This document shows, piece after piece, positions 1-64,000 of a stretch of DNA of 64,000 nt. The translations under genes and the position numbers were made by a program. The notes below the pieces were generated by a model, which worked only from the letters and a program-made list of their open reading frames with translations, did no database searches and had not been told where the DNA came from. Each line of letters opens with the position of its first letter. Positions within the stretch are counted from its first letter, which is position 1. The DNA is taken from assembly GCA_029964075.1 (NCBI GenBank), contig CM057140.1, positions 12,232,643-12,296,642 on the forward strand. The letters are read 5' to 3'. This stretch comes from Patiria pectinifera. Lineage: Eukaryota > Echinodermata > Asteroidea > Valvatida > Asterinidae.

Positions 1-1959
1 CAGGCCCATATGCAGGCGAATCAAAGCCTGCAAGATGTGGACGGGTTGTACAAGAAAATCAAAGCTGCTATGATGTGGTGAGAGTTCAAAGAGTGACGAC
101 TGCTTGTGCAGGGAACTCACAGAATGTGAGACTGTGATGGGCTTCACAAGAGATCAAAGTTGCTATTGACTCTGTGCGCCAACAAGAGAGGGCGCTTTTT
201 AACCACTTTCTAGAACCCATGGACAGGACGCACGTGATGTATCCGCTAGATCGCGTACCTATAGCGCGGAGTACGCCCCACTTATGTTATTCTGAATGTA
301 CACAAAGCCTTTTAGCGTCTTTGCGTGAGCATCAGGCATCGCCAGCAATGCGTTCTCTCCCAGTGGTCTTCCCCAACTCTCCTTTTCTTACCGTTGAGGG
401 GGTGCTTGTGCACGGAGCCCATGCTGTGCCACTGTTGTAGTCAAGTCCATCACAAGTCATCTGGTCCTAAGTCAACTCACAAGCTATTCAAATGAACTGT
501 GACAAAGGCATTCCAGTGTTATTGTTCATCCCCTGTGAGCAGACTTGTGATGGGCTCAACTGCAAAATGTGCTGTGGTGAGAGAAATTTGAAGAATGACT
601 TTGTCAAACGTGTGGAAAGTACTGGAATACTGGAGCCTTTTTTTTTTATAAAACCTGAATCTTGAATAAAATAACTTGGGACGGGTTCTACACCTCCCAA
701 TCCATTTCCCAGGTTCTTTGGAACCACACACACCATGGGTTCGAGATCTTAACTTTCTTAACAACAATCAACTCTTGAATAATTTTGCAATACATATTTG
801 TGGTTAACAATGCAAACCATTAACGTCAATGGCTGCGACTCGCAAAGCATTATTTCTGTCGTGTGCGTACCCATGGGTGTATTCCCCGTACACAATCGGT
901 TTGTGCAGTGTGTGGCTTTAATCTTAAAGTTTCAGATCTTGTGCCTAGTCCATGAGGTGCTCTCTATTGTTTGCTATCGGAGTCTGTAAGTAAAGGAACA
1001 CATTTTCATGATTTTGTTTGTGTAATCCAGGTAAAATGCTAACTCTTTGGAATCATTTATTTTCCGTCCAATTTACAAAAGTAAAGTTTATATATTACAC
1101 GTTCTGATATAGTTTGTACATGTATATATTTGCAGAATAGTAATTGTATAGAGAAATGGCAAATACACTTTATCTAAGATAGCAGAGATTTATTTTCGTT
1201 ATTTCTTTTAGATCATTGTATTTTTTGAAAGGCAATGTTAACTACATGAGAGCCGTCCAGTTTTTTTAAGAACACATTTTTTTATCACGATGAAAATACT
1301 TCCATTGCAATTGACATTAATAAATAAATGAATAAATGATCTACAGCCAAACACTTCATAATTTGCGCTCTGTATTTCCCCGTTTGTCTCACCCTAAAAG
1401 TCGCTGCATCGCACAGTGACAGTTAACCGATAAACAAGGGGGAGAATAACCCGACAACCACCCCCCCCCCCCAAAAAAAAGGGTCATCAGTTTTATATTT
1501 TCTTCTACAACCCCAAGCACACTAGAGTGTAAACACCTTCAATCGTGGACCTTCTATTGTCTTTCTTTTGTTTATAATTTAACTTTTTAGGAAGAGCTCC
1601 AATTGTTTGTACACGATCGTCAATCGTGGACCCTATTCTCCTCGTTTGTTTGAATGTGTAAACAAGTACATGTACACCTGTTTTCGTGGCAAAAAGAGAT
1701 TGGCGCGGACAGCCAGGAACTTCGGAAATCTCTTTATCTCGTTCTCATAAAACCGAATGGTTCTTGAGTCTGGAGTGCTGAATGGTAACACAACCGGTGA
1801 AAAACGCACGTGCTAATGAACAGATGCTATCACCGGCTACCGTAATCCCGCCCACACCTATAGACCTTTAGCATTCAGAGCCATTTTGAGGAATCTTTAT
1901 TTATGTTTGATCATGTTTTGCTCATTGGAAGAAAAGTCTCATAACGTTGTGAGAGAAAT
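1..1959. other. No gene recognised
   Basis: I see no gene here. The only open frames are short (the longest 88 codons near position 174) and show neither a recognisable family motif nor splice-supported extensions. There is a C-rich then A-rich run near 1460-1480. A short phrase about a repeated CAATCGTGGACC motif occurs twice, near 1540 and 1620. An unrecognised exon or UTR of a gene lying to the left cannot be excluded. Confidence 0.5.
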
Positions 1960-2036
1960 GGTCGATGTGGGGCTAACCCACGACCTTCGGGTTATCGGCA
2001 CGATCCCGACGCTCTACCGACTGAGCTAATCGACCC
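1960..2036 (-). repeat. tRNA-Ile-like relic, copy 1
   Basis: Read on the minus strand this has a tRNA layout. The acceptor begins GGGTCGA and its 3' side is TCGACC. The A box is TAGCTCAGTCGGTAGAG, and the anticodon loop CCGATAA gives anticodon GAT (Ile). The T arm is damaged: two bases are missing in the T loop compared with the copy at 25339-25407. A functional tRNA is therefore unlikely. It lies about 610 bp downstream of the GPCR at 2645-3655, the same position the second copy holds relative to its GPCR, so it predates that duplication. Confidence 0.6.
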
Positions 2037-2644
2037 TTGCGTCCGTTGCGCGTCGGTTTACCCTGCTAGATGGAGATCGATTTCGATGAAAGTACTGTAG
2101 AGCGAACTTTGTTCAAAAGAGGCGGGCGGAGACTGAGTGATGTAGGCCTGCATAATATGAAAAGGGAGATGGCGTAACTTTTTTCAAATTGGGACCATTT
2201 TTGTGTACGGAACACCGTCATTTGTGTATTTAGTAACGTAAACACAAAAGTTGTAATTCAATTCCTTGGCGAATTCGCATCACTGACTGTCTTGTTTTTC
2301 TCAGGAAATGCCCCAAATAAGCAAACCAACACTTCGCAAAAGTTAAATGTAGGCATACATGTACATTGTACATGTAAACGGAATTAAAGGGCATTGTTAA
2401 TAAGTATGAATAATACATGTACATTGTACTTTAAGTTAATAAACAAGAATTTATATTAGCTCATGCCCATTACCGACGTCATAAACGAAATAGAAGTTGT
2501 ACCTCAGGGGTATGCTGCTACAATATTGAAAATAAACATGTTTAACATGGATTGATAACTACTCTTTTGGTAGGCCTAACCAAAACTAACTTGTACTGAT
2601 TGTTTCTTCTCAAGTTATGTCTCAGTGCGTCTGTGTGCTCAGTT
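2037..2644. other. 3' flank of GPCR 1, no gene
   Basis: AT-rich DNA with no coding evidence. It aligns by eye with 25408-26044, downstream of the paralogous GPCR; for example, both carry a block with AATAAACATGTTTA followed by a TTGTTTCTTCTCAAGTTAT phrase just before the receptor stop. It is the shared 3' flank and probable 3' UTR of the duplicated receptor. Confidence 0.55.
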
Positions 2645-3655
2645 TTACAACCGTCGCCGGCAAAGTAGTTTTCGAGCAGTTTTTCTAAACTCCCGAGCCA
2701 TGAAAAAATAGATAATAACGTCCCACCAACTGTTGCAGAGGCACACCCAACTCGTGATAAACTCGACCAATGGATGAGAGACCTCTTTGGTGACGTAGTT
2801 CAGGGTGGATACGACGATGTAAGGGGTCCAGGCGATACAAAATGTGACAGTGATGAGCAAGCACATTCTCAGCGCACGACTGTTCGGCACGGTTCCTCCA
2901 CTGAAGGCGCTCGCGTTATTCCGTAATTTGGCGAGGCGTTTTTCATGTTTGTGAGCCACCAGATAAAGTTTGGTGTAGCAGCCGATCAAAACAACCGCCG
3001 GTAAAAACAGTAGGCAGCCATTGCTGACGATCAGTCGAAAAAGGTTCGCTGGGGAGACGCGGGACCATATGACGTTACACAAGACGGCATCGTTACTGTA
3101 AGCAACATCGCCACTGTTAGCGTATATTGCGGTACTCGTAGACAAAGCGAGTAAGACGGCCATCGCGATGATGACTAGCGCGCGTTTTGTGGAGATCAGT
3201 ATGGGATGACGAAGAGGGTACAGCACAGCTAGAAGACGATCTACCGTGATGAGGATCGCAGCATTGACGCAACATACATTGATGGACATCATGACTAGAC
3301 CGGTTGCTTCACAGAGAAACTGTCCGTAGGGCCAGTAATTCAGAGCAGCAGGTGGGACGTACAGAACGGAGAAGCCACCATAAGCCAGGTCCCAGACAAT
3401 GACGTTACAGAGGAAGGCTTTGGAGCTTGGTGGAAAACGGGGCGAGTCAACAAATCGTATGACCGTTAGGCTGAAAATATTGCCGATGATGACCATGAGA
3501 GAGTTGACTATGATGAAAGACGTCCGTAGAGCTCTCTGGAAAGAGTTGTAGGTGTTCTCTGTGTCTAAGTAATCGTCTAACGATGGAGTCACATCGGTGA
3601 TACATCCCGAGCCATTTCGAAGCACGAGCTCCGTTGAGTTAATTGCAGAAGCCAT
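2645..3655 (-). CDS. Class A rhodopsin-like GPCR 1, intronless
   Basis: A single 336-codon exon encodes a seven-helix G-protein-coupled receptor of the plasma membrane. Rough helices are TM1 46-68, TM2 80-102, TM3 115-137, TM4 158-179, TM5 206-229, TM6 263-287 and TM7 296-319. Class A landmarks are N59 in TM1, D89 in TM2, C115 paired with C193 in the second extracellular loop, P219 in TM5 and CIAWTPY at 273-279. Two landmarks deviate: DRL (139-141) replaces DRY, and NSWWDVIIY (308-316) replaces NPxxY. TM4 lacks the usual tryptophan. The outer N terminus has N-glycosylation sequons at N6 and N14, and a basic tail follows TM7. The start is the first ATG after a TATA box and repeat array. It is closely related to the receptor at 26045-27076. 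The ligand is unknown; lineage-expanded intronless GPCRs of this kind are typical of echinoderms and often presumed chemosensory. Confidence 0.93.
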   Translation of the reverse strand: MASAINSTELVLRNGSGCITDVTPSLDDYLDTENTYNSFQRALRTSFIIVNSLMVIIGNIFSLTVIRFVDSPRFPPSSKAFLCNVIVWDLAYGGFSVLYVPPAALNYWPYGQFLCEATGLVMMSINVCCVNAAILITVDRLLAVLYPLRHPILISTKRALVIIAMAVLLALSTSTAIYANSGDVAYSNDAVLCNVIWSRVSPANLFRLIVSNGCLLFLPAVVLIGCYTKLYLVAHKHEKRLAKLRNNASAFSGGTVPNSRALRMCLLITVTFCIAWTPYIVVSTLNYVTKEVSHPLVEFITSWVCLCNSWWDVIIYFFMAREFRKTARKLLCRRRL

Positions 3656-3682
3656 GACCTTGCAAGATTATCTCCAATTCAA

Positions 3683-3950
3683 GACAGACCAGTGCTGTAT
3701 ATGGAGTTTAGTTGTCTGTGGTCGACTGTCACAAATCAGGCTGCGTCAATGCTCGGTAAACTTGGAATCAGGACAGACCAGTGTTGTGATTGGTATCTGG
3801 TCGACTCTCACAAGTCGGCTGCGTCAATGCTCTGTATGTACCTTGGAATCAAGACAGAACAGTGTTGTATGGGGAGTCGACTCTCACAATTCGGGCTGCG
3901 TCAATGCTCTGTACACCTGGAATTCGAGACAAAGCAGTGCTGCAGTTGTG
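3683..3950. repeat. Promoter-proximal tandem array of GPCR 1
   Basis: Three and a half diverged direct repeats lie between the GPCR start codon and its TATA box. Unit starts, marked by GACAGACCAGTG or close variants, are at 3683, 3772, 3853 and 3928, giving periods of 89, 81 and 75 bp. Each unit carries a GTCGACTCTCACA-like phrase and a GCTGCGTCAATGCTC phrase. The paralog at 27117-27240 has about two units. The array would fall in the 5' UTR if transcription starts at the TATA box. Confidence 0.8.
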
Positions 3951-4017
3951 GCAGTTCGCTGAGAGACGCGCTCTCCTCGGCTTTACCAATTATCTGCTCA
4001 TCAGCTTGAGTCTTGTG

Positions 4018-4023
4018 TATATA
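4018..4023 (-). promoter_or_regulatory. TATA box of GPCR 1
   Basis: TATATA on the minus strand, 363 bp upstream of the ATG. A surrounding phrase (CCA, one to three bases, TATATAC, then CAAGA/TCAAGA and a TCATCAGC/TGATGAGC block) is shared with the paralog at 27300-27305 although intervening repeats differ in number. Conservation around the TATA supports a real core promoter; the transcription start was not determined. Confidence 0.55.
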
Positions 4024-5239
4024 TTGGCTTCGACTGAATGCCGTTGCCTCGCACTGACCATGCCTGTATACGCAAAGTCCCCGTAATATTGAACGCTCAG
4101 CGAGGAAGAAGAGATGTCATTTATCATTAGGATTGAAGTCACTGACAAACTGCAGCCACTACCCATCCATTAACGTAAGTAACTTGGTAATAAGGGAATG
4201 ACAAATGTCGCTAATTTACAAGGCCACTCAGTGAAGTTCGACCGTTTCAACAAGTGGCGTCCACAGCAAACAACCTCATCACTCATAGACAATAACGGAG
4301 GCGATGCAGCAGGAGCGTGGACGTTTAGAGTCGTCAGACGATGCCTCATGGGACTGAATCAGACTTAGCAAGATTTATGTTATCAGTGTAGAATCTTGCC
4401 TATTTTCTGTTGCAAAATTCCATCTGCTCCAATGCAGACCGATCTTTAACTATTCTCTTCATTATTGTCTTCGGGGAAAATCGTCTCATTCAATCTTGAA
4501 ATTTCCGGCTGTTTTCTTCGGCGCGAGAATTGGTTGAAGTTTCTTTAACCTGCTGCAATGCGACCTCCGAAGAGCGTCCAGAAGATTTTTGTCTGTACCA
4601 AATGTTGAATGCAGTTTCGTCCGTCTGTGTAGTTTCTTAAACATGCGAAGGTATCACTGATGAGGTGTGGATGATTGCAGTATCGAAGACTTAATTTGAA
4701 TATTGAGGATATTACATTGTGATGATATTAACTTGCTGTTTCTATATCAGATATTTTACTCTGTTACATTCAGTGCAGTTTATTTGAAATGTCAACTAAT
4801 GGTAATCAGCATCATCAACATCAATTAGTATTCGCTCGTGTTTCCCGTTCTAATTAACCATCCGATCCATGGATTTGATTGGATGACATTGGACCCGCAT
4901 AATTGTAGATGCCATATTCCAATCTATCATCATTACTGTGTTTCCCTTATTGATGAACTACGGTCCTTTTAAATAATGAGATTAGAAGTCTGTAGAATGT
5001 ATGCATTATAAGCTTCCGGTGCTAATGCACGTTATTTCTTTCGCCCAAGTATATGCACCTCGACTACGGGTACTGCTCGGCCCCTTCTACACAGTTTGGT
5101 GATGGACGCAAACAATACCAACATTTTGATTATGATGAAACAAAGACTTTTGTGTGTTTTTATTTACGTATTTGTCTCTGTCAATTGCATACTGTACACC
5201 ATGTCAAGCCCATACTCGTATACTATACAATGCCCCCTT
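4024..5239. other. Intergenic between GPCR 1 and channel A
   Basis: No coding evidence. Parts align with 27310-27770 and 29423-30349, the matching interval between GPCR 2 and channel C, so this is the ancestral, uninterrupted form of that spacer. The site near 4370-4380 (AGATTTATGTTATCAG) corresponds to the point where the nested element at 27780-29422 sits in the other copy. A possible poly(A) signal for channel A, AATAAA on the minus strand, is at 5159-5164. Confidence 0.6.
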
Positions 5240-8200
5240 TCAAGCGTTGTTATCGCCAGACTTGGTCCTTTTCGAGCAGCCAAACCTCTTGTAGAGAGTA
5301 AGGAAGATGAAATCAAGCCATTCCACTATAGTGATCAGGCTCATACCGCATAGTAGACCCATGTAGCCGCCGATGTCACCTGTCAATTAAATTAGAAGGG
5401 GACTGCTGATTAGTCAGCAGCTTAACTGTTACCCTTCATTCGGCGGGAAACTTGGACAGCATCACCAAAGCGTTGAATGGTGGAGCAAGGGGCCAATCCA
5501 AGGTTAACCAAAACACCTTTCCTCTAGCTTTGTTAGAGTACCAAGTACCGGAGGCGTTTATGTGCTACCAAAAACAGACTGACCACATCCCGCTTTAAAA
5601 GGCATTTCATGTTTTATGGATGGACTTACCTTCGAAGTGTTCCAGCGTGTAAGCTTCCTGCTGCTGGATTTCCATATACATTATTTCCTCCATGAAAACG
5701 TACACATCCATAAAGTTGTCCCTTTCAAGAGAAAAAAAGAAACCCCAAGATTGGATGTTACATTTTAAAGTGTAGAGCTTCTTCGAATTTACAGCCAACC
5801 AGTTATTAACTGGGCTAATCAACAACAAACAAATCATATCCAAAATGGAGATTGAGAGAGGCAGGTTTTGGTACTTGCCTCGCCTTGCAACTCAGAAACC
5901 CGGGTTCGAATCCACATCAGGCTGGCATATGGATTGAGTTTCCACTCCCCGGCCCGCCTGATTCGGAGGATTTCCCTGAACTATCTTTTCAGGGTTTTTC
6001 CTTTCATCTCAAAGGTAAACATTGTTGTTGGTAACATGAGGACCAGCCCAACGTTGTCCTCTTTGAACCGTTCTCACTCACTTTTACTAGAGACTGAGCT
6101 TAAACTGGGGCCTTATTGGCGCAAAAGCTCCCTTGGGACCCTGAGTTCCCCTCACACTTCGACCTCTTTGACCATACAACTTGGGTCAGCTAATTGACTT
6201 GTCTTATAAGTCTTGTTTTCGTTTTCGTCTCTGTTTCATCAGGCTTCCGACCAACAGCGTCTGTGTACTTTTTCTCTTTGTGTCATCACCCGAACCAACT
6301 AAACTAAATCAGCTGCTAACCATGCAACTAATTCACCAACCACAATCATAACATCCAATCCGATACGAGTCGTTTTACCTGATAAACTCTGGGGGTAAGC
6401 CGTACTTCTCTCGTAAATCTCTGTCGATATGTTTAGTCGGCCAGAATGACTGCGACATCACGCTTTCGTACGTCAAGCTCTCACAAGACATCTGACAGCT
6501 ACACGCATCGCTGTCCCAGACAAACTCATCTTAAAGATCAACAAATTACAGGGTCAGGTGGCCCAAATATTCAAATACATTATGCATAATTGGTAACACA
6601 GACTTCGGGTGTTTAAATATTAGTTAGCTGATATTGATGTTAAAGTACACATACAGTCGCCAAAATATTGACTAATGTTGTGTGCTCTCGCGTCTGCATT
6701 TCGGTGTTTGGTTCTGATACCGGTCAGGTTAATAATAATAATAATCGGCATTTAAGAACGCTCTTATTAGTAAACTAAATCACAGCGCTTACAGTATTAT
6801 TATTACCCCTGATCATTGGGCCAATTAAACATTTCAAATACCATCTCAGCTCCCTGGGGAGTATGCAGCTCGATGCTGCCTGTTAGGCGCAAACAAGCTT
6901 ATTCAATCACAATAACCATCTCTGCCCTCACAGGTACCCATTTACTCCTGGGTGGAGAGAAGCAATGAGTGACAAAGTGCCTTGCTCAAGGGCACACGCA
7001 CCATGACCCCCGCCAGGACTCGAACCCACAACCTGCAGCTTTACCCACAGACCATGAATCCAGTGCCCTTAACCACTAGGCCACAGCACTCGTACTAATA
7101 CATTCTTTTTAAAATTTTTGGAAATGGATTTTGTTACAATTATGAACGACAACCAATTATTTACCTTCGTAATGGTAAAGACACGTCACTTGCTTTTCAA
7201 CAGAGCATATCGGTGCTTTGACTGTATAAGGCAAAATATGAACAGAGATTTAATGATTAACATTTTCACATGCATGACAGTTCATTTTGTTTCAGAAGCC
7301 CATAGCATCGAGGGATGAACAAAAAGAAATGAATACTTTTGTCAGTTCATTTGTACATAGCTTAATGTCTCGTGACTTGAGACCAGACGACTTGTGATGT
7401 ACTCGACCTTACCTATGATATAAATATTTTTTGACCAATTAATTTGCAGCATCCAAGACACGACACAACAATATCTCATCCTACCTGGCCATCTGTAGTC
7501 ACGGCATCCGCAGTGGTCGACAACGAATCGAACCATACACTCAAAATGACAGGCCGGTACGGAATATTTGTAGGGGAACTCTCTCAGTTGGCTGGATGTC
7601 GTGCAATTAGACTTGAACGGTGCTTTTAGGCTCCTCACCTTAGTATTAAAAACAATCAGGAAATCAACTAGTAAAAGAAAAAGCGATATAGGAATGGATT
7701 TGAACATGCGAACTCCGATACATCGTATCTGAGGTGGATCCGGACAGTGTTCTGGGTCGCTGATTTGAATCCCTCTTTGATGACTGTTTGCGTAACCTCT
7801 TGCATGAAGACTTAAGGGAAATCCTTTTTAGTTTGTTCTGTATATCGTCAAGACTTACCAACTGCTTTCGCACAGCAATAGAGATTTCGTAGCCTGGAGT
7901 CAGAGACAACGCAAACTCCTTGACGATGGGAAACTCGCCCTGTGGATGCAGCATGACCTGTGATAGCCAACGAAGTCGGTCAAAAATCGATCAGACTAAT
8001 CATTTTAACCAATTATTTGGTTACCAGAAGGCCGATATAACGGTGATACAGTCGACGTAGGCCTACGGGTACATCGACTATACATGTAGCACTAAATGAT
8101 CGTCATTTCTTATGTAATCCATAAATCGAGTATTCGCGTTTACGTTTGTTTAATACGATATACACAATCTACTTTGATATCTGGCAAATTACGTGATCAG

Positions 8201-10300
8201 AAGCTCAAGCTACTGATTGAACAAGTTTATAGATGAAGATGATCATCAAATTATAAAGCATATTCATTCCATATCTTTAGGCTTGCGAGCTACAGTGCCT
8301 GTGGCGCCTTTGAGGAATCCTTGGTTTCATTACCGGAACATTTCATAACTTAATAACAAAGTGAGAATGCCAGACATCGTTTACGCAGTTAATGACCAAG
8401 ATCACGGCAACCAAGCTCAACATTAAATGCGGCAAGTGAAGGGAACAAGTTGGTTTGGTATAGCAGAAGTCCTTACTTTAATGCCAGATGATGTGCTCTC
8501 TCCATAGGTGTACAGATCCTGCTCGATGTTCAATCTCATGTAGAGCCCGTTACTACTTCCGGGGTTTGAGACTTGCAGCACATCTCTCTCGTCCGGAGGG
8601 TCGTTGAAGGTGTAGCACACTCCATGGTCGGTGAGACGCTGCGTGAAGTCTGCCGGGGAGCACGTCTTATGCCTCCACTTGCATCCAGACAACATGTCCT
8701 CGATCTGATGCGAGGCACTGAAGATGGTCTCCGTCGAGTCACTCCCGTTGGGGTAGTGGTACAAGGCGTCCACGGGACCGAAATCAATCCCAGTGCCCTC
8801 TCGGTGATAATCGGTTACGGGATCGTAGATCTCGGCCAGAGTCTTGAGGACAGACTCATTCAGGGCATTGCTCCGTAGGAGATTGATGTTGCAGATGGTG
8901 ACGGCTGGAAAGACGATCCTAGGCACGTAGTTGAGTGAGATGGAGCTGGACTCCGGATGCTGCATCATCAAGAGCGTTGCTTTTACGATGTTCACCCCCA
9001 GCCAGGTCGCCATTCCTAGGACCACGAGGAGCCACACCAATCTGGAGAAACACAACGAATCCATCATAAATCCGAAGTTACTAAACGCTAAAGTACATGT
9101 TTCCAAATATAACTAACTAAGGTTTTCCTGGCCAATTTCCTAAAATGTTCATTCACTTCTGAAAATTGGTCATTCTTTTTTGGTCTGAATTTGATTGCAC
9201 GTCTTTAATCCCATTTCAATTTAAAAAAAAATGCAATCGTTTTAATTGTCCCTGCATTCGGTTTTGAGAAACAGACGGCCAATTCCGTTACCTGTGCATT
9301 CATTTACGCAAGCATACCTTTTCGCGCAAAGTTCTGGCATAGGGCATACAATTTCGTGAATGTGCAATCAAAAGTACGTTTTTCTCATTCAAAATAGCAG
9401 ATTGCATCACATAACATTAAACTAAAAGTGAAATAGAATGACCAGTGTTTGAAATCGCCCTCTACAAGCGAAAATGAAGTCTTATAAACGAATCTGAATG
9501 AGCACAAACGAAAGGTGCTGCTCAATCACTTATGAACTGAAATGGAATCGAATTCTCTGGTAGCAAAAATGAAACGCGTGTTCAGAGCGATTCTCAAATT
9601 CAGGCGAAAACGAATGACCGATTCTCAGAAGTGAATGAACATTTCAGGAAATGAACCGGGAAAACCTATATTAAATAAAAAAAAAATCCAAAACATAATC
9701 AGAAAACTGATTGTCTAGCTCTTGAGAAACGACTGGAAATCTAGTTTTCAGATGGAGAACACGCGCCAATCGTGTTCTCGACTACAAATTTTCCATATAT
9801 CAATTTTCAGGCAAGTCTTACTGTCTGGCCTAGTAATAATGACTAAAGTCACGTTTCACTGTTTTATTCAGATCTGAAAACGTTTTTGCAAGGACCAGCC
9901 CATTTTTTTCTGAAGTTAGTCACTGGTTGATGTCTAAGCCGCTGAGTACGAGTAAAATGATGTCTCTAACTAAGTGCAGATAAAGTAGACATGATCACTA
10001 TTTTGAGTGGCATACAAACCTTCGTAAACGAGAGTATTTGTTATTGATGACATAGCGGAGCCCGTGGTATGTGGTGGCGTTCCCAAACTCCGTAAATTTC
10101 ACCGCAAATGATTCTCTTTCTTCTGGCGTCGGCCTTGTCATCTTGTCCTCAACATTAACACCAGCCGGTGACAATGCCGAACCCACGGAGGAGATGTGAA
10201 GAGAATCAGACGTGTTCGCACAGTCAACACCAGCTTGTGCGTGCTGGTACTTGATCAGGATCACTGGCGATGTGTCTGTAGTCAACCGGCAAGCTATCAT
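5240..10300 (-). CDS. DEG/ENaC family sodium channel, copy A
   Basis: Eight coding exons, 5' to 3' on the minus strand: 10300-10020, 9041-8477, 7957-7859, 7638-7485, 7221-7165, 6529-6379, 5721-5630, 5379-5240. All introns are GT-AG and phases agree, giving 512 residues. Amiloride-sensitive channel landmarks: the N-terminal gating His-Gly at 79-80, TM1 at about 95-113, FPAVTICN at 138-145 just after TM1, a cysteine-rich extracellular domain (exons 3-6), and TM2 at about 474-498 with the GxS selectivity filter as GMS at 478-480 preceded by GDIGGYMG. These subunits form trimeric plasma-membrane cation channels gated by acid, peptides or mechanical force. Which gate applies here cannot be read from sequence. 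Intron 1 holds a MITE, intron 5 a full SINE and intron 6 a SINE-like repeat. The start is the first ATG, preceded by a block conserved in all three paralogs. Confidence 0.9.
5851..6060 (+). repeat. SINE-like repeat in channel A intron 6
   Basis: It begins ATTGAGAGAGGCAGG and carries a pol III B-box-like GGGTTCGAATCC near 5903-5913, then a CATATGGATTGAGTTTCCA body. Related copies sit in the same intron of channel B (16452) and channel C (31254 and 31611), so one copy was present before the channel genes duplicated. The A box is weak, so tRNA derivation is probable rather than certain. Confidence 0.55.
6729..7093 (-). mobile_element. Full-length tRNA-derived SINE
   Basis: On the minus strand the head has an A box (GGCCTAGTGGTTAA, plus positions about 7069-7083) and a B box (GGTTCGAGTCC, about 7016-7027). 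A body follows with CTCCACCCAGGAGTAAATGG and an AGCGCT-containing 3' region, ending in a TTA/ATT microsatellite at about 6729-6744. This is a common SINE architecture in marine deuterostomes. It sits in intron 5 of channel A, and I did not see it in introns 5 of copies B or C. Body fragments also occur at 42990-43100 and 54319-54392. Confidence 0.75.
9118..9668. mobile_element. MITE in channel A intron 1
   Basis: About 550 bp with terminal inverted repeats of some 50 bp. The left end reads TAAGGTTTTCCTGGCCAATT and the right end, reverse-complemented, TAGGTTTTCCCGGTTCATTT; both continue with a shared ATGTTCATTCACTTCTGA phrase. A TA target duplication is likely. The ends match those of the arms of the large palindrome at 16827-20152. 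Channel A intron 1 is 978 bp while those of B and C are about 350-370 bp, so the insertion is specific to copy A. No transposase frame is present. Confidence 0.75.
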
Positions 10301-10326
10301 AATAAAATTGATGTCAGCGGTATCAT

Positions 10327-10432
10327 GATGTCAAAACAAACAATACTTCCCGTTCAGTCGGTTGATATTTTCTTGTCAGGTTCGCTATCCAAAATTAAAT
10401 GGAGCGTTTATTTCACTGTGCTGATGGCAAAC
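10327..10432 (-). promoter_or_regulatory. Conserved upstream block of channel A
   Basis: About 105 bp directly upstream of the first exon are strongly shared with 24695-24790 (copy B) and 35259-35353 (copy C). They include GTCAAAACAAACAATACTTCC (in part) and a TTTATTTCACTGTG phrase that reads as an A/T-rich AATAAA-like box on the minus strand. This is the likely 5' UTR and core promoter of the three channel genes. Function is inferred from position and conservation only. Confidence 0.5.
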
Positions 10433-11444
10433 TCATAGTGCAGCATCCACCCTTTATGTCAAGCACTCTTCATACCGGCACAAAATTAGCCTTAACCTGT
10501 AATCTTTTTAAAGCTGTGTACGTGGAGGCTGTGTTAGGGTTGGGCAAGAGATTTGTGCTGGGTGTGCTTACGTGACGTGGCAGTTTATTTATATAACATC
10601 TTCAGAATGCAATGAGACATGACCTAATACGGATTGGTGTTTCGTGGGAATTTGTCTGGTATACGTCTGTTCCTTTTTTTACAGTAAGTTCACGTAATAT
10701 TACGTAAGCACACAAAGCACAAAATATCAAATCCAGGCTTTATACTTTTGCATTTAATGTTGAGTCAGAGCAGGGCTACAATATCAACATATGCATAGTT
10801 AATGTAGGCCTACCTAAAACATTACATGGATGATGAAATCACCCTCAATCGTAAATTATGAACTTATCGAAGGAAAACAACTCACAGAAAGCTTCTTCAT
10901 TAGCAGGCTTCCCTGATCGTGTGATGAATTACTTATCACGCACGAGAAAAAAGTGCCGTAAATATATACCGTGCAATATTTCGGAATTGGGAGTCCCTTG
11001 AAAAACCTTATTTAATTTTTCAACAGGCCTATAGGCCTATATGTTTGTTAACACACACAAAATCCCCACAAGAAAAGTACGAGTTCGCCTCTGTTTAACT
11101 GATTTTGTGGAGATGTATACCAAGCTGAGCTTTAATTTGCCCTCACTTTAACGTATTTTGTTTACAAACACTTTGTTGGCCGAGAGCTTGTTAGAACAAA
11201 AAAAACCCCACATATTAAAGGATCTTTTGCCCTATACAACGATATGGACGGAACAATGCACGACGGTGAATCGAAACCTGCCCTTGGTGTTCGTGTGTGG
11301 CCATCCAATTAAAAAAAAAGTCCCCAGCGGTTATCTCATTTATCTTTACAAAATTACAATTAATTATAATTGACAGAATTGCGGCAGCCAGTGTTAAAAC
11401 ATGCCGGTATAATAGTACCAGCATAAAACTGAAGTGCCTGGAGA
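10433..11444. other. Spacer upstream of channel A, duplicated block
   Basis: No gene. Roughly 10685-11000 contains a block that recurs at 13703-13980 and 36099-36370. It is recognisable by a GTAGGCCTACCTAA-like phrase followed by TAAATTATGAACTTA, an AGAAAGCTTCTT phrase and a run of TCACGCGCGAAC-like sequence. The block is thus present twice upstream of channel A and once upstream of channel C. The stretch 11200-11444 also resembles 36590-37590. Confidence 0.5.
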
Positions 11445-12678
11445 CAGACTTGTATGACTCGTGACTCGGACTTGGACTCCGACTCCAGTCACATTTTTAA
11501 TGACTTGGACTCGGACTCGAGCAAGGGCGGATCCAGAACACAATTTTTGGGGGGCCAAAAAAAAATTTGGTCCCCAAAAAAGTGGGTCAAAAAAATTACG
11601 GCGTGGGGTTCGGGGCCCGCTTAAGGGCCCCGAAAAAATGTTGGATTCTAGATGCTCTGTGGTGCGATCTGACGCAATTTCTGGCCACTTGAACCAATGT
11701 TGTTTTTTTAGGAAAAGATGGTGGTGTACTCATTGCCTGCCTTTTTTTGCGATGTGACATAAAAAAAAATTGGTTTCGTGGTTTTTTTTGGGGGGGGGGC
11801 ATGGCCCCCTTTGGCCTCCCCCCCCCCTGGATCCGCCCTTGGACTCGAGTCACTTTGACGTACGACTCGGACTCGGACTCGGGGCTACGGACTCGGACTT
11901 GGACTCGAACTGACTTGTGACTCGACGGAAATTACCGCACTGCACACGCGCACATACGTAAGTCGATCGTTTTCTTTACTGTGCAATACATGTACAGGGC
12001 GCTCGATGCGGTGCGTGCGTGGCCGTGGCCGGTTACCGATATATTGATTAAAGAAATCAATGTACCAAAACTTGTACCCCGCCGTCCGCACGTAATACTG
12101 CATTGGTGCAAGATTGAAAGGGTAAGGTACCAGACTTTTCTTGTCAGACGTCCTGTCGTTCACACGTGTATTCATTGATCTTCATTAATAAGACATGAAG
12201 ATCAATGCGTGTATTGCTGTTGCATCGCGATAACGCGATATGAATAGTCTGTTGATCTGCCCGTTTCGGTAACGTTACATGCAAGTTGCAACGTAGATCA
12301 TGAATGGCATCCACTCCAAAAATTGTCAATTTTTGGGTATCTTAACTTCAAGAGAAATGCCAATGGAAGATCAAGTGCAGAATGCAAGTTCTACAAGAGG
12401 AAAATAGCGGAGAAAATTGTTTTTGCAAATGAACCCCTCATTTCCAGAGAAAATTAGAGAAAAGCTGTGGGGAAAAATGGAAATTTACAGCACCTGAAAT
12501 GTACGTATTTCCAATACTATATCAAAGGTGACTCTGAATCTCTGAATTCCCTAAAATGCACCTTTGTGACTCGTGACTCGGACTCGGACTCGACCTGGAG
12601 GACTCGGGACTCGGACTTGGACTCGAAAAATGTGACTCGGACTTGGACTTGATGTTTCGTGACTCGAATACAAGTCTG
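11445..12678. mobile_element. hAT-like element with GACTCG repeats
   Basis: 1,234 bp bounded by an 11-bp inverted repeat, CAGACTTGTAT at the left and ATACAAGTCTG at the right. It is flanked by a perfect 8-bp direct repeat, CCTGGAGA (11437-11444 and 12679-12686). An 8-bp target duplication with CAG-type ends is the hallmark of hAT transposons. Both subterminal regions (about 11455-11520 and 12565-12665) are packed with GACTCG/GACTTG hexamers in direct orientation. The interior carries no transposase-like frame, so it is non-autonomous. The orthologous position upstream of channel C reads CCTGGAAA uninterrupted (37591-37598). Another MITE is nested inside. Confidence 0.8.
11522..11841. mobile_element. 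Nested hAT-type MITE
   Basis: 320 bp with perfect 15-bp terminal inverted repeats, CAAGGGCGGATCCAG and its complement CTGGATCCGCCCTTG. It is flanked by a perfect 8-bp duplication GACTCGAG (11514-11521 and 11842-11849). It landed inside the GACTCG array of the host element, so it is the younger of the two. It is rich in homopolymers and has no coding capacity. Confidence 0.85.
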
Positions 12679-14006
12679 CCTGGAGAACGCTATACGCAAA
12701 ATAAAGCAACCAACCGAATCCAATTGTGTAACTTTACAGCCGATAACGTGAACGCAGTGGGGGATGTACGAGGAAGGGGGGGGGGTAGAAGTCTAAAACC
12801 CATTTCCTCTAGGCCGCTAAAATAGGAAAATCACGCAGAAAAATAAGGACCCGTCCATGCCTGTGCCCCTTGACAGCTACCCCCCTCTTTGATACAATGC
12901 TGGATTCGCCCCTTGAGTGATGATCATGAGAGTATTACTTGTGGGGAGAGAATTTTGATCTATATATTACAACTTTAATTGTGGCCTTTTATGCAGAATC
13001 TCAATTTGAACGCGTCGTGTACAATAGCACATTGTGTGACCTCGGAACCGGGAAAACACTTTCTAATGTAACCCAGAAAACATATATAAAGGTGACCCAG
13101 AAACTGGAGTGTGTCAAAAGTGATCCCTGTTGATATAGGCACTAAAAGGGTATAATAGTACACCATGCACTGCACATATAAAGCTATTATAATCACACAG
13201 TGTCAAGCTCATGTTTTGGGACCTCGGGAGAATTATAGGTTTTCGATCCTCCTGCGCATAATTATTCTTTACCGTTAAAATGGAACACTCCAACTATGGG
13301 TTTTAGCGTCTTCCATATTCTCGCAAATGGCCCATCAGGAAGACAAGATTTGCTAAAAAGTTGTACCCTAGAGAGACAAGGTCGATAAGGAAGACATTTT
13401 GAATGGCTCCCTAGTGCTTCAAGTCCTATTTCTAGGCACAATTTACCGTCACAGATAACCTAAATCTACTCCTCGTGATGCGAAACCCAAATTTACAAGT
13501 TTGGTGAGGGCAGGTTCAGTATAGGTTTCGGTGAAGTGTCATTATGGTGCATAATTTTGTGTGTGTGTACAAATCTTTTGAAATTACTTTCAAAGGTATC
13601 ATTATCCGTGGTGTATTCTCATTATAAATGAGAACCTACATTTGGGCATAAATTAAAACTTGTGACCCTTGGAGAGAATGGACGGACTGTTCTATTTTCA
13701 CAGTAAGTTCACGTATATGCACACCCATTGCAAAATCTAACCATGCCTTTACCACGACAGACTTACGGTTGTGTCAGAGCAGGGCTTCAATGACCACATT
13801 TGCATAATAAATGCAGGCCTACCTAAAACACTGAACGTATCATCAAATAATCCTTAATCGTAAATTATGAACTTACCGATGGAAGATGACACATCAGAGA
13901 AAGCTTCTTTATTGGTACGCTTCGCTGTCCCTGAGCGTGTGATAAATTATTTACACGCGCGAACAAAAAAGGCAATTCACTGTGCCGACAAAAAACACAC
14001 ACATTA
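12679..14006. other. Spacer with channel-upstream duplications
   Basis: No gene. The region 12690-13200 aligns with 37600-38110 (for example a shared phrase GACCCAGAAACTGGAGTGTG), and 13703-13980 repeats the block found at 10685-11000 and 36099-36370. It is therefore older flanking DNA shared with channel C, with one local duplication. Confidence 0.5.
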
Positions 14007-14382
14007 GGCCAAAAAAAAAAATATTCGGTCTCTGGTCAGACCAAAGTTCCGGAATTGACGCGGCCACGCGGCTTTTTTTTTTTTTTTGCTTTTTTTTTTT
14101 CTTCAAGCTTGGATTGTACAGACAAGGTGGGTACTATTTTGCTTTTTTGGTGTCCTCATGTACATTGGTGTCCTCCATAATTTGCCTTGGTGCTTTCGAT
14201 CATTTGCCTTGGTGCAATTTCCCATTCCTTGGTGCTCTTTGGTAAAAAAAAATTGAGGAGGTGCGGAAATAAAGGGCGCTGTTGGAGCTACCGCGGAACA
14301 TTTTGGCAAAAAAAAAGTTCGACGCGCATGATTAAAATCGACGCGCGCGCTGACCAGAGACCGACTTATGTTTTTTTTTGCC
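14007..14382. mobile_element. Inverted-repeat element starting GGCC-poly(A)
   Basis: The left end is GGCC plus an A run, then TCGGTCTCTGGTCAG. The right end, reverse-complemented, is GGC plus an A run, then TCGGTCTCTGGTCAG. TTA lies on both sides and may be a 3-bp target duplication. The interior contains poly(T) runs and no coding frame. I could not assign a superfamily. Confidence 0.6.
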
Positions 14383-15526
14383 TTACATCCAAAATTCATG
14401 TCAAGCAACCCGATTATGAATTTCAATGTTCAGGTTTTTTTTATACTTAATCATATTGTGTTTTAAATACAAATGTATTATATTTTTAAGGATCATATTA
14501 TGTTCACATGTACAATTCAGGTTTTTTTTTTTTAACTGTGAGACATGTTTTGTTTCAATCATTGAATTGAATTAAATTGTCATACCAGTAGATTAATCTT
14601 ACATAACGATCGAGCATAGTTATTTGAAAATACATTGATATATTTACAGCACGCAGCCAGCGGACCCCCGCCCCGTCCGCACCCCCCCCCCCCCGCTTTT
14701 CTTCATGTGTTTTTAGGAGCTGCATCTTGTCTTGTCCCCTGTTTCTTCTGCTCTCAACTGTTTATTACTGCAATCACTTCAATGACAGAAACGTTCACCC
14801 ACGAGAACAAATTATATGCCCCATTTTTGTGTTCGGGTTTCACCTCAATTCTAAAACAAAGTCATACAAAACCTATACAAAACTTAATTTCAACTCGTGA
14901 GCCTATTTTATTTGGAGGGGGCATATGACTTTAAAAAAAAAAAGGGCATTTTTATTCTGCCATACTTTTAACCAATATTTTAAGAAAATTTAACAATCTC
15001 TTGACCCACAATTTAGTTATCATACTGCCAAAATAAACAACATTTTCAATATACATCTCCAAGATATTTTTACAACCCATATAACCTTTTTAAAAATTTA
15101 CATTGTTATTCTGCCATACTTTTTATCAACATTGTAAGAATAAATACAACTCATGCTGACCCACAATTTAGTTATCATATAATGCCAAAATAACCACATT
15201 GTCAATAAACATCGCTGAGATTATTTACAACTGTTTCAGACATCCGGAACTCTTACAAATTGCTTATCATCTCTATTTTGAGTGGAAAAACTTGAGGTTA
15301 GTTTCTCTACTTCATGCTGAAAAATTGCACCCTAAAGTCCTATATTTTGGGACTTAGGAAACTTTAAAAACCCATATTTTGATTTTTAAAACCAAGTCTA
15401 AAAACCCATAATGTACATAAACTAGATTGATGAAGAAAGCCGTGTGCCTTTTATTTTAATAGTCGTCTCAATCAAATTTGCACCATGCCAAACTCGATGA
15501 GCGTCATTGTCGTAAAGTGTTCCTTT
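14383..15526. other. AT-rich spacer with 154-bp tandem pair
   Basis: No gene. Two diverged direct copies of about 154 bp start at 14953 and 15107, each with TATTCTGCCATACTTTT and CCACAATTTAGTTATCATA. A C-rich run lies near 14680. A possible poly(A) signal for channel B is the minus-strand AATAAA at 15450-15455. Confidence 0.6.
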
Positions 15527-18500
15527 TCAAGCTTTGACATCGGCAGACTTGGTCCTTGTCGAGCAGCCAAGCCTCTTGTAGAGAGTAAGGAAGATGAAAT
15601 CTAGCCATTCCACAAGAGTGATCAGGCTCATACCGCAAAGAAGACCCATGTAGCCACCGATATCACCTGTCAATGAAAATAGAAAGGGACTAATGAGATC
15701 CAGACGAATTTTACTTTGGACTATGAGCTACCTCATCAAGGGACCATTTGGACACTCAGAAACCGATAAACGGCTGATCATGGAGCAAACTAGCCAATCC
15801 CGTCAGAAAAACACACAACCTTTTCAATTTCATCTAGTGTGTAGTGGTTGAATTTGGCCAAGCACTCAAGGTGGTATGGCGAGCACATACCACCAATAAA
15901 GACGTATGGAAAACTAGGACTACTTTCTGAGAGGCTTAGAACAAGAAGGCTGAGATTTGCAGGACATTGTGCTATTATAGGAGAAAGGATGAAGCTGCCT
16001 CCAAGGTTCTACTATGGCAACCCAAACATGGAAAGAGATCAAGAGACCAGCCCCCTAAAGCAGAGAAAACAACTCCTAGCAGAGGATACGGAGCAAACGA
16101 GCCAATCCCATCAGAAAAACACACCACCTTTTACACTTCATCTAGATTTATCCAGTGGTGACTTTTCAAACATGCGTCTGAGCCACGTCAAGAAGACTGG
16201 TTTAGATGGTGATGGGCTGAATTTACCTTCGAAGTGCTCCAGTGTGTAAGCTTCTTGCTGCTGGATTTCCATATACATTATTTCCTCCATGAAAACGTAC
16301 ACATCCATGTAGTTTTCCCTTTAAAGGAGAAAAAAATAATAGAAATCCCAAAGTGGGTTGGTACATGTAACAGGGTTGTAGAGCGTCTTCGATTTTACAC
16401 TTCTTAACCGGGCTAATCTACAACGAAAACAAAATGTTATCCAAAAGGGCGATTGAGAGAGGAAGGTTGTGGACTTGTGGTACTTCCCTCGCCTTGCAAC
16501 TCAGAGGCTCAGGTTCGAATCCAGACCAGGGTGGCATATAATTACCCTGGATCGGACATTTGGGAGACATCCCCAAAGACTTGTGCACACAATTTTTCAA
16601 ATTTCAATGTGCCCTAACCCAATATTCCCTTGTCCTTTTCCCACGAATTTCGGTATGTTTACTATTTATACCACGCGCAACAAATATAATCTAATTGCGA
16701 CAATAGAATTGTGCCTCTAAAGGGGGCTGTGGCACTAGGGAGACATGAAGACCGATGTCTCCCATCGTGCGAAGAAATTACGATAACGTGTCTGCTTAGT
16801 GATACCTTACACGTATAAATATAATATAGGTTTTCCCGGCGAATTTCCGAATTTTTCTAATCAGTTTCATTATCAGCCATTCAATTTCGCGTGAGTTTTG
16901 CACATGTGGTCAAATTGGGGTTTCTTTTTCATTTTGGGTTCATTCAATTTCATTTTAAGGCAGCCAAGATTTTGCTCTGAATGTTCGCTTACGTTTTCGG
17001 GCATCCTATTTCGTTTTTGTGCATTCAAGACTTAATTTGTAGCAGTCTTAAATTAAGTTTTTGCAACCTGTTGACGGTTGACGCATTCAAATTGGTGAAC
17101 ATCTGTGCGCTTATAACGTATGACCATAAATTTCGTTTCTTATTCGTTTATGGGCATTAGTAATTAGTAAGATGTTTTAATCGATATATTTTCCTATTTT
17201 CCTCGGAGGTTAAAAAAAAAATTGATGACTGTAAAATTTACAATGTTAAAAATTAAGTGATATGAGGGAAACAAGATGTAACGAAATAATTAATTGAAAG
17301 GGACTAAGATTTTTTTTTCAATGTAAGTCGATCTTTTCTACTTGTTTAAAAGTTTGAGAAAGGGACATCTTTACGTTGACGATTTCCTGACGTGCAAGAC
17401 ATCGGGTCGTGTATGTTTGGCAATGGTTGTATCATCGAGAACACTTCTCTTGGGTAATTTCTTAAATGTTTTCTTGCGTATGTCTGATCGAACACTTACC
17501 GTATTAAAAGGGTCCATGCAAAATATATCCTTGAAAATATATCTTTTTGTCACATTTAACTCTATTTGCAAGTTTTATTTTTCCACTTTGAAGGGTGTTT
17601 TTGGTGCCTTCTCCGTTTTTATGCAAATGCAAAGTTTCATATTCATTAGAAAACCTGTGATGGCATTTCGGGCATGATTAATGTTAAATGGCTATTTCAG
17701 CACAAACAATTTTTAGAATTTTGGATATTTTGCTGTCATAAATTTCTTTTATTTGGTGATCCTTTGATGTTTCAGTACATGGCAGTAAGCCAATGAGCAA
17801 CCCTTTCCAACAAATTTTTTCACTTAGCAAATTTTGGATGAATGATTTTAAAGAAAACCCCCCAAACTGAACAGTGTCTTCCTGTGAAGATAACATCGCA
17901 GTAACAGCGCGCTCATGCGCAGTCCGGGAAAGCATGGAAACTTTTAAATGTTAAAAGAAGTGCACTTTTGCAATAAGATTTACCAAAAATGTTGTCAAAT
18001 GTGTAGTTTTCTTACATCTCACAGTAGTAAAGAGTTGCACAAAAAGAATTCGTGAGAAAAATGCATTGCACATACCCTTTAATTAAGAAAGAAAGGCATC
18101 GGATTGCAAACATCAAATGTGATTTACGCTAAGGAATACGGACACATATGAAATCTTAAAAGATGTTTGACAAAATGTGAAATATGTTTGCCCATTAATG
18201 AAAACGAATGCCCGATCAGCCCCTTACTGCTGGATTAGACGAAACTGAATGAACAACGCGATACCTTTAATACGAATGCATCTTTGATAGGGACGAGTGA
18301 AGCTAAAAGATGATAGAATGCTCGGATAGTGAAATTGAATGATTCTGTTTGCTTGTCGAATGCCGATCTGCGTGATCTTTCAATTTCAATCTAAATCGAA
18401 TGAGCCAGGCGTTAAATTGAATGAAAACTTGGTGAAATTGGCCGGGAAAACCTATAATAAATATTAATAATAATAATATAGGTTTTCCCGGCCACTTTCA

Positions 18501-21500
18501 CCAAGTTTTCATTCAATTTAACGCCTGGCTCATTCGATTTAGATTGAAATTGAAAGATCACGCAGATGGGCATTCGACAATCAAAAAGAATCATTCAATT
18601 TCACTATCCGAGCATTCTATCGCCTTTTAGCTTCACTCGTCCCTATCAAAGATGCATTCATATTAATAGTATCGCGTTGTTCATTCAATTTCGTCTAAAC
18701 CAGCAGTAAGGGGTTGATCGGGCATTCGTTTTCATTAATGGGCAAACATATTTCACATTTTGTCAAACGTCTTTTAAGACTTCATGTACGTGTCCGTATT
18801 CCTTAGCGTAATAAAATCATATTTGATGTCTTCTATCCATAGAAACCTTTCTTTCTTAATTAAAGGGTATGTGCAATGAATTTTTCTCAGGATTTTTTTG
18901 TGTGCAACTCTTTACTACTGTGAAAAGTAAGGAAAATACACATTTAGTGACAGCATTTGTTGTTTAATCTCATTGCAAAAGTGCACTTCTTTCAACATTT
19001 AAAAGTGTCCATGCTTTTCCGGACTACGTATGAGCGCGTTGTTACTGTGATGTCATTTCAGGAAGACAATGTTCAGTTTAGAGGTTTTTCTTTTAAATTA
19101 TTCATCCAAAATTTGCTAATTGAAAACATTTGTGGGAAAGGGTTGCTCATTGGCTTACTGCCATGTACTGAAACATCATAGAATCACCAAAAATAAAAAA
19201 AATTCTGACAGCAAAATATCCAAAATTCTAGCAACTTTTTGTGCTAAAATAGCTATGTAACATTAATCATGCCCGGAATGCCATCATAGGTTTTTTATTG
19301 AATATGAAACTTTGCATTAGCATAAAAACAGAGAAGGCACCAAAACACCCCTCAAAATGGAAAATAAAACTTGCAAATAAGGTTAAATGTGACACAAAGA
19401 TGTATATATATTTTTAATGTTTGCATTGAAAACTTACTTTGCATGGGCCCTTTGAATACAGTAAGCGTTCGATCAGACATACATGTACGCTAGAAAACAT
19501 TTAAGAAATAACACAAGAGAAGTGTTCCCGATGGTACAACCATTGCCAAACATATAACGTGTCCCGATGTCTTGCACGTCTTGCTCAAACGTTTAAACAA
19601 GTAGAAAAGATTAACAGTGAAAAAGAAATTATCTTAGTCCTTTTCAGTTAATTATTTCGTTACATCTTGTTTCCCTCATATCAGTTAATTTGTATCATTG
19701 TAAATTTTACAGTCATCAAGGTTTTTTTTTTTTGGGGGGGGGAATGAACCTCGGAGGAAAATAGGAAAAATATATCGATTAAAAAAGGTTACTAATTTAA
19801 ATGACCAAACGATGAAAGCGATTGCCCATAAACGAATAAGAAACGAAAAGCATGGTTATACGTTATAAGCGCACAGATGTTCGCTAATTTGAATGCATCA
19901 ACCGTCAAGAGGTTGCAAAGACTTAATTTACGACTGCTACAAGTTAAGTCGTAAATGCACCAAAACGAAATAGGCTGCCCGAAAATGAATACGAATTTTC
20001 ACAGCAAAATCTTGGCTGCCGAAAACTTAAATTGAATGAACCCGAAATGAAAAAGAAACCCCAATTTGACCACATGTGCAAAACTCACTCGAAATTGAAT
20101 GGCTGATAATGAAACTGATTAGAAAAAATAGGAAATTCGCCGGGAAAACCTATAATAATAACATAGATTAACATTCAACAGATCAAAGCGCGCTGTGCAA
20201 AACAGCAAATATACTAGAAAGATGAGGCTAGTTTGATTTAAAACAAATGTGTTTGAGCAATTTCTTGAAAATGATGATTGATCACGAAAGTCAGATGTGT
20301 CGACGGATGTTGTTCTACTCCCTGGAGCCAGCAATCGATGATGCTTTGTCACCTGCGGATGTTGTCTTTATTATCTTTCCAGGGTCATTTCTTTCATCTC
20401 AAAGGTGAACATCCGATCGTCACTTGAGTCTAAACTAGGGCCTTATTGACCCAGAAGCTTCTTGTGACCCTCAGTTCCCCCATCCTAAACTTCGACCTAT
20501 TTGACCCACTTGGGTCAGCAAATACTAGGCCTGCCTTAGTCTTGTTTGCGTCTTCGTCTACGTTCTTCAGGCTTCCGAGCAACAGCGTCTATGTGTACTT
20601 TGTTCTCTTTGTGTCATCACCGGAAACAACTAAACCAAATCACCTGCTAACCATCTAACTGATACATCAACCACAATCATTACATTAAATCCGATACGAG
20701 TCTTTTTACCTGATAAAATCTGGGGGTAAGCCGAATTTCTCTCGTAAATCTCTGTCGATATGTTTAGCCGGCCAGTATGACTGGGACATCACGCTTTCGT
20801 AGGTCAAGGTTTCACAAGACATCTGGCAGCTACACGCATCGCTGTCCCAAACAAACTCATCTTAAAGATCAACAAATACCGAGTGAAATTCATAAAATTA
20901 CAGGAGTGAGGCGTCAGGTTGCAATTATATAACACAGACTTCTTGTGTCCTTTTGGTGAGCTTCAGTGACGCCAGTTAGTAACCAAAAGCTAAAACACTG
21001 GTTCTACTCGAAAAGGATGAATTGCGTGTTATTGGTTTGGTATAGGAAATAAGTACCAGCTAGATTCCCCAATTCATCTTTATGATCGGTACATGGCGAG
21101 TGGAGGATATTCAGTCTAGTTTTACGAGGGAAAAAAACTTGCAGAGGGTTGAGCATGAATAGCTTTTTATTGAAACACAAATACACATGAATTGGCGTAA
21201 AACTTGGCTAGTTTACACGAAAGCCGGTTCCATTTGTGTAATCGCAGGATAAACCTTGTTGTTTGTTAAGGTCAGGTACAGAATGCTAGCCACGTACGTC
21301 AATGGAAGTTTCAAGGGAAAGGTATTAACAAATGCCCTTATTGAAAAAAATCGAATGGAAACGTGCCCACACAATTTTGGCAAGCATAAACAACTTTGCA
21401 GTCATTGTCACGACTGAGCTTCACTGCATTTAGGTATAGTCAAGCATCCACCATGGTCTAGCTGGCGCCACAATATCATTTTGCGCGAGTTGATTTATCA

Positions 21501-24500
21501 TCATGATTTAGCCACGGATAGTTTTAGAGAATATCGTTCCAGCATTAATGCGTGAAGATTTAGAAAAATACCTCTTCTGTATTATAGTTTCTGTGCATGT
21601 TTTCTCGCGCTATAATTATGATAACTAAGTCATAATCGACTGTAGAAATTAACATGACTTAGAGTACCATGCAATGTATTGGCATATTAACAATCTCCAC
21701 GGCCTTTGCAGGACCATCAAAATATTAGCCTTTAGTGATTCCCATTCACAGGTTTTTAGCCTTTGCAGCCTGAGGAAAAAATGGATCATGAAATTCAGTG
21801 CTTCCCAGGAAATCATAATTCGTTTTAATTTTAAAAGAAAAAAATGCATCTTCCACGGGAAAGACTGACATTTTTTTTTTCTGACTTCAAAATATTCACA
21901 ACTGGGCAAATGCAATGAAATTTTTCTGCACGATAACTTTGAGTTTGTAACTGAATCTGTAGTTGGATGATTGGCCACATAAGTACAGCCCTGAAGCACA
22001 ACATTCAAATGTGTGGATCATCAAGTTAGCTGATTATATTATTAAATTTAGCTACAGTCGCCAATATATTGAATCATTTTGTGTGTTCCCCTGTCTGCAT
22101 TTGCTTGATGTTTTGTCCTGATGCTGGTGTTGTTAATGTAGCGTTTTAAAATTGAGGATAATGGCTTCTGTTATTTAATTATGTTGGTGTTATGAACGAC
22201 GACCAATAAAATTAAACCACTTTTTCCTCACCTTCGTAATGGTAGACGCACGTTACTTGCTTTTCAACTGAGCATATGGGTGCTTTCACTGTAGGGGAAA
22301 TTATGCACACCGATATAATCATTGACATTTTCTCATGCATGGAAGTGAAATGTATTGTCAGAAAACGTGTATTCATAAAAGCAATTTCGCACGGCCAAAC
22401 ATGTACAGCTTAAGAAATGCTGAGCCATGAACTAAGGATTACGCCAAATTCCGAAGGAGCGCGCATGATTGACAAGATAGCAGAGTAGTGAGGGATGAAC
22501 AAAAACAATTGAGCGTTTTTGTCTTTTGTCAGTTGTGGCTTGAGACTTAGACAATGGACTTGTGGTGAACTCGACTACAAAAATTATATAAATATTATCG
22601 ACCAATTAATCTGCAGCATCCAAGACAAGACACAACAATATCTCATCCTACCTGGCCATCTGTAGTCACGACATCCACAATTGTCGACAACGAATCGAAC
22701 CATACACTCAAAATGACAGGCCGATACGGAATATTTGAAGGGGAACTCTCTCAGGTGGCTTGAGGTCGTACAATTTGACTTGAACGGTGCTTTTAGGCTC
22801 CTGATCTTGGTATCGAAAGTTATCAAGAAATCAACAAATTAGTACCTTTTTTGGCGGATACTTTACTGGATCTATGTCTTGCTTTCTCAATAAATGGTTT
22901 AACAAGAAAATGATAGGAGCAAGATTTTGAAACATGGATCGTATCTCCGAAACATGAGATGAGTCGGGATAGAGTTCCTGGGTCACTGATTTGAACGCCT
23001 CTCAAATGAATGCTGAATCAAGACTAACAGAGAATCCTGTCTAGTTTCTTCTGTGTATCATCAACACATACCATCTGCTTTCGCACAGCAATAGAGATTT
23101 CGTAGCCTGGAGTCAGAGACAACGCAAACTCTTTGACGATGGGGAACTCGCCCTGTGGATGTAGCATGACCTGTGATACCAAACGAAGTCGGTCAGAAAT
23201 TGGTTATAATGTTCATCATCCTATAATGAGATGCATGAAATGATGGAACGGCACTTACAAAACTTAGGTCTTAATTTTGCTGGGTACTTTTTTCGTACTT
23301 GATAGGCCTAAGTTTTCGTAATTTGCCTCAAAGCAAGGGTAATTCGCCAAAGCAGTACGTGTGCAATTGACCATGATGATCAAGATTACCACTGAATGCG
23401 TCCAATGATGGGAGCAATTTGGTTTTAGATAAAGCAAGCCTTTGCTCGCCAGCCGGAACTTACCTTCATGCCAGCCGATGTGCTCTCTCCATAGGTGTAC
23501 AGATCCTGCTCGATGTTCAATCTCATGTAGAGCCCGTTACTACTTCCGGGGTTTGAGACTTGCAGCACATCTCTCTCGTCCGGAGGGTCGTTGAAGGTGT
23601 AGCACACTCCATGGTCGGTCAGACGCTGCGTGAAGTTGGCTGGGGAGCACGTCTCATGCCTCCACTTACATCGAGACAACATGTCCTCGATCTGATGTGA
23701 GGCACTGAAGATGGTCTCCGTCGAGTCGCTCCCGTTGGGGTAATGGTACAAGGCGTCCGCGGGTCCGAAATCCACCCCGGTGCCCTTTTTGTGATAATCG
23801 GGTACAGAGTGGTCGTAGATCTCGGCCAGAGTCTTGAGGACAGACTCATTCAGGGCATTGCTCCGTAGGAGATTGATGTTGCAGATGGTGACGGCTGGGA
23901 AGGAGAGCCTTGGCACGTAGTTGAGTGAGATGGAGCTGGACTCAGGATGCTGCATCATCAAGAGCGTTGCTTTCATGATGTTCACCCCCAGCCAGGTTGC
24001 CATTCCTAGGACCACGAGGAGCCACACTAATCTGAAGGCACAAGAAAGCCATCATAAATCCAAAATTACTGAACAGAACGATACTGCTGATGAGGGCTCT
24101 TGAATAAAGATTCAAAAATATAGCCAAAATACTGCTTAATAACTAGTTCTTGTACAATGGGAGGACAGCTACCGGGAGGACAGCGATCGTGTTTTAGAGA
24201 TATTTTCAGGAAACGAAAATCATGTTTTACCGTTTTTGTCAAATCGAAAAACATTTTGCTACTGGCCGAAGGATCAGCCTATCTCCTCTGACTTAGTTAC
24301 TGATGATTATCACAATGACTAAGCCGCTGAGTATAAATAATGTACCGAACTAGGTTCAGCTAAACTATGCATGATTATTCCTATTTTGATTGGCATACCA
24401 ACCTTCGAAAGCGAGAGTATCTATTATTGATGACATAGCGGAGCCCGTGGTACGTGGTGGCGTCCCCAAACTCCGTAAATCTCACCGCAAATGTTTTTCT

Positions 24501-24545
24501 TTCATTTGGCGTAGTCTTCGTCATCTTGTCCTCAACACCAGCCAT
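15527..24545 (-). CDS. DEG/ENaC family sodium channel, copy B
   Basis: Eight coding exons on the minus strand: 24545-24403, 24031-23464, 23170-23072, 22805-22652, 22288-22232, 20860-20710, 16318-16227, 15666-15527. Phases and splice sites match copies A and C. With this start the product is 467 residues, about 45 shorter than its paralogs. The ATG aligned with copy C (ATGGACGCTTGG, near 24655) is followed by indels relative to A and C and meets a stop after eight codons. The next in-frame ATG, at 24545 in a good GCCATGG context, is therefore chosen; it keeps the His-Gly gating motif, TM1, FPAVTICN, the cysteine-rich domain and the GxS filter. Exon 2 is 3 nt longer than in A and C. Intron 6 is 4.4 kb, against 0.7-0.8 kb in A and C, because of the large palindrome. 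A functional channel is plausible but the altered N terminus leaves doubt. Confidence 0.82.
15839..16089 (+). mobile_element. Non-LTR retrotransposon fragment in channel B intron 7
   Basis: Two overlapping frames encode pieces typical of the C-terminal end of LINE reverse transcriptase polyproteins. In one frame TRRLRFAGHCA occurs (near 15935-15975); after a frameshift the next frame continues with an LLWQPKHGKRSRDQP phrase. The fragment is flanked by direct repeats of about 57 bp (15782-15838 and 16090-16146), far longer than a normal LINE target duplication. It is a dead remnant. Confidence 0.6.
16452..16570 (+). repeat. SINE-like repeat in channel B intron 6
   Basis: Copy of the ATTGAGAGAGG repeat with a B-box-like GGTTCGAATCC at about 16512-16522, in the same intron as its counterparts in channels A and C. 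Its expected distal part appears near 20370-20500, beyond the palindrome, which suggests that the palindrome landed near or inside this older repeat. Confidence 0.5.
16827..20152. mobile_element. 3.3-kb near-palindrome of two inverted transposons
   Basis: Arm 1 (16827-18454) and arm 2 (18479-20152) are reverse complements of each other along almost their whole length, at roughly 90% identity by eye, around a 24-bp TA-rich spacer. Each arm is itself bounded by the same inverted ends, TAGGTTTTCCCGGC and GCCGGGAAAACCTA, so it looks like two copies of one element of about 1.65 kb in opposite orientation. The ends match the MITE at 9118-9668. Open frames in the arms (for example 17342-17677) have no recognisable transposase motif. 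The structure lies in intron 6 of channel B. Confidence 0.85.
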
Positions 24546-24694
24546 GGCAGAGCTGTGAGGGAGATCGCGAGCAAGACTCGGTAAACCTGTTCGAACAGTC
24601 AACACCAGCCTGTGCTGGTACTTGATCAGGATCACTGGCGAGTCAACCAAGCGTCCATGAATGATGACGATCAAAACTGACGACAGCGGTTTCA

Positions 24695-24790
24695 GATGTC
24701 AAAACAAACAATACTTCCCACTCAGTCGGTCCATATTTTCACGTCAGGCTCGCGATCCGTAGAGAGCTTTTATTTCACTGTGCTGACGGC
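24695..24790 (-). promoter_or_regulatory. Conserved upstream block of channel B
   Basis: Counterpart of 10327-10432 and 35259-35353, lying about 150 bp upstream of the chosen ATG. It keeps the GTCAAAACAAACAATACTT and TTTATTTCACTGTGCTGA phrases. Retention suggests that copy B still has its promoter. Confidence 0.5.
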
Positions 24791-25338
24791 AAAAACACGC
24801 ACGACATCCAACCTACAAAAGCCCGCCCTCCATGTCCATTACTTTCTCATTGCTACCTATAATTGGGTCAGTCCAGATCCAATATCGAAAAAAGGGTGGA
24901 TTTTAGTTCTGTTATCGAAACGGGGCCCGTATGGTCAAAAGCTGCTAAGGATTTTTTTTATACATTTGAATAATTTTGATTAACATATGCCAGAATTTGC
25001 CATGTTTTGTATTTTGTTTATATATAGGTTATGCAAATAACAGTTAGAACTATACACATCAGTCATACATTGAACACTTTGCATCGATTTATTTAGCCAT
25101 AACATTAAATCTTTTTTTTAACCGACCGACCCTCCTTCCAAGCCCTCAAAATATGAGAACCATAAAAATAAAAAGAAGTAGTGAGTGAACATACGCAGTA
25201 AGCCCCATAAATCAAAAGTTATTGTCAACGTCATGTTTGCCACTTATAAAGACTACATTTGCATCTCATCCCTATTTGCCTTTGATCATGTTTTAATCAC
25301 ATAGGAAGAAAAGTGTCACCGAGTTGTGAGGGGGAAAT
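24791..25338. other. Spacer between channel B and GPCR 2 flank
   Basis: No gene or clear repeat recognised in this AT-rich stretch. Its right end aligns with the DNA left of the tRNA-like relic at 1960-2036. Confidence 0.45.
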
Positions 25339-25407
25339 GGTCGATGTGGGGCTCGAACCCACGACCGCGTTATCGGCACGACTCTCTACCGACTGAGCTG
25401 ACGACCC
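25339..25407 (-). repeat. tRNA-Ile-like relic, copy 2
   Basis: Minus strand: acceptor GGGTCGT, A box CAGCTCAGTCGGTAGAG, anticodon-loop region CCGATAA and an intact T-loop phrase GGTTCGAGCCCC. The region before the anticodon arm is shortened compared with 1960-2036. Each copy is broken in a different place, so neither is likely to be functional, and the parental sequence was duplicated with the GPCR. Confidence 0.6.
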
Positions 25408-26044
25408 TTGCGCTCGTGTCGTCTCGGAATGAGAAAACGGCGATCTATTTCAATGAAAATAACGCAAACTTTGTTCAAAACAGGAGGGTGCAGATTGAGT
25501 GGTGCATATAGATTACAATGGAACGGGGAAATGGCGTTACATATCTAATAAACGAGATCATTTTTTTGAAATGGGGAACTTAAATATTATTTGCAAATGA
25601 AAAAAACTGTCGCGTACTGAACATGGTATGTGTTAACATAAACACAAAGATTGGTCACAAAACGGTTTGGCTATTTACAGAAAAGTCCTTCTTAATCCAC
25701 AGGTAAGAAGTTCCAGAGTGAGGCAGTGTGTGGGTAAATTCCTTCTTAATCCACATCACGGAGTCCGTTTTTTTTCTCGAAATGCCTAAAATTACTTAGC
25801 AAACGTTTCCTCAAAGTTATAGGCCTATGTGCATGTGTACAGTGTGTACACAAGTTAAGGGCACCGTTAATCATCATAAACAAAATAATTATAAGTTGTA
25901 TCTCAGGGTATAATTCTACAATACCGAACAAAATAAACATGTTTAGCTTGGATTGATAAGCTACTTTTTGTAACCAAAACCAACATTATATCGATTGTTT
26001 CTTCTCAAGTTATTTCTCAGTGACTCTGAATTGTGTGCTCAGTT
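25408..26044. other. 3' flank of GPCR 2, no gene
   Basis: AT-rich and without coding evidence. It aligns with 2037-2644. A short direct duplication of about 30 bp (AATTCCTTCTTAATCCACA-like) occurs near 25690-25755. Confidence 0.5.
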
Positions 26045-27076
26045 TTACAACCGTCGCCGGCAAAGTAGTTTTCGAGCAGTTTTCCGAAATTCCTGAGCCA
26101 TGAAAAAATAGATAATGACGTCCCACCAACTGTTGCAAAGGCACAACCAACACGTGATAAAGTCGACCAATGGATGAGTGTCTTCTCCGGTGACGTAGTT
26201 CAGGGTGGATACGATGGCGTAAGGGGTCCAGGCGATACAAAATGTGGCAGTGATGAGCAAGCACATTCTCAGCGCCCGACTGTTTGTCACTGTTAACCCA
26301 GGGTTCCTCCCACTGCTGAAGGCGCTGGCGTTTCGCCGTAACTTGGCGAGGCGTTTTGCGTGTTTGCGAGCCACCAGATAAAGTTTGGTGTAGCAGCCGA
26401 CTATAATAACCGCCGGTAGAAACAGTAGACATCCAATGCAGACGATCAGTCGAAAAAGGTTCGCTGGGGAGACGCGGGACCATTGGACAAAACAAGTGAC
26501 GGTGTCGTTGCTGTAAGCGACGTCTGCACTGTCGGCAAAAGTTGCAATACTCGCAGACAAAGCGAATAAGACGGCAATCGCGATGATGGCTAGCGAGCGT
26601 TTTGTAGAGATCATAATGGGATGGCGAAGAGGGTACAGCACAGCTAGCAGGCGATCTACCGTGATGAGAATCGCAGCATTGACGCAACAAAAATTGATGA
26701 ACAACAAGACAAAGCCGCTGGCTTCACAGAGAAACTGTCCGTAGGGCCAGTAGTTCAGAGCAGCAGGCGGGACGTAAAGAATGGTGAAGATACCGTGAGC
26801 TAGGTCCCAGACAATGACGTTACAAAGGAAGGCTTTGGAGCTTGGTGGAAATCGAGGGGAGTCTACATATCTCATTACTGTCAAGCTGAAGATATTGCCG
26901 ATGATGACCATGAGAGAGTTTAGAACGATGAAAGATGTCCGTAGAGCTGTCTGGATAGGGTTGTATGTGGAGCTCTCTGAATCTAGATAATCGTCTTCGA
27001 GCAATGGAGTCACATCAGTGATACAACTCGAGACAGTCTGAATCATGAGCTCCGTTGAATCACGGCTAGAAGCCAT
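26045..27076 (-). CDS. Class A rhodopsin-like GPCR 2, intronless
   Basis: A 343-codon single exon, close paralog of the receptor at 2645-3655. It has the same class A frame: a GNIFSLTVM TM1 motif, an aspartate in TM2 (WDLAHG), a TM3 ending in ITVDRLLAVLYPLRHP with DRL in place of DRY, CIAWTPY in TM6 and NSWWDVIIYFF in TM7 in place of NPxxY. The last eight residues are nearly identical to GPCR 1. It differs in the N terminus (one extra residue in the DDYLDSESSTYN region) and by a longer third intracellular loop with SSGRNPGLTV. The ATG follows a shorter version of the promoter-proximal repeat array, 224 bp from its TATA box. It lies downstream of channel C, just as GPCR 1 lies downstream of channel A. 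Ligand unknown. Confidence 0.93.
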   Translation of the reverse strand: MASSRDSTELMIQTVSSCITDVTPLLEDDYLDSESSTYNPIQTALRTSFIVLNSLMVIIGNIFSLTVMRYVDSPRFPPSSKAFLCNVIVWDLAHGIFTILYVPPAALNYWPYGQFLCEASGFVLLFINFCCVNAAILITVDRLLAVLYPLRHPIMISTKRSLAIIAIAVLFALSASIATFADSADVAYSNDTVTCFVQWSRVSPANLFRLIVCIGCLLFLPAVIIVGCYTKLYLVARKHAKRLAKLRRNASAFSSGRNPGLTVTNSRALRMCLLITATFCIAWTPYAIVSTLNYVTGEDTHPLVDFITCWLCLCNSWWDVIIYFFMAQEFRKTARKLLCRRRL

Positions 27077-27116
27077 GACCTTGCAGGAGCATATACACTT
27101 GTCTTAGAATCAACAC

Positions 27117-27240
27117 TTACCAGTGTTGTATGGGGTTTAGTTGTCTGTGGTCGACTCTAACGAGTCGGGCTGCGTCAATGTCCTGTACACTTGTAATCAA
27201 GACAGACCAGTGTTGTATGGGATTTAGGGGTCTGTATTCG
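27117..27240. repeat. Promoter-proximal tandem array of GPCR 2
   Basis: About two units with a period near 87 bp (ACCAGTGTTGTATGGG at 27119 and 27206) and the shared GTCGACTCTAACGAGTCGG phrase. It is homologous to 3683-3950 but shorter; this explains most of the 139-bp difference in TATA-to-ATG distance between the two receptors. Confidence 0.75.
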
Positions 27241-27299
27241 GCTCCAAGTTGCGCTGTGTCAGTTCGCTGAGAGACGTGCTCATCAGCATGAATCTTGAG

Positions 27300-27305
27300 T
27301 ATATA
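27300..27305 (-). promoter_or_regulatory. TATA box of GPCR 2
   Basis: TATATA on the minus strand, 224 bp before the ATG, in a context shared with the GPCR 1 promoter (a CCAGTATATACTCAAGA-like phrase followed by a TGATGAGCA block). Confidence 0.55.
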
Positions 27306-27954
27306 CTGGCGTCGACTGATGCAGTTGCCTGGCACTGACTATTCATGCACACACAAAGTCCCCGTAATACTGAATGCTCAGCGACGTAGAAGAGCTGTCA
27401 TTTATCATTTTCAGGATGAAAGTCACTGACAGACTGCAGGCACTACCCGGAAGTTGGAATAACTGATGCAGCTCATTTACAAGCCACTCAGTGATTGAGT
27501 TCACCATTATTAGTGGCGACCACTTCAAACAACCTCATCCATTCGTTCATTTATTCGTCCATTTCGGTTCATTAAAAAATCTACCATCGCGGCCTGAAGG
27601 CTGAAGTTGACAGCGCAAATTAACATGACAACACTTAGACAAAATTTGCAATAAAACAGTCAACCTCATCTCTCATAGAGAGTAGCGGAGGCGATGCAAG
27701 GAGGAACGTGGCGTCACAAAGTCGTTGTTATGACATCAGGCGATGCGTCTGGGACTTAATCACTCCTAGCCAGATTTAAAGATATAGTCCATCATTTGTA
27801 ATTTGTGCATTTTGTTCGTTTGAAGCAACAAAAGTATTCAAAATCTAATGAGGGATACTGAACATCTAACCTGATGAAGTTTCAGCTCAGCTTCAGCTGT
27901 ATATTCCGAGAAAAACAGCAAAAATCAAAAGTTGCTGAATCATGTTTTGAATAA

Positions 27955-28119
27955 GGGAATAAATGTGTGCTCCGGAGGTTTTTACCACTCTGTTTAAGAC
28001 CACTTAGATTCTGAGTGCTGATAATTACCCGAGCCGGAGGCGAGGGTAATTATCAGCACTCAGACTCTTAGTGGTCTTAAACAGAGTGATAAATACCGAC
28101 GGAGCACATATTTATTCCC
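27955..28119. repeat. 165-bp palindrome
   Basis: Arms of about 75 bp, starting GGGAATAAATGTGTGCTCC and ending GGAGCACATATTTATTCCC, with a short GC-rich centre (GAGCCGGAGGCGAG). Arms differ at a few bases. It is probably a foldback MITE or the end of the element that split the surrounding MITE. Confidence 0.75.
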
Positions 28120-28296
28120 ATTCATAAATACCTTTTCGGTAAAAATAAATTATATAATTCGTTCAAAACATCCCGATTTTGTTCAACAAATTCACTTTAT
28201 GCTTTTTGAAACATCCCTCTTGCAAAATGATGGAGTGTTCAGCTGGCGAGTAAGATGTAAACAACCCTTTTATGGAGCTTGACACACGCGTATCGT

Positions 28297-28320
28297 GTTC
28301 TGCGCGATGTCGCGCAGAAC
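28297..28320. repeat. Perfect short hairpin
   Basis: GTTCTGCGCGA and its exact complement are separated by two bases inside the insert that splits the MITE at 27780-29422. A related GATGTCGCGCA motif recurs near 29113. Confidence 0.6.
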
Positions 28321-28484
28321 GCACCTGGCGCGTTGCGTTTTGAAATTAGAACTATAAAATTCTGACTCCCTGGTAGTGTTGCGCATGCCTACGTGAGGAT
28401 TGTGAACGTTCAACCAATGAAACGATAAGCGGCACTGGATTTTTAGGAGTCCACATTTTATTGTGACACTGAAAAAGTGTTTAA

Positions 28485-28997
28485 AGCTACAGTCCATCAT
28501 TTGTAATTTGTGCATTTTGTTCGTTTGAAGCAACAAAAGAGTTCAAAATCTAATGAAGGATACTGAGCAACTAACCTGATGAAGTTTCAGCTAAGCTTCA
28601 GCTGTACATTCCGAGAAAAACAGCATTCTAAGATCTCAATTTCAAATCAAAAGTTACTGAATCATGTTTTGAATTGTTTTGAATTGCAGCTAGATACGCG
28701 ACGTAGCGCACTGATCCGACGAATTGTAACAACCGCGCGCGCGTGTGCGTCGTTCCAATACTTGTGCGCGCTGCGCTGAATAACAAAACGAACTACTAAT
28801 TTAAATTTTCCTACGGTGCTTCTTAAGAATCACCGTTGGAAATTCCTTCTTTCGTTGATTACTTCAAAATGACAGCTTCCCAGAAAGAATAATTTCACAG
28901 GGAGTTTAGTTCCCTTACTATCTTTCAACCGAGTTTGTTTTTCAACAATAATTACGCCAGTTACTTTTCGGATGGCTGCAAATGATGGACTATAGCT
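28485..28997. mobile_element. Inner copy of the TTAA MITE
   Basis: 513 bp, with the left end AGCTACAGTCCATCATTTG and the matching inverted right end, flanked by TTAA at 28481-28484 and 28998-29001. It is the uninterrupted version of the MITE whose other copy surrounds it. TTAA duplications point to piggyBac-type or similar transposition. Confidence 0.75.
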
Positions 28998-29422
28998 TTA
29001 AGACCAGCTAGCCATGTCTTTATCATCCGTTTAAGACCGGCCACGTGACGGACTCTTGACCAATAGGACTGGGTAAACTGTCTTAGGTATTTATGAATTG
29101 TTTTTAATTGCAGCTATACGCGATGTCGCGCACTGATCCGACGGATTATAGCAACCGGGCGCGCCTTCGTGCCCGGAGAGATATGGTCGTGCCAATGCAT
29201 GCGCGCGCTGCGCCGAATGACAAAACGAACTACTAATTTAAATGTTCCTGAAGACGCACTGTTGGAAAGGCCTTCTTTCGTTGATTACATCAAAATGATA
29301 GCTTGCCAGAAAGAATAATTTTACAGGGAGTTTAGTCCACTGACTATCTTTCAACAAGTATGTTTTTCAACAATAATACGTCAGTTACTTTTTCGGATGG
29401 CTGCAAATGATGGACTATAGCT

Positions 29423-30349
29423 TTAATGTGCTATCAGCGTAGAATCTTGCTTATTCGCTATTGCAAACTTTTATCTGCTCCAACTCAGAGTAATCTTTAA
29501 CTACTTTCCTCCTCTTCATCATAGTCTTGCAGGAAATCGTCTCGTACCATCTTGAAATTCTTAGGTTGTTTTCTTCGGCACGGGGCTTATTTATCATGCT
29601 GTAATTCGACATCCGAAGTGCGTTCAGTAGATTGTTTTCTGTATGTCTCAAAAAGTTGAATGCAGTTTCGTCCGTCTGTGTAGTTTTTTTTTCTTAAAGA
29701 TGCGAAGGTATCACTGAGGTATGGGTGATTGTCTTACCGAAGACTTTATTCCAATTGAGGTCATTATATTGTGGTTTTACTCTACATTCACGTCAACATT
29801 GCTGTTTCTAGATCAGATATTTCACCGTTACACAGGTTCTTTGAAATGTCCACTCATAGCCTATTTATTTAATTGTAATCAGCATCGTCACCATCAATTA
29901 TTCGCGCGCGTTCCCCCAGCGATAAGCAGTCAGCATTCCGGGTTTCCATCTTCAAAGTTAAATCACCTTCCGCTCTGTGGATGTGATTGGATGACCGTTG
30001 ACCCGCATCTATATTGACAGATGTGTTCTGCCATTCTTCCAATCAGTAAATATTACTTTGTTATCCTTAATTGATGAACTATGGTCCTTTTAAATCAACA
30101 GATTAGAAGTCTACAGACTGCGTGCATTATAAGCATCGTGTTAATATGTACACATGTCTTTTTTTTTCCCGCTCAGATGTGAGCACGTACGGGTTTACTG
30201 CTCAACCACTTCCAAATTTGTGATGTGACGCAAACAATTTCAAATTTTGATTAAGATGTCAGCAAAGACTATTTTGTGTTTTTGCTTTACGTATTTGTCT
30301 ACATGTATATCAAAACTCGATGACTGTCATTCTCGTACAATGTTCCCTT
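29423..30349. other. Spacer between GPCR 2 and channel C
   Basis: No gene. It aligns with about 4380-5239, the spacer between GPCR 1 and channel A, in the same order, confirming that receptor and channel were duplicated as one block. Confidence 0.6.
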
Positions 30350-33300
30350 TCAAGCTTTGCTATCACCAGACCTGTTCCTTTTCGAGCAACCAAACCTCTT
30401 GTACAGGGTAATGACCATGAAATCTAGCCATTCGACTAGAGTGATCAGGCTCATACCGCATAGTAGACCCATGTAGCCGCCGATGTCACCTGTCAATAAA
30501 AATAGAAAGGGACTGGTGATGAGTCAGCAGCTTAATTACACTTCATTCGGTGAGACTAATTCGGGCGATTCACAATGTAGGGCGTCACCAAGAGTTTTGA
30601 ATGGAGAGTCAATTTTTCGGTCGACAAAACATGGCCCCTTTGAATGAGTATCAGTAGACAACTTGAGTAAATTTGTTATAAATTGGGGCATAGCGTTCTG
30701 CCGCCTTACAAAAAACACCACATGCATTGATAAAAAGAAAGAAAAGACTTATTATTAAATGTCATAATTATGACCTATATCTTATAATTACGAGATATAA
30801 GTCATACTTATGACTTAATACTAAGTCATTATTATAAGATATATGTCATAACAATGACTTAAGTCATAATGATGAAATACAAGTCATAATCATGACTTAT
30901 TTCTTTTTTTCTTTTAGTTTGTATTACGTCCCTTTAACACTTCCGTAATATTATGAGCTACCGATGCAAAAACTAGTTTGGCCACGACCCGCTCATGAAG
31001 ATTTCGCATGTTTCATGGATGGACTTACCCTCGAAGTGTTCCAGCGTGTAAGCTTCCTGCTGCTGGATTTCCATATACATTATTTCCTCCATGAAAACGT
31101 ACACATCCATAAAGTTGTCCCTTTCGAGAGAAAAAAAAAAGAAACCCCAAGATTGTATGTTACATTTTAAAGTGTAGAGCTTTTTTTGATTTTACAGCCA
31201 ACCAGTTATTAACTGGGCTAATCAACAACAAACAAATCATATCCAAAATGGAGATTGAGAGAGGCGGGTTCTGGTACATGTACTTTCAACTCAGAGACCT
31301 GGGTTCGAATCCTAACCAGGCTGGCATATGGATTGAGTTTCCATTTCCCCGCCTGAATCCTTCGATTTCCTCGGAATTATGTTTCCAGGGTTTTCCTTTC
31401 ATCTCAAAGGTGAACATTAAGTTGTCGGCCCCAGGGGGCCAGCCTAGTTGTCCAAAATTGGTTGGTGTATTTAACCTTCTTCGATTTTACTGCCAACCAG
31501 TTCTTAACCTAGGCTGAGTATCACCCGTTAGCCAGGTGTCCTTTCGTCATGGTCTCATTACATAGACTATTCTAAAACGGGCTAATCAACAACAAAACAA
31601 AATACTATCCAATTGAGAGGCAGGTTCTGGTACTTTCCTCGCCTTTCAACTCCGAGACCTGGGTTCGAATCCAGACCAGGCTGCATATGGATTGAGTTTC
31701 CAGTCCCTGGCTATTCTTGGATTTCCTCCGAGCTATCTTTTCTGTGTTTTCCTTCAATCTTAAAGGTGAACATTGTTGTTGGCTCCAGAGCGCCGAATTT
31801 GACCTTAATTAGAGCCTTTTTGGCTCAGAGGCTCCCTTAGGACCCTCAGTTCCACCACACTCTATCCTAAATCACCCGCTAGCCATCTAACTGATATACT
31901 AACCACAATCACAATATAAAATCTAAGCCGAGCCTTTTTACCTGATAAAATCTCGGGAAAAGCCGTATTTCTCTCGCAAATCTCGGTCAATCTGTTTAGC
32001 CGGCCAGAATGACTGCGACATTGTGCTTTCGTAGGTCAAGGTTTCACAAGACATCTGACAGGTGCACTTATCGCTGTCCCACACAAACTCATCTTAAAAA
32101 TCAACAATACCGAGTGAAATTTATTAAATTACAGGAATTCTTTCAGTGTCGGGTGACTCAAACATTCAAATACATTATACATATTTGGTACTCCTTCAGT
32201 GACGCCAGTCAGTACACAAAGCACGGCGTTAAAAGGTGCGGATTATTAAGTTAGCTGATTTTGATGTTAAAATTTAACTTCAGCCGCCAAGATATTGAAT
32301 AATTGTGTGTGTTCCGCTGTCTGAATTTCCTATTGTTTGGTACCGATGCTTTTAAAATTGTGGAAAGTGGATTCTGTTAGTATTATGTACGTATTGTTAA
32401 CGACGACAAATTAAATTAAACCACTTTTTCCTCACCTTCGTAATGGTAGACGCACGTCACTTGCTTTTCAACAGAGCATATTGGTGTTTTGACTATAGGG
32501 GAAATTATGCATAAAGATAATTTTAACCATTAACATTTTTACATGCATGGAAGTGAAATTTGTTTCAGAAGACTATAGCAGCAATGGATGAACAAATATA
32601 AATGTCAGTTTTTGTCAGCTGATTTGAATAGCCTAATGACTTGTGACTTGATAAACTTTGCAGCATCAAAGACACGACATTACCATCCTACCTGGCCACC
32701 TGTAGTCACGACATCCACAATGGTCGACAACGAATCGAACCATACACTCAAAATGACAGGCCGGTACGGAATATTTGTAGGGGAACTCTCTCAGGTGGCT
32801 GGATGTCGTACAATTAGACTTGAACGGTGCTTTTAGGTTCCTCACCTTAGTATTAAAAGCAATCAATAAATCAACATGTACAAATCATTTAGGCGGATAC
32901 TCGATAATGTGGGGAAGAAGTTTCAATAGAGGGTTGAACGAAGGAAATGCAGGTTTAGTTGAGAACAGTTTTGACTTTTGCCCTTTGTTGGCCGACTGTG
33001 ATTTGTTACTTTGCTGGACGATTTGTCAAAATCGTATTGACCTCGTTAGGTCAATGTCATTATTATCTCGGACATCTTTACTAATGCCAGTATCTTTTAT
33101 GTAGATACCTTTGTCTATAGTCTCGAATCAAGACACATTGGGACATTCTCACGATCAGACCAATTCGTTCCTGTTTGTCAACACCTACCATCTGCTTTCG
33201 CACAGCAATAGAGAATTCGTAGCCTGGAGTCAGAGACAACGCAAACTCCTTGACGATGGGGAACTCGCCCTGTGGATGTAGCATGACCTGTGATAGCCAA

Positions 33301-35219
33301 CGAAGTCGGTCAAAAATTGATCATAATCTTCAACATCCTATAACAAGATGCATTTAATGATGGAACGGCACTTACAAAACTTAAGTCATAATTTGGTTAG
33401 GTACTTGTGGAAGCTGTGGACGCCAGAAGACCAGCCTTGCAGTCGAGGTATTTGTGATGGAACACAAATGACGGTCACCTTGGTCACAAAATAACAATGG
33501 ATGAGCAATAACAATCTGTTGTCACAATTCTTTTTTAATACCTTGTGATTGACTTGAAAGTGGATGATTTGCAGTTGACTTGTGATGCACTTGTGAAGAC
33601 ATGCATTTGATCCATCACTAAGTATACCTCGAGTACAACACTGAAGTACACGTATTGTCATTTCTTTCCTACTCCATAATTCTAGTAGGCCTATTCGCGT
33701 TTACATTCGTCGAATACGACACACAATCTACTTGAAATTCTTGTACACATGCAGTCTCGAATGATCAGAAATCACCGATTTATTAAGTTAAGATTTGATG
33801 ACTTAACCTTTGGATGAAGATAAACGATAGTGATTGTCTGATTATACGACAGTGACATTTTCCTACTGAATATTTTTCGTATTAATTTACCTCCATACGA
33901 AGTAAATCCGAATTCGACAAAGCAGTGTGCATAGAAACTGACCAAGAACAAGGTTACCAAATATTAAACTTTGAACGCGTCCAGTGATGCGGAGCAATAT
34001 AGCAAGCCTTTGCTCGCCAGCCGGAACTTACCTTCATGCCAGCCGATGTGCTCTCTCCATAGGTGTACAGATCCTGCTCGATGTTCAATCTCATGTAGAG
34101 CCCGTTACTACTTCCGGGGTTCGAGACTTCCAGCACATCTCTCTCGTCCGGAGGGTCGTTGAAGGTGTAGCACACTCCGTGGTCGGTCAGGCGCTGCGTG
34201 AAGTTGGCTGCTGAGCACGTCTTATGCCTCCACTTACATCGAGACAACATGTCCTCGATCTGATGCGAGGCAGTGAAGATGGTCTCTGTCGAGTCACTCC
34301 CGTTGGGGTAGTGGTACAAGGCGTCCACGGGACCGAAATCAATCCCAGTGCCTTCTTGGTGATAATCGGTTACGGGATCGTAGATCTCGGCCAGAGTCTT
34401 GAGGACAGACTCATTCAGGGCATTGCTCCGTAGGAGATTGATGTTGCAGATGGTGACGGCTGGGAAGGAGATCGTAGGCACGTAGTTGAGAGAGATGGAG
34501 CTGGACTCCGGATGCTGGAGCATCAAGAGCGTCAGTTTAATGATGTTCACCACCAGCCAGGTCGCCATTCCTAGGACCACGAGGAGCCACACAAATCTGG
34601 GGGGGGGGGATACAAGAAATCCATCTCAGACAAATCCAAAGTTACTGAACATGTAGCACTAGGGCTCTTAAATAAAGATTCTAAAACATCGTCAAAATAC
34701 GAGTTGTCTATATAGCTCTTGAGAAATGACTGGAAATCTAATTTCCATAGGGAGATCACCGATCGTGTTTCAGACTAGAGATTTTCCATAACCGATTTTC
34801 AGGCAACGACAACTGCCTAGACCTCTGACTTGGATACTGATTGAATGACTAAAATGACTAAACCGCTGAGTATTAATGATATCCTAACCTAAGTCCAGTT
34901 GAAGTATGCATGGTTATTCTTGTTTTGAGCGGCATACCAACCTTCGAAAACGTGAGTATTTGTTATTGATGACATAGCGGAGCCCGTGGTACGTAGTGGC
35001 ATCACCAAACTCCTTTAATCTCACCGCAAATGTGTCTCTTCCCTTTGGCGTAGGCTTCGTCATCTTGTCCTGGACACCAGCCAATGAAAATACCGAGCCC
35101 ATGGCAGAGCCTTGAGGGAGAGCAGAGCTGTTTGAACGGTCAGCACCGCATTGCGAGTGCTGGTACTTGATCTTCAGTATCACTGGCGATGTGTCTTTAG
35201 CGTCATACCAAGCGTCCAT
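30350..35219 (-). CDS. DEG/ENaC family sodium channel, copy C
   Basis: Eight coding exons on the minus strand: 35219-34942, 34596-34032, 33287-33189, 32845-32692, 32492-32436, 32092-31942, 31120-31029, 30489-30350. Exons 2-8 have exactly the same lengths as in copy A (exon 2 565 nt, then 99, 154, 57, 151, 92, 140), giving 511 residues. The His-Gly gating motif (YHGLRYV), TM1 (FVWLLVVLGMATWLVVNII), FPAVTICN, the cysteine-rich ectodomain and the TM2 GxS filter are all kept. The ATG is the first one and starts MDAWYDAKDTSP. Exon 2 follows a run of ten C residues before its acceptor CAG, an unusual polypyrimidine tract. Intron 7 carries a palindromic TCATAA repeat and intron 6 two SINE-like repeats. 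Subunit partners and stimulus are unknown. Confidence 0.9.
30757..30902. repeat. Palindromic AAGTCATAATNATGACTTA cluster
   Basis: About eight head-to-head GTCATAA/TTATGAC half sites in 146 bp, forming several overlapping inverted repeats. It lies in intron 7 of channel C only. It resembles a foldback or MITE-type repeat and has no coding capacity. Confidence 0.7.
31254..31420 (+). repeat. SINE-like repeat, channel C intron 6, copy 1
   Basis: Same family as 5851-6060, with a GGGTTCGAATCC B-box-like motif near 31301-31312 and the CATATGGATTGAGTTTCCA body. Confidence 0.55.
31611..31790 (+). repeat. SINE-like repeat, channel C intron 6, copy 2
   Basis: A second copy about 357 bp after the first, again with GGGTTCGAATCC and the ATGGATTGAGTTTCCAG body. 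The AACGGGCTAATCAACAACAA phrase before it also precedes copy 1, so a stretch of intron was duplicated locally. Confidence 0.55.
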
Positions 35220-35258
35220 GATTACTTATGACTATCAAAACCGACGAAAGAGGTTTCA

Positions 35259-35353
35259 GGTGTCAAAACAAACAATACTTCCCATTCACTCGGGTAATAT
35301 TTCTTGTCATGTTCACTAACTCCGTATGGGAGTTTTATTTCACCGTGCGACGC
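35259..35353 (-). promoter_or_regulatory. Conserved upstream block of channel C
   Basis: Third copy of the block at 10327-10432 and 24695-24790, about 40 bp upstream of the channel C start codon. The shared order of phrases supports a common core promoter and 5' UTR. Confidence 0.5.
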
Positions 35354-38300
35354 TTAAAACACATACAACATCCAACGTTCATTTCAAGCACACTGATCAT
35401 GAGCATTATCATACCGGCACATAAACATGGCGTGGCAAGGTCAATTTGATTGGGGCATGATTGGGGTTACGTGAAAAGGGGCACTCGTCTCATCCGTGCT
35501 GAAAGTTAATAGGCCTAGACAGTGTTTTTTTCCACCGGTCACCCGGCCTCCGTCAAATTAAACAGGGGGAGGGGAGGGGGATATACCGTCGTTGCTCTTT
35601 TCATAGCGGCACAATTATTGTCGACGTTTACACCACGTCGAGCGACCTTTTTGTTCACGAGCGTCCTTATTTCACGAGCGCTCTTTTTTTCACGAGCGCC
35701 CTGTTTTAGTAACCCCCTTTTTTTCATGAACGCCATTTTTCACGAGTGTCCTTTTTGGCCCTTTTTCCGTTGGCGTTTTATTTTCATGCGCGCCCTTTTC
35801 TCACGATTGCCCTTGTAAAAAAAGCTGTACTTTTAGGAGACAAGGTCGAGGAATACATTTGAATGTCTCCTTAATGCTTCATTAAGTCCTATTTCTAGGG
35901 ACAATGTTACCGTTGCTATGTGATTTTTATGCGCACAAGTCTGTGGGAATGTCTACCAAACGTACCTTTTCCCCTAATTAATAATATATATTCTCATTAT
36001 GTAGGCCTTATACATGTATTATGAGAACTATTTGGGCATGCGTTAAAAACTTTGACCCTTTGAGTGCAGAAGTGAGGAAATATTCCATTTTTTTTCCAGT
36101 AAGTGTACGAAATTGCCTAAGCACACCTGGCACAAAATCTAACCCAGCCTTTATCATTAGAGGCTTATTGTTGTGCGTCAGCGCAGTTCTTTGCATAATA
36201 AATGTAGGCCTACCTAACACACTGAACGTATCATGGCATAATCCTCAATAGTAAATTGTGAACTTATCGATGGAAGACGACACACGGAAAGCTTATTCAT
36301 TAGCAGGCTTTCCTGGTCGTGCGATAAATTACTTTCACGCGCGAACCAAGTGCCGTAAACATACCGTGTAGGCTAATATTTTTTGAAATGAGGTGTCCCT
36401 TAAAAAACCTTTAATTTTTAAAATTCTGTAGGCCTATGAGTTTCATAAAAACAAATAATAGAACGGCCCCTCCAAAGTACAAGACTTTTCACGTCACTAA
36501 AGCCACGTCCTGTTTGGCTGATTGGTCGGAGATGCTGATCTACTAAGGTTTTGCCCTTACCTTCTTTTAGCGTATTTTGTTTACCAACACTTTGTCATAA
36601 GTTAACTTTTGCCCTTAATTGTAAAATGATAAAACATTGCTGTTGCCCTTTGAGTGTCCATCCAATTAAGAACAACAATACCAGCGGTTTCTCTTTCATC
36701 TTTATAAAATTATATGTGATGTCGTTTTGCTGAAAGATCGCACACCTTTTTGTGATCCGTGGGTGGAACTTTAAAACGATGGTTGTGTTTAAAACTTGAA
36801 AAGTACATGAGTGATTTTGAATGATTCTTGTGCTTAAAGAATGCTCATGAATGGGGCTTTCATAATATCCTAGATAGTGCCAACCTCGTCCCCAGTGCTT
36901 ACTTTATTTCCAACCTCGTTTCCAATACAGTAAGCTCTGGATAGGAAACTTTCTTCCTGTATCCTGATTCGATACCGCAATTTGCTAGTAATGGATATAT
37001 ATATCGTGTAGTTGGTGTTGTTATTTCCAACGTGCATTACGTGTTTTCACGATCATCGTAATTATAACGTCCACGCCTTCTCAAAAATACACCTTTCTTT
37101 TCCAGTTTGCTCATATTAATATGAAATGTGATAATGCATCATTGGCGGGCCAGATTGTAACATTTTAACTTAAAAAAAGTTGTGTTTTCGTGACTCACGA
37201 CGCGGCAAATTGATGATGTTTTTACCCCAGACACCGCCATATAAAAACAAACGCTAATGTGACGCATCATATGAAGGCACCAGACTATTCCTCATTTGCA
37301 TACGTGTTCAAAAATCGTGCACATGCAAATGATCCAATACCAGGGTGAGAGAGCAGGTAGTGGTGGGCGCGTACTGCTCGACACCTGGGGTCGAGGTTTA
37401 GATAGTGCTACATTCAGAACTTCACTAAAACAATATATTTGGATTTCGTGTTTTTGGTTTGTTTGTTTTTTACTCACCCTGTATGTTGATCACTAGCACT
37501 GCACACTGTTGGGTCGCCCCAATTATTATTACAGCATAGTGACAACCATTGTTTAAAACATGCGGCATTGTATTTGCATAAATTGGAGTGCCTGGAAAAC
37601 ACTTTAAAGCCATACGTAATAAAGCAATCAACCGAATCCAATGAGCTTTACAACCGATAACATGAACGCTACATGGATGTCATATATGATTTAACCCCTC
37701 CACTTGGGCACCAAAAAAGAAGAAGAAAAAGGATTACATGCCTGTTAGCGCTACCCAACCCCCACCCCTGTCCCGCCCATTGAAAGCCCCCCCCCCCTTA
37801 TCCCACACTGGATCCATCATCCATGCCATCACATCACACACAAAAAGATAATCATAATGAGTACGGGAGGGGAGAGACTGTAAAAGACTATATTCAAACA
37901 ACTTTAATTGTGGCACCATTTGGCCTATACGCAGAATTCGCTTACAATATAGCACTTGATGTTAAAGCCGGGAACTATTACCTTTTCTAATTTAACCCAG
38001 AAAACATAAAAATGACCCAGAAACTGGAGTGTGTCAAAATTGATCCATGTTGATATAGGTCCCAAAAAGGGGCTTTTATGTATGCACCATGCATGCACCG
38101 CACATAGCTAGCTACAAGTTAAACAGTAATGATGTTTCAGTCATGCAAGCTCACGTTTTAGGACGGCATCTAATCCAAACGAGATGAGAATATAGGTTTA
38201 TGGTCAATTATTGACACTCACAAGCTCTTGCGCATAAATATTCTCTAAAGAAATGCTCGGCATTTCATAACTTAATACTTCTGTCTTTGTATGATTTGTT

Positions 38301-39004
38301 TCTTCGAACAGGAAGCGTCGGCTCGTAAAATACTGCCAAAAAGAATTATTCCCTCATAGGCCGTGTTCGAATTACTTTGGCTGCGGCTGGGAACTACATG
38401 TACACATGAGTCTATATGCACTGGTAGCGACTGCAATTAAGCCGTGGCCATAAGTTATTCGGACTGGGGTAAAGAAAAAAAGGCATGAAGTAATTGCAAG
38501 ATACTGGAAAAAAATCTTCTATTGAAAATAATCATATGGGTTAAAACTAATAAAAGGGAAAAAGAGTCAGATTCATACCAGTCCGATTTTCATACGACAC
38601 CGGTGTAGTGTGAATATCCGACTCTATAAAATATGGACCCTTCGGTAGTATTGCGCTTGCGTATGTATGATAATTAGAGAAGAGTAACTGGTCACGTGCG
38701 AGGGATTATCCAATAATAGGAAAAGGGGGTCCGATTTTCTTAGGGAGTTGGATTTTCATGTGACTCGACACCGGGCACATGCAGAGAGCTAAAAATAGAA
38801 ACAGCACCTAAAAATAAACATGAGGTCATTTCGTTTTATTAAGGACTCTTGAGGGCGCTGTCGCTATTTATTGTTTGACATGATTCACGAGCATGATTCA
38901 CGTCACGAGCACCTGACGCAAAACATTCCCGACTTTACGAACTGAAAGCAGTCAATTTTCTCGGTTTAGATTTTCTCTTTTGGAAGTGTACTTGAAGGAG
39001 CAAA
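35354..39004. other. Intergenic between channel C and CHMP2B
   Basis: No gene. From about 36000 to 38300 it is homologous to 10600-13300 upstream of channel A, including the block at 36099-36370 and the uninterrupted target site of the hAT-like element at 37591-37598. The last 100 bp before 39005 should contain the CHMP2B promoter; I see no TATA box there. Confidence 0.5.
35655..35815. repeat. Degenerate TTTTCACGAGCGCCC tandem repeat
   Basis: Seven or eight imperfect units of 18-25 bp, each a T-run followed by CACGAGCG-like sequence and CCCTTT. The long open frames across it arise from this repetition and are not credible genes. Confidence 0.7.
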
Positions 39005-42000
39005 ATGTTCAGAAAGAAGCCAAACGAGAAAGGTACGTTTATCTCTTTGCGACTGCGAGCGTTATTTGATACTGTCTTCTTCACTATCAAGTATCATGAC
39101 TATCCTGGCCATGTCCCATGATCACGATGATCACTGCCAAGCCCACGCATAGGCCTAGCGCCTACTTACTTAGCATGCTTTGTAAATGTTAATGTTGTTG
39201 TTGATGTTCATTAACCATGTTCACACATACTAGCCTAGAGGCTAGGACTTTTTGCCAATGGCATGTTACGGTAATTTTATTGAGTATTTCATTTATGCAA
39301 AATGGGTTTTCTTTATTTGTCACTGTCACTTTTGTCAGTTTCTGTCTTTATTCATGTAGTAATAGTATTGGGGGGCTATTGCTTTTTAAGCATGCCATTT
39401 TGTCTCCATTGCCATTTTCTTTAATGCCATTTTGCATTTTTTGTGTGTCTATTATGGCCCTAGCTTACTTCCATATTAAATTAAATTAATTTTTGTGAAT
39501 GCTTCTTTCCAATAAGTCACACGCATTGTCCCTGTCATGTACATTCTCGTATTGTCTATGTTTATACGGAGTCCCTTTTCGTTGTGTACCTTGTTAATTG
39601 TGTTATTGTTTTTGTTGTTCAGGGGACTCGCACTCGACAAGCTTGCTTTTTGTGGGTCCCCCCATACATTATTTCTTATCTTATTTGTTTTAACATACCT
39701 ATTTTATTTTGAAGAATTATATTTATATTTTTGCATTGTACCATGAGGTGGAATAAAGTAAAGTAAAATAAAGTAAAGTAAAGTAAAGTAAAGATGCCGT
39801 TTATATATCGTAGTGGTTATCGATACAGCAACCGTAAATGCTATTTTTAACTGTTGTGTTATCATTATGGTATTGCAAAATAACCATTGCAAATCTAGAA
39901 GTAGGCCCTAGAATTAGTTATAAATACCTGTCCAACCAGAACGCTTTGGTAGCTTGATTAGTTACAAAACCATGGCGGGGATGCAGGTGCGAAACCGCTG
40001 CCACGGTGCTTCTTTTTTTTTTTTTTTTTTTTTTTTTTTTAGTTTTCTTTACTTTCATGTGTTAATGAATTTTTTTGTTTTTATTTTAAGTAGATTTCAT
40101 TTTCTTCTTCGTAGTCCGTGGCTTTGGAGTTTTTTTGTATTTTCCCCGAAGGGTGGGGAGTTTGTCACTCAAAAATGACAATCCCCACGTATTGGGTGGG
40201 GCAACCCGAGGGGGGGGGGGGAAACAATTGATAGGTGCATAATGTGTTTACATTTTTATAATACGTATGTGTCATTTGTCAACCAAATGGTTCTCAGACT
40301 TTACTTTTCCCTTTTAAAAATCCTTCAGGGCCGTGGTTGATAGCAGATTGAACCATGTGTCAATACCATTCTGAACAAGAATAGAGACTTGTCCAAGTTG
40401 TTACACTAATGTCAACACCAACATGTTTCGTGACCCTTTATTATTGCAGAAGTGATGAGGAAAGTAGACAGAGATCTGAAGAACACACAACGAGGCTTGG
40501 AACGAGACCGAGCCAAACTAGAACGAGAAGAACAGAAAATTGTGAGTCTAGTCCACATAAGGGAACACGCTTTACTGCTAGAGGGTAGACAGGGTGACTG
40601 ACGAACATTATATAAGTTAACTGTATATCAGTTAAAAGGTGGGAAACCATACTCAACCAGGAACAAAACACTGCTTGTTTTGGTACAGAATTTGCCGTGT
40701 ACGGAATGAAAGTTTGGAAGGTGGAATGATTCAAGCTGGAAAACGTTGCCCGTGAAATTGTTATAGTTTGGCCCATATTTAATGTTTTTTTTATATTCGG
40801 TTTCATTTAAAATATCACAAAATAAAAAAATTTTGATTGTTTTTATTCTTAGACACTGGAAATCAAAAAGGCTGCCAAACAAGGAAACAAACAGGTAAGT
40901 TGAAGAGTTCAAAAATAAGGTTTTGTCCTTTCTCTTTGTGATCCATTTTTATCTGTATCAGGCACATTTTGTGGTAGATGCAACTGTTACTAGATAATAT
41001 TCTTTTGAAAACACTGCTTCTATTGAGCATGGGTCTCACAAAGTGATATTCATCAGGCCTGAAGCCACAGACTTGGCAAAAAGAATACGCAGTCTGCCTA
41101 AACAAATTTATTGTAATTTTTTGTTATGCTGCACGTGTTGTTTGCAGGCCGCAACTGTATTGGCCAAGCAATTGGTGAATCTAAGGAAACAGAAGACACG
41201 GATGTATGGAGCAAGCGCCAGGGTCTCATCCGTCAATACACAGGCAAAGGTGTGTACCCAAACGGGTGTCATTACTGGGTGTGAGTCGGGAGTTTAGGGT
41301 TTGTATGTACCCAAATGGGTTTCATTACTGGGTGTGAGTCAGGAGGGTTTGGGTTTATGTACTCAAACGGGTGCCATTACTGGATGTAAGTGAGTAAGTT
41401 TAGGGTTTGTATGTACCCAAATGGGTTTCATTACTGGGTGTGAGTCAGGAGGGTTTGGGTTTATGTACTCAAACGGGTGCCATTACTGGGTGTAAGTGAG
41501 GAAGTTTAGGGTTTGTATGTACCCAAATGGGTTTCATTACTGGGTATGAGTCAGGAGGGTTTGGGTTTATGTACCCAAATGGGTATCATTACTGGATGCG
41601 AGTGAGGAGGTTAAGGGTTTGTATGTACCCAAATGGCTTTCATTACTTGGTGTGAATCCAGAAGGTCTTGGGTTTATGTACCCAAATGGGTACATACTGG
41701 GCGTGAGTCAGGAATAGTTTGGGTTATGGGCATAAATATAGGGTGTGAGTCAGGAGGTCCCAGTTAACATTATGTACCCAAAATGGGTATAAATACTGGG
41801 TTGTGGGTGAGGGGGATTTCGGATTCATGTGCCCAAAAAGGTATCAGAATTCACTGGGTGCAAGTAAAGTTTGTTGGAAAGGGGCTTGGTCAGTGCCTAG
41901 TGAATTTTCACTTGGTGCAAGTGAACTTGATACGGGGTTGATTTTTACCAATTCACCCTCCTCTGCTGTCTGATCAGTTGTGGACATTCAAAAAAATCAA

Positions 42001-43990
42001 TTATTTCTATTACCCTGCCATGCCTTTTAGACAGGCTAGTCACCAACAGTCGATCATATTTTGAGCGTGCACTTTGACTAGTCAAATTCAGTCAACAGAC
42101 AAAAGCAAGCAACTGGTAGGCGCAGCTGTCTTATCTATCGCCTACAGTCAAAACATAGCTGTATCAAGTTGCATTAACAGTCACAGCCAGTCAATCCTGC
42201 TTTATGTAGGCTGGGAGCTCTTAACTGTTAAAAACTGTCACCTGATTTTGACTGAAAGGATAACTTTGTACAGAATGCTTGTTTGCATAGGAGGGTTAAT
42301 GTCTTTGGAGAGTCAAACAGAAAGTTGCTTTTATTGTCTTCTTTTTTTTAATCATTTTTCAGACAATGCAGTCAAACAAATCCATGGCAGCAGCAATGGG
42401 AAACACAACAAAGGTAAGCCTAGAAAAGAAACGAAAAGTAAGAAATAAAATTTTAAACCAGAATGAGTTGGAAAAAAATAAGAGTCTGTTAAACTAAGGT
42501 GTGAATTGATCAAACTGTCTTGAAGGAATCATCCGGATTGTCTCTCGTCTCCTAAACAGGCAATGGGCGCAATGAACAAAGCTATGAGCCCTGAGAAGAT
42601 GATGCAGGATATGAAGGCATTCCAGATGGAATCAGACAAGATGGCCATGAAGGAGGAACTCAGTAAGTCCATTACTTGTCTGTTTGTCAGTTGGTCTATC
42701 TGTCTTTCTGCAAGTATTTCTCCTGAAGGGCAGGCTGACATCTGTGGATACTGCAGTTTACATAAAAAAAATTAAGTCCCTAGTTATCATGGGGCGTGTG
42801 AACTTATTAGGCTAATATGAATTTCTGGTTTTTTTTGTATTGACATTTATTATAAAAAAATAATAACTGAGTCAGTCAGTTTAGTGAATCTTATTGACCT
42901 AATCAAGCCAGACTGCATTTGTCTAACCGTAGAGCAAGGACTGGTCAAACTATTCCAGCTTCCATAGTGCATTCGAGTGAAATTCTACTCATATCATGTG
43001 TCTTTGAGCAAACTCTACCCCATTTTGCCTCTCTCCACCCAGGAGTATAAGTGGGTACTGGCATTAGCAGGCAAGCAACTTGCAATGGACTGGCATTTCA
43101 TCAAGTAAGAAGAAAATGATTAACAGTCATTTTACAAGACAGGCATGCATGCAACTTTTCCTCAGATTCGCTGATTTCCTCATTTTTTACTTCTCATGAA
43201 TACCATTACAAATTGAAAAACACTCTACAAATTCGTGTGTGGTTTCGAATTTCCTCGTTTTTTTTCTAAATTCCCAGTTGCATGCAAGAAGGCAAGTGAA
43301 GATATCCACCTTACACACTTAACTAAACTTGTTTCCAATTTTTCTCTTCCCTCAGTGGATGACACATTGGACGCCATGTTTGAGGAGTCGGGCGACGAGG
43401 AGGAGCAAGACGCCATTGTCAGTCAGGTCCTTGACGAGATTGGCATTGAAGTATCTGGCAAGGTAAGCCGTGTCCGAATTTAGTGGCTGCGGCTTGCGAT
43501 TACACATGTATCTATGGAAGCAGCCATAGCCTGTCATTTGGATGTGGTCCAAGCGGTACAAACCATCTCACTATATTGGTCTAGTTCCCTCATACATGAT
43601 AATGAAGATGTGTGCATATCTCATCATTGCTACCATACTGTTTTGGGTTGCAAGGGCTACAAATTGGTGTGTTAACAATATTTTCACACTTGAGGTCAAG
43701 AAGTTCATGTATTAGCAAACTAATGATGAATTTTAATTATTTATCACATATAAAACAACATGTGTAATTTAAGTCCCTAAAAGGTTACCTTTCCATTTAC
43801 TTGATTCAATAAATGGACTGGAAATGAACTTCCGTGCTCAACAATAGTTATGTAACATTTATTTTCGTCATTCCTACAGCTAACAGATGCACCCACAGCC
43901 TCACATTCATTACCGGCGGGCCAAGAAAAGACGAAGGACGCAGCAGATCAAGAAATTGAGGCGCAACTAGCTAGGCTTTTAAAGAATTAG
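39005..43990 (+). CDS. CHMP2B: Charged multivesicular body protein 2b (ESCRT-III)
   Basis: Eight coding exons: 39005-39032, 40450-40541, 40853-40894, 41148-41249, 42363-42413, 42560-42662, 43356-43462, 43880-43990. All introns are GT-AG with consistent phases, giving 211 residues against about 213 in vertebrate CHMP2B. The product is a Snf7-fold ESCRT-III subunit that polymerises on endosomal and other membranes during vesicle budding and scission and is disassembled by VPS4. Visible hallmarks are the basic, coiled-coil N-terminal half with an EIKKAAKQGNKQA stretch then VLAKQLVNLRKQKTR (about residues 43-71), the acidic DDTLDAMFEESGDEEE segment, the strongly conserved QVLDEIGIE(V)SGK signature (about 153-165), and a C-terminal MIT-interacting helix EIEAQLARLLKN. 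The last two features identify CHMP2B rather than CHMP2A. A variant poly(A) signal ATTAAA lies 40 bp after the stop (44030-44035). Intron 4 contains a minisatellite that starts at the splice donor. Confidence 0.96.
39605..39793 (+). mobile_element. Candidate LINE 3' end with (AAAGT)n tail
   Basis: A GC-moderate segment ends in TACCATGAGGTGGAATAAAG followed by an AAAGT pentamer repeat (39755-39793). Such simple tails after an AATAAA-like box are typical of CR1/RTE-type LINEs. No reverse transcriptase frame is present. It lies in CHMP2B intron 1. Assignment is tentative. Confidence 0.4.
41250..41860 (+). repeat. Minisatellite in CHMP2B intron 4
   Basis: About twelve units of 50-55 bp. Each begins TGTACCCAAA(T/C)GGGT, continues CATTACTGGGTGTGAGTCAGGAG and ends in a G/T-rich GTTTGGGTTTA or GTTTAGGGTTTGTA. 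Units alternate between these two endings, giving a dimeric higher-order period near 106 bp over the first eight units before decaying to the right. The first unit starts at the intron's 5' splice site. Confidence 0.9.
42990..43100 (+). repeat. SINE fragment in CHMP2B intron 6
   Basis: Contains CTCTCCACCCAGGAGTATAAGTGG-type sequence (given here in part) and a GTACTGGCATTAGC phrase matching the body of the SINE at 6729-7093 in the other orientation. The head and tail are missing. Confidence 0.55.
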
Positions 43991-44273
43991 TAGAATAGAG
44001 TTTAATGGATTGGTCTTGTATATATTCCTATTAAACCTCACCGTCTAAGATCCTCCAGAATCTGCCAGGAGGTTTTAGAAGATCTAAGTCTCCTCGGAGA
44101 GCTTGATACTCATTGAAAGCTAGGCTACAATCTGCCATTGGTTTTCTACAGAGTGGAGGATTTGGGAGGATTCAGAAAAGATCCTGGCAAATATGCTTAC
44201 TGTCTAAGGAGCAATGGGCTGTACAAATTGAAATGTAGCTTATAAAGTATTTAAGAGGAGTTTAATAGGGTGT
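43991..44273 (+). other. 3' flank of CHMP2B
   Basis: Probable 3' UTR and flank. Two partly complementary phrases about GATCCTCC/GGAGGATT and TCTGCCAGGA/TCCTGGCA (44050-44190) suggest a decayed inverted repeat of about 150 bp. Confidence 0.4.
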
Positions 44274-44281
44274 GTAATATC

Positions 44282-44634
44282 CAGTGTTGTAGTACTCGTA
44301 CTCTGTACTCGTACTCGAGTACTACTCGACTACTTTTTTTTGGAGTACTCGTACTCGTACTCGTACTCGAATGTCAAAGTACTCGTACTCGAAATGATGG
44401 TACTCGTACTCGGGCAGCAAAGTACTCGTACTCGACATGTCGAAATTGTACTTGTTCATACATATGGGCCTGGGCCAATTACGCACAAGTAGTACTCTTA
44501 CTCGTACTCGGAAGTACAAGTACTCGCACTCGGAGACCCGTTCTTGTACTCGGAGGTACAAGTACTCGTACTCGGCAACCTAAGTACTCGGCACTACTCG
44601 GTGGTACTCGGAAAAGTACTCGACTACAACACTG
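44282..44634. mobile_element. hAT-like element with GTACTCG repeats
   Basis: 353 bp bounded by a 12-bp inverted repeat, CAGTGTTGTAGT at the left and the complementary CTACAACACTG end at the right. It is flanked by a perfect 8-bp duplication GTAATATC (44274-44281 and 44635-44642). Almost the entire length outside a short unique centre consists of TACTCG/GTACTCG hexamers in one direction. It has the same plan as the larger element at 11445-12678. No coding capacity. Confidence 0.82.
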
Positions 44635-44642
44635 GTAATATC

Positions 44643-46693
44643 TTGACATTGCTCCCCTTCTCAGAGTTGTAACTGAGTCACGCACAAGTCGGGTCTGAAG
44701 TCAAATCATAAGGCGGGCCACAGCTGACGAAATGGACATGACTAAGAAACGCCTTTGTCTCTCCTGAAGACGGTCAGAGCATACTGACCGGAACGTCGAG
44801 TTTATACCTCTGGTTCTTTTCAGAACCATTCTCTTAGTTGAGAAATTATTGGCACATGGTGTTTCCGCAAACCTTTCATTATTTAGTATCTCCACCATGC
44901 AAAGCCTCAAATCTTACTCGCCATTGTCACAGTTCAGCTAGAATCAGAATAGTTCAGCCTGTGACAGAGAAGCTTGCCGCTATAAACTTGAGACTGAGTA
45001 TGAGTTGTTTTTTACTAGTGATCACTTTATTACAACTTCGTCAAGACACATTTCTGTCTGGAGAAGTTGTATCCGAAAATTGAATGACATGTGGGCAAGT
45101 TACCTGGAATATGTAAAATCACATAAATGTATATATAAACTCAGTTATCTAATAGATTTTTAGTGTTGATATACATGTAACTGTCATATTCTATTGTTAT
45201 ATACTTTAATTATTTTCGCATATTCTCAGCGCCGATTTTAGTTTTCTTAATACACAGAGAAATAAATTCGTGTATAAAGTAATGACAAGAACAAGTCTAT
45301 GATACAGAGGATCCCCAAAATATAGTTCTTTCACTCGAGGTAAAATATCTCCCGGCGTAGTAGTTTTCCCCATCAAAATAGCACTATGTATTTTTGTTGA
45401 TAGGGAACCATGAAGAACATATTTTGATATTAAGCCTAACAGAAATCAACCCATCAAACCCCAACAGCATGTTTTGTTGGAATCTGTCAGGATGGGTACA
45501 GTCAGTACCCCTAAACTGACAAGTCTTTTACACTGGGTTGGCACACCTCCAGAATCAAAGTCGGAAATATGTGTGTACAGTTTCCCATATGGTGTTGGAA
45601 TTTGCCAGGATGGGTATGGCTCCTAGTTAATCATGCTAGGGAGTTAGGATGAAGGTGGCATTCTTGCCCTTTAACGGGAAATTATGATAACAAATGTTGT
45701 ATAATTATGTGGATACAATTATTTTAAAAATGAAAAGTAGCGTGAATACATGCTGGTTAACAATTTCATAACCATCAAGTGCGTTGTGTTTTATTTACCT
45801 TTCGGAATTGTTTGTATGCTAAAACGTGTATTTACTGTTTATAATCGATGTGTTTTGGATTTCGGGGTTTAAGTCTGGCCCGGTAAGCTTGAAGAATCAT
45901 TTCTTTTGTTTTAATCTTGCGGAGTTTTATTTAAGACGAACCTTGCGTGCAACGCTGATGTCACTTCCCGGAGAAAGAGAAATCCCTGAACGTATAAATG
46001 CACATTACCCGAGGGGATATTCCATCTTCATTAATCCAACAAGCCTAATGGGTCCAACTCTTTCGCCAGAATGCTGTAACTCAGTAATCCATTAACTTTG
46101 TTTTGGTTTCTAAGACAGTAGCCTTTCCAGTCCAGGTTGCCTTGAACACAATTTATAAATAAAAGACCGTCGACAAACACAGGAGATTCACCAGTATTCG
46201 TCTTTAATAATTAGAACCGTAAACCGAAAAACAAGTCGTCGGAGACACTGGAGACGAATGTCCTCCCATCACATACGCAGTCTGATATTGACATCCACCC
46301 ACAACCTTTGATAAATTTGACCTTATCTTCGGACCAGCTCGGCCAGGATTTGTCATTTATTGTGTTTCATTAATGAAATTTCACGATCCCGGCAGGGAAC
46401 GTCAAGTGCTTGACAAGGCTATTCCCAGGTAATGAAGCATTTGAGCTTGTAGCAAGCTTAGAGCAAACAAACGGAGTAATTAGGTCTTCCATGCACGATA
46501 AGGCCGATTCCAAAACGGGTTTCCAGAGCGCTACGGCTGCGTCTATTGTCGGATTGTTCCGGCGAATTTGGGCGAAGACCTATACAGTCTAGACAAGGAA
46601 CTCATGCAGCGGCCTTATAACATTTACGACATATAGGAGTCTTCAAGTCTTGAACATTGTTCAAACTTTTCGAATACGGAATTCGTACGTGAC
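44643..46693. other. Intergenic upstream of GPCR 3
   Basis: No gene recognised. From about 45956 onward it aligns with 48131-48966, the upstream region of GPCR 4 (shared phrases GAGAAAGAGAAATCCCTGAAC and TTAATCCAACAAGCCTAATGG, given in part), so the two receptors are a tandem duplication of about 2.2 kb. The receptor's promoter probably lies near 46600-46640 (CGGCCTTATAACATTTACGAC). Confidence 0.5.
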
Positions 46694-47758
46694 ATGACAC
46701 TCGAGAGAATCATGGCATCTTACAGCAATACGACACAACTTTTTCTCTTCAATTCATCAGGGAACGTGACTGAGATGACGTACTCTAGCGAGGATGTACC
46801 GCCGGACAACGGTCCGTACAGCCCGCTGATTTCGGGCTTGCGAACATGCTTCGTCGTACTTACTTCCCTTTTGATCGTCACTGGGAACATCTTTTGTCTC
46901 TCCATCATGAGATTCGTAGACTCGTCCCGGTTTCCTCCAAGCTCCAAGGTGTTCCTGTCCTACGTCATTCTGTCAGATTTAGTTTATGGTATCTTCTCAT
47001 TGTTTTTAGTCTGCCCAGCTGCTCTCAACTTCTGGCCGTATGGAAAGTTTTTTTGCGTCGCCAGCCACGTTGTGGATTCTTGGATTTGCTCCTGTTGCGT
47101 CAACGCTGCCGTTCTCATCACGATCGACCGCCTCCTGGCTGTGCTTTACCCCCTCCGCCACGCCACAATCATCCCCAGAAGGAGAGCGATAGCTATTGTC
47201 ACAGTATCCACCATTTTTGCTTTGGTACTCACCTTGTCTATGTTCACAGGAGCAGCCTTTCAAGTCTCCTACAACAACGCCGCCATGATGTGCTTGATCA
47301 AGTGGTCGATTGGCACCAGTCCGTACCTGGTTCGTCTGATCTTCGTCGCTGCCTACACGGCTGTCATTCCCGCTGCCATCTTGATCGGCTGCTACACAAA
47401 ACTGTACCTGGTGGCGTGAAAACACACCAACCGCCGCGCCAAGTTGCGGGTAAGAGCAACCACCGGCCGGAAAAGCTCGGGTGGTACTGGTCCGGTAAAA
47501 GGCCATCGCGCCCTGAAAATGTGCAGCCTGATCGCTGGGACATTCTGCATCGCGTGGACGCCCTATTTCGTCGTCTCGTTCCGAAGCTACGTTTTGAAAA
47601 CCGAAGCCCCGCCCTTGGTCGACTTTTTCGTCAACTGGTTTTGCATCAGCAACAGTTGGTGGGATGTCATCATCTACTTCTTGATGGCGAAGGAATTCAG
47701 GAAGACAGCTCTGAAAGTTGCACATAAGCGATGGTTGAAAAACAACCCCAACAAGTAA
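46694..47758 (+). pseudogene. Class A GPCR 3, interrupted by one stop codon
   Basis: The frame reads 241 codons of a class A receptor from ATG 46694 (MTLERIMASYSN), then TGA at 47417-47419, then continues in the same frame to a natural stop at 47756-47758 with TM6 (CIAWTPYFVV) and TM7 (NSWWDVIIYFLM). The intact neighbour GPCR 4 has CGA (Arg) at this position, in the VARKH motif after TM5. The break is thus a single C-to-T change at a CpG. Everything else is preserved: N-glycosylation sequons in the N terminus, DRLLAVLYPLRHA after TM3, YTKLYLVA at the end of TM5. It is either a very young pseudogene, a segregating null allele or a sequencing error. The translated product alone would lack TM6 and TM7 and could not signal normally. 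Confidence 0.88.
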
Positions 47759-48975
47759 CCAACTGTGACGACGCAGTGCCGTCAAGAAAACCCAGATCTG
47801 TAGTATTTGAATTTGTATTCTAAAATATAAGTCTCTTTCACTTAGGCCTAGGCATAGTGTCATCGACAAGAATTTGGACAACGTTTCGTCTAATTACCGT
47901 CGGAAATCGTTGGATTAAAAAATCCTGTGATATCAGACAACTAAATTGTATACAGAATCATATTTGAATAACCAGCCACTGTGCGCCCTCAGTGATTGTG
48001 ATGTATACATAATGCAGACAGGATAATTCTTATGACACTTTGTGGTAAATTAACATCCCTTTTATAGTGAAGTATTAAATTGTTACATTAACATTAGAAA
48101 TTTTCTTTCCCGTGAATCAGCTAATACACAGTGTTGATATCACTTCCCTGAGAAAGAGAAATCCCTGAACGTGATGTACATTACTCCGAGGGGATATTCC
48201 ACCTTCATTAATCCAACAAGCCTAATGGATCCAACTCTCACGCCAGAATGTTGAAACTCAATGACCTATGAATGTTTGGGATTATAATACGACACGTCGC
48301 CTTCCCCGTCCAGGTTGCCTTGAACATAATTGATGAATAAAACGACCGTCCACGGGAACGTCTCATCTTGGTTTTAACGAACATATGCAAACAGCAGATC
48401 CACTGGTCAAACAGCACCAGCAGCACAACAGGCGCATCACCAATAACATATTGCGCCGCGCATCATCCTCGTTTATAATAACCCTAGCTCGAACAACAAC
48501 TCATCAGAGTCAAAGGAGAGGGACATTTTCTCTTCAATTATCCAGCCTGACGTGGGCATGCATCCACAACCTTTGATTAATATAACCTTATCTTCAGACC
48601 AGATCAGTAGGTATGGCATTTATCGTGCTTTCATTTCCGTTGTGTTATTAATGAAATCGCTCGGTCACGACGGCGGAACATCAAGTGCATGATACTCTCT
48701 GTAATAAAAGCATCGGAGCTTGGAGCAACGTACGTAGCTTACAGCAAACCAAATTATCATACGATGTCTTCATAGCCCGATTTTGTATTAAGGCCGTGTC
48801 CGAAACGGGCTTCTAGAGCGCTACAGTACAGTCCGCTTGTTCCGACGAAATAGGGCGAAGACATTGACAAGATCTCAAGACATTCAAGCGCGGCCTTAAA
48901 ATAATTATTGACGACATGGGAGTCTTCAACAAGTCTTGAAAATTTGCAACGTTTTTTGAATGCAGATTGCGTTAC
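47759..48975. other. Spacer between GPCR 3 and GPCR 4
   Basis: No gene. The left part matches the 3' flank of GPCR 4 and the part from about 48131 matches the 5' flank of GPCR 3, as expected for a direct tandem duplication. An AGCAGATCCACTGGTCAAAC phrase near 48387 reappears before the GPCR relic at 60 kb. Confidence 0.55.
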
Positions 48976-50076
48976 ATGGCACTCGAGAGAATCATGGCAT
49001 CTTACACCAATACGACTGACCTTTTTCTCTTCAATTCATCGGGGAACTCGACTGAGATAACGTACTCTAGCGAGGATGTACCACCGCCGGACAACGGTCC
49101 GTACAGCCCGCTGATTACGGGCTTGCGGACTTGCTTCGTCGTACTGACTTTCCTTTTGATCGTCGCCGGAAATATCTTTAGTCTATACGTCATGAGATTG
49201 GTGGACTCGCCCCGGTTTCCTCCAAGCTCCAAGGTGTTCCTGTCCAACGTCATTCTGTCAGATTTAGTTTACGGTATCTTTTCATTGTTCTTAATCGGCC
49301 CAGCTGCTCTCAACTTCTGGCCGTATGGAAAGTTTCTTTGCGTCGCCAGCCACGTTGTGGATTCTTGGATTTGCTCCTGCTGCGTCAATGCTGCCGTTCT
49401 CATCACGATCGACCGCCTCCTGGCTGTGCTTTACCCCCTCCGCCACGCCACAATCATCCCCAGAAGGAGAGCGATAGCTATTGTCACAGTATCTACCATT
49501 TTTGCTTTGGTACTCACCTTGTCTATGTTCACAGGAGATGTTCAAGTCTCCTACAACAACGCCGCCATGATGTGCTTGATCAAGTGGTCGATCGGCACCA
49601 GTCCGTACCTGGTTCGTCTGATCTTCTTCGCTGCCTACTCGGCCGTCATTCCCGCTGCCATCTTGATCGGCTGCTACACAAAACTGTACCTGGTGGCGCG
49701 AAAACACACCAACCGCCGCGCCAAGTTGCGCACGAGAGCAACCACCTGCCGGAAAAGCTCGGGTGGTACTGGTCCGGTAAAAGGCCATCGCGCCCTGAAA
49801 ATGTGCAGCCTGATCGCCGGGACATTCTGCATCGCGTGGACGCCCTATTTCGTCGTCTCGTTTCGAAGCTACTTCTTGAAAACCGAAGCCCCGCCCTTGG
49901 TTGACTTTTTCATCAACTGGTTCTGTTTCAGCAACAGTTGGTGGGATGTCATCATTTACTTCTTGATGGCTAAGGAATTCAGGAAGACAGCTCTGAAAGT
50001 TGCTCATAAGCGATGGTTGAAAAACAACACAAACAAGCAACGAACTGTGATGACCCAATCACGTCCGTCAAAATAA
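48976..50076 (+). CDS. Class A rhodopsin-like GPCR 4, intronless
   Basis: A single exon of 366 codons from ATG 48976 (MALERIMASYTNTT). A longer frame begins at a TTG codon 9 nt upstream, but GPCR 3 shows the ATG to be the conserved start; the internal ATG seven codons later is an alternative. The N terminus carries several N-glycosylation sequons (NTT, NSS, NST). Seven hydrophobic helices carry class A marks: GNIFSLYVM in TM1, ILSDLVYG in TM2, conserved Cys before TM3, ITIDRLLAVLYPLRHA with DRL for DRY, YTKLYLVARKH after TM5, CIAWTPYFVV in TM6 and NSWWDVIIYFLM replacing NPxxY. It is 90% or more like GPCR 3 by eye and shares FPPSSK, NFWPYG and CCVNAA motifs with GPCRs 1 and 2, so all belong to one local subfamily. 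The ligand is unknown. Confidence 0.93.
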   Translation: MALERIMASYTNTTDLFLFNSSGNSTEITYSSEDVPPPDNGPYSPLITGLRTCFVVLTFLLIVAGNIFSLYVMRLVDSPRFPPSSKVFLSNVILSDLVYGIFSLFLIGPAALNFWPYGKFLCVASHVVDSWICSCCVNAAVLITIDRLLAVLYPLRHATIIPRRRAIAIVTVSTIFALVLTLSMFTGDVQVSYNNAAMMCLIKWSIGTSPYLVRLIFFAAYSAVIPAAILIGCYTKLYLVARKHTNRRAKLRTRATTCRKSSGGTGPVKGHRALKMCSLIAGTFCIAWTPYFVVSFRSYFLKTEAPPLVDFFINWFCFSNSWWDVIIYFLMAKEFRKTALKVAHKRWLKNNTNKQRTVMTQSRPSK

Positions 50077-50843
50077 CCCAGATATGTAATTGAAAAATAT
50101 CGCTTTTAAGAATTGTCATCGACAAGACCTAATGTTGAATACTTTACTTCTAATCACTGTCGCAAAACCTCGTATATTTAAAAGTTGATATTGGCGTCGT
50201 TTCGCCACGTGTTGTGATCAGATAACCAAATTGTAAGAATTTGTATGAATAATCATACGCCAGTGTGCGCTCTCGGTGATAGTGATCCACATACAAGATC
50301 ATTGTCATGTCATCTGGTGGTCAGTCAGCATCTCTTCAGTCAAATATTAAATCTCCCGTGAACCAATCAGCTGCATGGAGCGATTTTGAACACGTGACAT
50401 CGACTGCGTTCGTTTGTGCTCTTGATCAAAGCTAAACTTAATATTCCCCAGCTTCTTGGAGCAGGAAAAAACACAATGTATTTAGCCTAAACACACCAGC
50501 AACATGAGTAGCAGCGGCATTGCAATTACATGTATTCTCTTCAGCAGAACCGTTGTAGCAACGCTTGTAAATTCATGCGGTCTTCATTTTTTTTCAATGA
50601 CGTTGTCAAACTGCATGGGTACTTTTCGAGTACGGACCTCGACGTACCCAGCTGATCGACAGAAAACTAAATGCCATTTCTTTCTGTCACAATGTGTACT
50701 TGTACCAAACCAGATGCATAGAAGTGTGTACTTTGTCTCGCGTGATCTGGCAAGATTTGGATACATCAAATTGTAGTTAATTTAAACTGGGAACAATTTT
50801 GACTTGCCTGACGACTTCGTTAGGATCTTACACTGCACGCACC
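50077..50843. other. Spacer between GPCR 4 and SLC5A copy 1
   Basis: No gene. It holds the GPCR 3' flank and the cotransporter 5' flank, and aligns with 60360-61907. The TTAA at 50106-50109 is the unoccupied target site corresponding to the MITE at 60409-60865. A CCAATCAGCTGCATGG phrase near 50363 recurs twice in the second copy. Confidence 0.6.
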
Positions 50844-53800
50844 ATGGCTGGCACTAAGGGAGTAGACACGCTAGATATTGTGATAATCTGCGTGTATTTT
50901 GTTGTCGTCGCTTTAGTCGGCTTGTGGGTAAGTAAAGTAACCGTTCAATTTATAACCATTTCGGTTTACATCGACAATCAGTTCTAGTTGATAGTTATCA
51001 GCGGTGGGAGTGTATTCTCTGGTTGAGAAACGGAACACTTGTTTAATGAGTAAGCCTACAGGGCGTTTCTGGAGAAATACTTCATGGTTTGTCTAATTAC
51101 TTGTAAACAGGGACATTTTCGAAAATAGAATATGGTAGACTACAGATTTTACCGACACTGAAACGAACTCTTTCATGTTTCCAGTTTTGCAAGTCGTTAT
51201 CTTACCGTTATAAAATATAGGTTACAATTGGTATGTTGATTTGTTGAAATTTTGTGTCGCCGATTTTTTTTGGCACCAACTATATACCAATATTCTGTCA
51301 TGATTGTGAGGGAATATTTACGACGACATATTTACGAAGTAGACTCGTGAAATGGCAAAGGTCGTTGGGGTAAAACAATTCGGGGACCCGAGTGAGGTTC
51401 AGGGTGTTGGTGTCCTTGAGCAGGATTAATTACCTCAATTTTTCTGCCCAAACAAATAGATGTGTTTGAGTTGATTGGCGTGTGAAGTTGATTATCCGGC
51501 AAAAAAACATTGATATGCATGTAGATATTCTTAACTTTTTGGACATTATTTCTGATCGCATCAATTATTATAACACTGTTTGCTTTAACCCTATTTGTTC
51601 AGTCGATGTACAAGTCCAAGCGAAGCAATGCGAAGGGATACTTTCTAGCGGGTAGAACGATGACATGGTGGCCGGTACGTTTCTCTTAAATGTGATCGTT
51701 ACTTTTCATTTTCAAGTTATGAAATGAGTTTTCATGAACTCTGGCGGCTCTGTATTGTCCTTGAGAGCTGTTGAGGAAATGTTTATTTTTCGCAGTTACA
51801 CAGCCTATAGCCAAAGTTGAGAAACCAAAGGAGCTCAGTAATGGTTTAGAAGGCATTTTATATGTTAGACTTAAATGGGAATTGACATACAGATGCGGAA
51901 ACCTGGAGAAGTGTCAAAATCCGATATACTAGTGTAAAATTTTGTTAAGATCTCGCATGAACACAACAATGACATACTATACATAGCAAATCGTGTTTAG
52001 GACTATTGCATTATTTCCACTTCATAGGAGAAAAAATGATGAACTTTTCCAGACACCATGAACATATTGTTCCTGTGGTTTAGCGATGTCATTTCTGAAG
52101 GAAAACAAAATCATATCAGGAACTTTGATTGGACTTGTTTTGCAGGTTGGCGCTTCCATCTTCGCCAGTAATGTCGGGACGGGTCACTTTATCGGAATGG
52201 CCGGTACTGGGGCAGTTTCGGGCTTGGCTGTCGGTATCTACGAAGTCCAGGCAAGATGTTTTTTTTAAAGAGCAAAATCCGAAGAATTCGGAAACAAATT
52301 CAAAACGCTCATTTGAAAACTGTCTCACCTTAAAATAATGACTGTTAAAAATTTGGGTTGCGAAAACGAATTACATGTATGTAAAGAAGCTATGATTACA
52401 TGCTGGTAGTTACAGCAATTTCTTTGTTTGTGTGGTTTTTCGATATTTCAGAGTAAAACTCACAGGGTGACAAATCAATGTGTTAAACGATGTTGCGTAG
52501 CAAAATTTAATCGTATCCCTTTTGTGAGTTGTGTCTTTTCTAATAAGGACAGTACTCATTATCTCGTCCTTTCGATTGTGCACTGTTATGATTTAGGAGA
52601 CATTTTATTCATAGGCGTATTTAAACGTGTTTTAATTCAGTACAGCGGACAGTGGTTCTATGCTACGATGGATTTATTTGTTCAACAATTATCAATCTAA
52701 ATTTTAAGCAAAGCTGATCGTTCCTTTAAAACATGCACCTGTAATATATACCAGGCATACATTACAGGTGCATGTTATTACGGGTCCCGTGTTCTGTTTT
52801 TTTATGTCGAGCGTGTTTGTCGGCACTACGTTTACCATGCGCGTATGGGCAAGCGCCCACCATAAAATGTCACTCCCAACAGTGTATGTTAAATGTTGAT
52901 TAATTAATTGACGGCGCTCGCTCTTTTAAAGCGGATAAGTGCAGACGAACATTTATTGCCATTTCCAAAGAAGATGCATGAGCAGATTCTGAAAGGCACT
53001 TTCAAAAGTAAATCAATGTCCGAGCTAATACATTGAGCCATTAATCACTCCCTGTTGATCTACCGTCATTTTTGGTAAAAAGATTGAAGCATGGCGCTCC
53101 CCGTATCGCTTATAACACGTGAAGTACATTTTCTTGTTTCCTTATCACTTAAAATTAAACCGTTTCCCGGTGACTTCGTTGTTGATGTTTTCAATTACTT
53201 TGCGTCGGTCAAGAAATGCTTGATGGACCGGCGTGCGAAAGCCTCGAAGTAATGATTTGAGAGAGAGAAATGAACTAATGTTGGTATAGTATATGCTTTT
53301 GTCAACATGTTGAGTTTCTTTACCGAACGAAATTTAAAGGAACACCATGTCCTGCAACAAATAAATGTGCTTGTTTGTTTTTGCAGGCCTTTATACAGTT
53401 TTAAAAAGTGGTTTTAAATGGCACGCTCCAGTTCAGAAATTGCACACACTATTCAGAACGAATTAGGAGCGTCCCGTTCTTAATTCAAAAGTTGACATTT
53501 ATTTATCGATGACTTGTCGAGGGGCGACTTTTTCGTGCAATATCTCATAGGAAAGCTCATAGCTAATCTAAGGCTGGAAAATTTTCAATTAAATTTGAAT
53601 ATCTATTTTCTAGTTGCCACACCCCCAAAGCACTTATACATCAACTTTATAGTGTATTGACAACTGAAACTATAGTTTTTCCCCTTGTCGTGTTCAGGCT
53701 ATCTACTATGTCCTCTTGCTCGGGTGGGTTTTCGTCCCCGTTTACACTTCTGCCGGGGTAAGAATAATAATAAGAAGTTTTTTTAAAATGTCAAGACAAT

Positions 53801-56800
53801 TAATATTTGCTTTCATGCAAATGTGGAAGTGGTAGTGGAAGACGAGCACAAATGTTTATTGTGATGTTGATTTCGATTCAATGTTGTAGGTATTCACGAT
53901 GCCGGAGTATCTAAGGAAGCGCTACGGAGGTCAAAGGTTACGAATCGTCGTGTCCGTCTACTCGCTGTTTCTTTACATCCTCATGAAAATATCGGTAAGT
54001 CCATAATGGTGCAGTGCGAGACCAACTGATCACATGTTAGGTCCATCAAAAAGATATTCTATTCTATTGAAATCCACTTGAGATTTAAGTGGGGACAGCA
54101 GGGGGGGGGGCATACTGAAAGGACACTACGGGGCTCTAGACGGTTCCATTTCAGTTGTTAAGATCCTGGAAGTGTCGACACCTTACGTTGGAGAAGCCAT
54201 TGACTCGTCATTAATTATGAAAAGATCTCAACATCTTGGATGGCACATCCAGAGTTCCGTACAGCACTTTTATCCATCATCGCGTATTAGTTTGCAAGGC
54301 TATGGCCGATTTCACTTTGAATAATAATAGTAACGTTTTCTTATAATAGCGCTTTCAACTAAGATCAAAGCGCTTGACATTATTATTACCTTTTTAATTT
54401 ATTATTACATTTTAAATCTCTTTCCAACCACTCTTTGCAACTGTTCTCTTTGTAAATGTTCTCCTTTATCTAGGTCGATATCTTTTCTGGAGCCATCTTC
54501 ATCCAGCAAGCATTTGATTGGAACATGTACTTTTCGACTGTGGTACTGTTGCTTTTTACTACCACATACACAGTCACAGGTACATAGAATACTAATGCAC
54601 AGTACTTAATAGGGACGCCAATTGGGGCAAAATGCTCGGCCTTTGATCATGCCACTGACTGACTTGTTTCCGTTGAATTGCTGAAAATTTGCTCAAGAAT
54701 ATGATCAAGAATATTCGGCAGAATCTTGGATCTATTAGGCCTGTATTAATCAAGGAAGAAGTATAGCCCGAAAACCTTTCAAAGCTGAACCTTAAAAGTT
54801 AAAGAATGTTCCTTTCACTTTAGATTTTGATTCTTGGTTTTACCATTTTCGAACTTCGCAAGCTTACATTTGGCGTTACTCTTGGTTGCACATCAAGATT
54901 TCATTTTTTTTTTAATGTTCAAATTTCTTCCTTGTTGTTCCTTGAATTTCAGTTATTTTTTTTTCAGGTGGTCTCGGGGCGGTAATGTACACAGATACGC
55001 TGGGTTCGTTCGTCATGGTCATCGGTGGATTTGTGCTCATGGGACTCGGTATGATCGCTCTCTTAAAATTTGGCAACCGATAGGTGTTAACCAACTCACC
55101 AACTACGAATAAAAAGAGACTTTTACAAAAATTATGGTTACCAAGTTTAAGAATATCTTGTGAAATTTACCTCTTTAAATAATTATGTGCGATTCGTCTT
55201 AGCTTATAGCCACAAACAAAGCACTTTTTAGCCACTTTAGATGACTTTCCTAAACTGTTTCCAACATTCCCTTCCAAAGCAAGGCTTTATTTCTTTAAGT
55301 TTTATTGTCACTGATGACTACATGATTGAATTAAAAGATGCATAATCGTAAAACAGTTAAAGATTAACAAAAATAATGACACTTGTACAGCTAAGGCCTA
55401 TGGTTTGTTGTTTGGGTTATGTGATGTTGATGCCGTTCGTTCTGGGTTGTCTGCCCTATGTTTGGTCACTGATGCTGCCCTTTTTGACAACAAAGCAATC
55501 CAAAATTGACATTTCCATCAATTTATTTTAATAGCTCTCGGCGAAGTAGGAGGGTACGAGGAACTACAAGTGAAGTACATGCAAGCCATCCCCAACACGA
55601 CCCTGTCTGACCCGACCACGGCGTGCGGCTACCCACGAGCAGACGCCTTCAATATGATGCGGGACCCAGTCACTTCGGACCAGCCCTGGCCTGGTGCGGT
55701 CATCGGGCTTTTCTTCATGGGCACTTGGTACTTTTGCGCCGATCAGGTAAAACTCGGTCATTAATTGGGATGATTGTGCTTTCATATTCCTTTTTTCGTT
55801 TGAACAAATTTGGCGGTACGTGATTCCGCGGCAGGCGACGCTAGAGCCTCGCAAGATAAATTGCGGGTATTTTGGGTCGCGCTGTACATCATGGTGCCCG
55901 GATAGGCCTATACTGCATTCCCGTAAAATCTCGCTGTATTTTTAGGTCAACTTGTTACGTTCTATTAATCATTGCGCATTTCACGGCCGAGGTTTGCGGG
56001 GATGGAACCCACTCCTCGTACCCCACTGTGAGGTCTCAAAACGGCTTTTCAGTCTGAATTGTTCCAATTAATCATTTAAACGAAGAGAACCACGCAAGGA
56101 TATTTCTAAGGAAATCGTGCCGTTACTTTGAGCGATGGTGTTTCAACATGCAAAACGTGACACATGAAGGCTGAGCTCGCGAGATATTTGATTTGTCTCA
56201 ATTTGAGACACTGACAGAGAGTCTGTGGGTTTCACAGTCGTTTTCAAACGAAATATCCACTTTTTTTTTAAATCAAATTATTTTTGGCCCATGCGTGTCT
56301 GATTCTGCGTTAATTAAACAAATCTTATTTGACTGCCCAGCATGTGCAACACAACCACCGAAATAGTGGTTACCAAGGATGATATATTGCTCGCTTCTTT
56401 TCATAATGTCATCAATCATTCTGATATCTAGGTTGAACTAACATTGCACGTGTGCACGAATATCTGTCAATTTTTAAAACTTTGTAAATGAATTAATTAC
56501 TTTTTCAAAATGTAGTGTGCGTGTGAAAACTTATAGATTTTGGTTTAAGGAATTTTACAAAAGACAGACAAACGAACCAATTTCCTATGCGTTGGGTTAA
56601 TTATTACAAATTGATAAATTACATTAACCTTTCCCGCCAATTCTCGTGTCCAGGTGATTGTTCAGCGTGCTCTGGCGGCCAAGAATGTCACCCACGCCAA
56701 GGCGGGATCTGTGCTCGCTAGTTACCTCAAACTTGGATTGACTTTTATGATTGTCTTGCCAGGCATGATTGCACGGATACTTTTCACAGGTATAATGGTC

Positions 56801-59800
56801 ATTCAATAAACTTGGGGTCCACTTTTTTCCCTGTCCCTGTTACATCTGACATCTTCGATTTCATAATTCTGATGCACTCCTTAATGTAGTCGTCCTCCAA
56901 GAGTGATTATAAATAGCAAACTGCCTATAGTTTGAAGTCATTCTGAATGATACTTGCATGGCAAAATACCAAAGTAAAAGGGATAATCTTATTCATAAAC
57001 TTCAAAGACATGAATCTGTACTGAAATATTGTTACGATTTCAATACACTCTAAAAACTGTGTTTAGCAATTAAACACAATCTCGCTATCACTTTGTAAAT
57101 ATGATGAGAAGCTAAACATCACGTGTCCAATTCCTAAACATTTAACTATCCATCAATACTCTAAACATGGTTAGTATTTACTACATGTTTTCAAATTAGC
57201 GATAACAAGCAAGTTTTTAGGAAAGTGTTTGATTGCCAAACGCAGTTTTACAGTGAACGTATAAGCATTGTTGGTCAGCCCCTTCCATTTCCCGTCAAAA
57301 AGAAAAAAAAGATCAAACGAAAGTACACTCTAAAAACTCCCTGCTCAGTTCGGCTATTTGCTGTGCCCCGTGATACAACATTTTTTTTATGTTTTTACAG
57401 TGTTCTTTTCAGAGCCTTAAGACATTCTCGAGTGTAAGACTCGTTGACTGTCTCAGACCAAACAAAAAGTTGTACTGAAGATTTTTTTCTCTCTCTCTTG
57501 ACAGATGATGTTGCATGCGTTGACCCGGCCGAGTGTAAACGAATCTGTGATAGTGAAATAGGATGCAGCAACATCGCATACCCGAAGCTGGTGATGGAGC
57601 TTATGCCCAGTGGTAAGAAGTTTTTGTGTTGCATAAAAATTATATAGATGGCACTTTGGTGCCGTTTAACGGTGAATGACATTACCTATGCCTCTCCTTT
57701 ACTCAAGTACCTTCATGCACAATTTTTGGACCGTCTTGCATGACGCTGGTTCCCTCAAGTTCCCTGTGTTCAATTTCAGGTGTCCGTGGTTTGATGGTGG
57801 CGGTCATGATGGCCGCCCTCATGAGTTCACTAACGTCCATCTTCAACAGCGGTAGCACCATCTTCACTATGGACATCTGGCGTCGAATTCGACCGAAGGC
57901 AACCAATAGGGAAATCATGGCCGTTGGGAGGTGAGCTGAGAATGATTTCAGTATTTTACATCACAGAAAGCAGAATTAAAACGTGTTGCTCGAAATTTGT
58001 TCGACATACGGCGCTGCTAATGACGTCACGAACATTTAACACCCAAATTGCCGAGGCACGTGGCAATCTGTAGAAAGTGACGTCATTTGAGAGAGACCCT
58101 ACAAAGTCGGAATCCATTTTACCGTTTCCATGGAAGGTTGACGTAACATTCAGAGAGTGAGACAGGCATCAAAAAGTCAGAAAATCACTACCGGTACCTT
58201 TATTTAAATTGCAGGTTGTTTGTGGTCTTTTTGTTGGCTGTCAGCCTCATGTGGGTACCCGTCGTCCAATCGTCGCAATCGGGACAATTAGTCGACTACA
58301 TCAACTCCATGCAGTCCTACTTTACTCCGCCCATCTTTGCCTGTTTCGCCATGGGCGTGGCCTGGGAGCGAACCACAGAGAAGGTCCGTTAATATTAAAC
58401 GGGATCAGAATGGGAGGGTGATTATACAAAATGGCGCGTCTATACATCAATGCAGTCCCACTTTACCCCGCCTATATTTGCCTGTCATTGGCGTGGTCTG
58501 GGGACGGACTACGTAGACGACCCAATATCTTTAAATGGGAACAGGGTGGGGGCGATTGTATGAAGGGGCGTGTCCAAACACTTCAATGCCATGCAGTCCT
58601 TGCCTGTTTCACAATGGGCGTGGCCCGGGACAAACCACGGAAATGACCCATTATCCTTGAATCGGTCCAGGTGCGGGGCGATTGTATAAAGGGGCGTGTC
58701 CAGACACTACCATGAAATCCTACTTTACTCTCCCTATCTTTGCCTGTTTCACCATGGGTGTGGCCTGTTTCATCTGACTCTGGGACCAGGGGCGGGGCTA
58801 TTCCATATAGGGGTGGGTCCAGATACCCAAATTCAATACAGTCCTACTTTACTCCTCCCATCTGTGCCTCCTTTAAGAGATCAGGTTGTGGGACGTGTCC
58901 AGACTCTTTCTTACAAATCAACACTTAGCCTATGAAATCGACCTACAGTTTTAAAGCCTTCAACTGCATGTCCATTTCTATTTCCAGTTCTTAAGTATTT
59001 TCCTTTGTTTTGTCAGGGTGCCTTTTGGGGGCTCATCATCGGTATAGCCCTGGGTGTGCTGCGCATGATCCTTGACATCATCTACCCAGCACCGCCTTGT
59101 GGAAGTCCAGACACCAGACCGGCCGTGGTGTCCAAGATTCACTTCTTATACTTCAACTGCATCGTCGCTGTCATCTCGTTGTCAGTAACAATTGTGATCA
59201 GCTTATTGACACAGAAACTACCAGATGAATATGTGAGTTACTTTATGCGACACAAACAAATTACTTTCTACCCAAAAAAATAGATTACGTTTTGAGAAAA
59301 AAAAGCTGCATTGAGCAACGAAATGTACCATTTTGAAAGCATTTCAGCAAAAAATATTAATGTATATCCCTTCTGAACTTCGATGTATAGGGTATAAGTT
59401 ACCTCTATCAAAATATTTGTATAATAATTATTCTTTATGTTATTTAAACAACCGTTAGCGTAATGAGCAACAATGAACAGATGGTATTTTCACGATTTCA
59501 ACTATCTCAATGAATATTCATGCATGACAGGTGGTCGGGATGACGTGGTCCACACGTGGCAAACGGCCATTGGCTCCCTCTGGAAGTAGCAGGAAGATTG
59601 TGCCGGTAGAAGAGGAAGAAGACGAGGAAGTATCGGACGATGAGGTTGACAAGAAAGGTGTGTGCCGCCCTCAAGAGTCAAAATGCAGCAAATTAATTTC
59701 AAACTTTGTGGGATTACGACTTAAAAATAGGTATAGGACATGAACTTGAGTGTATATTCCGCAAATGTTATCAAATTTACAACTTGTAAATCTCGTGTTT

Positions 59801-59985
59801 TCTCGTCCCTAGTCCCGCGTTGGAAGAAAGCCGTCTTCTGGCTGTGCGGCATTTCGCAAGAGGTCGACGAATCCTCGGAGAACGTGGCGTCGATCAAAGA
59901 AAATCCAAAATGGCAGAAGTTCGTGGCAGTCAATGCACTCATCGTCATCGGTTTTGCAATCGGAATTAATGTCTTCGTTTGGTAA
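50844..59985 (+). CDS. Sodium/solute cotransporter, SLC5A (SGLT) family, copy 1
   Basis: Fifteen coding exons: 50844-50927, 51603-51674, 52146-52250, 53698-53757, 53890-53994, 54474-54579, 54968-55048, 55535-55746, 56654-56789, 57505-57612, 57780-57930, 58215-58383, 59017-59232, 59531-59657, 59813-59985; 634 residues, about 14 TM helices, no missing exon. It moves a solute into the cell with sodium. Conserved against human SGLT1: GASIFASN and GHF (N61 and H66 for N78 and H83), E85 (E102), YTDTL D187 (D204), Y270 (Y290), K301 (K321), SSLT at 372-375 including T375 (T395, second sodium site). Changed: F271 for W291, A369 for S389 and N437 for Q457, a key sugar contact. A sugar or polyol is likely but glucose is not assured. 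Intron 3 is GC-AG. An acidic linker (exon 14) precedes the last helix. Confidence 0.93.
52730..52776. repeat. Perfect 16-bp hairpin in SLC5A intron 3
   Basis: AACATGCACCTGTAAT and its exact complement are separated by 15 bp. The corresponding site in copy 2 (around 63655-63700) lacks it, so it is either a recent short foldback insertion or has decayed there. Confidence 0.6.
54319..54392 (-). repeat. SINE 3' fragment in SLC5A intron 5
   Basis: AATAATAATAG followed by an AGCGCTTT phrase, a second AGCGCTTGACA phrase and TTATTATTACC match the tail region of the SINE at 6729-7093. Only the 3' part is present. Confidence 0.5.
58309..58905 (+). repeat. Exon-derived minisatellite in SLC5A intron 12
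   Basis: Four to five tandem copies of a unit of about 141 bp. The first unit is the last 75 bp of coding exon 12 plus the first 66 bp of intron 12. Unit starts, marked by ATGCAGTCC or variants, are at 58309, 58450, 58591, 58712 and 58836. Later units keep CTTTACTCC(G)CCCATCTTTGCCTG and ATGGGCGTGGCC-like exon phrases and the GGGGCGTGTCCA-like intron phrase. Their splice donors have decayed, so only the first unit ends in a usable donor (GTCCGT at 58384). Confidence 0.82.
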
Positions 59986-60128
59986 AAAAAAAAAAGCTCA
60001 GGCTTGCCTTCTCGTTGTGTATATAATTCGAACAAGCAGCAGATCCACAGGTCCAACAGCAGCAGCACATACAACAGACATGTTGTACAATTACATCAGC
60101 CTTCCTTGATTATAAAACCGTAAACCTT

Positions 60129-60370
60129 GCTCTTAATTGGCCCAGCAGCTCTTAACTTCTGGCCGTATGGAAAGATTATTTGCGACACCAGCCACGTTGT
60201 GGATTCTTGGATTTGCTCCTGTTGCGTCAATGCTGCCGTTCTCATCACGATCGACCGCCTCTTGGCTGTATTCTACCCCCTCCGCCACGCCACAATCATC
60301 CCAAGAAGGAGAGAAAATTAAATCCAAAGAGCAACGAAATCTGACAACTCAATCACGTCTGTCAAAATAA
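60129..60370 (+). pseudogene. GPCR relic with two large deletions
   Basis: It reads from the end of TM2 (GPAALNFWPYGK) through TM3 and DRLLAVFYPLRHATIIPRRR, then jumps to the last few codons of the receptor (a TTQSRLSK tail in a shifted frame) and its 3' flank. Compared with GPCR 4, about 800 bp (upstream DNA, TM1 and most of TM2) and about 570 bp (TM4 to the C terminus) are missing. The preceding 100 bp match 48380-48480 upstream of GPCR 4. It occupies the GPCR position in the second GPCR-SLC5A unit and cannot encode a receptor. Confidence 0.88.
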
Positions 60371-60408
60371 CTCAGATATGCAATTCAAAATAACATTCCT
60401 TTTTTTAA

Positions 60409-60865
60409 CCCTAAAGGGGCCGGGGGGCGGAATCCGCCCCCCCCCCTCAACATTTTCCGTGATAGCCTCTAAAAAAAAATTTTTCGCGACCCGAGCTGTT
60501 ATGACTTTTTAGCCGCGAGCCTTGCGCATCTTTTGATGCCAAAAACATAAAAATCGGACCACGGGTTGCCGGGTAGCGAATACGTTTTCGGCGCTACGCG
60601 CCGTGAAAACTGAATTTTCCCATATACATCGTGTACACAGAGCAGAATTACCATTCGTACATATGAATAATTAATTAGCCATAATTCCAAAACCCTTTGA
60701 CCTATAGTCATGAAATTTCTTGGGTATGTTCAGGAAGAGTTGCTCTATGCATGTGCCGAGTTTCAAAATTTTTCGTCACTCGATGGCTGAGATCTTGGGG
60801 GGGGGGGCGGAATCCGCCCCCCCCCCCGGCTGAGAGATGGTCAAAATAACCCCGCCCCTTTAGGG
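60409..60865. mobile_element. piggyBac-like MITE
   Basis: 457 bp with 12-bp terminal inverted repeats, CCCTAAAGGGGC and GCCCCTTTAGGG, directly flanked by TTAA at 60405-60408 and 60866-60869. Near both ends is a GGCGGAATCCGCC palindrome with poly-G/poly-C tracts; a GGCGCTACGCGCC hairpin lies near 60590. TTAA target duplication and a CCC start are the piggyBac hallmarks. It has no transposase. The sister spacer has the intact TTAA at 50106-50109. Confidence 0.85.
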
Positions 60866-60869
60866 TTAA

Positions 60870-61907
60870 ATAAGTGTCATCGACAAGACCTCATGTGGAC
60901 TGCTTTACTTCTAATTATCGTCGCAAAACCTCACATGTCTGTATATTAATAATAATTTATACCAAATTGTATAAAGAATCATAATTTGTATAACCATACG
61001 CCAGTGTGCGCTTTCGGTGATGTTGATCTACATACAAGATATTTTTTTGTGTCATCTGGTGGAAAATTAACATAGCTTTAGTGAAATATTAAATTGATAA
61101 ATTAACCTTAGAAAATAATTCTCATCGCCCGTTAACCAGTCATGCAGCTGCATGGAGCGATTTTGAGTACGTGACATCGACTGCGTTCGTTTGTGCCCTT
61201 TATATAGCACGTCAGAGCTTTAACTTGGTATCCCCCCCCCAAAAAAAAAACCCCACGACGTACTCAGCCTAAACACACCAGCGCAAGTAGCGGCTGTATT
61301 GCAATTATTCTTCAGCCGAACCGCTGTAGCAACGCCACTGTATGTAGATACAGGATAATTGTCATGTCATCTGGTGGTAAATTATAACATCCCTTTAGTG
61401 AAATATTTAATTTATAAATTCTAATTAGACATTCTCATCTCCCGCGAACCAATCAGCTGCGTGGATATCGACTGCGTTCGTTTTGCTCGTTAGCACGTCA
61501 AAGCTCTAGCTCAATAGTTCCAGAGCTTCTTGGAACAGAAAAAAACACTTCATGACAGTTGTACTTAGCCTACACACACCAGCAGAAGCAGCAGCGGTAT
61601 TGCAATTATTCAGCCGAACCGTTGTATATAGCAACGCTTGTAAATTATGCGGCCGTCATTTTTCAGCGACGTTATCAAACTGCACGGGTACTTTTCGAGT
61701 ACCTATCCGGCTGATCGACAGAAAACCAAATAAATCTCTTTTCTTTCTGTCACAAAGTGTACATGTACCAAACCCGATGCATATCTAGTGTGTACTTTGT
61801 CTCCTGTGGTCTGGCGAGCTTTGGATACATCTAATTGTAGTTAATTAAACTGGGAACAATTTTGACTTGTCCAGTCGACTTCGTTAGGATCTCACACTGC
61901 ACGCACC
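60870..61907. other. Spacer upstream of SLC5A copy 2
   Basis: No gene. It aligns with 50110-50843 but contains an extra internal duplication of about 300 bp: the CCAATCAGCTGC/CGACTGCGTTCGTT segment and the GTGAAATATTAAAT segment each occur near 61080-61190 and again near 61390-61490. The duplicated stretch is the original GPCR 3' flank and cotransporter promoter region. Confidence 0.55.
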
Positions 61908-64000
61908 ATGGCTGGCACTCAGGGAGTAGACACGCTAGATATTGTGATAATCTGCTTGTATTTTGTTTTAGTCGTCTTGGTCGGCTTGTGGGTAAGTAAA
62001 GTAACTGTTCAATTTACATGTATAACCATTTCGGTTTTCATCGACAATCAGTTCTAGTTGATATTATCAGTAGTGCGAGTGTATTTCTGGTTGAGAAACG
62101 GAAAACTTGTTGAATAGTATACAAGGTGCTTTCTGAGGAAAAAATTCGTGGTCTGCTTACATTACTTCCAAACAGGGACATTTTCGATAATAGTTTATGG
62201 TAGACTACAGATTTTATCGACACCCGAAACGAACTCTTATATTGGTTCTATAGTTTTGCAAGGCTGCCCCAAAATTGGGTCAGTTGTAGCGTTATCTAAC
62301 CGTTATCAAATATAGGTTACAAATTGGTATGTTGATTTGTTGAAATTTTGTTTCGCCGAGTTTGCTCCAACTATACATGTTCCAACTTATTGATTATAGT
62401 CGAGGGAATGGAACATTCCATGTGGGGGACTATACGACCCGGGCACGAGAGATTTACGAAGTAGAGACTTGTGAAATGGCAAGGGTCGTTGGGTGAAGAA
62501 AACAAGTCGAAATCTCCCAATAAATTAAATAATTTAAGATTGAAGTTCAGGATCTTGGTAGTCCTTTTACTGCCCAAATAAATACATGCCCATTGTGTGC
62601 CTAAGAGCACCGATACGCATGTGGTGTTCTTAAGTTCAAAGATTGTTTCTGATCGCAACAATTTTATAATAACAATGTTTGATTTATCCCCATATGTTCA
62701 GTCGATGTACAAGTCCAACCGAAGCAATGCGAAGGGATACTTTCTTGCGGGTAGAACGATGGCCTGGTGGCCGGTACGTTCCCCCTACCTTAATGTTTGC
62801 ATTGTACACGTAGGCCTAATTACTTTTCATTTTCAAGTTTTGACATGAGTTTTCACGAATACTGGCGGATTGTCGTGGCACTGCCCTTGAGAAATGTTGA
62901 GGAAATGCTTAGTTTGTTCGCAACTTTAAGAAGATGAGGAAATCAAAGGAGCCCATAATATTTAGAATAAAATCTCAAAATGTTAAACTTAATTAATTGG
63001 AATCGACCTACTTATGCGGAAAACAGAAAAGGCGCCGAAGTCTTTCCACAAAATGTTTTGGCTTAAACTGAAGAGCAAGTGTAAAATTCAGTCCACCATT
63101 TATGATTTCTTTTGCACCAAAATGCATATTTGATAAGATGGTCCATCGTGTTTTCACTTCGACTGAAGAAATAACATTTTTCCAGATAATATTAACATCA
63201 TATCCCTGTGATTTAGCGATGCCATTTCTAACAACATAATTGGCTTGAGCTTGGATTGGACATCTTTTGCAGGTTGGCGCTTCCATCTTCGCCAGTAATG
63301 TCGGGACGGGTCACTTCATCGGCTTGGCCGGTACTGGGGCAGCTTCAGGCTTGGCTGTCGGTATCTTCGAAGTCCAGGCAAGATTAAAAAAAACAACCCA
63401 GAATTCTGAAACAAATTTAAAACGCTTATTGAACTGTCTCACCTTAATGAAGAAGCTGGCCTGCATCCCTTTTGTTTCTTAGAAGAACAGAACTCGTTAT
63501 CTTGCCGTTTCGATTGTGCCTGTTATTTGGAGAAATTCAATTTCATAGGCGTATTATTTAAACGTGTTTCAATTCAGTACAGTGGTTCTATTTTACGATG
63601 GATTTATTCGTTAAACATTATAATTGGAAATTATAAACAAAGCTGATCATTATTTCCAAACAGGTACTTGCAATACATACCCCTGTTTTTTAAAGTAATT
63701 ATGTTGAGCGTGTTTGTCAGCATACGTTTACCACGCGTATATAGGTATAAGCGCCAATCATTTAATGCCACTCGCAACAGTGTATGTTAAACGTTGATTA
63801 ATTAATGGACGGTGCTCGCTGTCGTAAAGCGGACGAATACAGACGAAAATTTATTGCCATTTCCAAAGAACATGCATGAGCAGATTCTGAGAGCACTTTA
63901 CGAAGTAAATCAATGTCCGAGCTAATACATCGAGCCATTAATCACTCCCTGTTGATCTACCGTCATTTTTGGTAAAAAGATTAAAGCATGGCGCTCCCCG
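61908..64000 (+). CDS. Sodium/solute cotransporter, SLC5A family, copy 2 (partial)
   Basis: First three exons of a second cotransporter: 61908-61991 ([13 protein letters not shown]..., first helix), 62702-62773 (ending GRTMAWWP) and 63273-63377 (the sodium and substrate signature GASIFASN...GHF). Lengths of 84, 72 and 105 nt and phases are identical to copy 1. Only a few residues differ over 87 codons (for example T-to-Q context at residue 5, V18-V20 region, K34 to N, M50 to A, M69 to L, V75 to A, Y84 to F), all conservative, so the gene looks functional as far as it can be seen. Exon 3 again ends at a GC donor (63378). Exon 4 is expected about 600 bp beyond the window end. It is part of the tandem GPCR-SLC5A duplication. 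Confidence 0.88.

Follow-up and report, generated by a model that had tools for sequence, protein, structure and literature searches.

A tandem array spanning an exon-intron boundary in an SLC5A gene of Patiria pectinifera and in its neighboring paralogue

The SLC5A gene and its surroundings

The DNA analyzed here is a stretch of 64,000 nucleotides (the window) from the genome assembly of the echinoderm Patiria pectinifera (613.5 Mb in 1020 contigs), where it forms part of contig C12. Within this window lies a gene of the SLC5A sodium/solute symporter family, referred to below as copy 1, one intron of which is largely filled by a tandem array. The gene was assigned to the SGLT type by joining the three exons around the array and comparing them with PDB chains, which gave 202 to 215 bits for SGLT1 chains and 179 bits for SGLT2 chains, the best match being SGLT1 at 215 bits. 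The relevant parts of the gene are as follows.

57780..57930, + strand: upstream neighboring SLC5A exon (GVRGLM...AVGR); Pfam SSF, 57.7 bits for 57779-57928; splice sites by eye
58215..58383, + strand: SLC5A exon from which the array was seeded (LFVV...TTEK); Pfam SSF, 34.8 bits, and the joined-exon match to SGLT1
58384..58385, + strand: authentic donor GT (AAG/GTCCGT), phase 0; read from the sequence, with a GT in the same place in copy 2
59017..59232, + strand: downstream SLC5A exon (GAFWGLIIG...PDEY); protein match to paralogues; splice sites by eye

Searched by itself, the downstream exon (59017..59232) gave no Pfam match. The intron that carries the array extends from 58384 to 59016 (633 bp, positions read from the sequence). 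Its position is constant in the family, all 11 SLC5A genes compared having their protein matches interrupted at one and the same residue, and a GT at the position of the authentic donor was also found in all five paralogues inspected.

The next gene downstream is a second SLC5A gene, copy 2 (locus L009). Between the two copies, we noted a fragment of a rhodopsin-type GPCR (window 60142-60321; 7tm_1, 31.1 bits), and the regions upstream of both copies are themselves duplicated (50291-52333 and 61348-63447). Elsewhere in the window, TRF reported a minisatellite at 41253-41713 with a period of 52/106 bp, ∼4 double units, and 91% matches. Tandem repeats of ∼80 to 90 bp (3711-3942 and 27094-27261) also directly precede what look like the start codons of two paralogous minus-strand ORFs; these repeats differ in copy number between the two sites, and the ORFs appear GPCR-like by eye. 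There were no Rfam matches at gathering scores within the window.

A boundary-spanning array in copy 1

An earlier note on this DNA, made from the letters alone, had proposed that a 141-bp unit starting inside the exon and crossing its splice donor is repeated four to five times down the intron. Self-BLAST, a repeat search, and unit alignment confirmed that this boundary-spanning tandem array is real. The repeat unit measures ∼141 bp and comprises the 3′-most 85 bp of the exon, the donor, and ∼56 bp of intron, and five such units, the exon end itself being unit 1, follow one another head to tail up to ∼58907 according to the unit alignment. The array thereby occupies 524 of the 633 intron bases.

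58299..58438, + strand: unit 1 (source), holding 85 bp of exon end, the donor, and ∼55 bp of intron; repeat search, self-BLAST, alignment, and shuffles
58439..58579, + strand: unit 2 (approximate limits), with a 5-bp gap in the exon part and the donor GT changed to GA; repeat search and alignment
58580..58700, + strand: unit 3 (approximate limits), with an exon part lacking ∼19 bp and the donor GT changed to GA; repeat search and alignment
58701..58824, + strand: unit 4 (approximate limits), in which 58 bp of the exon part match the exon at 87.9% and the donor block is deleted; self-BLAST and alignment
58825..58907, + strand: unit 5, terminal and truncated, with the donor block deleted, orthologous to the unit that closes the copy 2 array and ending in GTCCAGACTCT; alignment

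Unit 1 could begin up to ∼16 bp farther upstream than 58299. The unit anchors lie near 58298, 58439, 58580, 58701, and 58825, with spacings near 141, 141, 121, and 124 bp; the repeat search returned four copies with spacings of 141, 262, and 124 bp and found the unit start three times, at 58298, 58580, and 58825. In the self-BLAST of 58200-59020, the segment 58306-58745 aligned with 58447-58869 at 67.8% identity (E value of 4e-31), while shorter matches ranged from 72 to 88%, among them 58 bp at 87.9% (58307-58364 versus 58710-58767) and another 40 bp at 87.5%, so that piece identities were 68 to 88% overall. Measured against their own first unit, the units were 71 to 83% identical. Where the duplication begins and ends, any microhomology seen by eye was too short to build a claim on.

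The homology of the later units to the exon part of unit 1, on which the earlier note had staked its view that the array began as a duplication of an exon-intron boundary, is borne out by self-BLAST and by dinucleotide shuffling. The 3′ part of the exon (58299-58383) matched the intron with a score of 82, which was reached by 0/500 shuffles (maximum, 24), and a reading of the similarity as chance or low complexity without homology is thereby refuted. The one point in favor of that reading is that TRF did not report the array at a minimum score of either 50 or 30, its sole row at 30 being an unrelated 9-bp repeat at 58262-58281; against it stand the shuffle scores, the BLAST E values, and the presence of the same array in copy 2, and we regard its probability as practically nil. 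The 5′ part of the exon (58214-58298) scored 16, a value reached by 404/500 shuffles, and is not repeated. As controls, the preceding exon compared with its own intron gave a chance-level score (reached by 471/500 shuffles), and the next exon compared with the array intron gave a score reached by 11/500 shuffles, which is itself slightly above chance.

At the protein level, the source exon is conserved relative to SGLT1/2 PDB chains and to ten other paralogues in the genome, whereas the intronic copies are truncated and their frames shifted. Judged from this comparison, copying went from the exon into the intron.

The array in copy 2 and its age

In copy 2, the exon is followed 157 bp on by one unit and then by a truncated third unit, the whole occupying L009:6228-6615. 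The unit number thus differs between the paralogues, five versus three, as counted in one sequence of each of these two genes. Within the exon from which the array was copied, copies 1 and 2 are identical at 153/170 positions. Their terminal units agree at 69/83 aligned bases and have in common a truncation, a ATCAGGTTG segment, and the array end GTCCAGACTCTTTCTT, and the flank after the array is still alignable (80/92 aligned bases identical, with 33 gap columns). The first units of the two genes are not plainly orthologous by sequence, since their intron parts differ more (25/62 bases) than does the preceding intron (72/246); it is the terminal unit and the end point that speak for a shared array. 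Because copy 2 has an array that closes with an orthologous unit and stops at the same place, the array, as far as these alignments tell, is older than the gene duplication that produced copies 1 and 2. Comparison with copy 2, which the earlier note had recommended, thus found an array common to both genes.

Other members of the family gave a different picture. In copy 3 (L010) and at L012 and L013, the DNA match to this part of the window is confined to the exon, and six further paralogues gave no match; a self-match across the exon boundary was found in none of nine further paralogues (copy 3 and eight others). The gene at L017 has a tandem duplication inside the intron, which does not cross the boundary. 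The simplest order of events would be that the array arose before copies 1 and 2 separated but after copy 3 had split off (or that copy 3 lost it), followed by the gene duplication and then by changes in unit number.

One unit of copy 2 is a mosaic that looks as if it had been overwritten from its exon. Unit 2 (approximately L009:6399-6468) is 94% identical to its own exon. Compared with that exon and first unit, its exon part has 4/69 differences and its intron part 25/67 (Fisher test, P = 5.8e-6), although the exon is under constraint. Set against the exon parts of units 2 to 4 of copy 1, which differ from the same exon at 37/200 positions (a count made without the truncated unit 5 of copy 1 and unit 3 of copy 2), the 4/69 is still low (P = 0.011). 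From the sequence, this closeness likely reflects exon-to-intron gene conversion or later re-copying. Continuing exchange between the array and the live exon would fit the first of these contrasts, which has the look of a conversion tract running from exon to intron, but seems to us rather improbable.

The earlier note had also held that the copies lost their donors, and this agrees with the alignment: the donor-homologous GT is kept in 0/6 intronic units, four in copy 1 and two in copy 2. Two of the six have GA instead, and in the other four the block is deleted, with break points that, by the alignment, differ in three or more lineages. Selection against decoy donors would be one reading of this pattern. 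The count behind it is suggestive only, as 41/141 dinucleotides, or 10/93 of those common to the first units of both genes, are kept by no unit. Donor loss need not have been selected, because the donor stretch eroded as a whole.

The earlier note had suggested that such arrays could create cryptic exons or affect splicing. Might the array thus supply functional cryptic exons or alternative donors and so lead to alternative or truncated transporter transcripts? The authentic donor is weak, ranking 6/52 among the GT sites of copy 1 (exon plus intron) and 3/38 in copy 2 by a crude matrix; by the same matrix, five GTs outscore it in copy 1, four of them in the array, as does one in the copy 2 array. 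Moreover, an acceptor-like ...ATGCAG/TCC recurs in the units, unit 2 of copy 2 keeps 65/69 exon bases, and the exon frame of copy 2 stays open through 107/132 intron codons, an extent reached by 38/2000 shuffles. However, this open frame is not common to copy 1, in which the third codon of the intron already ends the exon frame with a stop, so that any downstream donor would add a premature stop; the units also lack the 5′ half of the exon and its acceptor, and the donor itself is gone from all the intronic ones. We therefore consider spliced products of the array unlikely. Less likely again is a separate origin of the two arrays at a duplication-prone exon end, and to this we give only a slim chance. 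Such an origin would suit the young look of the copy 2 unit nearest its exon (the 4/69 differences above) and the divergence between the first units of the two genes in their intron parts, but against it stand the common truncation, ATCAGGTTG segment, and end point of the terminal units, along with the alignable flank beyond them. In addition, the intron part of copy 2 unit 2 is closer to units 2 and 3 of copy 1 (18/67 and 17/65 differences, respectively) than to its own first unit (25/67).

Interpretation, parallels, and frequency

We favor the reading of the array as a decayed boundary-spanning minisatellite that derives from tandem duplication and is effectively silent, with a probability of roughly 0.85. 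In an initial tandem duplication, the final stretch of an SGLT-type SLC5A exon would have been copied along with its donor and the adjoining ∼56 intron bases, and further unequal exchange or slippage would have built this into an array ahead of the gene duplication into copies 1 and 2. Thereafter, units would have been gained or lost (hence five versus three) and would have decayed by substitution and deletion, all six intronic units losing the donor over time. Most likely, the intron is spliced normally from the first donor, and the array would then have no positive function.

The earlier note called such arrays unusual, which is only partly right, for the same arrangement has been published for amphioxus and for human paralogues. 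In the amphioxus reports, tandem repeats spanning exon-intron boundaries are named "mirages" and are described in Adh3, in the globin genes BflGb6 and BflGb9, and in PGBD5, with TnC as cited there; the repeats lie on the acceptor or the donor side and vary in copy number, the globin units being 150 to 160 bp long, and the authors suggest that regular splicing is undisturbed (PMC3087553, PMC3902484). The SLC5A array resembles these cases in that unit 1 holds exon and intron sequence across the donor at 58384 and in that the units, five in number, are arranged in tandem. It differs in being more diverged (BLAST pieces of 68 to 88%), as the units of BflGb6 are given as 81 to 100% identical, although those of PGBD5 are called imperfect. 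High unit identity, at the level described for BflGb6, is thus a mirage trait that the SLC5A array lacks; we take the lower identity as a matter of age and not as a defining trait. As described, many but not all units of the amphioxus globins hold AG/GT, whereas the donor is lost throughout the SLC5A intronic units. The SLC5A array, moreover, is common to two paralogues, occurs in an echinoderm, and is known from genomic sequence alone.

Boundary repeats have likewise been described in human segmental-duplication genes, where internal tandem repeats at exon-intron boundaries are minisatellite-like (PMC2812944). The likeness lies in the presence of such repeats in duplicated paralogues, recent ones in human, with differing copy number; the difference is that the human repeats are able to give rise to novel introns and alternative transcripts, while the SLC5A repeats sit in an existing intron. 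In comparison with its paralogues, no new intron was seen in the array-bearing gene (protein-match breaks, 11/11). Repeat expansion can also create introns in Cryptococcus (PMC2395259), and the SLC5A case shares with tandem-duplication intron gain (the Rogers model; Cryptococcus) a local duplication that takes in a splice site. Unlike in that process, the intron is in the same place in all 11 SLC5A paralogues and none was gained. An echinoderm boundary array was not found by title among the literature matches listed, and a published case is possible, as most subscription journals lie outside that search. We class the SLC5A array as an old, decayed further example of a known phenomenon.

For an indication of how common such arrays are, we screened for repeats within 1.5 kb of 200 exon-like segments in 25 stretches (169,717 bases, some overlapping), namely, the 24 loci L009 to L032 plus 9.2 kb taken from the window, with L001 to L008 left out. 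Note that the segments came from matches between translated frames, some of them not being real exons, and that so few stretches do not allow a rate to be estimated. Besides copies 1 and 2, the screen yielded one splice-boundary case, in a tektin gene (L032), a tally that does not take in L018. For that locus, which holds a ∼323-bp satellite, a separate repeat search gave no exon-touching repeat among the matches listed. In the tektin gene, on the minus strand with an exon running from ∼2103 downwards by its apparent acceptor, the segments L032:2097-2181 and 2308-2390 are duplicates: a block made up of ∼78 bp of intron, the AG, and 7 bases from the start of the exon is present again ∼211 bp upstream, with the AG kept in both. 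It is a weak parallel, because only 7 exon bases are included. The flags raised at L017, L024, L027, L028, and L031 were rejected as splice-boundary arrays, as they represent intronic repeats, satellite, or a duplicated tail resembling a last exon.

Some of these loci have features of their own. At L028, the end of an SLC5A-family coding exon, seemingly the last one, and the sequence after it (5387-5653) recur ∼0.9 kb downstream (6302-6577) at 83% identity. Near SLC5A genes on contig C4, the L018 satellite extends over positions 1-5698 with copies 95 to 98% identical, and repeats similar to it in translation lie at L031:7453-9001. Tektin exons at two loci point to an echinoderm, L023 giving 203 bits with the sea-urchin structure 8SNB versus at most 130 with the next tektin chains, and L020 giving 172 versus 136 bits; L021, on the other hand, is closest to bovine tektin-3 (132 bits) and reaches 104 bits with the best 8SNB chain (8SNB is from sea urchin, 7RRO from cattle, and 7UNG from human; PMC10973386). 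COX1 was not found in the genome, nor was a match to GFP, the latter result carrying no weight because control genomes gave no match either.

What the SLC5A array adds is, first of all, an echinoderm case to a phenomenon described for lancelets (PMC3087553, PMC3902484). Since TRF can miss a diverged boundary array, such arrays may be undercounted. The two paralogues, with five versus three units, also lend themselves to asking how splicing copes with donors that have been duplicated. If exchange between the array and the live exon were real, mirages would be shown not to be peculiar to lancelets; and if it also ran from intron to exon, the intron would be a store of exon variants from which decoy donors are repeatedly purged.
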